Source: an uncultured Flavonifractor sp. (GTDB lineage Bacteria > Bacillota > Clostridia > Oscillospirales > Oscillospiraceae). From it: a stretch of 41,922 bases of DNA. The position numbers were made by a program, and so were the translations under genes. Within the stretch, counting starts at the first letter, position 1, and each line of letters starts with the position of its first letter. This document shows positions 1 to 41,922 of this stretch, in pieces. The notes under the pieces were generated by a model. That model searched no databases and was not told the DNA's origin. It worked only from the letters and a program-made list of their open reading frames with translations. The stretch is from NCBI GenBank assembly GCA_947346365.1, contig CANAAV010000005.1, positions 93,177-135,098 on the forward strand, in the 5' to 3' direction.

Positions 1-17
1 GTATTAAACTCTCAAGA

Positions 18-51
18 AAATCCGGTATCCACGGCTGTGGATACCGGATTT
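18..51. terminator. Bidirectional terminator hairpin
   Basis: Arms at 18-32 and 37-51 are perfectly complementary (15 bp) around a 4-nt GGCT loop. A T-run follows on the plus strand and a shorter one on the minus strand. It lies just past the stop of the minus-strand sigma-54 activator, so it probably ends that gene and whatever enters from the left on the plus strand. Confidence 0.85.
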
Positions 52-77
52 TTTTACCCATCCCGGCATACTTTTTC

Positions 78-1499
78 TCAGCTTCCTTTGAGCCCCAGCT
101 TCTCCATCTTTTTGTACAGCCCGGACCGCCCGATTCCCATCTGTCTGGCCGCCCGCTGCACGCTGCCGCCGCAGGAGCGGAGCATCTGGAGAATATACTC
201 CCGCTGGAACCGCTCCGTCGCCTCATAGAGCGTGCCCTCCGGCATCGCCGCGCCCATCTCCTCCCCTTCGCGGGCTTGGGGCGCACGCTGCTGGCTGTCG
301 GTTCCCAGAACCTTTTCAATTTGCCGGCCCGTGATGATATCCTCCGGCACAACGGCAAAAATCCGCTCCACCACATTGCGCAGCTCCCGCACATTCCCCG
401 GCCAGGGGTATTTTTGGAAGACTTCCAGCGCGCTTTGGGTAAACTGCTTATTCGCGGAATATTTTTTGTTCAGCCGTTCCAAAAAGCAGTTTGCCAGAAC
501 CGCCGTGTCCTGCTTCCGTTCCCGAAGGGCCGGAATGGTAATAGGGATCACGTTGATCCGGTAAAACAGATCTTCCCGGAAAGAGCCCTTGTTCACCATG
601 GACGCCAGGTCTCGGTTTGTGGCTCCCACAATGCGCACATTCACCTTGCGGATGCGGGTGCCGCCCACCCGCTTGACCTCCCCGGCCTCCAGCACCCGCA
701 GCAGCTTGGACTGCATGGACAAATCCAGCTCTCCGATCTCGTCCAAAAACAGCGTCCCCTCGTCCGCCAGCTCAAACAGCCCCAGCTTGCCCTCCCGGCT
801 GGAGCCGGTAAACGCCCCTTTGTCGTATCCAAAAAATTCCGACTCCATCAGTTCATGAGGGATGGCGGCGCAGTTGACAGGGAGAAACAGCTTCTGGGAG
901 CGGCGGCTGTTGCGGTGGATAAACTGGGCAAAGACCTCCTTACCGGAGCCGGATTCCCCGTAGAGCATGATGGTGCTGTCCAGCTGGGCGGCCTTGTACG
1001 CGGCACTCAGGCACGCCTTTGTAGCGGGGGCCTCCGCCACAAGGGTTCCGCCGTCCTGCATGCTCTCCTGTACATGGCTCAGCGCCTGGCGGATCACCTG
1101 GTTTTCCTGCTGAAGCACCTGCATGAAGCGGTTGATGATCGTGCGGTTCTGGCTGAACACGATGATATACCGGATGTTTCCCGCCTCATCAAACAGGGGC
1201 TCGGCGCTGAGCACCAGATTTGTGCCGTTGGGCAGCTCGACAGACTGCATGTATTTCTGCCCGGTCTCTATCACGGTAATGCTGGCGGGCTTATAGCTGA
1301 TAATCCGCTCGTCCACCAGATCGTATACGCTTTTGGTCACCAGCACTTCCTTGGGGAGCCCCAGGTCCTGCGCCACCGGCTCGTTGGCGTAGAGAATGTT
1401 GCCTCGACCGTCTGTGACAAAGATGTTTCCAAAGCTGCTGTCCAGAATCAGATTTAAAAATGCGAGGTCTTTTCTGAGCTGGTTGTCGTACCGGGACAT
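78..1499 (-). CDS. Sigma-54-dependent transcriptional activator (PAS, AAA+, Fis-type HTH)
   Basis: Enhancer-binding protein of 473 residues that should use ATP hydrolysis to open sigma-54 RNA polymerase promoters. The N-terminal third is a PAS-like sensor (motif GNILYANEPVAQDLGL). The centre is an AAA+ domain with Walker A GESGSGKE, the sigma-54 contact loop GAFTGS, Walker B GTLFLDEIGEL and the RIN/RELRNVVER sensor region. The C-terminus ends in a Fis-type helix-turn-helix (GGSVQRAARQMGIGRSGLYKKM). I chose the ATG at 1499 because AAGGGAGG lies 7 nt upstream; an in-frame ATG at 1526 has no such site. The loop residue after GAFTG is Ser rather than the usual Ala, a common variant. It closes the catabolic locus whose sigma-54 promoter lies at 4667-4682, so it is probably the local activator. 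The ligand sensed by the PAS domain is unknown. Confidence 0.93.
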   Translation of the reverse strand: MSRYDNQLRKDLAFLNLILDSSFGNIFVTDGRGNILYANEPVAQDLGLPKEVLVTKSVYDLVDERIISYKPASITVIETGQKYMQSVELPNGTNLVLSAEPLFDEAGNIRYIIVFSQNRTIINRFMQVLQQENQVIRQALSHVQESMQDGGTLVAEAPATKACLSAAYKAAQLDSTIMLYGESGSGKEVFAQFIHRNSRRSQKLFLPVNCAAIPHELMESEFFGYDKGAFTGSSREGKLGLFELADEGTLFLDEIGELDLSMQSKLLRVLEAGEVKRVGGTRIRKVNVRIVGATNRDLASMVNKGSFREDLFYRINVIPITIPALRERKQDTAVLANCFLERLNKKYSANKQFTQSALEVFQKYPWPGNVRELRNVVERIFAVVPEDIITGRQIEKVLGTDSQQRAPQAREGEEMGAAMPEGTLYEATERFQREYILQMLRSCGGSVQRAARQMGIGRSGLYKKMEKLGLKGS

Positions 1500-1525
1500 A
1501 GCCGCGCCTCCCTTCTTTCGATCCA

Positions 1526-1554
1526 ATCATAGTATAGAAAGAGAAAAAAGTCCA
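1526..1554 (-). promoter_or_regulatory. Sigma-A type promoter of the activator gene
   Basis: Read on the minus strand: TGGACT (1549-1554), a 17-nt spacer and TATGAT (1526-1531), placed 27 nt upstream of the ATG at 1499. The activator is therefore probably made from its own housekeeping promoter, separated from the permease gene by the terminator at 1573-1604. Confidence 0.5.
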
Positions 1555-1572
1555 GAAGCAGGTCAATGGAGA

Positions 1573-1604
1573 GGAAAAACGCCCCTGAAAAGGGGCGTTT
1601 TTCC
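1573..1604. terminator. Terminator after GntP permease
   Basis: Perfect 14-bp stem (1573-1586 and 1591-1604) with a GAAA tetraloop and T-runs on both strands. It separates the GntP-family permease from the downstream activator gene. Confidence 0.9.
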
Positions 1605-1627
1605 TGTGTCGGGAGGGTGGGGATCCG

Positions 1628-2929
1628 TTAAGCCCCAATCGGGTACATGACCGTACCCAGGATAACCGCAAGTACAAATACAATACAGGTGATGACGACC
1701 GTCGTGACGAAAATCTGCTTGTAGGAATCCTTGTGGGTCATGCCGCACAGGGTCAAAAGGGTGATAACGGCGCCGTTGTGGGGCAGGGAGTCCAAGCCGA
1801 TGGCGGCCAGAGCGCCCACGCGGTGCAGGACCTGCGCAGGAACCCCCTGGGCAAGGTAGTCGGCGGCCATGGCGTCCAGGGCGATGCCCAGTCCGCCGGA
1901 GCCGGAGCCCGCCGCGCCCGCCAGAATGGTGGTCGCCAGAGAGAAGGAGAGCAGCGGCGAGGCCTCCAGACTTGTCAGCGCCTGGCTGAGCACCGCGTAA
2001 CCGGTGCTGGCCTTTACAATTGCGCCGTAGCCCACGATGGAGCCGGTGAAAATGCACGCCATGCCCGCGTTCTGGACGGCGGCGCTGATGCAGCCCCGGA
2101 TATCCTTGAGATTTTTATACATCAAAACCGCACACAGCGCGGTGCCGATCAGGACGGCCAGCAGCACATTGCAGTGGAAAAAGATGAGAAGGACGATTGT
2201 GACCAGCATGGGCAGGAAGGCGATAAGGGGATGGATGTCCTCCCCCTCGCGGGCGGAGGCTTCGATGGCCTGCATAATGCTCTCATCCGCGACGAAGTGC
2301 TCTCCCAGTTTTCTGGCCTTCTGCCCCTCCCAGAACATATAGACACAGGCCAGGCCCAGCCCGATCACACCGCAGATCACGCCTAAAACCGGGGCGGCCA
2401 TAACGTCCGTCCCCAGGTATGCGATGGGGATGACGTTCATCTGCTGCGGCGTACCGGGGAAGGCGGAGGCGGCAAAGGTAAAGCAGCCCGCGGCAATCGC
2501 GCCGGGGATCAGCCGGCGGGGGAGGTCGGCCTTTTGAAACAGCGCCAGGGCGATGGGGTAAAGGGTGAACGCGATCACCAGGGAGGAAATGCCGCCGTAC
2601 ACCAGAATGGCGCCGGTCAGCACCAGGCCGACAATGGCGAACTTCGGCCCCAAAAGCCGGGCCAGGAATTTGGCGATAGACGCCGCCGCGCCGGTTACTT
2701 CCATAAACTTTCCAAACAGCGCGCTGATGGAAAACAGCAGCAGGTAGCTCTTTACGTAGTTGGCCGCAGCCCCCATGAAATCCTCCGTCAAAGCGCTCAG
2801 CAGGTTTTGCCCGTCCAAAAGGGCGAGAATTACGGCGGCCAAAACGGAGATAGCCACAATGTTGACTTTTTTGAACGCCAGGAATACAACGATAGCCAGG
2901 GTCAGTATGATCCAGACAATAGAAATCAT
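1628..2929 (-). CDS. GntP-family permease
   Basis: Integral membrane transporter of 433 residues, almost wholly hydrophobic, with about 12 predicted membrane segments. The loop TLYPIALALFQKADLPRRLIPGAIAAGCFTF and the later SGSGGLGIALDA stretch resemble GntP-type gluconate/organic acid proton symporters. It is the last gene of the dehydrogenase, PEP-mutase-fold and permease unit; the enzyme gene ends 49 nt upstream. An AGGAG site precedes the ATG. The substrate cannot be read from sequence; an organic or hydroxy acid fits the neighbours. Finding a second transporter of another family (TAXI-TRAP) in the same locus suggests two uptake systems or uptake plus efflux. Other ion-transporter-superfamily assignments are possible. 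Confidence 0.8.
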   Translation of the reverse strand: MISIVWIILTLAIVVFLAFKKVNIVAISVLAAVILALLDGQNLLSALTEDFMGAAANYVKSYLLLFSISALFGKFMEVTGAAASIAKFLARLLGPKFAIVGLVLTGAILVYGGISSLVIAFTLYPIALALFQKADLPRRLIPGAIAAGCFTFAASAFPGTPQQMNVIPIAYLGTDVMAAPVLGVICGVIGLGLACVYMFWEGQKARKLGEHFVADESIMQAIEASAREGEDIHPLIAFLPMLVTIVLLIFFHCNVLLAVLIGTALCAVLMYKNLKDIRGCISAAVQNAGMACIFTGSIVGYGAIVKASTGYAVLSQALTSLEASPLLSFSLATTILAGAAGSGSGGLGIALDAMAADYLAQGVPAQVLHRVGALAAIGLDSLPHNGAVITLLTLCGMTHKDSYKQIFVTTVVITCIVFVLAVILGTVMYPIGA

Positions 2930-2978
2930 GAATTTTTCTCCTCTCTACGGGCGTATCGGCGGCGGCGTGAGCCGCAGA

Positions 2979-3851
2979 TTACTTGAGGTACTGCTTCTCT
3001 CCGTGGTAGCGGTCCATCTGGTCGTAATACTTTTTCAGGGGCAGCAGCTCCAAAAGCTCGTCCTCGTCGAATTTGGCGTCCACCTTGGTCATATCCCGGG
3101 TCTGGGCAAACTGCTGCAGGGTTTTGCGCACGGCGGTAAAGGCGGCGTAAATGGTGTTGGGCCAGTATACGGACAGGCAGGCCCCCGCTTCGGTCTCCTG
3201 GGCAATGGAGTCCTCGTACTTGATGCAGGTGGTCACCACCGGCCCGTGGATACGGCTGCGCCACTGCTTCATGCCCTGGATGGAGCCGGGGAACGTGATG
3301 AAGCAGGCGTCGGCCCCAGCCTCCAAGTAGGCGTTGCAGCGGTCAATGGTTTCCTCCAGGTCATTTTTCAGCCAGAGGACGTCTGTCCGGGCGATGATGA
3401 CGAAGTTCTTGTCCTCTCTGGCCTCGCACATAGCATGGATGTGGTCCACCATTACCTCCTTGGACAGGTCGATGGGACCGGTGGACACGTGCTTGCCGAT
3501 GATGCCGTCTTCCACCTGGATGCCGGACACCCCGGCGCACTCAAACTCGTGGACCGTGCGCCAGATATTGCCCGAGTGGAACCATCCGTTATCCACGTCG
3601 CAGATGAGCGGCAGGTCCACTTCTTTGGCAATCTCGTAAGCCAGAGGGAGCAGATCCTTGAGCTGGACCAGTCCCACGTCCGCCAGAAAATATTGGGAGG
3701 CCGCTGTAATAAAGCTGCCGGTATATACAATGGGGAAACCGGTATGTTCAATGAGCTTGGCGCTGAGCACATCGTAAGCGCCCATCACAGGCACGCACTC
3801 CGGCGCGGCCATCAGCTCCCGCAGACGGATTCTCTTCTCATACATGTTCAT
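2979..3851 (-). CDS. Isocitrate lyase / PEP mutase superfamily enzyme (atypical active-site loop)
   Basis: TIM-barrel enzyme of 290 residues in the family of 2-methylisocitrate lyase, dimethylmalate lyase, oxaloacetate hydrolase and PEP mutase. Family signs are the N-terminal GAYDVLSAKLIEHTGFP, the metal/substrate segment ICDVDNGWFHSGN and GIQVEDGIIGKH. In C-C lyases the gating loop after ED normally reads K-R/K-C-G-H and its Cys acts as general acid. Here that position reads GKHVSTG, with no Cys. It also lacks the PKTNS-like loop of PEP mutases. The reaction may therefore be a decarboxylase/hydrolase type or something new. ATG 3851 is given; GTG at 3854, 3 nt upstream, is equally well spaced from AAGGAG. 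It is co-transcribed with the upstream SDR (28-nt gap plus leader) and downstream permease. Confidence 0.82.
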   Translation of the reverse strand: MNMYEKRIRLRELMAAPECVPVMGAYDVLSAKLIEHTGFPIVYTGSFITAASQYFLADVGLVQLKDLLPLAYEIAKEVDLPLICDVDNGWFHSGNIWRTVHEFECAGVSGIQVEDGIIGKHVSTGPIDLSKEVMVDHIHAMCEAREDKNFVIIARTDVLWLKNDLEETIDRCNAYLEAGADACFITFPGSIQGMKQWRSRIHGPVVTTCIKYEDSIAQETEAGACLSVYWPNTIYAAFTAVRKTLQQFAQTRDMTKVDAKFDEDELLELLPLKKYYDQMDRYHGEKQYLK

Positions 3852-3882
3852 CACAATTCTACTCCTTTTTGTGTAGTTTTCT

Positions 3883-4626
3883 TTAAATCATGGACATGCC
3901 GCCGTTTACATTAATGGTGGCGCCGGTGATAAAGTCGCTCTCGTCCGAGGCCAAAAACAGCGCGGCCCCCGCGATATCCTTTACGTCCCCCAGCCGGCGA
4001 AGGGGGACGTTCAAAGACGCCTCGGCAGAGCCCAGCGTTTCCGTCATAGCCGTGAGAACCGTGCCGGGGGCGATGCAGTTGCAGGTGATATTGTATTCTC
4101 CCACCTGCTTCGCCACCGCCTTTGCCCAACAGATCACTCCCGCCTTGGACACGGGATAGGTGGCCTCCGTAAATACTCCGCCCACCTGTCCGGCCACAGA
4201 GGCCATGTTGATGATCTTGCCGCTCTTCTTCTCCTTCATGATCGGAATGACGCACTGTGTACCGTAGATTGTGCCCATCAGGTCGATATCCAGCACCTTT
4301 TTCCACCGCTCCGGGGTGATCTCCTCTACGGGGCACGCGGGCAGGGTGATGCCGGCGTTGTTGACAATGATGTCCACCGTTCCGAACCGCTCCACACACG
4401 CGTCAACGGCTTTCTGCACCTCTTCCTTCTTGGCCACATCGCACTGCACCGCCACGGCCCTGGCGCCGCCCTGGGCTGTGATCTCCTGCGCCACAGTCTG
4501 GGCTTTCGCCAGGTCCAGATCCGCCAGCAGCACGTTGGCCCCCTCCCGGGCATAGGTGCGGGCAATTTCCGCCCCGATTCCGTTGGCCGCGCCGGTAATA
4601 ATGGCCGTCTTGTTTTTAAGTCTCAT
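3883..4626 (-). CDS. Short-chain dehydrogenase/reductase (FabG-like)
   Basis: NAD(P)-dependent oxidoreductase of 247 residues. The classical SDR signs are all present: nucleotide-binding TGAANGIG near the N-terminus, NNAG in the middle, and a catalytic Ser in MASVAG followed by YPVSK. An acidic residue after the glycine-rich motif (LLADLD) favours NAD over NADP. The C-terminal FITGATINVNGG is typical of FabG-like members. It is the first gene behind the sigma-54 promoter at 4667-4682, with AAGGAGG upstream of the ATG. Oxidation of a hydroxy acid or alcohol before cleavage by the adjacent PEP-mutase-fold enzyme is a reasonable inference. It is unlikely to be the fatty-acid FabG because no fab genes are near. 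Confidence 0.88.
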   Translation of the reverse strand: MRLKNKTAIITGAANGIGAEIARTYAREGANVLLADLDLAKAQTVAQEITAQGGARAVAVQCDVAKKEEVQKAVDACVERFGTVDIIVNNAGITLPACPVEEITPERWKKVLDIDLMGTIYGTQCVIPIMKEKKSGKIINMASVAGQVGGVFTEATYPVSKAGVICWAKAVAKQVGEYNITCNCIAPGTVLTAMTETLGSAEASLNVPLRRLGDVKDIAGAALFLASDESDFITGATINVNGGMSMI

Positions 4627-4666
4627 CGCTGATGTCCCTCCTTTTTTAAGTTCACCCCTGTTTTAT

Positions 4667-4682
4667 AGCAAAAGCGATGCCA
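4667..4682 (-). promoter_or_regulatory. Sigma-54 (-24/-12) promoter
   Basis: Minus-strand reading TTGGCATCGCTTTTGCT matches the YTGGCAC-N4/5-TTGCW consensus. The invariant GG (4680-4681) and GC (4668-4669) are separated by exactly 10 nt. Transcription would start about 30 nt ahead of the SDR ATG at 4626, leaving a short leader with AAGGAGG. It drives the SDR, PEP-mutase-fold enzyme and permease genes. Confidence 0.85.
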
Positions 4683-4776
4683 AGCCAACCGCATGTGTCC
4701 GACGCACAAAAAAGGCCGAAACCGCAGCAACCCCCCTCTGCCGCTGGGGTCCAGCGGGAATATCTGCAAATCCAAA

Positions 4777-4835
4777 TGTATCCGTTTGGAGACATTCTGT
4801 GTTTCTTGCAGTCCACATGTCTCCACTTGGATACA
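4777..4835. promoter_or_regulatory. Pair of enhancer-like palindromes (activator binding sites)
   Basis: Site 1 (4777-4794) is TGTATCC-N4-GGAGACA and site 2 (4818-4835) is TGTCTCC-N4-GGATACA. The two are near reverse complements of each other. Their centres are 41 bp apart, about four helical turns, and lie about 100-150 bp upstream of the sigma-54 promoter. This is the usual geometry for enhancer-binding proteins, so the activator at 78-1499 is the likely ligand. Confidence 0.7.
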
Positions 4836-4850
4836 GCGCAGACGCACACA

Positions 4851-4891
4851 AAAAGCGCTGGACAAACCAAGCATGTTCATCCGGCGCTTTT
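4851..4891. terminator. Hairpin, probable terminator
   Basis: Arms 4851-4862 and 4880-4891 pair over 12 bp with one G-U, and have T/A runs on both sides. With the hairpin at 4908-4943 it forms a double barrier between the TAXI gene and the sigma-54 enhancer region. Confidence 0.6.
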
Positions 4892-4907
4892 TGTATACGG
4901 GAAAAAA

Positions 4908-4943
4908 CCGGGGCGGCCGCTCCTGTGGGAGCGGCCGCCCCGG
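4908..4943 (-). terminator. Terminator of TAXI receptor gene
   Basis: Perfect 16-bp GC-rich stem (4908-4923 and 4928-4943) with a TGTG/CACA loop, followed on the minus strand by six T residues. It lies 25 nt past the stop codon of the TAXI gene. Confidence 0.92.
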
Positions 4944-4967
4944 AAAAGGGGGGACAAAAAATAACAT

Positions 4968-6035
4968 TTAGTTGGTGGGCTTCAGATCAGCCAAATCATC
5001 GGAGGTAATGGAGCCCTGCTCCTGATAGTACTTCAGCGCGCCGGGATGGAGGGGAATGTTCCGGTCCTCCAGGGCAGTCTCCAGCTTGATATTGCCGGCG
5101 TTGGGGTGAATGGCGGCCAGGCGCTCGGAGTCGGCCAGAATGACGCTGAGCCACTCATAGACGGTCTCCTCGGGCACGTCGGCGCGGCAAACCCAGCAGG
5201 TATAAGCGGTGAAGGTGACCACGTCCTCATCGTTGCCCTGGTATGTGCCGCCGGGTACTACAACCTTGTGCATGAAGGGATACTGCGCAATAATCTCGTC
5301 CACCAGCTCGTCACCTACGTTGAGTAGCTTCATGCCGGCGGTAACGGACAGGTCGGTCAGGCTGGTGAAGGGGTGGGGGCTGGAATAGAAGCCTGCGTCC
5401 AAAGTGCCGTCCTGAATGCCGTTGCAGATATCGGAGATAGACAGGTAGCTGACCTCTACGGAGTTTTCATCGACGCCCGCCACCCGGAGCATAATGCGCA
5501 TGTACTTGTCCATATAGCCGGCGGTAACGCCAATGCGCTTGCCCGCCAGGCCGGAAACATCGGTAATTTCAGAGTCCTTGGGCAGGAACACATGGCAGGT
5601 CGGACCAGAGCCGCCGGTGTTGTACAGGAACCGCAGCTGTCCGGAGGGCAGCCCCTCGAACTCGCCCACGCCATTAAAAGCGTCGATGATGTCGTCAAGG
5701 CTGGAGGTGCCGAAGTCGGCGTCGCCCATCATGACCAGGCGGGCCATCTCGGTGCTGCCAGTGGCGGCGTCCAGAGAGATCTTGTACTTGCCTGGGTACT
5801 CTTTTTCGATCAGATCGGACACGCCGGCATACAGCGTGTAGTTGTAGGCGCCCAGGGCTCCGGTGGCAATGTGGTAGGTGCGGGAATCCGTCTGGGCGGG
5901 GGTGGCCTGCGCGCCGCCGCTGGGGGTCTCGCCGCCATTGCCGCCGCTGGGAGCCGCACTGTTGCTACACCCAAACATGGCCAGGGCGAGCAGCGCGGCA
6001 AGTCCCAATGCAAGAATACGCTTGAACTTTTTCAT
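4968..6035 (-). CDS. TAXI-family TRAP transporter solute receptor (lipoprotein)
   Basis: Extracytoplasmic substrate receptor of 355 residues for a TRAP carrier. Residues 1-22 form a signal peptide with lipobox LAMFGC, so Cys23 should be lipidated. A Ser/Gly/Pro-rich linker follows. The mature part carries TAXI-type features: YHIATGALGAYNYTLYAGVSDLIEKEYP, LVMMGDADFGTSSLDD and LAGKRIGVTAGYMDKYMRIM. It belongs with the fused permease encoded upstream (151-nt gap). A hairpin in that gap may tune the receptor level. TAXI receptors usually precede the permease; here the order is reversed. The substrate is unknown; dicarboxylates or related acids are plausible. Confidence 0.92.
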   Translation of the reverse strand: MKKFKRILALGLAALLALAMFGCSNSAAPSGGNGGETPSGGAQATPAQTDSRTYHIATGALGAYNYTLYAGVSDLIEKEYPGKYKISLDAATGSTEMARLVMMGDADFGTSSLDDIIDAFNGVGEFEGLPSGQLRFLYNTGGSGPTCHVFLPKDSEITDVSGLAGKRIGVTAGYMDKYMRIMLRVAGVDENSVEVSYLSISDICNGIQDGTLDAGFYSSPHPFTSLTDLSVTAGMKLLNVGDELVDEIIAQYPFMHKVVVPGGTYQGNDEDVVTFTAYTCWVCRADVPEETVYEWLSVILADSERLAAIHPNAGNIKLETALEDRNIPLHPGALKYYQEQGSITSDDLADLKPTN

Positions 6036-6148
6036 GTTTCTCCCTCTTTCAAATTTTTTAAGGCCGCTCCGTCCGCTGCGCGGAAGCCGGGCCGGAGCTT
6101 CCTTGCGTCCCGCCGCCGGTGTGGCCGTCCCGGCGGTGAAACTGACAT

Positions 6149-6169
6149 AAAAAAGCAGTCTGCTTTTTT
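6149..6169 (-). terminator. Attenuating hairpin between TRAP permease and TAXI genes
   Basis: AAAAAAGC and GCTTTTTT arms flank a 5-nt loop just past the permease stop codon, so the minus transcript has a stem ending in U6. It may work as a partial terminator or as a 3'-end protecting structure between two genes of one system. Confidence 0.5.
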
Positions 6170-6186
6170 ACCGGGTACAATCGCCG

Positions 6187-8076
6187 CTATGCGGAAACGG
6201 CGGGGGGCTGCGGCGCTATAAAAGGCGGATCTTTGCGGATGACCTTGTGGAACACAAACACTCCAACCAAAAGCACAAAACCGACCAGGTCCGTAGCAAC
6301 ACCGGGCACAACCAGCGCCAGGGCCCCCACAATCAACAGTATGCGCTCCCAATTGGCCAGCTTCCAGTTGTAGAAGAAGCCCTCCTGCCCACAGGCCAGG
6401 CAGTACACGCCCACCAGCGCGGACAGCGCCGACCAGAGAATGGTGTACCACGCGCCCTGCCAGAGCAGAGACTCGTTATAGGCAAACAGGAACGGGAGGA
6501 TAAAGGCGCAGATGGCCAAACGGAAGGCCCGGGTACCCGCCTTAGTGGGGCTGCACCCGGCGATGCCGGCGCCCGCATAAGAGGCCAGCGCCACAGGGGG
6601 CGTGATGACAGAGATACAGCCAAAGTAGAAGATAAACAGGTGGGAAGCCAGCCCCGAAAATCCCATGGTAGTCAGCGCGGGGGCCACCAAAATCGCCAGC
6701 ACCAGATAGGCCGAAATGGTGGGGATGCCCATGCCCATAATGAGGGAGACAATCATGGTGAGAATCAGCAGCACCAGCGGCTGCCCGCCGGAAACGCCGA
6801 TCAGAGCGGAGGAGAGCCGGTAACCTACGCCGGTGCCCATCACAACGCCGCTGATGATTCCCGCCATAGCGCAGGCCACCGCCACCGGCACCGCAGACTT
6901 TGCCGCGCTTACGCAGATTTTGACCAGCTTTTCAGGCGTCAGGCGGCACTTCTTGTCCAGCATGACGATGACCAAGGTGAGCAGGATGGTATACAGGCCG
7001 GCACGGGCTACGGTTTTACCCACCACCGCCAGGATATAGACCAAAAATACCAGGGGCAGCAGCAGGTAGAACCGCCGCAGCAGAGGACGCACCTTGGGCA
7101 CCTCTTCCTTTTTCATGCCCCGCAGGCCGTTCTTCTGTGCATACACGTCCACCGAGAGTAGCAGGGAGGCGTAATACAGCACGGCTGGAATGGCGGCGGC
7201 CTTGACCAGGTCAAAGTAGGGGATGGCCAGCCGTTCCGCAATCAGAAAAGCGGTAGCCCCCATGACGGGCGGGGTAAACTGCCCGCCCGTAGAGGCCGCG
7301 GCCTCTACGGCGGCGGCGGTCTCCGGCTCATAGCCGGTTTTTTTCATCAGGGGAATGGTAAAGGTGCCGGTGCCGATGACGTTTGCCACAGCGCTGCCGC
7401 TGATAGAGCCGAAAAATCCGCTGGCAATCACCGATACCTTCGCCGGTCCGCCCCGGTATTTACCGAAAACAGCGGTGGCGATGTCCGTGATGTAGTCTCC
7501 TACGCCGCTGACTTCCATCAGCGCCCCCAGCGTGACAAAAAGCACGATGTACAGCGAGGAGGTATACAGCGCGGCGCCAAAAATGCCGTCGGTGGTCAAA
7601 TAGGTCAAATTGATAAAGTTCTTAAAGGTCAGGCCGGTGTGCTCCAGAAAACTGGGCCAATAGGGGCCTGTGAAGCCAAATATAATAAATATGGATACCA
7701 CAATTACAAGGGCCTTGCCCATGGTCCGCCGGGTCGCGTCCAGAATAGAAAGGATCAGCAGCACACCGAAAACCTTGTCGATGGTGTAGACAATACCGCT
7801 GCGGGCTTGAAGGTCCAAATAGTTGACCGTCACATAGATTACGCTGGACAGTCCCAGCGCCAGGAAAATCACGGCGGTAATCCGTTCCACCTTGCCCTTG
7901 TCGCTGTTGATGATGTCCTGCAAATAGCAGACCAGCAGGACAAATCCCAAATGGATGGTCTTTTGGCCGTTACCCTGCACCACGCCAAAGTAGGCGGTGT
8001 ACAGATGAAACACAATAAATGCAATACAGATCGCTTTGAAGGATAGGGACATGCCCTTATGAAGTCCGTTCTTCAT
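6187..8076 (-). CDS. TRAP transporter fused permease (4TM/12TM fusion)
   Basis: Membrane carrier of 629 residues that joins the small DctQ-like and large DctM-like TRAP subunits in one chain, as is usual for TAXI-TRAP systems. Early hydrophobic segments (residues 10-130) are followed by the DctM core, with GSISGSAVANVIGTGTFTIPLMKKTGY, AAVEAAASTGGQFTPPVMGATAFLIAE and MGMGIPTISAYLVLA as family signs. Uptake would be driven by a sodium or proton gradient with the receptor encoded downstream. AGGAG precedes the ATG. The gene has a leader of about 280 nt and two operator-like sites at 8355-8395. A further paired-helix region and hydrophilic tail close the protein. Confidence 0.93.
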   Translation of the reverse strand: MKNGLHKGMSLSFKAICIAFIVFHLYTAYFGVVQGNGQKTIHLGFVLLVCYLQDIINSDKGKVERITAVIFLALGLSSVIYVTVNYLDLQARSGIVYTIDKVFGVLLILSILDATRRTMGKALVIVVSIFIIFGFTGPYWPSFLEHTGLTFKNFINLTYLTTDGIFGAALYTSSLYIVLFVTLGALMEVSGVGDYITDIATAVFGKYRGGPAKVSVIASGFFGSISGSAVANVIGTGTFTIPLMKKTGYEPETAAAVEAAASTGGQFTPPVMGATAFLIAERLAIPYFDLVKAAAIPAVLYYASLLLSVDVYAQKNGLRGMKKEEVPKVRPLLRRFYLLLPLVFLVYILAVVGKTVARAGLYTILLTLVIVMLDKKCRLTPEKLVKICVSAAKSAVPVAVACAMAGIISGVVMGTGVGYRLSSALIGVSGGQPLVLLILTMIVSLIMGMGIPTISAYLVLAILVAPALTTMGFSGLASHLFIFYFGCISVITPPVALASYAGAGIAGCSPTKAGTRAFRLAICAFILPFLFAYNESLLWQGAWYTILWSALSALVGVYCLACGQEGFFYNWKLANWERILLIVGALALVVPGVATDLVGFVLLVGVFVFHKVIRKDPPFIAPQPPAVSA

Positions 8077-8354
8077 AACTTCACTCCTAAGATTATGTCT
8101 TACGTATCAGCGGGTACAAGCGTCCCAGCCGTTCCGGCTCTCTTCCGCTAAGCTGTGCCTGGCGCCCGCCGCAGCGGCTCTGCGCGGCGGAGCTGTCCCA
8201 CCGGAAGCTGCGGCCTCTCTCCTCCCTTCCTGCTGGCCGTGCGCCGCACTCAAGATGGACTGCGGCGTACCTGAAGCTGTCTGGAGGGCGCTTGCGCCTC
8301 CGCCTTGCCCAGCCTGCAAAAATCCCGCACGGGAGGAGAACCGAGCGCGCCCCT
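8077..8354 (-). other. Long GC-rich leader of the TRAP operon
   Basis: About 270 nt lie between the promoter/operator and the permease ATG with no supported gene. Several inverted repeats are visible, for example GTGCGCCGC with GCGGCGTAC at about 8238-8269, and a GGAGGGCGC/GCGCCTCC hairpin near 8283. No known riboswitch class was recognised. Confidence 0.4.
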
Positions 8355-8395
8355 CAGTATACCATATGCATAAACGCAAAAGAATTGGTATACTG
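8355..8395 (-). promoter_or_regulatory. TRAP operon promoter with two inverted TGGTATACT operators
   Basis: Perfect 10-nt inverted arms CAGTATACCA (8355-8364) and TGGTATACTG (8386-8395) are spaced 21 nt apart. On the minus strand the left arm contains a TATACT -10 box with a weak TTCTTT -35 (8379-8384) at 17 nt, so bound repressor would cover the promoter. Each arm fits the T-N-G-T-N3-A-C-N-A pattern known for FadR/FCD-type GntR regulators. Confidence 0.65.
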
Positions 8396-8552
8396 GCTGG
8401 ATTATAGCATACCGCCCGAAGAAAGGGAAGAGGAAGTTGGTAAATGATAGGCTTTCTCCAGCATTTTTGTAAGTTTCTATCAAAACTATTCATCAAAATT
8501 TGGTTAAAATGCATATTTTTATCTCTAATATACAGCGTTTCTGCAAGAAAAT

Positions 8553-8590
8553 CCGCCCCCTGCAAAAGGTATACCTTTTGCAGGGGGCGG
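8553..8590. repeat. 38-bp perfect palindrome with GGTATACC centre
   Basis: The two 19-nt halves (8553-8571, 8572-8590) are exact reverse complements with no loop. The centre is GGTATACC, the same core as the neighbouring operators. In RNA the stem could end the gntR transcript (92 nt past its stop, followed by ATTTTC on the minus strand). In DNA it could be a regulator site. Confidence 0.8.
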
Positions 8591-8682
8591 CGCTTACACG
8601 CAGTCCCTGCTTCCTGATTAACAGGAGCCAGGGGCCGTCGTGTCATTTGCAAAACAGCCGCTGTCCTTTTGCGCGGCGGACG

Positions 8683-9450
8683 TTATCCCGCCGGCATAGT
8701 CTGGGACAGCTCATCAGCCTCAGCCTTGGCCAGCTTGGTGGATAGGTTGACCCGTACGTCGGCCAGGTGTTCCTCCATAGACTCCCTGGCGCCAGCCGCG
8801 TCCTGCTGGACAATCTTATTAAATACCGCCTCGTGGGCCAGAATGGAATTATAGGAAATTCCACTGCTGCTGGTGGTAAACTGGCGTGAGATATCCAAAA
8901 GCTCATATAGGTTCTCATATACGGTAGACAGCACCGTATTGTGGGCGGCCTGCACCAGCCGCCGGTGAAACTCGTGGGACAGCTGCCGTAGGTTCTGAAC
9001 CGCCTCGTCATCCATTTGAGGCGCTTTTTTGGCCATTCGCATGTCCATAATGGCCTGGTAGAGTTCCTCAATGTCCTGATCCGTCCGCCGCTGGGCGGCG
9101 TTATAGGCCGCGAAGCTCTCCAGGTTAATCCGCAGCTCCAGCAGATCCATCAGCGCGTCCGTTGTCGCCGTCACCGCAAAGGCCATTTTCTCAATAGGGT
9201 CCTCCACCGTGATATTCCTGACATACGTGCCGTCCCCCGGGCTGCTGTCTAATATCCCGGTATACTCCAGGATTTTCAGCGCCTCGCGGATTGGGACACG
9301 GCTGACATTAAACCGTTCCGCCAGTTCCCGCTCGGAAGGGAGCTTATCGCCGTATTTTAATTCTCCGCGGGTAATCATGTCCTTAATACCGTCAATCACA
9401 TATTCATAATACCGGCCGCCTCCGGCGCAGGCGTTTGGGGACTTCCCCAT
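8683..9450 (-). CDS. GntR-family transcriptional regulator, FCD (FadR-like) subgroup
   Basis: DNA-binding regulator of 255 residues. The N-terminal winged helix shows the family signature KLPSERELAERFNVSRVPIREALKILEYTG. Residues from about 90 form an all-helical FCD ligand domain (LELRINLESFAAYNAA, HRRLVQAAHNTVL, HEAVFNKIVQQDAAGARESMEEHL), which in this family often binds a carboxylic acid with a metal. It lies upstream of the TRAP genes and reads in the same direction. TGGTATACT sites occur in its own promoter (9487-9496) and in the TRAP promoter, so self-control and control of uptake are likely. A GGAGG site stands 11 nt before the ATG. Confidence 0.92.
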   Translation of the reverse strand: MGKSPNACAGGGRYYEYVIDGIKDMITRGELKYGDKLPSERELAERFNVSRVPIREALKILEYTGILDSSPGDGTYVRNITVEDPIEKMAFAVTATTDALMDLLELRINLESFAAYNAAQRRTDQDIEELYQAIMDMRMAKKAPQMDDEAVQNLRQLSHEFHRRLVQAAHNTVLSTVYENLYELLDISRQFTTSSSGISYNSILAHEAVFNKIVQQDAAGARESMEEHLADVRVNLSTKLAKAEADELSQTMPAG

Positions 9451-9486
9451 GACTGCTCACATCCTCCACGTAATTTCAAGTTTTTT

Positions 9487-9516
9487 TAGTATACCACGGC
9501 TTTATGCAAATGGGAA
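9487..9516 (-). promoter_or_regulatory. gntR promoter overlapping an operator
   Basis: On the minus strand TTCCCA (9511-9516), 17 nt and TATACT (9488-9493). The -10 box is embedded in TGGTATACTA (9487-9496), the same 9-nt core found twice in front of the TRAP operon. This points to autoregulation. Confidence 0.6.
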
Positions 9517-9645
9517 GGGAATTATTCGGACTTTCTATGGGAAGATTCTGCTATGTCCGCAGCTGCATGCCTCTCCTTCCTGATCGGCCGTATCGCCGGC
9601 ATTCCTGGAAAAAGCGGCAAAAATTCTCCTTAAAAACCGTGCAGG

Positions 9646-9761
9646 CCAGACGGTATACCGCATGTACGGCAGCGCCGCACGCCGCGAATCGGCAAGATGG
9701 CTTTGCATTCCTCCAAAATGTGTGCTATACTTGATACCGTCTGGCATACCATCCCAGACGG
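9646..9761 (+). promoter_or_regulatory. AEC transporter promoter with CCAGACGG repeats
   Basis: TTGCAT (9703-9708), a 17-nt spacer and TATACT (9726-9731) form a good sigma-A promoter. CCAGACGGTAT occurs at 9646-9656, its reverse complement at 9734-9744 just past the -10 box, and CCAGACGG again at 9754-9761. The last two also form an 8-bp hairpin in the leader. They look like operator half-sites for an unidentified regulator; a CGGTATACCG palindrome (9651-9660) could also bind the GntR protein. Confidence 0.6.
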
Positions 9762-9814
9762 CAGGATACGCGCATACCGCCCGTCCTGTTTGATATGGAA
9801 AGGAGCGGGCTGCC

Positions 9815-10762
9815 GTGGCGCTGCAGGCTGTAGAGAGTGTCGTTTCCCTGCTGATTTTAATTGGCGTAGGCTGGTGGCTGGCGGGACGCCCTTGGTTCGG
9901 CGCCGCCGGAGCCTCCCTGTTTTCAAAATATACTGTAAATGTAGCCGTCCCCTGTTTTATGTTTTATAACATGGTGGACGTGTGCGGCAGCCGGGAAACG
10001 CTCTTTCACCTTCTGGCCGGCGTTCCCTTTCCGGCATTTATCGTCTGCTGCAATTTCGCCTTAGGACTGCTTCTGGCCCGTCTGCTGAGGGTGGCGCCCC
10101 AGCGCAAGGGCGTTTTTCTCAACGTCATTACTTTTTCTAATGTAGTATTTGTGGGGCTGCCGGTTGTCAGCGCTTTGTTTGGAGAGCAGGGCCTGCCCTA
10201 TGCGATGATTTACTATCTGGCCAACACCCTGTTCTTTTGGTCGGCAGGCGTTTGGCTTCTGCGCCGTTATGGCGGGAAGACCTCCGGCGGTTCTCTGGCT
10301 CAGGCGCTGCGGGGGATCTTTTCTCCGCCCATCATAGGGATGCTTCTGGGTGTAGCGGCCGTGCTGCTGGGCGTTCAGGTGCCCGCTTTCCTCTACCGCC
10401 CGATTACAATGCTGAAAAATACCGCCACACCCATTGCAATGCTTTTTATCGGCAGCGTGATCCGTTCCACAAAGGCCGGCGCAGTCAAATGCACGCATGA
10501 GCTGGCGGCAGTTTTGGCAGTGCGGTTCGTGCTCTCTCCCCTGCTGGTGGCGGCGCTCACCCTGCTGCTGCCTATGCAGCCCATCATGCGGCAGGTATTT
10601 GTGCTCCTCTCCGCCATGCCGGCTATGACCCAACTGGGCGTTATGGCTAAGGAATCAGGCAGTGATTACAGCTTTGCCGCCCTGCTGATTACCCTGACAA
10701 CCGCGGTGAGCATGGCTATCATTCCTCTTTACATGCTCCTGATTGAACGCTTCCTCGTCTGA
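9815..10762 (+). CDS. AEC-family transporter
   Basis: Integral membrane protein of 315 residues with about ten hydrophobic helices split into two halves, as in the auxin efflux carrier/malate permease family. Recognisable parts include NVAVPCFMFYNMV, FSNVVFVGLPVVSALFGEQGLPYAMIYYLAN and the C-terminal FVLLSAMPAMTQLGVMAKE. It starts with GTG at 9815, preceded by AAGGAG at 9 nt. It is transcribed divergently from gntR. In bacteria, members move malate or related acids, so it could belong functionally to the neighbouring acid-catabolism locus. That link rests on position and on the shared GGTATACC motif only. Confidence 0.85.
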   Translation: MALQAVESVVSLLILIGVGWWLAGRPWFGAAGASLFSKYTVNVAVPCFMFYNMVDVCGSRETLFHLLAGVPFPAFIVCCNFALGLLLARLLRVAPQRKGVFLNVITFSNVVFVGLPVVSALFGEQGLPYAMIYYLANTLFFWSAGVWLLRRYGGKTSGGSLAQALRGIFSPPIIGMLLGVAAVLLGVQVPAFLYRPITMLKNTATPIAMLFIGSVIRSTKAGAVKCTHELAAVLAVRFVLSPLLVAALTLLLPMQPIMRQVFVLLSAMPAMTQLGVMAKESGSDYSFAALLITLTTAVSMAIIPLYMLLIERFLV

Positions 10763-10773
10763 ACCCCTTGTCT

Positions 10774-10800
10774 GGGCGCCAGGTTTCCCGGAAGGCGCCC
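10774..10800 (+). terminator. Hairpin after AEC gene
   Basis: GGGCGCC (10774-10780) pairs with GGCGCCC (10794-10800), 11 nt past the AEC stop codon, followed by a pyrimidine-rich stretch. It is a plausible, not ideal, terminator. Confidence 0.5.
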
Positions 10801-10837
10801 GCTCTATTCTTCCCTTTTCCGAAGGGTTTGCCAAAAA

Positions 10838-10878
10838 ATAAGAGCAGGCAGCCGCCCCATACAGGCAACTGCCCGCTA
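10838..10878 (-). terminator. Terminator of RibD-like gene
   Basis: On the minus strand GCGGGCAGTTGCC pairs with GGCGGCTGCCTGC using several G-U pairs, then TCTTATTTTTT follows. It lies directly past the RibD-like stop codon. Confidence 0.65.
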
Positions 10879-10896
10879 AATGCTAGGCCTGATCAG

Positions 10897-11577
10897 TCAG
10901 TGAATTACCTCGTAGCGCAGTCTGAGATATGAGTGTTTCAAAACCTCGCATTCTTGCAATTTCAACACCCCTAATTTTGATAATTCATTTTCTGACAATA
11001 GGGATTCTCCATCAATTAAGGTAGAAGTATCTTTTCCGCCAATTAAGATGGGCGCAACGACGATATCAATATAATCTATCAGTTTTTCACGAAGAAGCAG
11101 TCCATTTAATGTACCGCCGGTTTGTATCGTTATTCTCTCACAACCAAATTTTAATTTGAGCTGTGTGAGGACATCTTTCAACGATAATTCTTTTTGATAT
11201 ATCGTGTGAAGATTTTCTTCTTTCATTTCAAATGCCGGATGGGCCTTATTTGATGTAACCAGCACAAATTGTTTTGATAAAGCGCAAAAATAGCGTATAC
11301 CATGCTCTTTTAAATGTTTATTGTCAATAACGACAAACGAGACAGGCGTTTTATCCGGCATCTTCTTCGTGTTGACGCCGATTTTCGCCTGCACCCTGCC
11401 AGAATTCAGTGACCATAAATCGGTCGTCTGCTCTATTTCATAATATTGATGCAGCCCTTCCTTAACGCCCGGAACTTTAGGAAAGTCCTTATCTACGTCT
11501 AAATTATCCGATGCGCCCGTGCTAATCTTCCCATCAACAGACGTTAGCATAAACAATGTTGTAATAGGCCTGTCCAT
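10897..11577 (-). CDS. RibD C-terminal-domain (dihydrofolate reductase-like) reductase
   Basis: Protein of 226 residues with the DHFR-like fold of the RibD reductase domain. Support: N-terminal PITTLFMLTSVDGKIS, central VVIDNKHLKEHGIRYF, the nucleotide-binding ITIQTGGTLNGLLLREKLIDY and VVAPILIGGKDTSTLIDG. No deaminase domain is present, so it is a stand-alone reductase whose substrate may be a pyrimidine or unrelated. Base composition and codon use are much richer in A and T than in all neighbours, which points to recent transfer. No riboflavin genes are near. The ATG at 11577 follows a GGAGGG site. Confidence 0.83.
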   Translation of the reverse strand: MDRPITTLFMLTSVDGKISTGASDNLDVDKDFPKVPGVKEGLHQYYEIEQTTDLWSLNSGRVQAKIGVNTKKMPDKTPVSFVVIDNKHLKEHGIRYFCALSKQFVLVTSNKAHPAFEMKEENLHTIYQKELSLKDVLTQLKLKFGCERITIQTGGTLNGLLLREKLIDYIDIVVAPILIGGKDTSTLIDGESLLSENELSKLGVLKLQECEVLKHSYLRLRYEVIH

Positions 11578-11740
11578 TTTATCCCTCCAAATTTGCGTCT
11601 GCCGAACTGATTATAGCGCACAGCGCGGAGCGTATCAACCAGGTTTTGTAGAAATTACTGAAATTCTACCTCAACACCACTTTTCCAAAAAGGCGCTCGG
11701 TCTGGCTGTAAAGGCAATCGTAAATCAACATTATTTTTTA

Positions 11741-11769
11741 TTGACAAATACAGTTTGCTCCATTATAAT
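11741..11769 (+). promoter_or_regulatory. Consensus promoter of tRNA-Leu
   Basis: TTGACA (11741-11746), 17 nt and TATAAT (11764-11769) match the sigma-A consensus exactly, 17 nt ahead of the tRNA. Confidence 0.9.
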
Positions 11770-11786
11770 AAAAAAACGTGATATGT

Positions 11787-11872
11787 GCGGATGTGCTGGA
11801 ACTGGTAGACTGGCTAGCTTGAGGTGCTAGTGTCCCATGGACGTACGGGTTCGAGTCCCGTCATCCGCACCA
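11787..11872 (+). tRNA. tRNA-Leu (GAG)
   Basis: The acceptor arms GCGGATG and CATCCGC pair, followed by A and an encoded CCA. The anticodon stem CTAGC/GCTAG closes a TTGAGGT loop with anticodon GAG (reads CUC/CUU). The long variable arm of class II tRNAs and the GGTTCGAGTCC T-arm are present. Length is 86 nt with CCA. Confidence 0.95.
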
Positions 11873-11907
11873 TGTCGCCGCGGACGTCCTATCGTTCGCG
11901 GCTCCTC

Positions 11908-11950
11908 TCCAAACCGCAACCGCTTTGCTGGGTTGCAGTTTGGTTTTGGA
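11908..11950 (+). repeat. 43-nt tRNA-flank repeat, copy 1
   Basis: It starts TCCAAACCGCAACCG and ends TTTGGTTTTGGA. The same 43-nt unit, with about five substitutions, occurs in reverse orientation at 25736-25778. In both places it lies on the 3' side of a tRNA gene, in the tRNA's sense. The ends can pair to form a stem-loop. Confidence 0.7.
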
Positions 11951-11991
11951 GGCGAACCCGTAAACTGGTATTTCTAAACTAAGTACGCACT

Positions 11992-12030
11992 CCAAAAGAA
12001 AAGACCGCCTTTGGCGGTCTTTTCTTTTGG
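11992..12030. terminator. Strong terminator downstream of tRNA-Leu
   Basis: Perfect 18-bp stem (11992-12009 and 12013-12030) with a TTT loop. The distal half is rich in T on the plus strand and also on the minus strand. Confidence 0.85.
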
Positions 12031-12207
12031 GTTCCGCGCCCCAAAGGGGGCGCTCCACCCCTGATTGCACGCAAATCGCCCGGAGTGAATCCGGTCGATT
12101 TCAAGGTTTTGCCTGCGGCAAAACGCTTGTACGCCGCACTGGCGGCGGACGCAGGACACACGCCGCCATCCCGCCAGGATATGCGCATAGCGTTTGTCCA
12201 CCCTACT

Positions 12208-12265
12208 TCTCTCAAACAGAATACGGGTCCGCCCGAAAGGGCGGGCCCGTATTCTGTTTGAGAGA
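12208..12265. repeat. 27-bp near-perfect hairpin with GAAA loop
   Basis: Arms 12208-12234 and 12239-12265 pair over 27 positions with one G-U and a GAAA tetraloop. The stem is much longer than a normal terminator and has no clean T-run (AAAAGAGAG follows). A small mobile hairpin or a dispersed repeat is possible. Confidence 0.75.
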
Positions 12266-12592
12266 AAAGAGAGAGGAGTGGATGTGTCACGTCGTCCTGA
12301 CAGCATTTATCCTACCTCTTCTCTCCGCCCAGTTGGTGAACAGGCTGTGAACAGAACATGAACCTTTTGTAAGCATTTCCCTTTTTATGCTCCTCCGCTT
12401 GAAAAAAGACCGCCCTCTGCCGGAAAATAAGACACATTTTTCCCCCCGCGCCGCATATACTGGTTTAGCGCTTATCAATAAATGCGGTGTATACTACCCC
12501 CGCCGCCGCGCAATCCACGTCGGTCAGGCCATGTATATGCCGAATATTTACAGATAAGTCCTTACATGCCGCGCACAAAGGAGGTCATTAAG

Positions 12593-12703
12593 ATGCCGGA
12601 ACAGGATGAGCGCCAGACCGCCGCCCCCCAGGCCGGGGGCAAGGAGGATGTGGATGATTTAATTTTCCGCACCGCTCCGGGCTGGCTGGTCAGCGACCGT
12701 TAA
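12593..12703 (+). CDS. 36-residue mini-protein of unknown function
   Basis: A short reading frame begins at ATG 12593 behind an almost ideal AAAGGAGG ribosome binding site (9 nt spacing). It encodes a polar, acidic N-terminal half (MPEQDERQTAAPQ, KEDVDD) and ends LIFRTAPGWLVSDR. A hairpin able to act as a terminator follows at 12706-12752. No family was recognised. The leader-like acidic half and compact C-terminus recall small regulatory or precursor peptides, but no modification enzyme is adjacent. The strong ribosome binding site and the terminator are the only support that it is real. Confidence 0.5.
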   Translation: MPEQDERQTAAPQAGGKEDVDDLIFRTAPGWLVSDR

Positions 12704-12705
12704 TA

Positions 12706-12752
12706 AGAGCCACTGGTTAAGCCGGCACGCATCGGTTTGATCAGTGGTTCTT
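12706..12752 (+). terminator. Hairpin after mini-protein gene
   Basis: AAGAGCCACTG pairs with CAGTGGTTCTT (one G-U), then TCATTTTCT follows. It lies directly past the stop codon at 12703. Confidence 0.6.
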
Positions 12753-12934
12753 CATTTTCTGCCCAGTGTAAAAAGCCTCTTAAAGCTGCCGGAGTCACGC
12801 CATAGCGGCGCTTTTCTTGATGAGAACCTTTTTCCTTGCCTCTTGCAACTGCACGCGGCACAGGTTATAATATAAAATTATGGAGAAATTTGCAAAACAG
12901 AACACACAGACAATCGAAAGGGGCGCAGCCGAAT

Positions 12935-13723
12935 ATGGAACTGCTGGACATTATCGATCTCAAACAACTGCAGCAGATGCAGGACTGTTTTTCTCAGGCT
13001 ACCGGGATGGCGGCGGTAACGGTGGATAGAAAGGGCTCCTTTGTGACCAAGCCCAGCAACTTCACCGATTTCTGCATGAAGTACACCCGGAACTCCCCCC
13101 TGGGGGCCCAGCGCTGCGCACAGTGCGACGCGGAAGGAAAAGGTGCCTACTCCTGTCATGCGGGACTGATGGATTTTGCTGAGCCCATTATCGTGGACGG
13201 CGTGCAGTACGGCAACGTGCTGGGAGGGCAGGTGCTCCCCCGCGAGCCGGACGAAGCGCAGTTCCGGGCTGTGGCCCAGGAGCTGGGTATTCCCGAAGAC
13301 AGCTATATTGAAGCCCTGCGCAAGGTCACCGTCCGCTCAGAGCAGTCCATCCGCGCCTCAGCAGCCCTGCTGCGGGAATTGGTCAAAAACCTGGTCGCCT
13401 ATCACTTTATTGCCCGGCGCAGCGGATATATGCCGGAGATGCTGGAGGAAATCTCCAGCATGGGCAAGTGCTCCCGGGATATCGCCTCAAAGGCCCGGGA
13501 TTTAAAACGGGTGTCCACCCAGCAAAGGCTGCTCTCCATCAACGCGGCCATTGAGGCCGGCCGGGCTGGGGACGCGGGCAAAGGCTTTCGCATTGTGGCC
13601 AACCAGATGGGTGAGCTGGCGGAGTCCTCAGCGGCCATTTATGAGACCATCATAGAGGATTCCGACAATATCTATACGTCCGTCAAGCACCTGGAGAACG
13701 ATTTGAAGGAGAGCCCGCTGTAA
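12935..13723 (+). CDS. Soluble PocR-domain sensor with truncated chemoreceptor signalling tip
   Basis: Protein of 262 residues. Residues 1-160 form a PocR ligand-sensing domain: IDLKQLQQMQDCFSQATGMAAVTVD, a Cys cluster (FCMKYTR, CAQCDAEGKGAYSCHAG) and DGVQYGNVLGGQVL. The remainder carries the highly conserved hairpin tip of methyl-accepting chemotaxis proteins (LLSINAAIEAGRAGDAGKGFRIVANQMGELAESS). There is no membrane segment and the coiled-coil arms are very short. It could dock to CheA/CheW in a cytoplasmic array or act alone. No che genes are in the window. ATG 12935 has GAAAGGGG upstream; in-frame starts further upstream lack a site. Confidence 0.85.
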   Translation: MELLDIIDLKQLQQMQDCFSQATGMAAVTVDRKGSFVTKPSNFTDFCMKYTRNSPLGAQRCAQCDAEGKGAYSCHAGLMDFAEPIIVDGVQYGNVLGGQVLPREPDEAQFRAVAQELGIPEDSYIEALRKVTVRSEQSIRASAALLRELVKNLVAYHFIARRSGYMPEMLEEISSMGKCSRDIASKARDLKRVSTQQRLLSINAAIEAGRAGDAGKGFRIVANQMGELAESSAAIYETIIEDSDNIYTSVKHLENDLKESPL

Positions 13724-13816
13724 ATCTCCGCCCGGGGCAGCCTGTCAAAGCCCAAACGCGGCCTAAGCCTGCCTGCAATCTTCAGCCAAGGCCCAATATA
13801 CAAAAGAAACGCACCG

Positions 13817-13845
13817 CCCGGCGGGGCCCTCCTGGCCCCGCCGGG
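13817..13845. terminator. GC-rich hairpin between sensor and MATE genes
   Basis: Perfect 12-bp stem (13817-13828 and 13834-13845) with a CTCCT loop. Only a few T residues follow, so it may be a weak terminator or a leader structure of the MATE gene 36 nt downstream. Confidence 0.55.
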
Positions 13846-13881
13846 TGTTCCAGACCCCTGCTAGAGAGAAAGGAGACTTCC

Positions 13882-15279
13882 ATGCACAATCCCTCCCCCT
13901 CCCCCGGCGGCAATCCTCTGGGGAGCGCCCCCATCGGCCGGCTTCTGCCCCAATTTGCCATTCCCTCCATCATCGCGTTTTTGGTCAGCTCCCTCTATAA
14001 TATTGTAGATCAAATCTTCATCGGGCAGGGAGTGGGCTACCTGGGCAACGCCGCTACCACAGTGGCCTTCCCCTTTACCACTATCTCCACCGCCCTGGCG
14101 CTGTTGATGGGCATCGGCACGGCGGCCAATTTCAACCTAAGCCTGGGGGCCGGAAACCAGGATAGGGCGCGGCAGGTGGCCGGCACGGGGCTGGCTTGCC
14201 TGGCGCTGCTGGGCCTGGGCCTGGGCAGCGTAGCTCTGGCCTTCCGCAGGCCGCTGCTGCTGCTGTTCGGCGCTACGCCGGACGTGCTGCCCTACGCTTT
14301 GACCTACACCAGCATCACCGCCCTGGGCCTGCCCATGCTCACCTTCATCACCGGGTGCAGCAACCTCATCCGGGCTGACGGCAGTCCCGCCTATTCGATG
14401 CTGTGCACCCTGTCCGGCGCGGTGCTCAATACTGTGCTGGACTACCTGTTCATATTCCCCTTGGGCATGGGCGTGGCCGGCGGGGCGCTGGCCACCGTTT
14501 TGGGACAGGCCCTCTCCCTGGCGATGACTCTGGGCTATCTTCTGCGCACCCGGCTGCGCATGGTGGTCCTCACCGCCGCCGACCTGCGGCCCCGGTGGGC
14601 GCTGTTCCGGGCCGTCTGCTCCCTGGGCATGGCGGGCTTTTTCAACCAGATCGCCATGCTGCTGGTACAGATTGTCCTCAACAACACTCTGACCTATTAC
14701 GGTTCTTTGTCCCAATACGGGCGGGACATTCCTCTGGCCTGCTCCGGAGTGGTGTCCAAGGTGAACATGCTGGTGCTAGGCTGCGTCATCGGCATCGCTC
14801 AAGGGTGCCAGCCCATCTTCAGCTTTAACTATGGCGCCCGGCAGTACAGCAGGGTCAAGCAGGCCTATTGGAAGGCGGCGGCAGCAGGCACGCTGATCTG
14901 CTGCGGGGCCTTTGTGTGCTTCCAGCTCTTTCCCCGGCAGATCATCAGTCTTTTCGGGCCGGGCTCTGAGGAATACTTTCAATTTGCCGAGCGTTTTTTT
15001 CGGGTCTACATGTTTATGACCCTGGCCAACGCCCTCCAGCCTATCACCGCCACCTTTTTCACCTCCATCGGCAAGGCCCGGCGGGGTATGATGATCTCCC
15101 TGACCCGCCAGGTGCTTTTCCTCATCCCCTTGCTGCTGCTCTTCTCCCGGCTGTGGGGCATTGAGGGCACCCTCTACGCCGGTCCCATTGCCGACGGCGC
15201 TGCGGTGGTAGTCGCGCTGACCATCACCCTGCGGGAAATGAAGCGTATGCCCAATCAGGACGGCCTGCCGCCCAATTAA
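13882..15279 (+). CDS. MATE-family efflux transporter
   Basis: Multidrug/toxin exporter of 465 residues with about 12 membrane helices arranged in two repeats. Typical parts: GRLLPQFAIPSIIAFLVSSLYNIVDQIFIGQGVGYLGNAATTVAFPF at the N-terminus, NFNLSLGAGNQDRARQ in the first repeat and IGIAQGCQPIFSFNYGARQY in the second. It belongs to the bacterial DinF/NorM-like group driven by sodium or protons. GAAAGGAG precedes the ATG by 8 nt. The DUF3842 gene starts 54 nt downstream and may be co-transcribed. Confidence 0.92.
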   Translation: MHNPSPSPGGNPLGSAPIGRLLPQFAIPSIIAFLVSSLYNIVDQIFIGQGVGYLGNAATTVAFPFTTISTALALLMGIGTAANFNLSLGAGNQDRARQVAGTGLACLALLGLGLGSVALAFRRPLLLLFGATPDVLPYALTYTSITALGLPMLTFITGCSNLIRADGSPAYSMLCTLSGAVLNTVLDYLFIFPLGMGVAGGALATVLGQALSLAMTLGYLLRTRLRMVVLTAADLRPRWALFRAVCSLGMAGFFNQIAMLLVQIVLNNTLTYYGSLSQYGRDIPLACSGVVSKVNMLVLGCVIGIAQGCQPIFSFNYGARQYSRVKQAYWKAAAAGTLICCGAFVCFQLFPRQIISLFGPGSEEYFQFAERFFRVYMFMTLANALQPITATFFTSIGKARRGMMISLTRQVLFLIPLLLLFSRLWGIEGTLYAGPIADGAAVVVALTITLREMKRMPNQDGLPPN

Positions 15280-15332
15280 AAGCCATGTCAATCGCCAGCA
15301 TTCAAACAAGGCCTAACGACAGGAGGAGCAAT

Positions 15333-15740
15333 ATGCGGGTTTTAATCATTGACGGACAGGGCGGACGCATGGGACAGCAGCTGATCCGCTCCATCCGAGA
15401 ACGATTTCCTCAGATCGAGGTCACCGCCGTGGGAACCAACAGCATGGCCACCGCCGCCATGCTCAAGGGCGGCGCCCAGCAGGCCGCCACGGGAGAAAAT
15501 GCGGCACTCGTCGCCTGCCGTCAGGCGGACGCCATTCTGGGCCCCCTGGGGATCGTGGTGGCTGACGCCCTTTTGGGAGAGATCACTCCCGCTATGGCCG
15601 TGTCGGTGGGGCAGTCCCGCGCCAAAAAAATTCTGCTCCCCATCAACCGGTGCAACAGTGTCGTCGCCGGCGTGGGTGATTACTCCATGAACGCCCTGCT
15701 CTCTGCCGCCCTGGCGGAGCTGGAGCGGCTTTTGAAGTGA
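15333..15740 (+). CDS. DUF3842 family protein
   Basis: Small cytoplasmic protein of 135 residues with a Rossmann-like start (MRVLIIDGQGGRMGQQLI) and the conserved IGPLG-type loop (ILGPLGIVVADALLGEITPAMAVSVGQS) seen in DUF3842. Its function is unknown; the fold suggests nucleotide or cofactor binding. AGGAGGAGC stands before the ATG. It follows the MATE gene by 54 nt and is closed by the hairpin at 15752-15796. Confidence 0.78.
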   Translation: MRVLIIDGQGGRMGQQLIRSIRERFPQIEVTAVGTNSMATAAMLKGGAQQAATGENAALVACRQADAILGPLGIVVADALLGEITPAMAVSVGQSRAKKILLPINRCNSVVAGVGDYSMNALLSAALAELERLLK

Positions 15741-15751
15741 CAATGAATGGA

Positions 15752-15796
15752 AACGGCGGGCTTTGGGGGCAGATACAGCTTCCAAAGCCCGCCGTT
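15752..15796. terminator. Terminator after DUF3842 gene
   Basis: Perfect 15-bp stem (15752-15766 and 15782-15796) with a 15-nt loop, starting 11 nt past the stop codon. Confidence 0.75.
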
Positions 15797-15820
15797 CTTG
15801 CGTACTTTACATTATTTTAA

Positions 15821-15849
15821 TTGCTTTTTCTCCCCGCCCGGTGTAGAAT
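15821..15849 (+). promoter_or_regulatory. Promoter of purine salvage genes
   Basis: TTGCTT (15821-15826), a 17-nt spacer and TAGAAT (15844-15849) lie about 70 nt ahead of the phosphorylase ATG, right after a terminator. Confidence 0.6.
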
Positions 15850-15919
15850 GGACTGTAATTTGTATGCAAGGTCTGGGCGGCGGACAGCGCCGCCTGTTGA
15901 GAAAAAGGAGGAACGCCAT

Positions 15920-16747
15920 ATGAACCATACCTTCGCACAGTATCAGCAGAGCGCTGAAGATATCCGCGCCAGAATTGGGGATTTTGCTCCCAAAGTCGCT
16001 ATGATCCTGGGCTCCGGCCTGGGTTTTTTAGGGGATGTGGTAGAAAACCCCATTGCAGTCCCCTACCGGGACATCATCCACTTCAAGGCCTCCACCGCCC
16101 CCGGACATAAGGGCCAGCTGGTGTTCGGCGCCCTCCAGGGGCAGAATGTGGCCGTCATGCAGGGGCGGATGCACCACTACGAGGGCTACTCCTATGAGGA
16201 AGTCTCCTACGCCGTGCGGGTGCTCCGGCTTTTGGGGTGCGACACGCTGATTGTCACCAACGCCGCCGGATGCGTCAACACCCAGTGGAAAGCCGGGGAT
16301 TTGATGCTGATCTGCGACCAAATCAAGTTTTTCATGGAGTCCCCCCTGCGGGGGGAGAATATCCCGGAATTCGGCGTCCGCTTCCCCGACGCGTCCCACC
16401 TGTACACGCCCGCCCTGCGGGAGCTGGCCCGCACCGCCGCCGGCGAGCTGGGCATTCCCCTGCGGGAGGGCGTGTACATGTACTTCCCCGGTCCGCAGTA
16501 CGAAACCCCGGCGGAGATCCGCGCCGCCCGCGTGCTGGGGGCCGACGCTGTGGGCATGTCCACCGCCCCGGAGGTCATCGCCGCCGGACACTGCGGTATG
16601 CAGGTGCTGGGCTTCACCCTGCTGAGCAATATGGCTGCGGGTATTCTCGATCAGCCCCTCAGCGAGCAGGAGGTCCTGGATGCTGCGGAGTCCTGCAAGG
16701 ATAAATTTTCCCAGTTGGTGCTCGCCTGCCTGAGCAAATTGGGCTGA
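15920..16747 (+). CDS. punA: Purine nucleoside phosphorylase (trimeric type)
   Basis: Enzyme of 275 residues that splits (deoxy)inosine/guanosine with phosphate into base and pentose-1-phosphate. Signatures in order: phosphate loop MILGSGLGFLGD, GRMHHYEGYS, NAAGCVN, the active-site GPQYETPAEIRA and GADAVGMSTAPEVIAA. Length is usual for the mammalian-type trimeric class. ATG 15920 follows AAGGAGGAACGCC; the in-frame upstream extension has no ribosome binding site. The deaminase gene starts 35 nt downstream, so the two probably form a purine nucleoside salvage pair. Confidence 0.95.
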   Translation: MNHTFAQYQQSAEDIRARIGDFAPKVAMILGSGLGFLGDVVENPIAVPYRDIIHFKASTAPGHKGQLVFGALQGQNVAVMQGRMHHYEGYSYEEVSYAVRVLRLLGCDTLIVTNAAGCVNTQWKAGDLMLICDQIKFFMESPLRGENIPEFGVRFPDASHLYTPALRELARTAAGELGIPLREGVYMYFPGPQYETPAEIRAARVLGADAVGMSTAPEVIAAGHCGMQVLGFTLLSNMAAGILDQPLSEQEVLDAAESCKDKFSQLVLACLSKLG

Positions 16748-16782
16748 GCCTCTTACAACCGGCAAATAGAAGGGAGACGCGT

Positions 16783-18084
16783 ATGTCAATCCTCATTCAC
16801 AACTGTACAGCCGTCCTCATGGACGAGGCCAACACCATCCTGCCCTGCGCCTTTGTGGCGGTGGAGGGCGGAAAGATCACCTGGGTGGGAGACCGCCGCC
16901 CGGTGGGCTTTTTTGACGAACTCATCGACGCAGAGGGGGGGATTCTGCTCCCCGGCCTGATTAACTGCCATGCCCACACCGCTATGACCGCCATGCGGGG
17001 CTATGGGGACGGGCATGACCTTCAAGACTGGCTGCACAACTACATTTTCCCCGTGGAGGCCAGGTGGGATGAGCGGGCCATCCGCGCCTGCACCACCCTG
17101 GGGCTGGCGGAAATGATCGCCTCCGGCACCACCTGCATTGCGGACATGTATATGTTCACCGGCGCAGTGGCCCAAGAGGTGGCCGCCGCCGGCATCAGCG
17201 CCAACCTGTGCTGCGGCGGAGTGCTTTTCGACCCCGTGTTCGATCCCAAAACCTGCCACGACTGCGTGCAGCAGGAGGCGCTGTCCCAGCAGTGGCACGG
17301 CTATAACGGCGGGCAGATTCTCTTTGACGCCTCCATCCACGCCGAATACACCTCCCGCCCGGAGCTGTGGAAATGGACCGCCGATTTCGCCAAGGCCAAC
17401 GGCCTGGGTATGCACGTCCACGTGTCCGAGACCAAAAAAGAGCACGAGGACTGCATCGCCAAATACGGCAAAACTCCTCTTCAAATTCTGGACCAGTACG
17501 GGGTGTGGGATGTGCGTGCCATTGCCGCCCACTGCGTGTGGACCACGCCGGAGGACTGGGCCGTCATGGCGGAAAAAGGAATCTCCCCGGTGCACAACCC
17601 CGTGTCCAATCTGAAGCTGGGCAGCGGCATCGCTCCGGTGCCCGCTATGAAAAAGGCTGGCGTCAATGTGGCGCTGGGCACCGACGGCGTGTCCTCCAAC
17701 AACAATCTGGACATGGTAGAGGAGATGAAGTTCGCCGCCATTCTCCACAACGGCGCCGGCTGCGACCCCTTGGCTCTGCTGGCCCCCGACGCTCTGCGCA
17801 TGGCCACAGTCAACGGGGCAAAGGCCCTGGGCCGGAATACCGGCCGGATCGCTGTGGACTGTGACGCCGACCTCATTCTTCTGGACAGCGGCCGGCTGAA
17901 CCTGATCCCCTGCCACAACCCTGTCTCCAATCTGGCCTATGCCGCTCACGGCGGCGACGTGCGGATGAATATGGCCCGCGGCAAAGTCATATACAAGGAT
18001 GGGGACTTCCTCACCATCGACATCGCGCGGGTGAAGCGGGAGGTGGCGGAATACGCCGTACCCCTGCTGTTTGGAGGGAACTGA
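16783..18084 (+). CDS. mtaD: 5-methylthioadenosine/S-adenosylhomocysteine deaminase (amidohydrolase)
   Basis: Zinc amidohydrolase of 433 residues. Metal ligands are visible in GLINCHAHTAMTAMRG (HxH), HVHVSETKKEHEDC, IAAHCVWTTPEDW and LGTDGVSSNNNLDM (Asp). The overall pattern matches the TrzN/MtaD group acting on MTA, SAH and often adenosine. Deamination would yield the inosine-type nucleosides handled by the phosphorylase just upstream. The ATG at 16783 has AAGGGAG 8 nt before. Other amine-aryl hydrolases (guanine deaminase-like) are less likely. Confidence 0.88.
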   Translation: MSILIHNCTAVLMDEANTILPCAFVAVEGGKITWVGDRRPVGFFDELIDAEGGILLPGLINCHAHTAMTAMRGYGDGHDLQDWLHNYIFPVEARWDERAIRACTTLGLAEMIASGTTCIADMYMFTGAVAQEVAAAGISANLCCGGVLFDPVFDPKTCHDCVQQEALSQQWHGYNGGQILFDASIHAEYTSRPELWKWTADFAKANGLGMHVHVSETKKEHEDCIAKYGKTPLQILDQYGVWDVRAIAAHCVWTTPEDWAVMAEKGISPVHNPVSNLKLGSGIAPVPAMKKAGVNVALGTDGVSSNNNLDMVEEMKFAAILHNGAGCDPLALLAPDALRMATVNGAKALGRNTGRIAVDCDADLILLDSGRLNLIPCHNPVSNLAYAAHGGDVRMNMARGKVIYKDGDFLTIDIARVKREVAEYAVPLLFGGN

Positions 18085-18128
18085 GAACCTGTACGCACCG
18101 CCGCACACTGGTTAGACACACAGGTTCT
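18084..18128. terminator. Inverted repeat between deaminase and flippase genes
   Basis: AGAACCTGT (18084-18092) and ACAGGTTCT (18120-18128) are perfect inverted arms, 27 nt apart, starting at the deaminase stop codon. There is no T-run, so a protective or regulatory stem is as likely as termination. Confidence 0.4.
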
Positions 18129-18136
18129 AAGGGGGA

Positions 18137-19891
18137 GTGAGCTTGTCGAGCCAACACAAAAAGAACACCTTCTACGGGGCGGCCGCCCTGCTGGCTGTGA
18201 CCACTGTTTTGGTCAAAATCATCGGGGCCATTTACAAGATCCCGCTGATGGCGATCTTATCCGACGAGGCCTACGGCGATTTCAGCGGCGCCTACAATAT
18301 TTATACTTTCTTTCTGACCATCTCCACGGCGGGCCTGCCCATCGCCCTGTCTAAAACCGTGTCCGAGTGCAGCACCCTGGGCCGTGAGAACCAGAAGGAG
18401 CGGGTATTCCGGGTTGGGTTTTCCGCGTTCCTGTTCATGGGCGTGCTGAGTTTTCTGTGCATGTCTCTGGGCGGTCAGCTGGTGGCCACCCATGTGATTG
18501 AAAACCCCAAGGCCGTTTACAGCGTGCTGGCCCTGGCTCCATCGGTGCTGTGCGCCTGTTGCTGCTCCGCCTTCCGGGGGTACGCCCAGGGGCACATGAA
18601 CATGGTGCCCACCGGCGTGTCTCAGGTCATTGAGGCGTTGAGCAAAATGCTCCTGGGACTGGCCTTGGCCATGCTCATCCTCCACTCCGCTATCGAGCCG
18701 GAGGAGCTACGGGACCGCCTCTCCGCTGCCGGAGCCCTGGCGGGCGTGTCCATCGGCAGCATTTTGTCGGTCGTCTATCTGGCCTGGAACCACATGCGCA
18801 CCCGGCACCGCCGCCGGACCCGCTCCGCCGACCGCCCCGACTCCGACGGGGAGATCCTCAGCCACCTGCTGAAGCTGGCAATTCCCATCACCTTGAGCTC
18901 CTGCACTCTGTCTATCGTCAATTTGATCGACACCAAGCTGGTCAACGGACAGCTGCAAACCGTCTTCGCGGCCATTGAGGGGGGGCTCACTGGAATCGGC
19001 AACAGTGTTTTGGACATTTTCTCCAAGGCAGAACTCCTATTCCAGGGCAACGTAGCCGACCTGGCCGCCCATCCGGACTCCGGAATCCAGCCGGTGCTGG
19101 ATTCCGCCCGCGCCCTCTACGGCACCTATCAAAAGACCATGAGCATCTATAACCTGCCCTTCAGTCTCATGGTGCCCCTGACCGCCTGTATTGTCCCCGC
19201 CGTATCCGCCTGCATTGCCCGGCGGGACCGTCTGGGGGCCCAGCGGACGACCGAGTCGGCCATGCGCATTTCCGCCCTAATCGCTCTGCCCTGCGGCATC
19301 GGCCTGTTTTCCCTGGGCGGGCCCATTATTTACCTGCTCTCCCTGGGCAATGTAGACGCGCAGATTGCCGGCCCCCTGCTGTCCATCCTGGGCCTGGCCT
19401 CTATCTTTGTCTGCATCCAGGTGGTGGCCTCCTCCATCCTCCAGGCCAACGGCATTGTCAACCTGCCCATCATCACCATGGCCATCGGCGGTGCGGCAAA
19501 GATTTTCATGAGCTATGCGCTGGTCGGAAATCCCAAGGTCATGATTTTTGGCGCGCCCACCGGCACTCTGGCCTGTTTCGCGATTGTCTCCGTGCTGAAC
19601 CTGGCCATTATCAAACGGATGATCCCCCGCCCGCCCCGGTATTCCGTCGTCTTCGCCAAGCCACTGATCGCCTCGGTCATTATGGGCGGGGCCGCTTGGG
19701 CCTGTCATGGGCTGCTGTCAAAATTTCTCCATGGCAGCTTTTTGATGGATGCCGTGGCCACCGCCGGCGCCATTCTAGCGGCAGTTGTGGTGTACGCCGT
19801 TTTGGTGGTGGTCTTGCAGGTACTTTCTAAGGAAGATCTGGAATTAATGCCCAAAGGGGACAAGATCGCAAAATTTTTGCATATTCAGTGA
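18137..19891 (+). CDS. SpoVB-like polysaccharide/lipid II flippase family protein
   Basis: Membrane protein of about 584 residues with roughly 14 helices, in the MOP superfamily (SpoVB/YabM/MurJ-like). Characteristic parts are FYGAAALLAVTTVLVKIIGAIYKIPL, GLPIALSKTVSE, FRGYAQGHMNMVPTGVSQVIEALSKM and YNLPFSLMVPLTACIVPAVS. It probably moves a lipid-linked cell-wall or spore-cortex precursor. The downstream mazG gene mirrors the yabM-yabN order of Bacillus. GTG 18137 touches the AAGGGGGAG site, so TTG 18143 (6-7 nt spacing) may be the true start. Confidence 0.88.
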   Translation: MSLSSQHKKNTFYGAAALLAVTTVLVKIIGAIYKIPLMAILSDEAYGDFSGAYNIYTFFLTISTAGLPIALSKTVSECSTLGRENQKERVFRVGFSAFLFMGVLSFLCMSLGGQLVATHVIENPKAVYSVLALAPSVLCACCCSAFRGYAQGHMNMVPTGVSQVIEALSKMLLGLALAMLILHSAIEPEELRDRLSAAGALAGVSIGSILSVVYLAWNHMRTRHRRRTRSADRPDSDGEILSHLLKLAIPITLSSCTLSIVNLIDTKLVNGQLQTVFAAIEGGLTGIGNSVLDIFSKAELLFQGNVADLAAHPDSGIQPVLDSARALYGTYQKTMSIYNLPFSLMVPLTACIVPAVSACIARRDRLGAQRTTESAMRISALIALPCGIGLFSLGGPIIYLLSLGNVDAQIAGPLLSILGLASIFVCIQVVASSILQANGIVNLPIITMAIGGAAKIFMSYALVGNPKVMIFGAPTGTLACFAIVSVLNLAIIKRMIPRPPRYSVVFAKPLIASVIMGGAAWACHGLLSKFLHGSFLMDAVATAGAILAAVVVYAVLVVVLQVLSKEDLELMPKGDKIAKFLHIQ

Positions 19892-19929
19892 ACTTTTTTG
19901 GAATTATGGGTTGCAGGAGGCCTTGAAAT

Positions 19930-20718
19930 ATGGTAAATTTTCAATACAAGGATTTTTACGGAATAAAGGACCTGGAGGAGATTGTCCGCATACTCCGCGC
20001 CCCCGGCGGCTGTCCGTGGGATGCGGAGCAGACCCACCAGTCCATCCGCCGGAATTTTCTGGAGGAGACCTATGAGGCGGTAGAGGCCATCGACGAGGGG
20101 GACGCCGCCCATTTGAAGGAAGAACTGGGCGACGTGCTTCTTCAAGTGGCGCTTCATGCGGAGATGGAGCGGGAAACCGGCGCCTTTGATCTGGACGGCG
20201 TGGCCGACGGTATCTGCAAAAAGCTGATTTTCCGCCATCCCCATGTATTCGGCGACGTGTCAGTTTCCGGCACGGGAGAGGTCCTGTCTAATTGGGAGGT
20301 GCTCAAACGCCAGGAAAAGGGTCAGGCCACCCATACCGACGCCCTAGAAGCTGTAGCCCACGCCCTGCCCGCTCTTTGGCGGGCGGAGAAGGTCCAAAAG
20401 AAAGCGAAAAAAGCGGGCTTTGACTGGCCTGACGTTTCCGGCGCGCTGGACAAGCTCTCTGAGGAGCTGGAAGAGCTGAAGGCGGCAGTCTCCCAGGGGA
20501 GCAATGTGGAGGAGGAACTGGGCGACCTGCTTTTCTCTGCGGTCAACGTCTCCCGCTTTGTCTCCTGCGATCCGGACGCAGCGCTTCACCGGGCGTCAGA
20601 TAAATTTATTGCCCGCTTCCGCCAAGTGGAGCAGGGTGCCGCCCAACGAGGGCGCGCCCTGGAGGAGATGACCCTGGCCGAAATGGACGAGCTGTGGGAG
20701 GCCGCAAAAAATACTTAA
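19930..20718 (+). CDS. mazG: Nucleoside triphosphate pyrophosphohydrolase MazG
   Basis: Cleans the nucleotide pool by hydrolysing NTPs or (p)ppGpp-related compounds to monophosphates and pyrophosphate. The 262 residues contain two MazG helical domains. The first has CPWDAEQTHQSIRRNFLEETYEAVEAI with EELGDVLLQVALHAE (EExxE...ExxD metal motif). The second has LSEELEELKAAV and EELGDLLFSAVNVSRF. GCAGGAGG precedes the ATG at 9 nt. It sits between the flippase and HU genes, as in other Firmicutes. Confidence 0.94.
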   Translation: MVNFQYKDFYGIKDLEEIVRILRAPGGCPWDAEQTHQSIRRNFLEETYEAVEAIDEGDAAHLKEELGDVLLQVALHAEMERETGAFDLDGVADGICKKLIFRHPHVFGDVSVSGTGEVLSNWEVLKRQEKGQATHTDALEAVAHALPALWRAEKVQKKAKKAGFDWPDVSGALDKLSEELEELKAAVSQGSNVEEELGDLLFSAVNVSRFVSCDPDAALHRASDKFIARFRQVEQGAAQRGRALEEMTLAEMDELWEAAKNT

Positions 20719-20787
20719 CAGCGGCAACGCTTTTAAGTGATACAGACGGCCCAGTGGGCCAGGTAAAACATAGGAGGAATTAAAAGA

Positions 20788-21066
20788 ATGAATAAGGCAG
20801 AACTCATTAACGCCGTAGCCGAAAAGGCGGGCCTGTCCAAAAAGGACGCTGAGGCCGCTATCAACACCACCCTTGACGTAATTTCTCAGGCTCTTGCGGA
20901 AGGCGATAAGGTGCAGTTGGTCGGCTTCGGCGCCTTTGAGGTGCGGCAGCGCAGCGCGCGCAAGGGCCGCAATCCCCACGATCCTGATAAGGTAATTGAC
21001 ATTCCCGCCACCACTGTTCCTGTATTTAAGCCTGGCAAGGCCTTGAAGGACAGCGTAGCAAAGTAA
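20788..21066 (+). CDS. hup: HU family DNA-binding protein
   Basis: Nucleoid protein of 92 residues. It shows MNKAELINAVAEKAGLSKKDAEAAIN, GFGAFEVRQRSARKGRNP in the DNA-binding arm and VPVFKPGKALKDSV at the C-terminus. It binds and bends DNA as a dimer. AGGAGGAATTAAAAGA leads into the ATG. A strong terminator follows at 21129-21168. Confidence 0.97.
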   Translation: MNKAELINAVAEKAGLSKKDAEAAINTTLDVISQALAEGDKVQLVGFGAFEVRQRSARKGRNPHDPDKVIDIPATTVPVFKPGKALKDSVAK

Positions 21067-21128
21067 AGCGCTTATCTCCGCGTAAGCGTTTCGTATAGTT
21101 TCTGCGCATATCTAACGAAAAGTCAACC

Positions 21129-21168
21129 AAAAGGGGGTTCCCCAGCACAAGCTGGGGAACCCCCTTTT
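21129..21168. terminator. Terminator between hup and the sigma-like gene
   Basis: Perfect 18-bp stem (21129-21146 and 21151-21168) with an ACAA loop and T4/A4 ends. It serves both the plus-strand hup and the minus-strand operon ending at 21172. Confidence 0.92.
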
Positions 21169-21171
21169 ATC

Positions 21172-21489
21172 CTATTTCAGTTCATCTAAAAAAGCTTTCG
21201 CCCCATAGCGCAGACAGCGCTGAAGCCGCCGCTCCCCCCGCTTAATGGTCCGGGAGACCGTGGATTTGTCCACCCCCAGCCGCTCCCCGATCTCCCGCAT
21301 ATTCATGCGCTCCCCGTAGTAGAGCAGCAGCACCTGCCTCTGCCGGCTGGTGACGTCCTCCTGCAGGGCTCTTACCAGATTGCGCTTTAAGCGTTCCATC
21401 TGGGCCGAGTTGTCCGAAGACATCACCCGCACGTAAGACGCCATGTCCGCCGCATAAATTCCGCCCCGCCTATAACGTGTATTTGACAT
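21172..21489 (-). CDS. Region-4-only sigma-70-like DNA-binding protein
   Basis: Protein of 105 residues. The C-terminal half is a sigma-70 region 4 helix-turn-helix (SRQRQVLLLYYGERMNMREIGERLGVDKSTVSRTIKRGERRLQRCLRYG). No region 2 is present, so it cannot be a complete sigma factor; an accessory or anti-/co-sigma role or a simple transcription factor is possible. Its start overlaps the end of the upstream coiled-coil gene by 20 nt, so translation is probably coupled. GAAAGGGG precedes the ATG at 21489. Confidence 0.75.
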   Translation of the reverse strand: MSNTRYRRGGIYAADMASYVRVMSSDNSAQMERLKRNLVRALQEDVTSRQRQVLLLYYGERMNMREIGERLGVDKSTVSRTIKRGERRLQRCLRYGAKAFLDELK

Positions 21490-21703
21490 TGCGCCGGTAT
21501 CCCCTTTCGTAATAGCGTTCGCATAGCACGGCCAAATCCCGGGCCTCCCGCCACATGGTCTCAAGCATGTGAATGCGCTCTTCCAGCAGCCTTTGCTGGG
21601 TGATATCCTGTGTTTCCCTCCGCTGTCTCTCCAATGCCGCGGCCCTCTCTCGCAGCGCTGCGGCGCTGGAACGGTAGCTGACGGATAGTTCCTGCAGCCT
21701 CAT
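21470..21703 (-). CDS. Small coiled-coil protein
   Basis: Protein of 77 residues, nearly all charged helix (SSAAALRERAAALERQRRETQDITQQRLLEERIHMLETMWREARDLAVLCERYY). No family recognised. It begins 7 nt past the zinc-ribbon gene and overlaps the sigma-like gene, so the three form a tight operon. AAAAAGGAG lies 12-13 nt before the ATG. Confidence 0.6.
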   Translation of the reverse strand: MRLQELSVSYRSSAAALRERAAALERQRRETQDITQQRLLEERIHMLETMWREARDLAVLCERYYERGYRRNVKYTL

Positions 21704-21710
21704 ACCTATT

Positions 21711-21872
21711 TCAGCGCTCCTTTTTCCGGCTCTGCCACCCATTCAGCTCTTTCCGGCACTGGGCGCATACCTTTTTTTCCTCCCCATACAACTCTCCCCG
21801 GCACCGCAGGCACCAGCCTGCCGGCGCAACCCGCTGCATATCCCGCAGCGGATCGGGCCTCACCGTATGCAT
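21711..21872 (-). CDS. Small zinc-ribbon protein
   Basis: Protein of 53 residues with two CxxC pairs (WCLRCRGELYGEEKKVCAQCRKELNGW), fitting a single zinc ribbon. The ATG at 21872 follows AAAGGGGGA. It heads the three-gene operon with the coiled-coil and sigma-like genes. Function unknown; binding RNA polymerase or DNA is only a guess. Confidence 0.55.
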   Translation of the reverse strand: MHTVRPDPLRDMQRVAPAGWCLRCRGELYGEEKKVCAQCRKELNGWQSRKKER

Positions 21873-21918
21873 ATGGAAATTCCCCCTTTCGTATATTCTA
21901 AAAATTCTGCAAATCCCC

Positions 21919-21947
21919 TTGACAATCCGCCTTCTTTCTGTTAAACT
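21919..21947 (+). promoter_or_regulatory. Promoter of tRNA-Thr/tRNA-Tyr
   Basis: TTGACA (21919-21924), a 17-nt spacer and TAAACT (21942-21947), 32 nt ahead of tRNA-Thr. Confidence 0.8.
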
Positions 21948-21979
21948 AAACGTCGTTGTGGACAAGCAAAGGCTGACAT

Positions 21980-22055
21980 GCTGGTGTAGCTCAGCTGGTA
22001 GAGCAGCTGATTTGTAATCAGCAGGTCGGGGGTTCGAATCCGTCCACCAGCTCCA
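21980..22055 (+). tRNA. tRNA-Thr (TGT)
   Basis: Acceptor GCTGGTG/CACCAGC, D-arm AGCTCAGCTGGTAGAGCA, anticodon stem CTGAT/ATCAG closing TTTGTAA (anticodon TGT), GGTTCGAATCC T-arm and encoded CCA. Confidence 0.96.
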
Positions 22056-22079
22056 CGCTTTAACATTACAAGTGCATAT

Positions 22080-22163
22080 GGAGGAGTTCCCGAGTGGCCA
22101 AAGGGGGCAGACTGTAAATCTGTTGCGATAGCTTCGGTGGTTCGAATCCACCCTCCTCCACCA
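22080..22163 (+). tRNA. tRNA-Tyr (GTA)
   Basis: Acceptor GGAGGAG/CTCCTCC, anticodon stem CAGA/TCTG with loop CTGTAAA (anticodon GTA), a long variable arm as in bacterial tRNA-Tyr, GGTTCGAATCC T-arm and encoded CCA. Confidence 0.96.
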
Positions 22164-22193
22164 ACGTCCTGCCAACCGGCGGGGCGTTTTTTT
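22163..22193 (+). terminator. Terminator of tRNA-Thr/Tyr transcript
   Basis: An 11-bp stem (22163-22173 and 22178-22188, two G-U) with an AACC loop and a run of seven T residues, starting at the end of tRNA-Tyr. Confidence 0.88.
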
Positions 22194-22252
22194 ATGGGGC
22201 TTGTCCTTTCCCGTCCAGTGTGGTAGAATCGACGCAGAGAGGAGTGATACTC

Positions 22253-23113
22253 ATGCCGGATTCATCCGACCTGAAGGCTGTTCTGACCGAGCTGCCCCTG
22301 AAAGACGCCTACAACGACCTAATCCACCCAGCGGCCTCCGCTGTCGGGCAGACGCTTTCCCTTCCTTTTCGGGCGGTCAACGTTCTGCTCGCCCCTCTGA
22401 CAAAGTGGGTTCTCCAGGGGGAAGAGAAGCTCAACGCCGTCTCCCAGCTAGTGGCGGAAAAAGTGGCCGACGTGCCCCGGGAGAAGCTGGTCCCGCCGGA
22501 GCCCTATGTGGCCGTCCCCGCTATGCAGGCTATCTCCTACTCCCTGGACAACAGTGAGCTGCGGGATTTGTACGCCAACTTGCTGGCCAAGGCCATCAAC
22601 ACCGATACCCGCCAGCTTGTCCACCCGGCCTATGTTGAGATGATTAAACAGATGAGCCCTTTGGACGCTCTGCTCCTTCGTCAGATTAAGGTAAAGGCGC
22701 TTTCCTCCCTGGCTTTGTGCGATGTACGCTGGCAGGAAAAGGCTGCGCCGCTTTCAACGCACCTGCCCACCTTCCGCTTCATCCGCAACGGAATTGATCT
22801 TATGACCAATCTGATCTCCATCTCTATGCCGGGAGTTGACGCCGGGGACCTGTCCACCTCCATTGAAAACCTGGCCCGGCTGCGTCTGGTAGAGCTGGAC
22901 CGGCAGCGGTGCCTCATCGATGAAGAGGAATACGTCTATTTTGAGCACTGTCCGGCGGTGGACTCCCTGCGCGGCACAGATTACAGTTACCGGCTGATTC
23001 CGGAGGAAAATAAAACGCCGGACGAATATGAGCTGGCGCTGCTCAAAGGTCTGTGCCTTGTCACCAACTTGGGTGCGCAGTTCTCCGATATCTGCGTCTC
23101 CGACCCGGAGTAA
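22253..23113 (+). CDS. Abi-alpha (DUF4393) domain protein
   Basis: Protein of 286 residues of the family named abortive infection alpha/DUF4393. Support: the N-terminal amphipathic stretch AASAVGQTLSLPFRAVNVLLAPLTKWVLQGEEKL, the VAEKVADVPREKLVPPEPYVAVPAMQAISYSLDNSELRDLYANLLAKAINT core and VHPAYVEMIKQMSPLDALLLRQI. Some family members are linked to phage resistance, but no mechanism is established here. It is the first gene after the tRNA pair, in a stretch that also holds a repressor-like gene. AGAGGAG precedes ATG 22253. A chromosomal non-defence role cannot be excluded. Confidence 0.82.
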   Translation: MPDSSDLKAVLTELPLKDAYNDLIHPAASAVGQTLSLPFRAVNVLLAPLTKWVLQGEEKLNAVSQLVAEKVADVPREKLVPPEPYVAVPAMQAISYSLDNSELRDLYANLLAKAINTDTRQLVHPAYVEMIKQMSPLDALLLRQIKVKALSSLALCDVRWQEKAAPLSTHLPTFRFIRNGIDLMTNLISISMPGVDAGDLSTSIENLARLRLVELDRQRCLIDEEEYVYFEHCPAVDSLRGTDYSYRLIPEENKTPDEYELALLKGLCLVTNLGAQFSDICVSDPE

Positions 23114-23211
23114 ATCGTCCTCCTCACTTTGCCGCCGTCTGCCAGGGCCGGTTTGGGCCGTCTATAAACTACCCCTTGCGGATTCCCCTCAAAGGATTTC
23201 CCGTCTACTCC

Positions 23212-23235
23212 AGCCCCCGCCGAAAGGCGGGGGCT
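23212..23235 (+). terminator. Terminator after DUF4393 gene
   Basis: Perfect 10-bp stem (23212-23221 and 23226-23235) with a GAAA tetraloop, followed by TTTTCC on the plus strand. Confidence 0.88.
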
Positions 23236-23361
23236 TTTCCCGTCACAGGGCAGAATCCTCTGCCAGGTCCGCTCTCCCGTCCGCTCCCGGCGGCAGTTCC
23301 TCTCCAGCAGAATAATCCCTCCCCATTTTCTAGTTGGCTCAATTTTTGAGTGCACAAAGAT

Positions 23362-23391
23362 CATATCACTCATATAGTTAGATGTCAATAC
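23362..23391 (-). promoter_or_regulatory. Divergent consensus promoter without a clear gene
   Basis: On the minus strand TTGACA, a 17-nt spacer and TATGAT fit the sigma-A consensus well. It would transcribe away from the S24 repressor into the 3' side of the DUF4393 gene. The DNA around it is AT-rich and contains partial repeats (TTAGATGTCAA and TTAGATCGTCA), possibly repressor sites. Confidence 0.5.
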
Positions 23392-23467
23392 TATTTTGCT
23401 CAGATTTTTAGATCGTCATTGCTTTTCTTCCGGACCTGTGCTATTGTTATTTTAAGAGGTGAGACCT

Positions 23468-24271
23468 ATGACAAAGCAGGAAATTGGCGCTGTCCTCATG
23501 AAGCTGCGGAAAGAGGCGGGTAAAAGCCGTGAAGAGGTGGCACAGTCTCTAGGAAAATCTGTAAAGACAGTGGGCCATTGGGAGACCGGTCATGCGCAGC
23601 CGGACACAAACACTCTTTTTTTACTGTGTGCCATGTACGGCGCCGATTTACACACGTCGTTTGGTCTGCCAGAAAGCAAAAAGGCCCCGTCCTTATCGGA
23701 CGAAGCCCAAAAAATTGCCGAGGACTATGATAGTTTGGATGCGCCTGGAAAGAGCCTTGTCAAGGTGGTCATAGCTGAGGAGCGCAAACGCTTCCAGGCA
23801 GAACGGGAGCGCCGCTTGGAAAAGGAGCTGTGGATGGACCGCGGGGATGAGTACGGAGAACATGCCGACCCCCGTGTAATCCCCCTGTACTACACGCCGG
23901 CAGCCGCCGGATATGCCTCTCCAGTTTTTGAGGAGGATTTCGAGTACGTCGAGGTCGGCGGAACCGTACCCAGGCAGGCCGACTTTGCTGTGCGGATCAG
24001 CGGCGACAGTATGGAACCCTATATTATGGACGGCGCCACCGTCTACGTCAACCGGGACCCCATGGAAAACGGGGATGTGGGCATTTTCTATCTGGACGGG
24101 GACATGCTCTGTAAGCAATACTATAAGGATGAAAACGGCCATGTCCGCCTGCTGAGCCTGAATCGGAACCGGGCGGATGCAGACCGATTTGTACACGCCG
24201 GCGACGATGCGGTGCTCTCCTGCTTTGGCAGGGTCATTCTGGAGCACCGCCCCAAACTCAACATACCATAA
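23468..24271 (+). CDS. XRE-family repressor with S24 (LexA/CI-like) protease domain
   Basis: Regulator of 267 residues. Residues 1-60 are a Cro/CI helix-turn-helix (GKSREEVAQSLGKSVKTVGHWETGHAQPD). After a charged linker comes an S24 domain: a potential self-cleavage site PAAAGYASP (Ala147-Gly148), the catalytic Ser181 in SGDSMEPYIMDG and Lys216 in MLCKQYYKD. All residues needed for RecA-stimulated self-cleavage appear present, so DNA damage may relieve repression. ATG 23468 lies 4 nt past AGAGGTGAG; the GTG at 23459 is inside that site. Possible targets are its own promoter and the divergent one at 23362-23391. Confidence 0.9.
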   Translation: MTKQEIGAVLMKLRKEAGKSREEVAQSLGKSVKTVGHWETGHAQPDTNTLFLLCAMYGADLHTSFGLPESKKAPSLSDEAQKIAEDYDSLDAPGKSLVKVVIAEERKRFQAERERRLEKELWMDRGDEYGEHADPRVIPLYYTPAAAGYASPVFEEDFEYVEVGGTVPRQADFAVRISGDSMEPYIMDGATVYVNRDPMENGDVGIFYLDGDMLCKQYYKDENGHVRLLSLNRNRADADRFVHAGDDAVLSCFGRVILEHRPKLNIP

Positions 24272-24296
24272 CCAGCTGGGAAAGGAGCTGTCATTG

Positions 24297-24605
24297 ATGA
24301 GCAACGAGGAAAAAATTTTAGCGGTTTTGGAACAGCACGGTGAAATGCTCGCACACATGCAGGGAGACATTAACTCCCTTAAGAGCGACGTCGGAACCCT
24401 TAAGAGCGACGTTTCTCACATAAAAATCCGATTGGACATGGACATTGAGAAAAAACTCAATCTGCTCGCGGAAGGACATGAAACCCTATTGGAGACCCTC
24501 GCTCCAAAAGACCGGGTGCAGCGCCTGGAAGACGAGGTAGAGTTTTTGAAAAGCGTTGTAAAAGCGATGGGCCAGGAAATTGCCGCGCTGAAGAAGGCGC
24601 AATAG
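24297..24605 (+). CDS. Coiled-coil protein of unknown function
   Basis: Protein of 102 residues, continuous heptad pattern (ILAVLEQHGEMLAHMQGDINSLKSDVGTLKSDV and RVQRLEDEVEFLKSVVKAMGQEIAALKK). It starts 25 nt after the S24 repressor with AAAGGAG, so they are likely co-transcribed. A 21-nt direct duplication at 24378-24412 encodes two identical heptads (LKSDV). Similar small proteins accompany phage-type repressors; function unknown. Confidence 0.7.
   Translation: MSNEEKILAVLEQHGEMLAHMQGDINSLKSDVGTLKSDVSHIKIRLDMDIEKKLNLLAEGHETLLETLAPKDRVQRLEDEVEFLKSVVKAMGQEIAALKKAQ
24378..24412 (+). repeat. Heptad-encoding tandem repeat
   Basis: CTTAAGAGCGACGT occurs at 24378-24391 and again at 24399-24412, a 21-nt period equal to one coiled-coil heptad. 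It could allow length change by slippage without frameshift. Confidence 0.8.
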
Positions 24606-24723
24606 CCCTACAGCGCATTACCCTTTCAGCGCCGTTTTCCCTGCATCAATTGTACATCGGCGCACCGTAGAAAACGGTAAGATGGATTGAATCTCGCGGA
24701 GCCTGTATACAAGGGGTGGTCGC

Positions 24724-25539
24724 ATGCTGTGGAATGTGAAGGACGGATGCGTGCTTGTGGGCGGCACAGACATGCGCTATGTCTCCTTCGGGTACGGACA
24801 AAAAACGCTGATTCTGCTCCCCGGCCTCTCGGATGGGCTGGCTACCATAGAGGGAAAGTCGCTGCTGGTAGCAAAGCCGTACCGGCTGTTTTTTGAACAT
24901 TACACGGTATACTTATTCAGCAGAAAAGACGTCATGCCCGACGGCTATTCCATTCGGGACATGGCCGCAGACCAGGCGGCAGCTATGGAGACGCTTGGTC
25001 TTGAAACAGCGTCTGTATTAGGCGTATCCCAGGGCGGGATGATCGCCCAATACTTGGCCCTTGACTCCCCCGCTAGGGTGGAAAAGCTCGTCATTGCAGT
25101 CTCTGCCGCCCGCGTAAACGAACCCCTGCGGGACTGCGTCAGCCGCTGGGTCAAACTGGCGGAGCAGGGTGACCATAAGCACCTGATGATCGACACGGCC
25201 GAAAGGAGCTATTCCGGCCGCCGCCTCATGAAATATAGGAAACTCTACCCAATGCTCGGGTGGATTGGCAGGCCCAAGAGCTATGACAGATTCTTAGTCA
25301 ACGCAAATGCGGTTCTTGGCTTTGACGCTTATGAAGAGATAGAAAAGATCGCGTGTCCTACCTTGATTCTAGGGGGAGAGGACGACAAAATTGTCGGTGC
25401 GCAGGCCTCTTACGAGCTGCATGAGAGAATTGCCGGCAGCCAGCTTTATCTATACAAGGGATTGGGTCATGCCGCATATGAAGAGGCCCCCGATTTCAAC
25501 GAACGGGTATTCAGCTTCCTGGAAACCAGCTCTATCTAG
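24724..25539 (+). CDS. Alpha/beta hydrolase
   Basis: Enzyme of 271 residues with the serine-hydrolase fold. The oxyanion region LILLPGLSDG, the nucleophile elbow GVSQGG (Ser about residue 102), an acid in LGGEDDKIV and the catalytic His in GLGHAAYEE are in the right order. Length and the lid region (about 130-190) resemble carboxylesterase/haloperoxidase-like members. Substrate unknown. The ATG follows GGGGTGGTCGC, a weak ribosome binding site. It stands alone after the coiled-coil gene (118-nt gap). Confidence 0.87.
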   Translation: MLWNVKDGCVLVGGTDMRYVSFGYGQKTLILLPGLSDGLATIEGKSLLVAKPYRLFFEHYTVYLFSRKDVMPDGYSIRDMAADQAAAMETLGLETASVLGVSQGGMIAQYLALDSPARVEKLVIAVSAARVNEPLRDCVSRWVKLAEQGDHKHLMIDTAERSYSGRRLMKYRKLYPMLGWIGRPKSYDRFLVNANAVLGFDAYEEIEKIACPTLILGGEDDKIVGAQASYELHERIAGSQLYLYKGLGHAAYEEAPDFNERVFSFLETSSI

Positions 25540-25735
25540 GACACCCGCAGCGCAGGTTCGTCTTAAGCACGCATCCTGCGCAGGGATACCCGTCTAGGCC
25601 TTGTCTGCCCGATACGGCGGGTATCAGTGGAAAAACCAGACAGGACGGTAATTGCCGCCAAAAAATTGCCGGAGCAAAGCGGAACTTGCTCCAGCGTGCA
25701 ACAAACCATCAAACCCGATTCTCCTCGGCTCTGCT

Positions 25736-25778
25736 TCCAAAACCAAACCGCAGCCCAGCGCGGCGGTTGCGGTTTGGA
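25736..25778 (-). repeat. 43-nt tRNA-flank repeat, copy 2
   Basis: Reverse complement of the unit at 11908-11950 with about five differences, most of them in the loop. It lies about 80 nt past the 3' end of tRNA-Gln in the tRNA's sense, after that gene's terminator. Confidence 0.7.
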
Positions 25779-25802
25779 AAAAGGGGCAAGAGAACAGAGC
25801 AA

Positions 25803-25831
25803 AAGAATCCCGCCCAAAGGGCGGGATTCTT
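25803..25831 (-). terminator. Terminator of tRNA-Gln
   Basis: Perfect 13-bp stem AAGAATCCCGCCC/GGGCGGGATTCTT with an AAA loop; the minus strand continues with TTTTGC. It begins about 26 nt after the tRNA. Confidence 0.88.
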
Positions 25832-25856
25832 GAATGAGGGGGACTTTGCCCCGATA

Positions 25857-25930
25857 TGGCAGCGGGAGAAGGATTCGAACCCTCACATACAGAGTCAGAG
25901 TCTGCTGTGCTACCCTTACACAATCCCGCT
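25857..25930 (-). tRNA. tRNA-Gln (CTG)
   Basis: On the minus strand the acceptor AGCGGGA/TCCCGCT, anticodon stem GCAGA/TCTGT around CTCTGAC (anticodon CTG), T-arm GGTTCGAATCC, discriminator G and encoded CCA. Confidence 0.94.
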
Positions 25931-25959
25931 ATCCTGCGCCCTGAACAGGCACAAAAATT

Positions 25960-25987
25960 ATTATAACGAAAGATCGGAAATTGTCAA
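25960..25987 (-). promoter_or_regulatory. Promoter of tRNA-Gln
   Basis: Minus-strand TTGACA (25982-25987), a 16-nt spacer and TATAAT (25960-25965), 30 nt upstream of the tRNA. Confidence 0.85.
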
Positions 25988-26008
25988 GTGGAAAATGAAA
26001 AATTTCCA

Positions 26009-26048
26009 AAAAAGTTTCCCGGGAGCACCGCCATCCGGGAAACTTTTT
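26009..26048. terminator. Terminator after plsY
   Basis: A 14-bp perfect stem (26009-26022 and 26035-26048) with A5/T5 ends, 21 nt past the plsY stop codon; it also shields tRNA-Gln from read-through. Confidence 0.88.
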
Positions 26049-26069
26049 GCGCTTTCGTCCTGCCTGCGC

Positions 26070-26771
26070 TTATTCCTTCTTTTTATGGAAGCTCAGCTTG
26101 GACTCCGTGCCGCTGAGGATGCGCTGAATATTGCCCCCGTGCTTCCAGACGATCAGGCCCCCACAGACAATTGACAGCACCAGCAGCATCCAGTCACGAT
26201 AGACAAACCAGGTGGCGAACGGAAAAGACGCCCCCGCCCATACGGAGCCTAGAGAGACCCAGCGGGTGAGCACTACCAGCACAAACCAGCCGCCCCACAC
26301 CACCAGGGCCACCCGCCAATCAATCATAATGGCAATTGCCCCTCCGGAGAGAATCCCCTTGCCTCCCTTGAACTGGAACATGCAGGGAAACATGTGGCCC
26401 AGCAGGCAGAAGGTGCCCGCCCAATATTTAGACAGCACAATAAAATCCCAGCCGCCCGGACATGCGCACCCTATGATCCACATGCCGAGCAAAACGGAAA
26501 GCACCGCCTTCAGCACATCGCATAGGATCACCACAAAGGTCAGCGGCCCCCCAAACGTCCGGTGAAAATTGGTCAGGCCCGCGTTCCCGCTGCCGTGGGT
26601 CCGCACATCGTCCCGCAGGATATATTTCGAGACAATAACCGCTCCGTTAAAGCAGCCCAGGAAATAGGCCCCAACCGCAACTCCTAAAAACGCCAGGGCC
26701 GACCACGGCATGGTCCACATAAATTCCTCCCACATGGAGACTGCGCAATTCATCATCACGGGAGCTTCCAT
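26070..26771 (-). CDS. plsY: Glycerol-3-phosphate acyltransferase PlsY
   Basis: Membrane enzyme of 233 residues that transfers the acyl group of acyl-phosphate to glycerol-3-phosphate, the first step of phospholipid synthesis. Family motifs: THGSGNAGLTNFHRTFGG (acyl-phosphate/G3P motif) and GHMFPCMFQFKGGKGILSGG. About seven hydrophobic helices. It starts 3 nt after the der stop codon with AAGGAGGG inside the der end, so the two are translationally linked. The N-terminus is about 20 residues longer than usual; a start within the first 17 residues is possible. Confidence 0.93.
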   Translation of the reverse strand: MEAPVMMNCAVSMWEEFMWTMPWSALAFLGVAVGAYFLGCFNGAVIVSKYILRDDVRTHGSGNAGLTNFHRTFGGPLTFVVILCDVLKAVLSVLLGMWIIGCACPGGWDFIVLSKYWAGTFCLLGHMFPCMFQFKGGKGILSGGAIAIMIDWRVALVVWGGWFVLVVLTRWVSLGSVWAGASFPFATWFVYRDWMLLVLSIVCGGLIVWKHGGNIQRILSGTESKLSFHKKKE

Positions 26772-26774
26772 CTG

Positions 26775-28100
26775 TTATCCCTCCTTGTCGCCTTTCTGCC
26801 GGATGGTCAGCCGCACCGGCGTTCCTTCCAGTCCGAACGTGCTTCTAATTTGATTCTCCAGATAGCGCTGATAGGAAAAGTGAAACAGCTTAGCGTCGTT
26901 GCAGAAAATCACAAAGTGCGGGGGCTTGACTCCTACCTGGGTGATGTAGTAAATCTTCAGCCGCCGTCCCTTATCGGTGGGAGGCTGCACCCGGGCGGTG
27001 GCGTCGGCCAGCACCGAGTTGAGCATCCCCGTGGCAACGCGCATGGACGCCTGATTATTGACGTAATGAATCAGGTCAAACAGCCGCTCCACCCGCTGCC
27101 CGGTCAGAGCGGAGATAAAAACGACGGGGGCGTACGCCATATAGCTTAGATCCCGGCGCACGTCTTGACGCATATGGTCCATGGTCTTGCTGTCCTTCTC
27201 AACCGCATCCCATTTATTGACCACAATCACGCAGGCTTTCCCCGCCTCATGGGCCAGGCCGGCCACCTTCGTATCCTGCTCGGTGACCCCCTCGTTGGCG
27301 TCGATGAGGATGAGGCACACGTCGCAGCGCTCAATGGCCATGATAGCCCGCAGGACGGAAAATTTTTCAATGCGGTCGTCCACCTTGGATTTTTTCCGCA
27401 TTCCCGCCGTGTCGATAAACAGGTATTTCCCCCTTTCGTTTTCAAAAAAGCTGTCCACCGCGTCCCGCGTGGTGCCCGCCATATCGCTGACAATCACCCG
27501 CTGCTCTCCCAAGATCCGGTTAATCAGTGAGGATTTTCCCACGTTGGGCTTGCCGATCACCGCCACCTTAATCACATCGTCCGGCTCCTCCTCCCGGTCC
27601 TCCGGGGGAAATTGCTCCAGGCAGGCGTCTAACAGCTCTCCCGTGCCATGGCCATGGACGGCGGACACCGGGACCGGATCCCCCAGGCCCAGGTTGTAAA
27701 ACTCGTAGATATCCGGATTGGTCTGGCCCACCTGGTCCATTTTGTTCACCGCCAGCACCACCGGTTTCCCAGAGCGCAGCAGCAGGTTGGCGACCTGCTG
27801 GTCTGAAGCGGTCAGGCCGCTTTTGATGTCGCAGAGAAATATGATCACCGTGGCGTTCTGGATGGCGATCTCCGCCTGCTCCCGCATGAACGCCAGAATC
27901 TGGCTGTCCGCCGAGGGCTCAATGCCTCCGGTATCCACAAGGTCAAACTTCCGTCCCAGCCACTCGCACTCGGCATACAGCCGGTCCCGGGTAACGCCGG
28001 GGGTATCCTCCACAATGGACAGCCGCTGCCCGCACAGCTTGTTGAACAGCATGGATTTGCCCACATTGGGGCGGCCGACAATGGCAACTAAGGGTCTCAT
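26775..28100 (-). CDS. der: Ribosome assembly GTPase Der (EngA)
   Basis: Essential double-GTPase of 441 residues for 50S subunit maturation. The first G domain begins PLVAIVGRPNVGKS with DTPGVTRDR and NKMDQVG. The second has VAVIGKPNVGKSSL, DTAGMRKK and VNKWDAVEKD. A C-terminal KH-like domain follows (LKIYYITQVGVKPPHFVIFCND). ATG 28100 has AAAGGAG 8 nt upstream. It shares an operon with plsY and possibly the upstream radical SAM gene. Confidence 0.97.
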   Translation of the reverse strand: MRPLVAIVGRPNVGKSMLFNKLCGQRLSIVEDTPGVTRDRLYAECEWLGRKFDLVDTGGIEPSADSQILAFMREQAEIAIQNATVIIFLCDIKSGLTASDQQVANLLLRSGKPVVLAVNKMDQVGQTNPDIYEFYNLGLGDPVPVSAVHGHGTGELLDACLEQFPPEDREEEPDDVIKVAVIGKPNVGKSSLINRILGEQRVIVSDMAGTTRDAVDSFFENERGKYLFIDTAGMRKKSKVDDRIEKFSVLRAIMAIERCDVCLILIDANEGVTEQDTKVAGLAHEAGKACVIVVNKWDAVEKDSKTMDHMRQDVRRDLSYMAYAPVVFISALTGQRVERLFDLIHYVNNQASMRVATGMLNSVLADATARVQPPTDKGRRLKIYYITQVGVKPPHFVIFCNDAKLFHFSYQRYLENQIRSTFGLEGTPVRLTIRQKGDKEG

Positions 28101-28160
28101 TGGCCCACTCCTTTTAACCCAGGAGGCTGTGTGTGTCACCCAGGTGTTGAATACGAATTC

Positions 28161-29531
28161 TCACGGATTGTAACGGTAATACTCCGCCTCCGGAAGCAGG
28201 GGCACGCCTCCACTTTCCCGCGGCAGGTTCAAAATGGCGTCTACCAGATCAAAGCCGTCCCCGGCGTCCACCACCGCGACCGGCACGCCAAGCGAACGCT
28301 CTACCTGCTCCACGCTCACATCGTCCAAAAAGACCCGCTCTCCCGCCCGGAGCATATTGTCCGGCAGCAGCAGGCGTTCTCCCAAATTCTTTCCGGAAAG
28401 CTGGGCGATCAGGTCCTGGCCGGTAACTAGGCCGGACACGGTGATGGTCTCGCCGAAAAATTCATTCCGGACCGGGTAGACGGTTCCACTCATTGTACCA
28501 CACCTATCCCGTACCCTGTCAATGATTTCCCGCAAAAATGGGGCGGCGGACACCCCGGTGGCCAGAGAAAAGGGCGGTGGGACCGCAAACGCGTCCACAC
28601 TCTCCAGCGCCGCCGCCACCTGGTGCTGGAGCTGGCGGAGCATTCCCACGCCGTTTTCCAGCTGGGGCATGTCCTCATAATAGCCGTACTCCGGCAGGCT
28701 GCGCCCCGCAAGCAGATAGAACTCATCGGAGCACCAGGCCAGCGCGGTACCCCGGCGCGCCAGCGAACCGGCGGCAAATTTCTCCACCTGGTCCACTACC
28801 GCCCCGGCTTGGACCGGGGTGTAAGGGGCAATCGCGGTCAGGTCCTTCCGGTGGCGGGTCACCCCCACGGGCACCACCGCCACGCTGCTCACCGCCGGAT
28901 AGAGCGCCGCCAGATCCCGCAGGGTCCTCTCCAGAACCGGCCCGTCATTCACGCCAGGGCAGGAGACGATTTGGCAGTTCATGCGGATATCCGCCTGCGC
29001 CAGGCGCTTCATCACCGCCAGGCACTCCCCCGCCCGGCGGCTGCGCAGCAGGGCGGTGCGCACGGCGGGGTCTGTCGCGTGGACGGAGATGTTCACAGGG
29101 CTCACCCGCAGGTCAATTATCCGCGCAAGCTCCCGCTGGGAGAGGTTGGTCAGGGTAATATAATTGCCCAGCAGGAAGGACAGCCGGGCGTCGTCGTCCT
29201 TAAAATACAGGCTCTGCCGCATTCCGGGGGGCATCTGGTCTACAAAGCAGAAAACGCACTTGTTGGCGCAGGAGCGGGCCCGGTCCATCAGATAGGTCTG
29301 AAAATTCAGCCCCAGGCTCTCCCCCTCCCCCTTGCGCAGGCGCACAAGGCGCACTCTGCCCGCCCCATCCTCAAGGGCCAGCTCCAGCTGGGCGTCATAG
29401 GTATAAAATTTATAGTCCAACACGTCCACGATCGGATGTCCGTTGACGTGCTTCAGGGTCTCCCCCACCCGCACGCCCGCACGCCGGGCGGGGCTGTGGG
29501 GATCTATGGATTCGATCTTTGTCAGGCTCAC
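28161..29531 (-). CDS. DUF512-family radical SAM protein with N-terminal PDZ domain
   Basis: Protein of 456 residues. Residues 1-60 are a PDZ-like domain (IDPHSPARRAGVRVGETLKHVNGHPI). The radical SAM cluster motif follows at Cys88, Cys92 and Cys95 (CANKCVFCFVDQMP), then a TIM-barrel-like core and the DUF512 C-terminal region (GVTRHRKDL, FYLLAGRSLPEYGYYEDMPQLENGVGM). The precise reaction is unknown, although the family is widespread in Firmicutes next to der. I chose GTG 29531 because GGAGG lies 6 nt upstream; the longer ATG-started frame runs back into the terminator. Confidence 0.88.
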   Translation of the reverse strand: MSLTKIESIDPHSPARRAGVRVGETLKHVNGHPIVDVLDYKFYTYDAQLELALEDGAGRVRLVRLRKGEGESLGLNFQTYLMDRARSCANKCVFCFVDQMPPGMRQSLYFKDDDARLSFLLGNYITLTNLSQRELARIIDLRVSPVNISVHATDPAVRTALLRSRRAGECLAVMKRLAQADIRMNCQIVSCPGVNDGPVLERTLRDLAALYPAVSSVAVVPVGVTRHRKDLTAIAPYTPVQAGAVVDQVEKFAAGSLARRGTALAWCSDEFYLLAGRSLPEYGYYEDMPQLENGVGMLRQLQHQVAAALESVDAFAVPPPFSLATGVSAAPFLREIIDRVRDRCGTMSGTVYPVRNEFFGETITVSGLVTGQDLIAQLSGKNLGERLLLPDNMLRAGERVFLDDVSVEQVERSLGVPVAVVDAGDGFDLVDAILNLPRESGGVPLLPEAEYYRYNP

Positions 29532-29555
29532 GGCGCTCCTCCACTGGACCGGCGA

Positions 29556-29588
29556 AAGCAAAAAGAGGGGAAGACCCCCTCTTTGCTT
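29556..29588 (-). terminator. Terminator after rpmF
   Basis: AAAGAGGGG pairs with CCCCTCTTT around AAGAC, with A/T runs outside. It is 11 nt past the rpmF stop codon. Confidence 0.8.
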
Positions 29589-29598
29589 TCCAGGCTAT

Positions 29599-29781
29599 TC
29601 ACTTCGTCTCGGCGGCAAACTCATGGCCGTTATAGCTCATGCAGTTCTTGCACATCCGGTGGGGCAGGCGGAATTCGCCGCACTTCGGGCAGGTAGTGAC
29701 GCCGGGCGTATCCAGCTTCCACACGGAGCTGCGGCGCTTGTTCCTGCGCTGCTTGGAAACTTTGCTCTTGGGGACTGCCAT
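29599..29781 (-). CDS. rpmF: 50S ribosomal protein L32
   Basis: Ribosomal protein of 60 residues: MAVPKSKVSKQRRNKRRS at the N-terminus and a four-Cys zinc ribbon (CPKCGEFRLPHRMCKNC). It is the zinc-binding (C+) paralogue. It lies 48 nt after yceD, the usual arrangement in bacteria, with AGGAGG ahead of the ATG. Confidence 0.98.
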   Translation of the reverse strand: MAVPKSKVSKQRRNKRRSSVWKLDTPGVTTCPKCGEFRLPHRMCKNCMSYNGHEFAAETK

Positions 29782-29829
29782 CTATGACACCTCCTTAAGG
29801 TCTAGCACCTGTATTCACATAGGCTTTCG

Positions 29830-30333
29830 TCATTCGCTGTGTGTATCCAACAGCTGCGCCAGGGCAGCCAAACGTGGATCAACCTCTGGCTTGCAGCGGC
29901 AGGGCCCCTGGTTCAGGTCCGCGCCGCAGCGGGCGCACAGGCCCTTACAGTCCTCCGCGCACAGGTGTGTGCTCTCCATGTCCAGCACCAGGGCCGTGGT
30001 AAACACCTCGTCCAAATCGACAGCGCCGTGGTCAAGCAGAACGATGTCGTCGTTTTCCTCGTCCTCCAGCGTCTCCGCCAAAAGGCATTCCACTGTCGTC
30101 CGCTGTTCCCGGCGGAAGGGCCTGAGGCAACGGTCGCACCGCAGGTCCAGCACAGCCGCGGCCTCTCCGGCCAGCACCAGCGCGTCCGCACGGTTGCGCA
30201 CCTGGCCGGAGACCTCCACCGGCATCTGAAACGGCCGGACGCCGTAAAAATTCAGCCCGGCCAGGTCCAGCTGAAAAGAAAACGGGACCGCCGCGCCGGG
30301 AACGTGGAGAATGGGGCGTAAATCTAGCTGCAT
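29830..30333 (-). CDS. yceD: YceD family protein (DUF177)
   Basis: Protein of 167 residues, linked in other bacteria to 23S rRNA metabolism and always near rpmF. Signs: LDLRCDRCLRPF and the C-terminal Cys cluster CAEDCKGLCARCGADLNQGPCRC, a probable metal site. ATG 30333 is preceded by GTGAGGTG at 6 nt. It is read from the consensus promoter at 30363-30391. Confidence 0.93.
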   Translation of the reverse strand: MQLDLRPILHVPGAAVPFSFQLDLAGLNFYGVRPFQMPVEVSGQVRNRADALVLAGEAAAVLDLRCDRCLRPFRREQRTTVECLLAETLEDEENDDIVLLDHGAVDLDEVFTTALVLDMESTHLCAEDCKGLCARCGADLNQGPCRCKPEVDPRLAALAQLLDTHSE

Positions 30334-30362
30334 AGCACACCTCACATAACGCTACAGCGGAC

Positions 30363-30391
30363 ATTATACCCAAAATTCCGCGGAATGTCAA
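30363..30391 (-). promoter_or_regulatory. yceD-rpmF promoter with palindromic spacer
   Basis: Minus-strand TTGACA (30386-30391), 17 nt and TATAAT (30363-30368) match the consensus fully. The spacer holds a 12-bp perfect palindrome ATTCCGCGGAAT (30375-30386), a good candidate operator. Confidence 0.85.
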
Positions 30392-30489
30392 ATACTTTTT
30401 CCCCTGGCGGCAGTTTTTTTCGGACGCTCTTCCCCCTTCCCCCCACTTGTGCTATACTGCTTCATATCAACCGGCACAGGAGGCCCCCA

Positions 30490-31479
30490 ATGAAGGAATT
30501 CACCATTGGCAAAAATGACGCGGGACAGCGGCTGGACCGCTGGCTGGCAAAAACCGTCCCTCTGCTCCCGGCCCCCCTGGCGCAGAAATACATCCGCCTC
30601 AAGCGGGTGAAGCGCAACGGAAAGGGCGCCCGCCGGGACATCCGGCTGGAGCTGGGAGACCAGATGCAGCTGTACATCAACGACGAATTTTTTGACGCGC
30701 CCCGGGAGGACAACGCCTTCTTAGCGGTGTTCAAGCCCAAGCTGGACATTGTATACGAGGATGAAAACCTGATGCTCCTCAACAAGCGTCCCGGCCTGCT
30801 CTGCCACCCGGACCAGCACGAGAAGGTCAGCACCCTCATCACCCATATTCAGGCGTACCTCTATCAAAAGGGGGAGTGGAACCCCAGGGAAGAGGGCTGC
30901 TTCGCCCCCGCCCTGTGCAACCGCATCGACCGAAACACCGGCGGAATCGTCATGGCGGCGAAAAATGCCGAGGCTCTGCGGATCATCAATGAAAAAATCC
31001 GCTGCCGGGAGATCGACAAATACTACCTGGCGGTGATCCGCGGCGCAATGCCCGCCCCGGTAGGGCTTTTGGAGGGATTTTTGCTCAAAGACGGGGACCG
31101 CTCCCAGGTGAAGGTCTGCCGCAGGCCGGTTCCCGGCGGGCGCAGCGCCGCCACCGAATACCGGACCCTGGACAGCCACGGCGGCCTGTCCTTGATCGAA
31201 TGCCGCCTGCTCACCGGGCGCACCCACCAGATCCGCGCCCAGTTCGCCGACGCGGGCCACCCCCTGCTGGGGGACGGCAAATACGGCAGGGAGCGGGACA
31301 ACCGGCAGTATGGGCGCAGCTACCAGGCCCTGTGGTCTTATAAGCTGACGTTCTCCTTCCCCACCGGGGCGGGGATGCTGGAATATCTGCGCGGGCGGAC
31401 CTTTACTGTGGAACAGGTGGACTTCGTGCGGGAGTATTTCCCCGGTTTTACCGTCCCGAAAAGCCCAAATCCCGCCTGA
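30490..31479 (+). CDS. RluA-family rRNA/tRNA pseudouridine synthase
   Basis: Isomerises uridine to pseudouridine in RNA. The 329 residues have an N-terminal S4-like RNA-binding domain (GQRLDRWLAKTVPLLPAPLAQKYIRLKRVKRNGKGA) and the catalytic domain with Asp in CNRIDRNTGGIVMAAKN, then LIECRLLTGRTHQIRAQFADAGHPLLGDGKYG. The exact target base cannot be told. ATG 30490 follows AGGAGG at 6 nt; an upstream in-frame ATG has no site. Confidence 0.94.
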   Translation: MKEFTIGKNDAGQRLDRWLAKTVPLLPAPLAQKYIRLKRVKRNGKGARRDIRLELGDQMQLYINDEFFDAPREDNAFLAVFKPKLDIVYEDENLMLLNKRPGLLCHPDQHEKVSTLITHIQAYLYQKGEWNPREEGCFAPALCNRIDRNTGGIVMAAKNAEALRIINEKIRCREIDKYYLAVIRGAMPAPVGLLEGFLLKDGDRSQVKVCRRPVPGGRSAATEYRTLDSHGGLSLIECRLLTGRTHQIRAQFADAGHPLLGDGKYGRERDNRQYGRSYQALWSYKLTFSFPTGAGMLEYLRGRTFTVEQVDFVREYFPGFTVPKSPNPA

Positions 31480-31553
31480 GCACCTGTCAAAGCTCGGTTT
31501 CTGCTTAAAAAATATTAACACGCCAACCGTCTTCTCTTTCCGGACAAAAACCT

Positions 31554-31600
31554 CCGCCGCCGGCCGCTGCTCAGAGCAGCGCGTCCGGCGGCGGCTTTTT
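31554..31600. terminator. Bidirectional terminator
   Basis: Outer stem CCGCCGCCGG (31554-31563) with CCGGCGGCGG (31585-31594), plus an inner GCTGCTC/GAGCAGC stem. T5 follows on the plus strand and T5 on the minus strand. It ends both the RluA-type gene and the convergent surface-protein gene. Confidence 0.88.
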
Positions 31601-31617
31601 CCTTTGAAGCACGCAGC

Positions 31618-34600
31618 TCAGCGGGCAGAGCCCGCCGCTCCGGCCTTGGACCTTTTGCGGCGCCGTTTTGCCCGCGCCAGCAAAACTCCGGCCGCCAGCA
31701 GCGCCGCCCCCGCCGCGACCAGCGCAGCCGGAGCAGCGCGGGTCCCCGGCACAATGCAGTAGACCGCCGAGAGGCCGTCCATCGTCAGCAGCAGATACTG
31801 CCCGTTCACCTGGGCCTCCACCTCCCGCCACCGCCCGTCCCTGTACTGCCAGAGCTGTCCGCCGCCGCCCGTCTGGTCCAGCAAGCGCAGCGGCACCTGG
31901 GCCTCTGCCGGAAGCCCGGTCCCGGCAAGACAAACCTCCCAAACCGCCGCGCCTTCCGCCTGCTGCGGCGCGGCTTGGGCGCTTGGGCGGACATGCAGCT
32001 GGGCGTCCTGTGTAAATTGTCCCTCCGCCAGCGCCAGGGATACCCCGCCTTCCGCGGTCTCCGCGCTGGCGGTCAAAGCCGCCCAGGGCGTGTAAACCGC
32101 CTCCAGCACCACATCGGCGCCAGCGGTAAGCTCCGACACATCCGGCCACCGCCCGTAACACCCCTCCCGCTCCGGCGGCTGGGGGAGAACAAGCGTCCCG
32201 AGCGTCTGGCCGTAGGTCAGGGGGAGCACCGCCACGGTCTCCTCTCCGGCGCGCAGGGTGAGGGTAAGGGTAAGTAGCGCCTGGGGAACATCCGGCTGGG
32301 CGCACAGCGCGCTGTAGGCCACCGGCTGGGCCACCCCCTCATAGCTGACTGCGTCAATACCGGCCCAGCCGGTATCCACAAAGCAGTTGCCTTTGATCTG
32401 ACCGCTCTCCAGGTCCGCGTCCCCGGCAATGGCGCCAATCCGCTCCCCGCCGCCGGAAAAAACGGCGATGGCCCGGCAGTCCTCCATACGGACGGCCCAG
32501 CCGGCGATGCCGCCCACATAATCGTCTCCGGTCAGGACGCACTTGGCGCAGCTTTGACGGATGACGCTCTCCGACCAGCCGGCGACGCCGCCCACGTAGC
32601 TGCCCCCGGCGCTCTCCACATCTCCATAGTTTTCGCACCTCACGGCGGCGCCCAGGTCCATGCGGCCTACCAGCCCGCCCGCGCAGTCCTTTTTAGCGGC
32701 AACGCCGCCCTGGTTCACATTTTCCAAAAGGACCGCCCTGGTTTCGTACACACTGCCCAGGGAAAAGCGCTCCACGTCCTCCTCCGGGTCCAGACCGTAT
32801 TCCACCGACATGCTCCCAGCCACACCGCCCACGTTGCGGTCTCCCTCCACCGCTCCGGTATTGCGGCATTGTGCAACCTTTCCCTGGCGCACCGCGTCAA
32901 TGTCCTGGTCAGAGCTGTCCACCACCAGCTCCGGGTGTTCCACCCCCTGCTGGATGTCGCTCATGGCGTCCAGCAGCAGGGTAGAGATTACATTTAATTG
33001 ACGGCTGATAGCCCGCAGGTCTCCGGAGAGGTCCTCCTGCCCGCCGGAGAGCTCTTGGTGAAGGGCGCTCATCTCCTCTGACAGGCCGTTCACCGCGGCG
33101 TACAGGCCATCTCCCGCCGCGCGGAACTCCTCCCCCAGGGGGAGCAGGGATACCGGACCGCCCTCCCGCAGGCCGTCCACCGCCTGCCTCATTCCTGTAA
33201 AGGCGCTCTCCAGCTGGGCGCCGATTTCGGCTGTGGTGTCCGCCGCGCCGCGGAGACAGTCCGCCGCGCGGCTCAATGGGTCTGAAAGGCCGGCGGCCTC
33301 TTCGGCCGCATCCCGGAGGGAGGATGCCGCCAAAGTCAGGCGCCTGGCGGCGGCGCTCAGGTTAAGGAAAGCGTCCTCCACATCCCCCAGGGCCTCGCGC
33401 AGGGCGTCAAAATCAATCCTCACGCTTTCTGAAAGCGCCTGCACGCTCTCTGCCGCCTGCCCGGCGGCGGTAAAAAGCTCCGACAGGGCGCCGATCAGCC
33501 GCTGGATCTCTTCATCTGGAAAAGGCAGGCCGGCCTGTAGGGCCTCCAACAGCCTTGCAGTCGCTTCCCCGGCGCTTGAAAAGGCCCCTGCCATACTGGA
33601 AAGCGCCGCCGACAGGTCCTTGAGCGCCTGCCGCTGCGCCTGCTCATCCCGGCGCAGCACGGCGTTTTGAAGCAGGTCCACAGCCTCGGCCAGGGCCTGC
33701 TGCGCCTGCTCCAGCCTTCTCCCCGCGCGGGCCAGCTCATTCAGGGCCGCGCGCATCTCCTCCGCCGCGTCCTGTCCCACCTGTCCGGCCTGCGTCAAGG
33801 CGTCCAGGGCGCCGTTTAGATCCCCGCACAGATCCTCTACCCGTCCCGACGCACCCGCCAGCTCATCCAGCGCGGGAGACAGCCGGTCCAGGGCGGCAGT
33901 GACCGAGACGCTCAGGCCGTTCAGCTGCTCCACGTTTCCATCCACAAATCCGTTGGTCTCATCCAGCAGCGTGTGAGAGTGCTCTTTCGCGTCGCCGGCA
34001 TATGCGCCCATGGCGCTCAGCCGCCGAGAAATCTGCTCCGCCCGGCCGTCCGCACTGGTCAGCGTCCGGTTAATCAGCCCGTCCAGGCCGTTCAGCTCCC
34101 GGCGCAGCTCCTCCAGCGTGTCCGCCCCGGGCCGGATGAGCACATCCGGCTCCATCTGGCCCACGATGCCGCCCACGTCCTTGCGGCCCTGAATCACGCC
34201 GCTGTTGACGCATCCGGACAGATAGCCGCTCTGCCGCCCCGCGATCCCCCCCACGTTATAGCCCACGTGGGGGTATCCCACCGCCCCGGTGTTGGTGCAG
34301 CTGAGCACAACGCCGGTGGACAGCCCAGCCACCCCGCCGGTGTCGCTGTGGCTGGAGCGCAGCATATCCTGCTCGGCGTCCTCCTGCTCGGCGGCTAAGG
34401 CCCCGGCGGAGGCGTCCGCCGCCAGATCCTGGAGGCTGAGGGTGACGTCCGGACTGGCGGTGTTGACGCTGGCCTGACTAGTGCATTTGAGCAGCACGCC
34501 TGAATTCTGGCCGGTAATGCCGCCGGTGGCACTGAAACCGGCAATCTGGCCGAAAGCGGTACAGCCGGATATCTGACCGGTCTCCCGGTTGAGCCCCGCA

Positions 34601-35079
34601 ATGCCGCCCACGCACCGCTCCCCCTGCACCGTGCCCCGGAAGGTGCAGTTTTGGATGCAGCCGCCGTTGACGCCGGCGATTCCGCCCACCTGGGCGGCGC
34701 TGCCGCCGGGGCGCACCGTGCCGGAGACGTTCAGCTCCCGCACCACGGCCCCCTCCTGCAAAAACCGGAACAGTCCCATAGAGGAGCCGGCGGTGCTCAG
34801 CGATATTCCGGAGATGCTGTGCCCCTGGCCCTCAAATACTCCGCCGAAGGTGGGAATGGGCGCAAATTCCACACCGGACAGGTCCAAGTCGGCCTGTAGA
34901 TATACCGTGCGCCCCCGGGACCAGCTGTCCAGGGCGCAGCTGCGGACCAGAGCGGTCCAATCGCCGGCCGTGGAGAGAAAGACAGCCTGCGCTTCCTCCC
35001 CGGCCCGCGCCTGGGGGCACAGGTTCAGCAGCAAAACCGCGCACAGCGCCCAGGCTGCGGCCCTTTTTCTGTTCAGCAC
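31618..35079 (-). CDS. Large surface protein with GLUG repeats and central coiled coil
   Basis: Protein of 1153 residues. Residues 1-26 are a signal peptide (cleavage after ARA). Residues about 100-320 carry GLUG-type repeats (GGIAGVNGG, GGIAGLNRE, GGITGQNSG, GGIAGRQSG). Residues about 325-740 are long helices with heptads, Ala/Leu/Asp/Glu rich. GLUG repeats then resume (GGVAGSMS, GGLVGRMD, GGVAGWSE, GGIAGWAV) to about 940, followed by an InlB-B-like repeat. The C-terminus has one membrane helix and a basic tail, with no LPXTG. The coiled coil thus interrupts the repeat solenoid. It starts with GTG 35079 overlapping the MMPL stop by 7 nt, so the two are made together. Function unknown; a partner or cargo of the exporter is likely. 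Confidence 0.85.
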   Translation of the reverse strand: MLNRKRAAAWALCAVLLLNLCPQARAGEEAQAVFLSTAGDWTALVRSCALDSWSRGRTVYLQADLDLSGVEFAPIPTFGGVFEGQGHSISGISLSTAGSSMGLFRFLQEGAVVRELNVSGTVRPGGSAAQVGGIAGVNGGCIQNCTFRGTVQGERCVGGIAGLNRETGQISGCTAFGQIAGFSATGGITGQNSGVLLKCTSQASVNTASPDVTLSLQDLAADASAGALAAEQEDAEQDMLRSSHSDTGGVAGLSTGVVLSCTNTGAVGYPHVGYNVGGIAGRQSGYLSGCVNSGVIQGRKDVGGIVGQMEPDVLIRPGADTLEELRRELNGLDGLINRTLTSADGRAEQISRRLSAMGAYAGDAKEHSHTLLDETNGFVDGNVEQLNGLSVSVTAALDRLSPALDELAGASGRVEDLCGDLNGALDALTQAGQVGQDAAEEMRAALNELARAGRRLEQAQQALAEAVDLLQNAVLRRDEQAQRQALKDLSAALSSMAGAFSSAGEATARLLEALQAGLPFPDEEIQRLIGALSELFTAAGQAAESVQALSESVRIDFDALREALGDVEDAFLNLSAAARRLTLAASSLRDAAEEAAGLSDPLSRAADCLRGAADTTAEIGAQLESAFTGMRQAVDGLREGGPVSLLPLGEEFRAAGDGLYAAVNGLSEEMSALHQELSGGQEDLSGDLRAISRQLNVISTLLLDAMSDIQQGVEHPELVVDSSDQDIDAVRQGKVAQCRNTGAVEGDRNVGGVAGSMSVEYGLDPEEDVERFSLGSVYETRAVLLENVNQGGVAAKKDCAGGLVGRMDLGAAVRCENYGDVESAGGSYVGGVAGWSESVIRQSCAKCVLTGDDYVGGIAGWAVRMEDCRAIAVFSGGGERIGAIAGDADLESGQIKGNCFVDTGWAGIDAVSYEGVAQPVAYSALCAQPDVPQALLTLTLTLRAGEETVAVLPLTYGQTLGTLVLPQPPEREGCYGRWPDVSELTAGADVVLEAVYTPWAALTASAETAEGGVSLALAEGQFTQDAQLHVRPSAQAAPQQAEGAAVWEVCLAGTGLPAEAQVPLRLLDQTGGGGQLWQYRDGRWREVEAQVNGQYLLLTMDGLSAVYCIVPGTRAAPAALVAAGAALLAAGVLLARAKRRRKRSKAGAAGSAR

Positions 35080-37568
35080 GGCGCATCCTCCTCTCTCTGG
35101 AGCGCACCCTCCAGGTGGGGCAGCGCACTCTCCGCTTCTCCGGCGGGCCGCACCGCGCCGGCCTCTACGGCGGCGTTGATGGAGCCGTAGATTGTGCCGC
35201 TGAAGTCGGCGTCCACCATGCCTGACAAGTAGCCTCGCACATGTCCGTCCACCCGCAGGTTGCCGGTGCGGGTTTGGATGGGCAGGCGGGCCTTGAGGGT
35301 CACGGCGGTCTTATCAATGATGATATCCCCCAGCAGCAAAATCTGGGGCAGAATGCCCATCACCAGGAAGATGGAGATCAGGGTTCCGCGGCCCAGGCAC
35401 ACACCGATGGAGGCGACTGCCGGCGTGGAAGAGAGAAACCCGATCAGCACCCCGGCGGAGGCCAGAATGGAGCCGGAGGTAATGATGGTGGGAAACGCCT
35501 CGTTGAGGGATTCCACCACCGCGTCCTTCAGGGGCATTTTCTGCCGCAGGTCGGTATAGCGGTTGGCAATGACGATGGCGTAGTCGATATTGGCCCCCAT
35601 CTGGATGGAGCTGACCACTAAATAGCTCAGGAAAAACAGGTTTTCCTTCATCAGGTAGGGGAAGGAGAAGTTGATCCATACGCTGCCCTGGATCACCAGA
35701 ATCAGCAGCACCGGAAGCCCCGCGGACTTAAACGTAAAGATCAACACTAAAATGACGAATACAATGGTTAAAATACTAATCATCAGGTTGTCGTTGTTAA
35801 AGGAGGCGGACAAATCCGCGTCGCTGGTGGAATTGCCCACCACCAGCGACCCCTGGGGATAGTAATGCTCCACCGTGTCGTGCAGGGTATCCAAAAAGGC
35901 GAAGGTCTCCGGGCTCTCCTCCGGCAGCTTCAGTTGGAGCACCAGGCGGCTGTAACTCTCCCCCTTCAGCTGAAGCTGCGCGTCGTGGAGCTGGCCGTAC
36001 AAGTCCTCAATGCGCTGGGTCATATCTTTGTCCAGATTCACATACCCCGCCTGCATCTGGTCATAGACGAACAAAAACATGTCAATCAGGGGCACGCCGT
36101 AATGGTCGATGCCGGAGACCACCTGTCCGTACAGCTCCTCATTCACCGCGTAAGCGGAGTAGAGCAGCCGGGCAACCTCAATATCCAGGTCTGTCATCTC
36201 GGCAAATTGGCGGGGTGTCAGCCGGTCTGTGAGCACATAGCCGTCCATGGCCTCCACATTGGCCAGGCCCAGCACAGAGCTGGTCTGGGGCATGGCGGAG
36301 AGCCGCCGGAGCAGTCGGCCCTCCTGTTCATAGTCCCCGCTGGGCACCAGTACGGCTATGGTGTTGACGCTGCCGAAGGTCCCATCCACCTTCTGCTGGG
36401 CAATCTGGCTCTCGTTTTGGGTAAAGGTGGTCAGGGTGGTCTGTCCGTAGACGTAGGGACAGCGGTTGGCGGAGAGGAATCCCCCCACCAGCAGCAGGGC
36501 AAAAATCGGCGGCATAATAAAGCGTGTCTTCACCGCCAAACGCCCCCATGCGGAGATTTTGGGGACAAAACTGCGGTGGTGGGTCCGGTCAATCAGCCCC
36601 GAAAAGCTCATGAGCAGGCCCGGCATGAGGGTAAACACGCTGACCAGGCTGAGCAGGATGGCCTTCATCAGCACAAAGCCCAAATCCTTGCCGATGCCAA
36701 AGCGCATAAAGCACATGGCGCCCAGCCCGGACAGGGTCGTCATGGAGCTGCCGGAGATCTCCGGAATGGCCTTGCTCAGGGCGGTGACCACGGCGTCCCG
36801 CGCCTGCAAGCGTTCCCGCTCTTCCGTATAGCGGTGGCACAGGATAATGGCGTAGTCGATGGCCAATGCCAGCTGGAGCACCACGGCCACCGAGTTGGAG
36901 ACAAAGGAAATCTCTCCAAAAATAAAGTTCGTGCCCTTGTTGAGCAGTGCCGCCATGCCGAAGGTGAGCAGCAGCACGGGAATTTCCATGTAGGTGTGGG
37001 AGGTAAACAGCAGCACCAGCAGGATAATGCCCACAGCGATGAGCATGACCATCTGCATCTCCGCATCCAGGCTCTCGGAAGCGGAGCCGCCCGTATCGCC
37101 GGTTACATACACGTCAAAACCGCTCAGGACTCCCTTCACCCGCTCTAACGCCTCCAGGCTCACGGCGTCCTCTGCGGCGCCGTCATAAGTAATGGAAAAA
37201 AGAGCCGCGCCGGAGCGGTAGTGGTCCTGGGTTTCGTCAAATTCCACGCTTTTTACGCCCTCCAGCCCCTCCAGGCGCCCGGCCAGTGCCTGGGCCTGGG
37301 CCAGAGATACGTTGTCCACAAGAATCCGGCTGGTGCCGAAGGTCACAAATTCCTCCTCCATCACCGTCAGTCCCCGCCGGGTCTCGGTCTCCTCTGGAAG
37401 GTAACTGGTCAGATCATCATTCACCGCCACCCATTTGGAGGAGAATAAGCAAAAAATGCACAGTCCCATATACAATAGGTAAAAAACCTTCCTCTTGTCC
37501 ACGATAAAAGCCGCAGCTCTCTGAATGGGGCTCTGCTTCTCCTGGCCGTCCTGCTTCACACCGCCCAA
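35073..37568 (-). CDS. MMPL/RND-family exporter
   Basis: Membrane protein of 831 residues with the RND layout: one helix (about 27-45), a periplasm-like domain, five helices (about 170-350), a second large domain (about 370-570), five more helices (about 590-745) and a cytoplasmic tail. LALAIDYAIILCHRYTEE and MGANIDYAIVIANRYTD are the paired proton-relay helices. Family members export lipids or hydrophobic compounds. The tail repeats a bactofilin-like pattern (VDGHVRGYLSGMVDADFSGTIYGSINAAVEAG). I chose TTG 37568, 6 nt behind AAGGAGG; GTG 37559 is an alternative. The surface-protein gene overlaps its 3' end. Confidence 0.92.
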   Translation of the reverse strand: MGGVKQDGQEKQSPIQRAAAFIVDKRKVFYLLYMGLCIFCLFSSKWVAVNDDLTSYLPEETETRRGLTVMEEEFVTFGTSRILVDNVSLAQAQALAGRLEGLEGVKSVEFDETQDHYRSGAALFSITYDGAAEDAVSLEALERVKGVLSGFDVYVTGDTGGSASESLDAEMQMVMLIAVGIILLVLLFTSHTYMEIPVLLLTFGMAALLNKGTNFIFGEISFVSNSVAVVLQLALAIDYAIILCHRYTEERERLQARDAVVTALSKAIPEISGSSMTTLSGLGAMCFMRFGIGKDLGFVLMKAILLSLVSVFTLMPGLLMSFSGLIDRTHHRSFVPKISAWGRLAVKTRFIMPPIFALLLVGGFLSANRCPYVYGQTTLTTFTQNESQIAQQKVDGTFGSVNTIAVLVPSGDYEQEGRLLRRLSAMPQTSSVLGLANVEAMDGYVLTDRLTPRQFAEMTDLDIEVARLLYSAYAVNEELYGQVVSGIDHYGVPLIDMFLFVYDQMQAGYVNLDKDMTQRIEDLYGQLHDAQLQLKGESYSRLVLQLKLPEESPETFAFLDTLHDTVEHYYPQGSLVVGNSTSDADLSASFNNDNLMISILTIVFVILVLIFTFKSAGLPVLLILVIQGSVWINFSFPYLMKENLFFLSYLVVSSIQMGANIDYAIVIANRYTDLRQKMPLKDAVVESLNEAFPTIITSGSILASAGVLIGFLSSTPAVASIGVCLGRGTLISIFLVMGILPQILLLGDIIIDKTAVTLKARLPIQTRTGNLRVDGHVRGYLSGMVDADFSGTIYGSINAAVEAGAVRPAGEAESALPHLEGALQREEDAPC

Positions 37569-37604
37569 AACGACGCCTCCTTTTCACAAATTAGTGTACT
37601 GTGT

Positions 37605-37648
37605 ATCATACGCTGGCGCGCCGTAAAAAACAATCGACACTTTTACGG
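37605..37648 (-). promoter_or_regulatory. MMPL operon promoter with operator-like inverted repeat
   Basis: Minus-strand TTGTTT (37628-37633), 17 nt and TATGAT (37605-37610). CCGTAAAA (37621-37628) and TTTTACGG (37641-37648) form a perfect 8-bp inverted repeat flanking the -35 box, well placed for a repressor. Confidence 0.55.
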
Positions 37649-37713
37649 ATTTGTAGCAACCCATCCGCGCGTCTGCACAGCCGGGCAGGCGGTCTGCCGC
37701 GGAGGTCCAGGTA

Positions 37714-37742
37714 TTGCGCTGCGGCGGGCGGCGTGGTATAAT
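37714..37742 (+). promoter_or_regulatory. Promoter of CAP-domain gene
   Basis: TTGCGC (37714-37719), a 17-nt GC-rich spacer and TATAAT (37737-37742), about 120 nt ahead of the GTG start. It is divergent to the MMPL promoter. Confidence 0.65.
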
Positions 37743-37864
37743 AGCCGTAAAATGGCTATGGCGCCTTTTCCCCGGCACGGTTCGCTCCCCCGGCTGCGCC
37801 GGGAGACGTGGCTGGCTCCTGATTGAATGGGGCCGGGAACAAGCATTTAGGGAGGAATTTTATC

Positions 37865-39409
37865 GTGAAACGGTTAAAAAAACAGCTGACGGCCGCCCTT
37901 CTCGCAGCCATCCTGCTGGCGGCGGCAGTCCCCGCCTTCGCGGCAGATGCGGAAAACTTCAGCGGCCTGGACAGCGGCAGCACTTCTATGGCGAAGCTGA
38001 GCAAAGGGGAGATCGCGCAGATGCTGGCGGACGCCCCGCTGGAGCTCCCCGGCAACGTATTTGACGAGGCCCCCTCCTGCATCGCCCCCTATACGGCAGG
38101 CAGGGTAACCGACAGCGCCCTTCAGGCGGCGGCGGACCGGCTCAACGCCCTGCGCAGGCTCGCGGGACTGCCGGAGGTCGCGCTGGATGCGGCTTTAAAT
38201 GAAAACGCCCAGTACGGCGCGGTGATTGTCGCCGCTATGGGCGCGCTGAGCCATACGCCCGCGCAGCTTCCCGGCATGAGTGGCAGTTTTTATGAGAATG
38301 CCTATTCCGCCACATCCAGCAGCAACCTCAGCGCGGGCCGGACGCTGACTGGCGCTGTAGACGGCTTTATGGACGACAGCGACGCCAGCAATATCGACCG
38401 TTTGGGACACCGGCGCTGGCAGCTCAATCCCGCGATGGGCAAGGTGGGCTTCGGATTTGCCTCCACCGACAGCGGATACCGCAGCTATGTGGCGGAAAAG
38501 GTATTTGACGCCAGCGGGAGGGGCTGCGAGTACGATTTCGTGGCCTGGCCCGCCTCGGGCCATTTCCCCAATGATCTCGCCGCTTTCCGCAGCGCCACCG
38601 CCTGGAGCGTAACCTTGAACCCCCAGCGCTACCAGACCCCCGCCCAAAGCGCGATTACCGTTACCCTCACCCGGGAGAACGACGGAAAAAGCTGGGTGTT
38701 CTCCGGAACAAATTACACCCCCTCCGCCTCGGGAGACTATTTCAACGTGGATACGGTGGGGTACGGCGTGCCCAACTGCATCGTCTTCCGCCCGGGGGAC
38801 GCCGGCAGCTATGAGGGCCTCTACACCGTCCGCATCGACGGTCTGAAGGACCATTCCGGCCGGCCGGTCGCAGACTTTACGTATCAGGTGGATTTCTTCA
38901 ACGCCGCGGCCTATTTCGACGCGCCGCAGCCCGCGCCTTCCCCTGAGCCTGATGCCGCCCCCGTCCCCAGCAGCGGCGCCGCCTACCCGTCCACGCAGCA
39001 GGTCTGGGTGGACGGAAGGTCCGTGACCTTCCAGGCCTACGCCCTGAGGGACGCCAGCGGCAACGACACCAATTACGTAAAGCTGCGGGATGTGGCCTAT
39101 GTTCTCAACGGTACCCCCGCCCAGTTCCAGGTGGGCTGGAACGGCTCTGTGTCGGTTACTACAGGCGCAGCTTATACCGCCAATGGCAGCGAAATGTCCA
39201 CTCCCTTCAGCGGCATCCGGAGCTATGAGGCCGCAGCCGGGGCAACGCTGGTGGATGAGGTCCCGGTGCAGCTGTCCGCGATCCTGCTCAAGGACGACGC
39301 GGGCAGGGGCTACACGTACTATAACCTGCGCCAGCTCGGCCAGGCCCTGGGCTTTGGCGTAGACTGGAGCGCGGAAACCGGAATCACTGTAAGGGGACAG
39401 GATAATTGA
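37865..39409 (+). CDS. Secreted CAP (SCP-like) domain protein with C-terminal stalk domain
   Basis: Protein of 514 residues. Residues 1-30 are a signal peptide (LLAAAVPAFAA). A CAP/SCP-like domain spans about 85-240 (ADRLNALRRLAGLPEVALDAALNENAQYGA, GALSHTP, FYENAYS, GHRRWQLNPAMGKVGFGF). A beta-rich middle part and a Pro-rich linker (PQPAPSPEPDAAPVPSS) follow. The last 120 residues resemble the copper amine oxidase N-terminal (stalk) domain (YVKLRDVAYVLNG, YYNLRQLGQALGFGVDW), often a cell-wall binding module. GTG 37865 lies 9 nt after GGGAGGAA. Function unknown; related proteins act at the cell surface. Confidence 0.87.
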   Translation: MKRLKKQLTAALLAAILLAAAVPAFAADAENFSGLDSGSTSMAKLSKGEIAQMLADAPLELPGNVFDEAPSCIAPYTAGRVTDSALQAAADRLNALRRLAGLPEVALDAALNENAQYGAVIVAAMGALSHTPAQLPGMSGSFYENAYSATSSSNLSAGRTLTGAVDGFMDDSDASNIDRLGHRRWQLNPAMGKVGFGFASTDSGYRSYVAEKVFDASGRGCEYDFVAWPASGHFPNDLAAFRSATAWSVTLNPQRYQTPAQSAITVTLTRENDGKSWVFSGTNYTPSASGDYFNVDTVGYGVPNCIVFRPGDAGSYEGLYTVRIDGLKDHSGRPVADFTYQVDFFNAAAYFDAPQPAPSPEPDAAPVPSSGAAYPSTQQVWVDGRSVTFQAYALRDASGNDTNYVKLRDVAYVLNGTPAQFQVGWNGSVSVTTGAAYTANGSEMSTPFSGIRSYEAAAGATLVDEVPVQLSAILLKDDAGRGYTYYNLRQLGQALGFGVDWSAETGITVRGQDN

Positions 39410-39525
39410 GAAACCGGGATAAACCGGGAGAGGCGGGGGAAGTGCTGGAAAACCCCCGAATATCAACGGGAATGGGCATAATCAGGGCGGGAAAGGCCCG
39501 GACGTTCTCATTTTCATTGAGCGCG

Positions 39526-39557
39526 AAGGCGTCGACGGCGGTCGGCGTCTTTTTTTT
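39526..39557 (+). terminator. Terminator downstream of CAP gene
   Basis: AAGGCGTCGAC/GTCGGCGTCTT stem (11 bp, two G-U) with a GGCG loop and an eight-T tail. It lies about 115 nt past the stop codon. Confidence 0.8.
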
Positions 39558-39634
39558 GTGCCCAGAGGCCACTGGAGGCCGCACGTCGGCGGCGGCGCGG
39601 CGCGGCGGGCACCGGCCCGGCTGAACAGGAAAAA

Positions 39635-39668
39635 CCCCGGAAAACCGCTTAAAAACGGCAATCCGGGG
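39635..39668. terminator. Hairpin, probable bidirectional terminator
   Basis: CCCCGGA (39635-39641) pairs with TCCGGGG (39662-39668), with an inner CCG/CGG stem; T5 on the minus strand and T4 on the plus strand follow. Confidence 0.6.
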
Positions 39669-39821
39669 ACTTTTCTCGATGGCAGGGATGGACAGGACAT
39701 TATGGGGGCCGCTCGGCCACGCCCCGGAAGTCACAGCAGCAGACCAAGAAGGCGTGGGCTTCGCGGCCCTTGAGGATAGTATAGCAGGGTGGCGGGGGAA
39801 ATGCAAGGGGGCCCAGCGTAA

Positions 39822-39910
39822 TAACGCACCGTTAGAGCGTTAGAATTTGGACGAAAATCGGGCGAACCGGCGCAGATCGGGCCGCTGGCGGCGTTACTTG
39901 ACCGTTACTC
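39822..39910. repeat. Iteron-like CGTTA repeat cluster
   Basis: TAACGC (39822-39827) faces GCGTTA (39837-39842). CGTTAGA occurs at 39830-39836 and 39838-39844. CGTTACT occurs at 39892-39898 and 39903-39909, exactly 11 bp apart. Such spaced short repeats suit recombinase arm sites, an excisionase or a replication initiator. Confidence 0.5.
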
Positions 39911-39987
39911 CACAGGGAGGGCACCCTCGCCAGTGCCGCGAATTATGGAGGGAGCAAAGTGACAAATCGCTCAAAACCCGGTCACCA

Positions 39988-40058
39988 TGTCACATTGTTG
40001 AATTTCAGGCATTTTAGGGGCTTCGCAACCGAGTGGAGCCCCGTTTTTCAATGTGACA
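39988..40058. repeat. Nested inverted repeat
   Basis: Perfect outer arms TGTCACATTG (39988-39997) and CAATGTGACA (40049-40058) enclose a GGGGCT/AGCCCC stem. A further GTGACA lies at 39959-39964. It is 42 nt beyond the repressor stop and could end that transcript or be a protein site. Confidence 0.65.
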
Positions 40059-40099
40059 CAAAAACGGATAATTATTTAACCAGAACAGGCCAAAAAAAT

Positions 40100-40573
40100 T
40101 TAGGCGATCACGCTCTGGCTATCGTCGCCGGAAGCGGAGGTGGGCTTTGCTTTTTCTCTCTCGGCGGCATACGTCCAGTAAATAGACTCCATCTTTTTCT
40201 CAACGTGCTTTTTGTACTTGAAGTAAATCAGATCGAAAAGGTCTTCCCGCTCATAAGACGGTAGGAGCCGGAACATGGCAATCAGGTCAGCCTCCTCAGC
40301 CTCAAGGGGACTGCCGTCACATGAGAGTCCTTGCTCAGATTTAATACGCTCCAGGTCATCACTCTTTTTTTCGGGGGGCGTTTCAAGCTCCAGGAGATAG
40401 TCTGCCGACACCTCGAAAATGCGGGCAAGAGCGGCCAGTGCGTTGTACCCGGGCTTGCTTTTTCCAGATTCCCAGTCTCCAACATTTCCAGGGGAAACAC
40501 CCGCAGCCTTTGCAAGTTGACCTTGGGTCATTCCCTTTTTGGCGCGTAATTCTTTCAGCAATGTGTTAAACAT
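40100..40573 (-). CDS. Cro/CI-type XRE transcriptional repressor
   Basis: Regulator of 157 residues. The N-terminal helix-turn-helix (LLKELRAKKGMTQGQLAKAAGVSPGNVGDWESGKSKPG) is typical of phage and conjugative-element repressors. The C-terminal part is helical and charged with no S24 protease or Cys/Ser catalytic pattern, so induction must use another route, for example an anti-repressor or a separate protease. GAGGAGG precedes the ATG. It is divergent from the small-gene operon, with operators in the 150-nt space. Confidence 0.9.
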   Translation of the reverse strand: MFNTLLKELRAKKGMTQGQLAKAAGVSPGNVGDWESGKSKPGYNALAALARIFEVSADYLLELETPPEKKSDDLERIKSEQGLSCDGSPLEAEEADLIAMFRLLPSYEREDLFDLIYFKYKKHVEKKMESIYWTYAAEREKAKPTSASGDDSQSVIA

Positions 40574-40588
40574 AGCGGCCTCCTCGAA

Positions 40589-40641
40589 TTTGCGAAATTT
40601 ACTCGCAAAACTATTGACTTCTACGAAAATGCGAGTATAAT
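40589..40641 (+). promoter_or_regulatory. Divergent element promoter with repressor operators
   Basis: TTGACT (40614-40619), a 16-nt spacer and TATAAT (40636-40641) form a strong plus-strand promoter. TTTGCGA/TCGCAAA (40589-40609) is a perfect 7-bp inverted repeat. ACTCGCA (40601-40607) is also inverted at TGCGAGT (40630-40636), which covers the spacer. The adjacent XRE repressor would block this promoter and its own. Confidence 0.75.
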
Positions 40642-40722
40642 AATAGACAGGTTAAGAAATTAACCGACGCCCCCAGCATATCACAAAAAAACGAAACGCA
40701 CAACAGGAAAGGAACAGCAGAC

Positions 40723-40920
40723 ATGAAAAACGAGAAAGTCCTGGACGCATATATCGCCACGATCGCCGAGATCAACGCCAAGCTCGCCGCCCTGACCGAG
40801 CAGACCGAGAACCACCTGGGACACAGCCCCGAGGAGATCAACTGGGGCCACGTCGGAACCGCCAAGCACGTCCTGGAGCAGCTCACCGAGATCACGGAGT
40901 TCCTGGGCTGCGACAAATAA
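40723..40920 (+). CDS. 65-residue helical protein of the element
   Basis: Small acidic, mostly helical protein (YIATIAEINAKLAALTEQTENHLGHSPEEINWGHVGTAKHVLEQLTEITEFLGC). No family recognised. AGGAAAGGAAC precedes the ATG. It is first in the element operon, about 80 nt after the promoter. A structured repeat starts at the base after its stop codon. Confidence 0.7.
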   Translation: MKNEKVLDAYIATIAEINAKLAALTEQTENHLGHSPEEINWGHVGTAKHVLEQLTEITEFLGCDK

Positions 40921-40992
40921 GCCGAAACGCCCGCGAGGGCGTCGCCGGGAGGAGCCCTACCCGGCCTGACGATGGCAGGGCAACAGAAAGGA
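40921..40992 (+). repeat. Intergenic structured repeat, copy 1
   Basis: 72 nt from the base after the TAA to the next gene's ribosome binding site. Hairpin 1: ACGCCC/GGGCGT with a GCGA (GNRA) tetraloop (40927-40942). Hairpin 2: GCCGGG/CCCGGC with a 10-nt loop (40944-40965). A possible short third stem CTG/CAG follows. Copy 2 at 41687-41759 differs by one substitution and one inserted base. Confidence 0.9.
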
Positions 40993-41002
40993 GCAGCAGC
41001 AG

Positions 41003-41686
41003 ATGAACAGCTACAAGTTTACATTCCATTACCCCGAGAGCAGCGACGAGACCGCCTACATCACCGAGCGGACGGAGAGCGCGGCCCGGAAGGCCCTCCT
41101 CAAGCAGTACGGCAAGGTTGAGATCGTGGACTCCGAGCTCCACGACACCGGCGTCAACGCAACGAAGGCCCAGGAGCGGGAGACCCTGGAGAAGATCAAG
41201 GCGATGGTCGAGGAGCTGGGCCCCCAGTCCTACCTCAAGACGGCCTTCGACGGCGTCTACGAGGTGGCCGAGATGAACATCGAAGAGGACGCGGCCTACA
41301 GCTTCCCGGGACGGGTCAATATCCTTGAGGAGCAGCTTCGGGAGATGGGCAGCAAGTACAACGCCGTGAAACTGGACGCCGCCCACCTACAAGCCCAGCT
41401 CGACGACACCCTCGCCCAGCTTGCGGCGGCGCAGGAGCAGATCGCGACCCTCAAGGGGCGGCAGCTCCCCGCGTGGCTCCACAGCGCCGCCTATGGCCTC
41501 GCGGTCGAGGAGCTCGCCGCCGCCCAGAAGCGGATGGAGCAGAGCGCCGAGACTATGGCCCACTACGCCGAAGCGCCCCAGGACATCGCCTTCGCCGAGG
41601 CCGTCAAGAGCTACCGGGCCGCAAAGGAGCGCCGGGGCGTGTGCGAGCAGATCGTCAAGGGCCTGGAAGCCCTCACCGAAGATTGA
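41003..41686 (+). CDS. Hypothetical element protein (227 residues)
   Basis: Soluble protein with a small beta-rich start (MNSYKFTFHYPESSDETAYITE), an alpha segment with TESAARKALLKQYGKVEIV, and a long coiled coil at about 110-155 (LEEQLREMGSKYNAVKLDAAHLQAQLDDTLAQLAAAQEQIATLK). A helical tail follows. No family recognised. The ribosome binding site AGAAAGGAG is the end of repeat copy 1. Copy 2 begins at the base after its TGA. Confidence 0.75.
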   Translation: MNSYKFTFHYPESSDETAYITERTESAARKALLKQYGKVEIVDSELHDTGVNATKAQERETLEKIKAMVEELGPQSYLKTAFDGVYEVAEMNIEEDAAYSFPGRVNILEEQLREMGSKYNAVKLDAAHLQAQLDDTLAQLAAAQEQIATLKGRQLPAWLHSAAYGLAVEELAAAQKRMEQSAETMAHYAEAPQDIAFAEAVKSYRAAKERRGVCEQIVKGLEALTED

Positions 41687-41759
41687 GCCGAAACGCCCGC
41701 GAGGGCGTCGCCGGGGGGAGCCCTACCCGGCCTGACGATGGCAGGGCACACAGAAAGGA
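41687..41759 (+). repeat. Intergenic structured repeat, copy 2
   Basis: 73 nt, same hairpins as copy 1. The only changes are A to G in the hairpin 2 loop and one extra C near the 3' end. It again starts at the base after a stop codon and ends at the ribosome binding site of the next gene. Confidence 0.9.
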
Positions 41760-41771
41760 AGGACAAGCAGA

Positions 41772-41922
41772 ATGAGAAAAATGAAAAAGATCAACGGTTA
41801 TCTGGTCGTCCGGTTCAATGACCGGGAGAAGCGCGAGTACGAGGACACCGGCCTGGGCAACTTCGGCGTGATCGACGCCGAGCTCTACACCGGCATCCTG
41901 GACGTCGACCGGAGCGTCATGG
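41772..41922 (+). CDS. Hypothetical element protein (partial, runs off the window)
   Basis: The first 50 codons are visible, with AGAAAGGAAGG ahead of the ATG. It begins MRKMKKINGYLVVRFNDREKREYE and continues DTGLGNFGVIDAELYTGILDVDRSVM. The compact beta-rich start suggests a small soluble domain. No function recognised. It is the third gene of the repeat-separated operon. Confidence 0.75.
   Translation, partial: MRKMKKINGYLVVRFNDREKREYEDTGLGNFGVIDAELYTGILDVDRSVM

Follow-up and report, generated by a model that had tools for sequence, protein, structure and literature searches.

A pair of type II hammerhead ribozymes, predicted to separate gene messages, in the early operon of a Mu-like prophage

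Close to the right end of a stretch of 41,922 nucleotides from an uncultured Flavonifractor sp. (the window), a short sequence is present twice between three consecutive genes, raising the question of what kind of element sits so exactly at gene junctions. The initial annotation, which recognized the repeat, placed each copy at the first base after a stop codon, and the copies do begin there, at 40921 after TAA 40918-40920 and at 41687 after TGA 41684-41686. As it also described, each copy runs into the next ribosome binding site, followed by ATG 41003 or ATG 41772, and the two copies differ at two places only: a substitution at 40950, where loop I begins, and a single base inserted behind the tail. 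Both of the hairpins that it drew are real, the GCGA hairpin being stem III and the second, 6-bp hairpin stem I of a ribozyme, the catalytic core of which (CUGACGA / GAAA / GUC, present in both copies) had been overlooked. Among its suggestions, the one favoured by the evidence is a cis-acting RNA that processes the operon transcript, and this RNA can be named as a type II hammerhead ribozyme (RF02276). The reading that we prefer, and consider likely, is that two type II hammerheads, placed among the early genes of a Mu-like prophage, cut a shared RNA into separate gene messages.

Judged by sequence, both copies are type II hammerhead ribozymes, a self-cleaving kind of RNA, with cleavage here predicted. 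The Rfam model RF02276 (Hammerhead_II) scores copy 1 at 40.9 bits and copy 2 at 39.2 bits (cut-off 37). With E-values over the whole window of 4.4e-5 and 1.2e-4, and with a third copy in the genome, the repeat is beyond chance. This third copy, on another contig, is 82% identical, scores 37.4 bits (cut-off 37) and is likewise bounded by a stop codon immediately upstream and a ribosome binding site immediately downstream. It is flanked by two small genes in a second phage region of the same genome (L009 9000-11998, contig 17), which also contains an endolysin gene and a holin-like gene. The parts of both window copies follow the order stem II 5' strand GCC, GAAA, stem III (GCGA loop), GUC, stem I (10-nt loop), CUGACGA, U, GGC, A and GGGC, with stems I and III closed by loops and stem II open, which is the type II layout. 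The required core of CUGANGA, GAAA and an NUH before the cleavage site is matched in each by CUGACGA, GAAA and GUC. By folding energy alone the copies are unremarkable (z -1.8 and -1.2), and the minimum-energy fold competes with the active fold, pairing the stem II 5' strand to the pseudoknot strand and burying CUG in a CUG/CAG hairpin.

Table 1. Features at the right end of the window
Feature	Position	Strand	Basis
Mu-like (Mushuvirus-type) prophage, left end; begins TGTAAGGGGACAGG	39388..41922, runs off contig end	+	homology to G369, FP_Mushu
Prophage repressor (Cro/C1-type helix-turn-helix), divergent from operon	40100..40573	-	PF01381 E 2.8e-15
Early gene 1, 65 aa, phage family phrog_14596	40723..40920	+	PHROGs E 4.9e-19
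Ribozyme copy 1	40921..40981	+	RF02276 40.9 bits; same parse by script; covariation
Copy 1, 5' part	stem II 5' strand 40921-40923; GAAA 40924-40927; stem III 40927-40942	+	
Copy 1 C17	40943; predicted cleavage 40943^40944	+	
Copy 1, 3' part	stem I 40944-40965; CUGACGA 40966-40972; bulged U 40973; stem II 3' strand 40974-40976	+	
Copy 1 pseudoknot	GGGC 40978-40981 with GCCC of loop I 40954-40957	+	
Shine-Dalgarno AAGGAG of gene 2	40988..40993	+	read from sequence
Early gene 2, 227 aa	41003..41686	+	ORF
Ribozyme copy 2	41687..41747	+	RF02276 39.2 bits; same parse by script; identity with G369
Copy 2 stem III and C17	stem III 41693-41708; C17 41709; predicted cleavage 41709^41710	+	
Copy 2, 3' part	stem I 41710-41731; CUGACGA 41732-41738; bulged U 41739; stem II 3' strand 41740-41742	+	
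Copy 2 pseudoknot strand	41744-41747	+	
Ribosome binding site GGAAGG of gene 3	41757-41762	+	read from sequence
Early gene 3, incomplete (50 codons up to contig end)	41772..41922	+	homologues in G369, FP_Mushu

The pairing is best judged from relatives. A set of 82 sequences, one short one of which was dropped, gave 81 distinct, ungapped relatives of a single length class, in which stems II, III and I are paired in 100, 99.8 and 100% with 6, 59 and 150 double changes, respectively, and the pseudoknot between loop I and the tail in 84% with 43. Double changes are seen in 11 of the 15 stem pairs, and none of 500 strand swaps reaches the observed values of pairing or double change. Compensatory change thus affects every stem, and it follows that selection acts on the RNA. 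The initial annotation had named many further copies with compensatory stem changes as support for its proposal, and many relatives and double changes in the stems are what is found. Within the pseudoknot the first four pairs hold well, and the fifth (T-A) is unsupported, being absent in 43 of the 81 relatives; among 268 distinct type II hammerheads, 178 can pair their own tail with their own loop I over at least 4 bp, against a mean of 45 with swapped tails. One U is inserted between A9 and stem II. Because T stands there in 116 of the 268 distinct relatives, the insertion, which Rfam tolerates, is a variant within the family rather than a defining failure.

The prophage whose early operon holds the copies is Mu-like and a relative of Faecalibacterium phage FP_Mushu. 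The window becomes homologous to another genome (G369), and to the opening bases of FP_Mushu (TGTGGGGAGACAGG), at the same position, 39388, and the contig ends at 41922, inside gene 3. The repressor is 44% identical over 129 aa to the XRE regulator of FP_Mushu, and a viral contig (L217) has the same order of repressor, gene 2, hammerhead and gene 3, followed by a Mu transposase (PF02914, PF09299). For the Mu transposase, the sole match in the window's genome is distant (26% identity) and on another contig, the window's contig stopping before the expected place; the remainder of the prophage was not seen in the same, 86%-complete assembly. At the left end, a CAP-domain gene (37823-39409) is interrupted, its frame extending 22 bases into the prophage end at 39388. 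The homologous stretch continues in G369, where the 20 kb examined has one Rfam hammerhead only. There, around L178 13984-14590, the Mushu-like stretch gives way to a nucleotidyltransferase paired with a HepT-like RNase, a tRNA and an ABC protein; since these stand in the place of a transposase, the G369 prophage looks truncated. A cassette array of an integrative element was considered for the window and rejected, the setting being a Mu-like prophage.

Related hammerheads are scattered widely. Within the family, RF02276 matches occur in 21 of 400 genomes, and within the order in 19 of 394 (16 over the cut-off in each case); they are often clustered, with five on one contig of G121 and six on one of G717; the type III model RF00008 reached E 0.001 in three of the 394 genomes of the order and exceeded its cut-off in none. 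Pattern scans of viral contigs, in which the patterns fix part of the sequence and the counts hold among the matches listed, found type II hammerheads in more than 120 stretches at least, and the pattern of the close subtype in 30. Copy 1 is matched by 15 phage records: three of Mushu (two filed as Faecalibacterium phage and one as Mushuvirus), one other phage and 11 Streptomyces phages. Reverse-transcriptase-associated RNAs (RF03080 RT-9, RF03077 RT-2) share phage genomes with hammerheads (L463 32875-32974, L196 7818-8057, L205 789-1028).

Gene 1 has distant relatives in phages of Roseobacter, Rhodobacter, Janthinobacterium and Pseudomonas, and a structure search with it gave nothing useful (best E 0.07, a GTP pyrophosphokinase). 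Family searches with gene 2 gave no match at a useful score; its homologues stand upstream of the same hammerhead, copy 2, in G369, L217 and L466-L468. Gene 3 is 393 aa long in G369 and 404 aa in FP_Mushu, the FP_Mushu homologue being linked through the G369 gene at 34%. A protein search with gene 3 found matches in eight of 400 genomes, six of them from the N-terminus, and in all six an RF02276 match, one of which (G073) scores below the cut-off, ends 15-25 nt upstream. A hammerhead is carried by 18 of 18 distinct gene-3 starts, loci that were mostly retrieved via the hammerhead itself. The genes on its other side vary, being gene 2 in G369, a different gene in L218 and L469, and three unrelated small genes in FP_Mushu. 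Copy 2 and its G369 counterpart share 65 consecutive identical columns, counted from the last base of the stop codon, whereas the surrounding region, genes included, is 83.6% identical over 952 columns. The FP_Mushu copy (record positions 2238-2306) begins immediately behind a CDS that ends at 2237 and precedes the gene-3 homologue (2318); it is missed by the Rfam cut-off and unannotated in the record, which has CDS features only, and the word 'ribozyme' has no occurrence in two Mushu papers (one being PMC5883640). Several gene-3 hammerheads have CCGA for CUGA in a core that is otherwise intact (L218 1751-1816, L219 3910-3975, also L023, L024, L466 and L469), this CC-core being found in four of the 18 distinct gene-3 contexts and in 10 of 429 contexts overall. 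Such copies may be naturally weak or dead ribozymes, or the change may be tolerated; according to the accessible part of PMC3088659, core changes usually reduce hammerhead activity.

Given these parts and their placement, the ribozymes probably cut a shared message into single-gene pieces. The operon would be transcribed from a promoter opposite the repressor, and each ribozyme would fold and cut the RNA after its C17 (40943, 41709). The upstream piece would retain its stop codon and finish with the stem III hairpin, bearing a 2',3'-cyclic phosphate, and the downstream piece would begin with a 5'-OH and the stem I hairpin, the ribosome binding site coming next. The predicted cut would thereby provide genes 2 and 3 each with a separate mRNA end that does not depend on the preceding gene. 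The ribozyme, always before gene 3, is tied to the downstream gene, with the upstream gene exchanged. The sequence comparisons show the identity of the ribozymes, their core, covariation and placement, the linkage to gene 3 and the gain or loss of gene 1 together with copy 1; from these we infer that cutting occurs in the cell and that the cut alters the stability or the translation of the downstream message.

The abutment on stop codons extends well beyond the window. After redundancy removal (429 contexts to 369, with a crude ORF rule of at least 40 codons, longest), the first base after a stop falls exactly on stem II (0 or +1) in 158 of 369 contexts against 23 of 3515 random same-strand positions. 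For the wider interval from -10 to +2 of stem II the counts are 284 of the 369 and 162 of the 3515, and in 10 of the 369 contexts the stop is found deeper than +2 inside the ribozyme. On the downstream side, a Shine-Dalgarno-like site and a start within 70 nt accompany 272 of 369 hammerhead contexts and 423 of 1845 random stretches. At +1 the stop is TAG in 47 of 59 cases, its G doubling as the first base of stem II, and at 0 it is TAA or TGA in 82 of 99. Because an A just before stem II is also common where there is no contact with a stop (142 of 211, the sum of the near, far and none classes), the stop seems to share a structural A. The idea that contact with stop codons is special to type II was rejected: among the matches listed, 42 of 155 type I hammerheads have it at 0 or +1. 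Type III yielded 12 parsed hammerheads only, one of them at a stop. In type I hammerheads of viral contigs the upstream stop can lie inside the ribozyme, at +6 to +10 in 46 of 155 among the matches listed, and these internal stops are partly the TGA of CUGAUGA itself.

The plain reading of the register is compaction; the bold one is gating by terminating ribosomes. A ribosome terminating on an abutting stop would reach over the stem II 5' strand and GAAA. Cutting might then take place only if the upstream gene is not read to its end, and the ribozyme would signal the translation of the upstream gene to the downstream gene, an idea that fits the excess of stops near and on stem II and their rarity beyond +2, and that we nevertheless hold to be unlikely. 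The compactness of phage genomes would by itself bring an intergenic element up to a stop codon, type I hammerheads abut stops as well or have an internal stop, and the register may partly reuse the structural A. Equally doubtful is the fuller version, in which the hammerhead of phage operons would be a translation-gated intercistronic cutter, in register with the stop so that its catalytic core is hidden by a terminating ribosome, and moving with the downstream gene as an insulated leader. If true, cutting would switch the downstream mRNA end according to upstream translation, and small early genes would become interchangeable modules. The term 'stop codon' has no occurrence in the accessible text of PMC3088659, PMC6155905 and PMC10085705, a partial coverage of the literature, and the register is not claimed here as unpublished.

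The initial annotation also saw in the repeat a joint by which units of gene plus repeat are swapped like cassettes. Two concrete cases fit this. In G369 precisely gene 1 with copy 1 is missing, and the leader there runs straight into gene 2's binding site (L217, L467, L468 and L469 also lack the unit); and of two viral contigs, L196 reads A-hammerhead-gene-hammerhead-B and L205 reads A-hammerhead-B, with the junction at TAAGCCGAAAC. As a general rule the idea fares less well, breakpoints being only weakly commoner at hammerheads under a matched control. A first comparison, from which own-genome copies (L001, L002, L004, L005) were excluded as duplicates, found that similarity carried on past the junction for 29 of 170 hammerhead pairs and for 189 of 303 control pairs, an unfair control. 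With matched controls, for which the junctions had to include a ribosome binding site and were weighted per locus pair (the locus pairs not being independent), the continuous fraction was 0.17 at hammerheads versus 0.28 and 0.19 at other junctions, and for 44 shared locus pairs 0.16 versus 0.29 at controls. Breakpoints are thus weakly in excess at hammerheads relative to other phage gene junctions, and the strong claim that hammerheads are recombination hot spots was rejected, matched controls having removed most of the contrast. Among 38 hammerhead pairs at least 95% identical, 27 have no shared flank, six share the downstream flank only, none the upstream only and five both. Sharing components number 13 downstream-only, three upstream-only and five each way (controls 13 and 12, 8 and 9), so that a leaning toward downstream sharing persists, on few events. 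The presence/absence events are compatible with plain homologous recombination. A gene 1 cassette always followed by a hammerhead was likewise rejected, the viral contigs holding no gene 1 relative; the sole other genome with a gene 1 homologue (two of 300, including the window's own) has no hammerhead by pattern in the 3.2 kb examined.

It could be argued from the L196 and L205 pair, from the loci without gene 1 and copy 1, and from the 27 near-identical pairs without any shared flank that the hammerhead is chiefly a recombination joint for gaining, losing and swapping gene-plus-ribozyme units, RNA cutting being secondary or a relic. We regard this as very improbable, since loss of continuity is only weakly stronger with matched controls, a single hammerhead-to-hammerhead skip was met in 411 contexts, and every stem has compensatory changes. 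A recent local duplication of an inactive, functionless structured spacer would account for the near-identity of the copies, and the element could be a remnant because the rest of the prophage was not seen in the same assembly, but this is the least credible account of all and was rejected together with a mobile repeat, given the conserved core, all stems kept by compensatory change, the occurrence in another genus of an identical copy next to genes that diverge by about 16%, and relatives in the family and order genomes counted above and in phages. Nor was any encoded mobility function found with the repeat that would bear out the earlier suggestion that it copies itself.

The preferred reading, ribozymes that cut a shared early message, concerns a kind already known, as tandem prophage hammerheads and the link to Mu-like phages have been published (PMC3088659 and PMC10085705, in their accessible parts). 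According to the text available, prophage hammerheads arranged in tandem were shown to cut in vitro for C. scindens, A. caulinodans and A. tumefaciens, and in the last case also in E. coli (PMC3088659). These bacterial and prophage type II hammerheads (Perreault et al. 2011, PMC3088659) resemble the window's, as far as the accessible text goes, in part order, core and the pseudoknot between stem I and tail, and in that several copies flank small prophage genes; the window's subtype differs from them in the U inserted before stem II, and here the placement at stop codons is quantified. Of all the genes with which bacterial hammerheads and twisters are associated, those of Mu-like phages show the strongest link, according to the accessible part of PMC10085705, which relates that hammerhead, twister, pistol and other ribozymes lie near Mu-like phage genes (Roth 2014, Weinberg 2015). 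The Mu-like setting and the nearness of ribozymes to ribozymes are common to both; unlike that account, as available, the present one names the neighbours: the repressor, the early genes and a gene-3 family with a fixed hammerhead leader. The role of bacterial hammerheads is an open question in the accessible part of one review (PMC6155905), and FP_Mushu was shown, in the accessible part of PMC5883640, to make virions from a cultured strain. What is added here is the register with stop codons, the constant pairing of the ribozyme with a single gene family, two cases of presence and absence, and a copy in an active cultured phage. Handles on the role of hammerheads are thereby provided by the fixed pair of ribozyme and gene 3, exchangeable upstream genes, natural presence/absence pairs, core variants and the FP_Mushu copy. 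The glmS ribozyme is a self-cleaving RNA of a 5' leader that leaves a message with a 5'-OH and needs a metabolite; it and the window's hammerheads are both self-cleaving kinds in a 5' leader, and differ in fold. Integron and other gene cassettes are single small genes, each with a repeat at the junction, whereas in the window the junction repeat is a ribozyme conserved as RNA.
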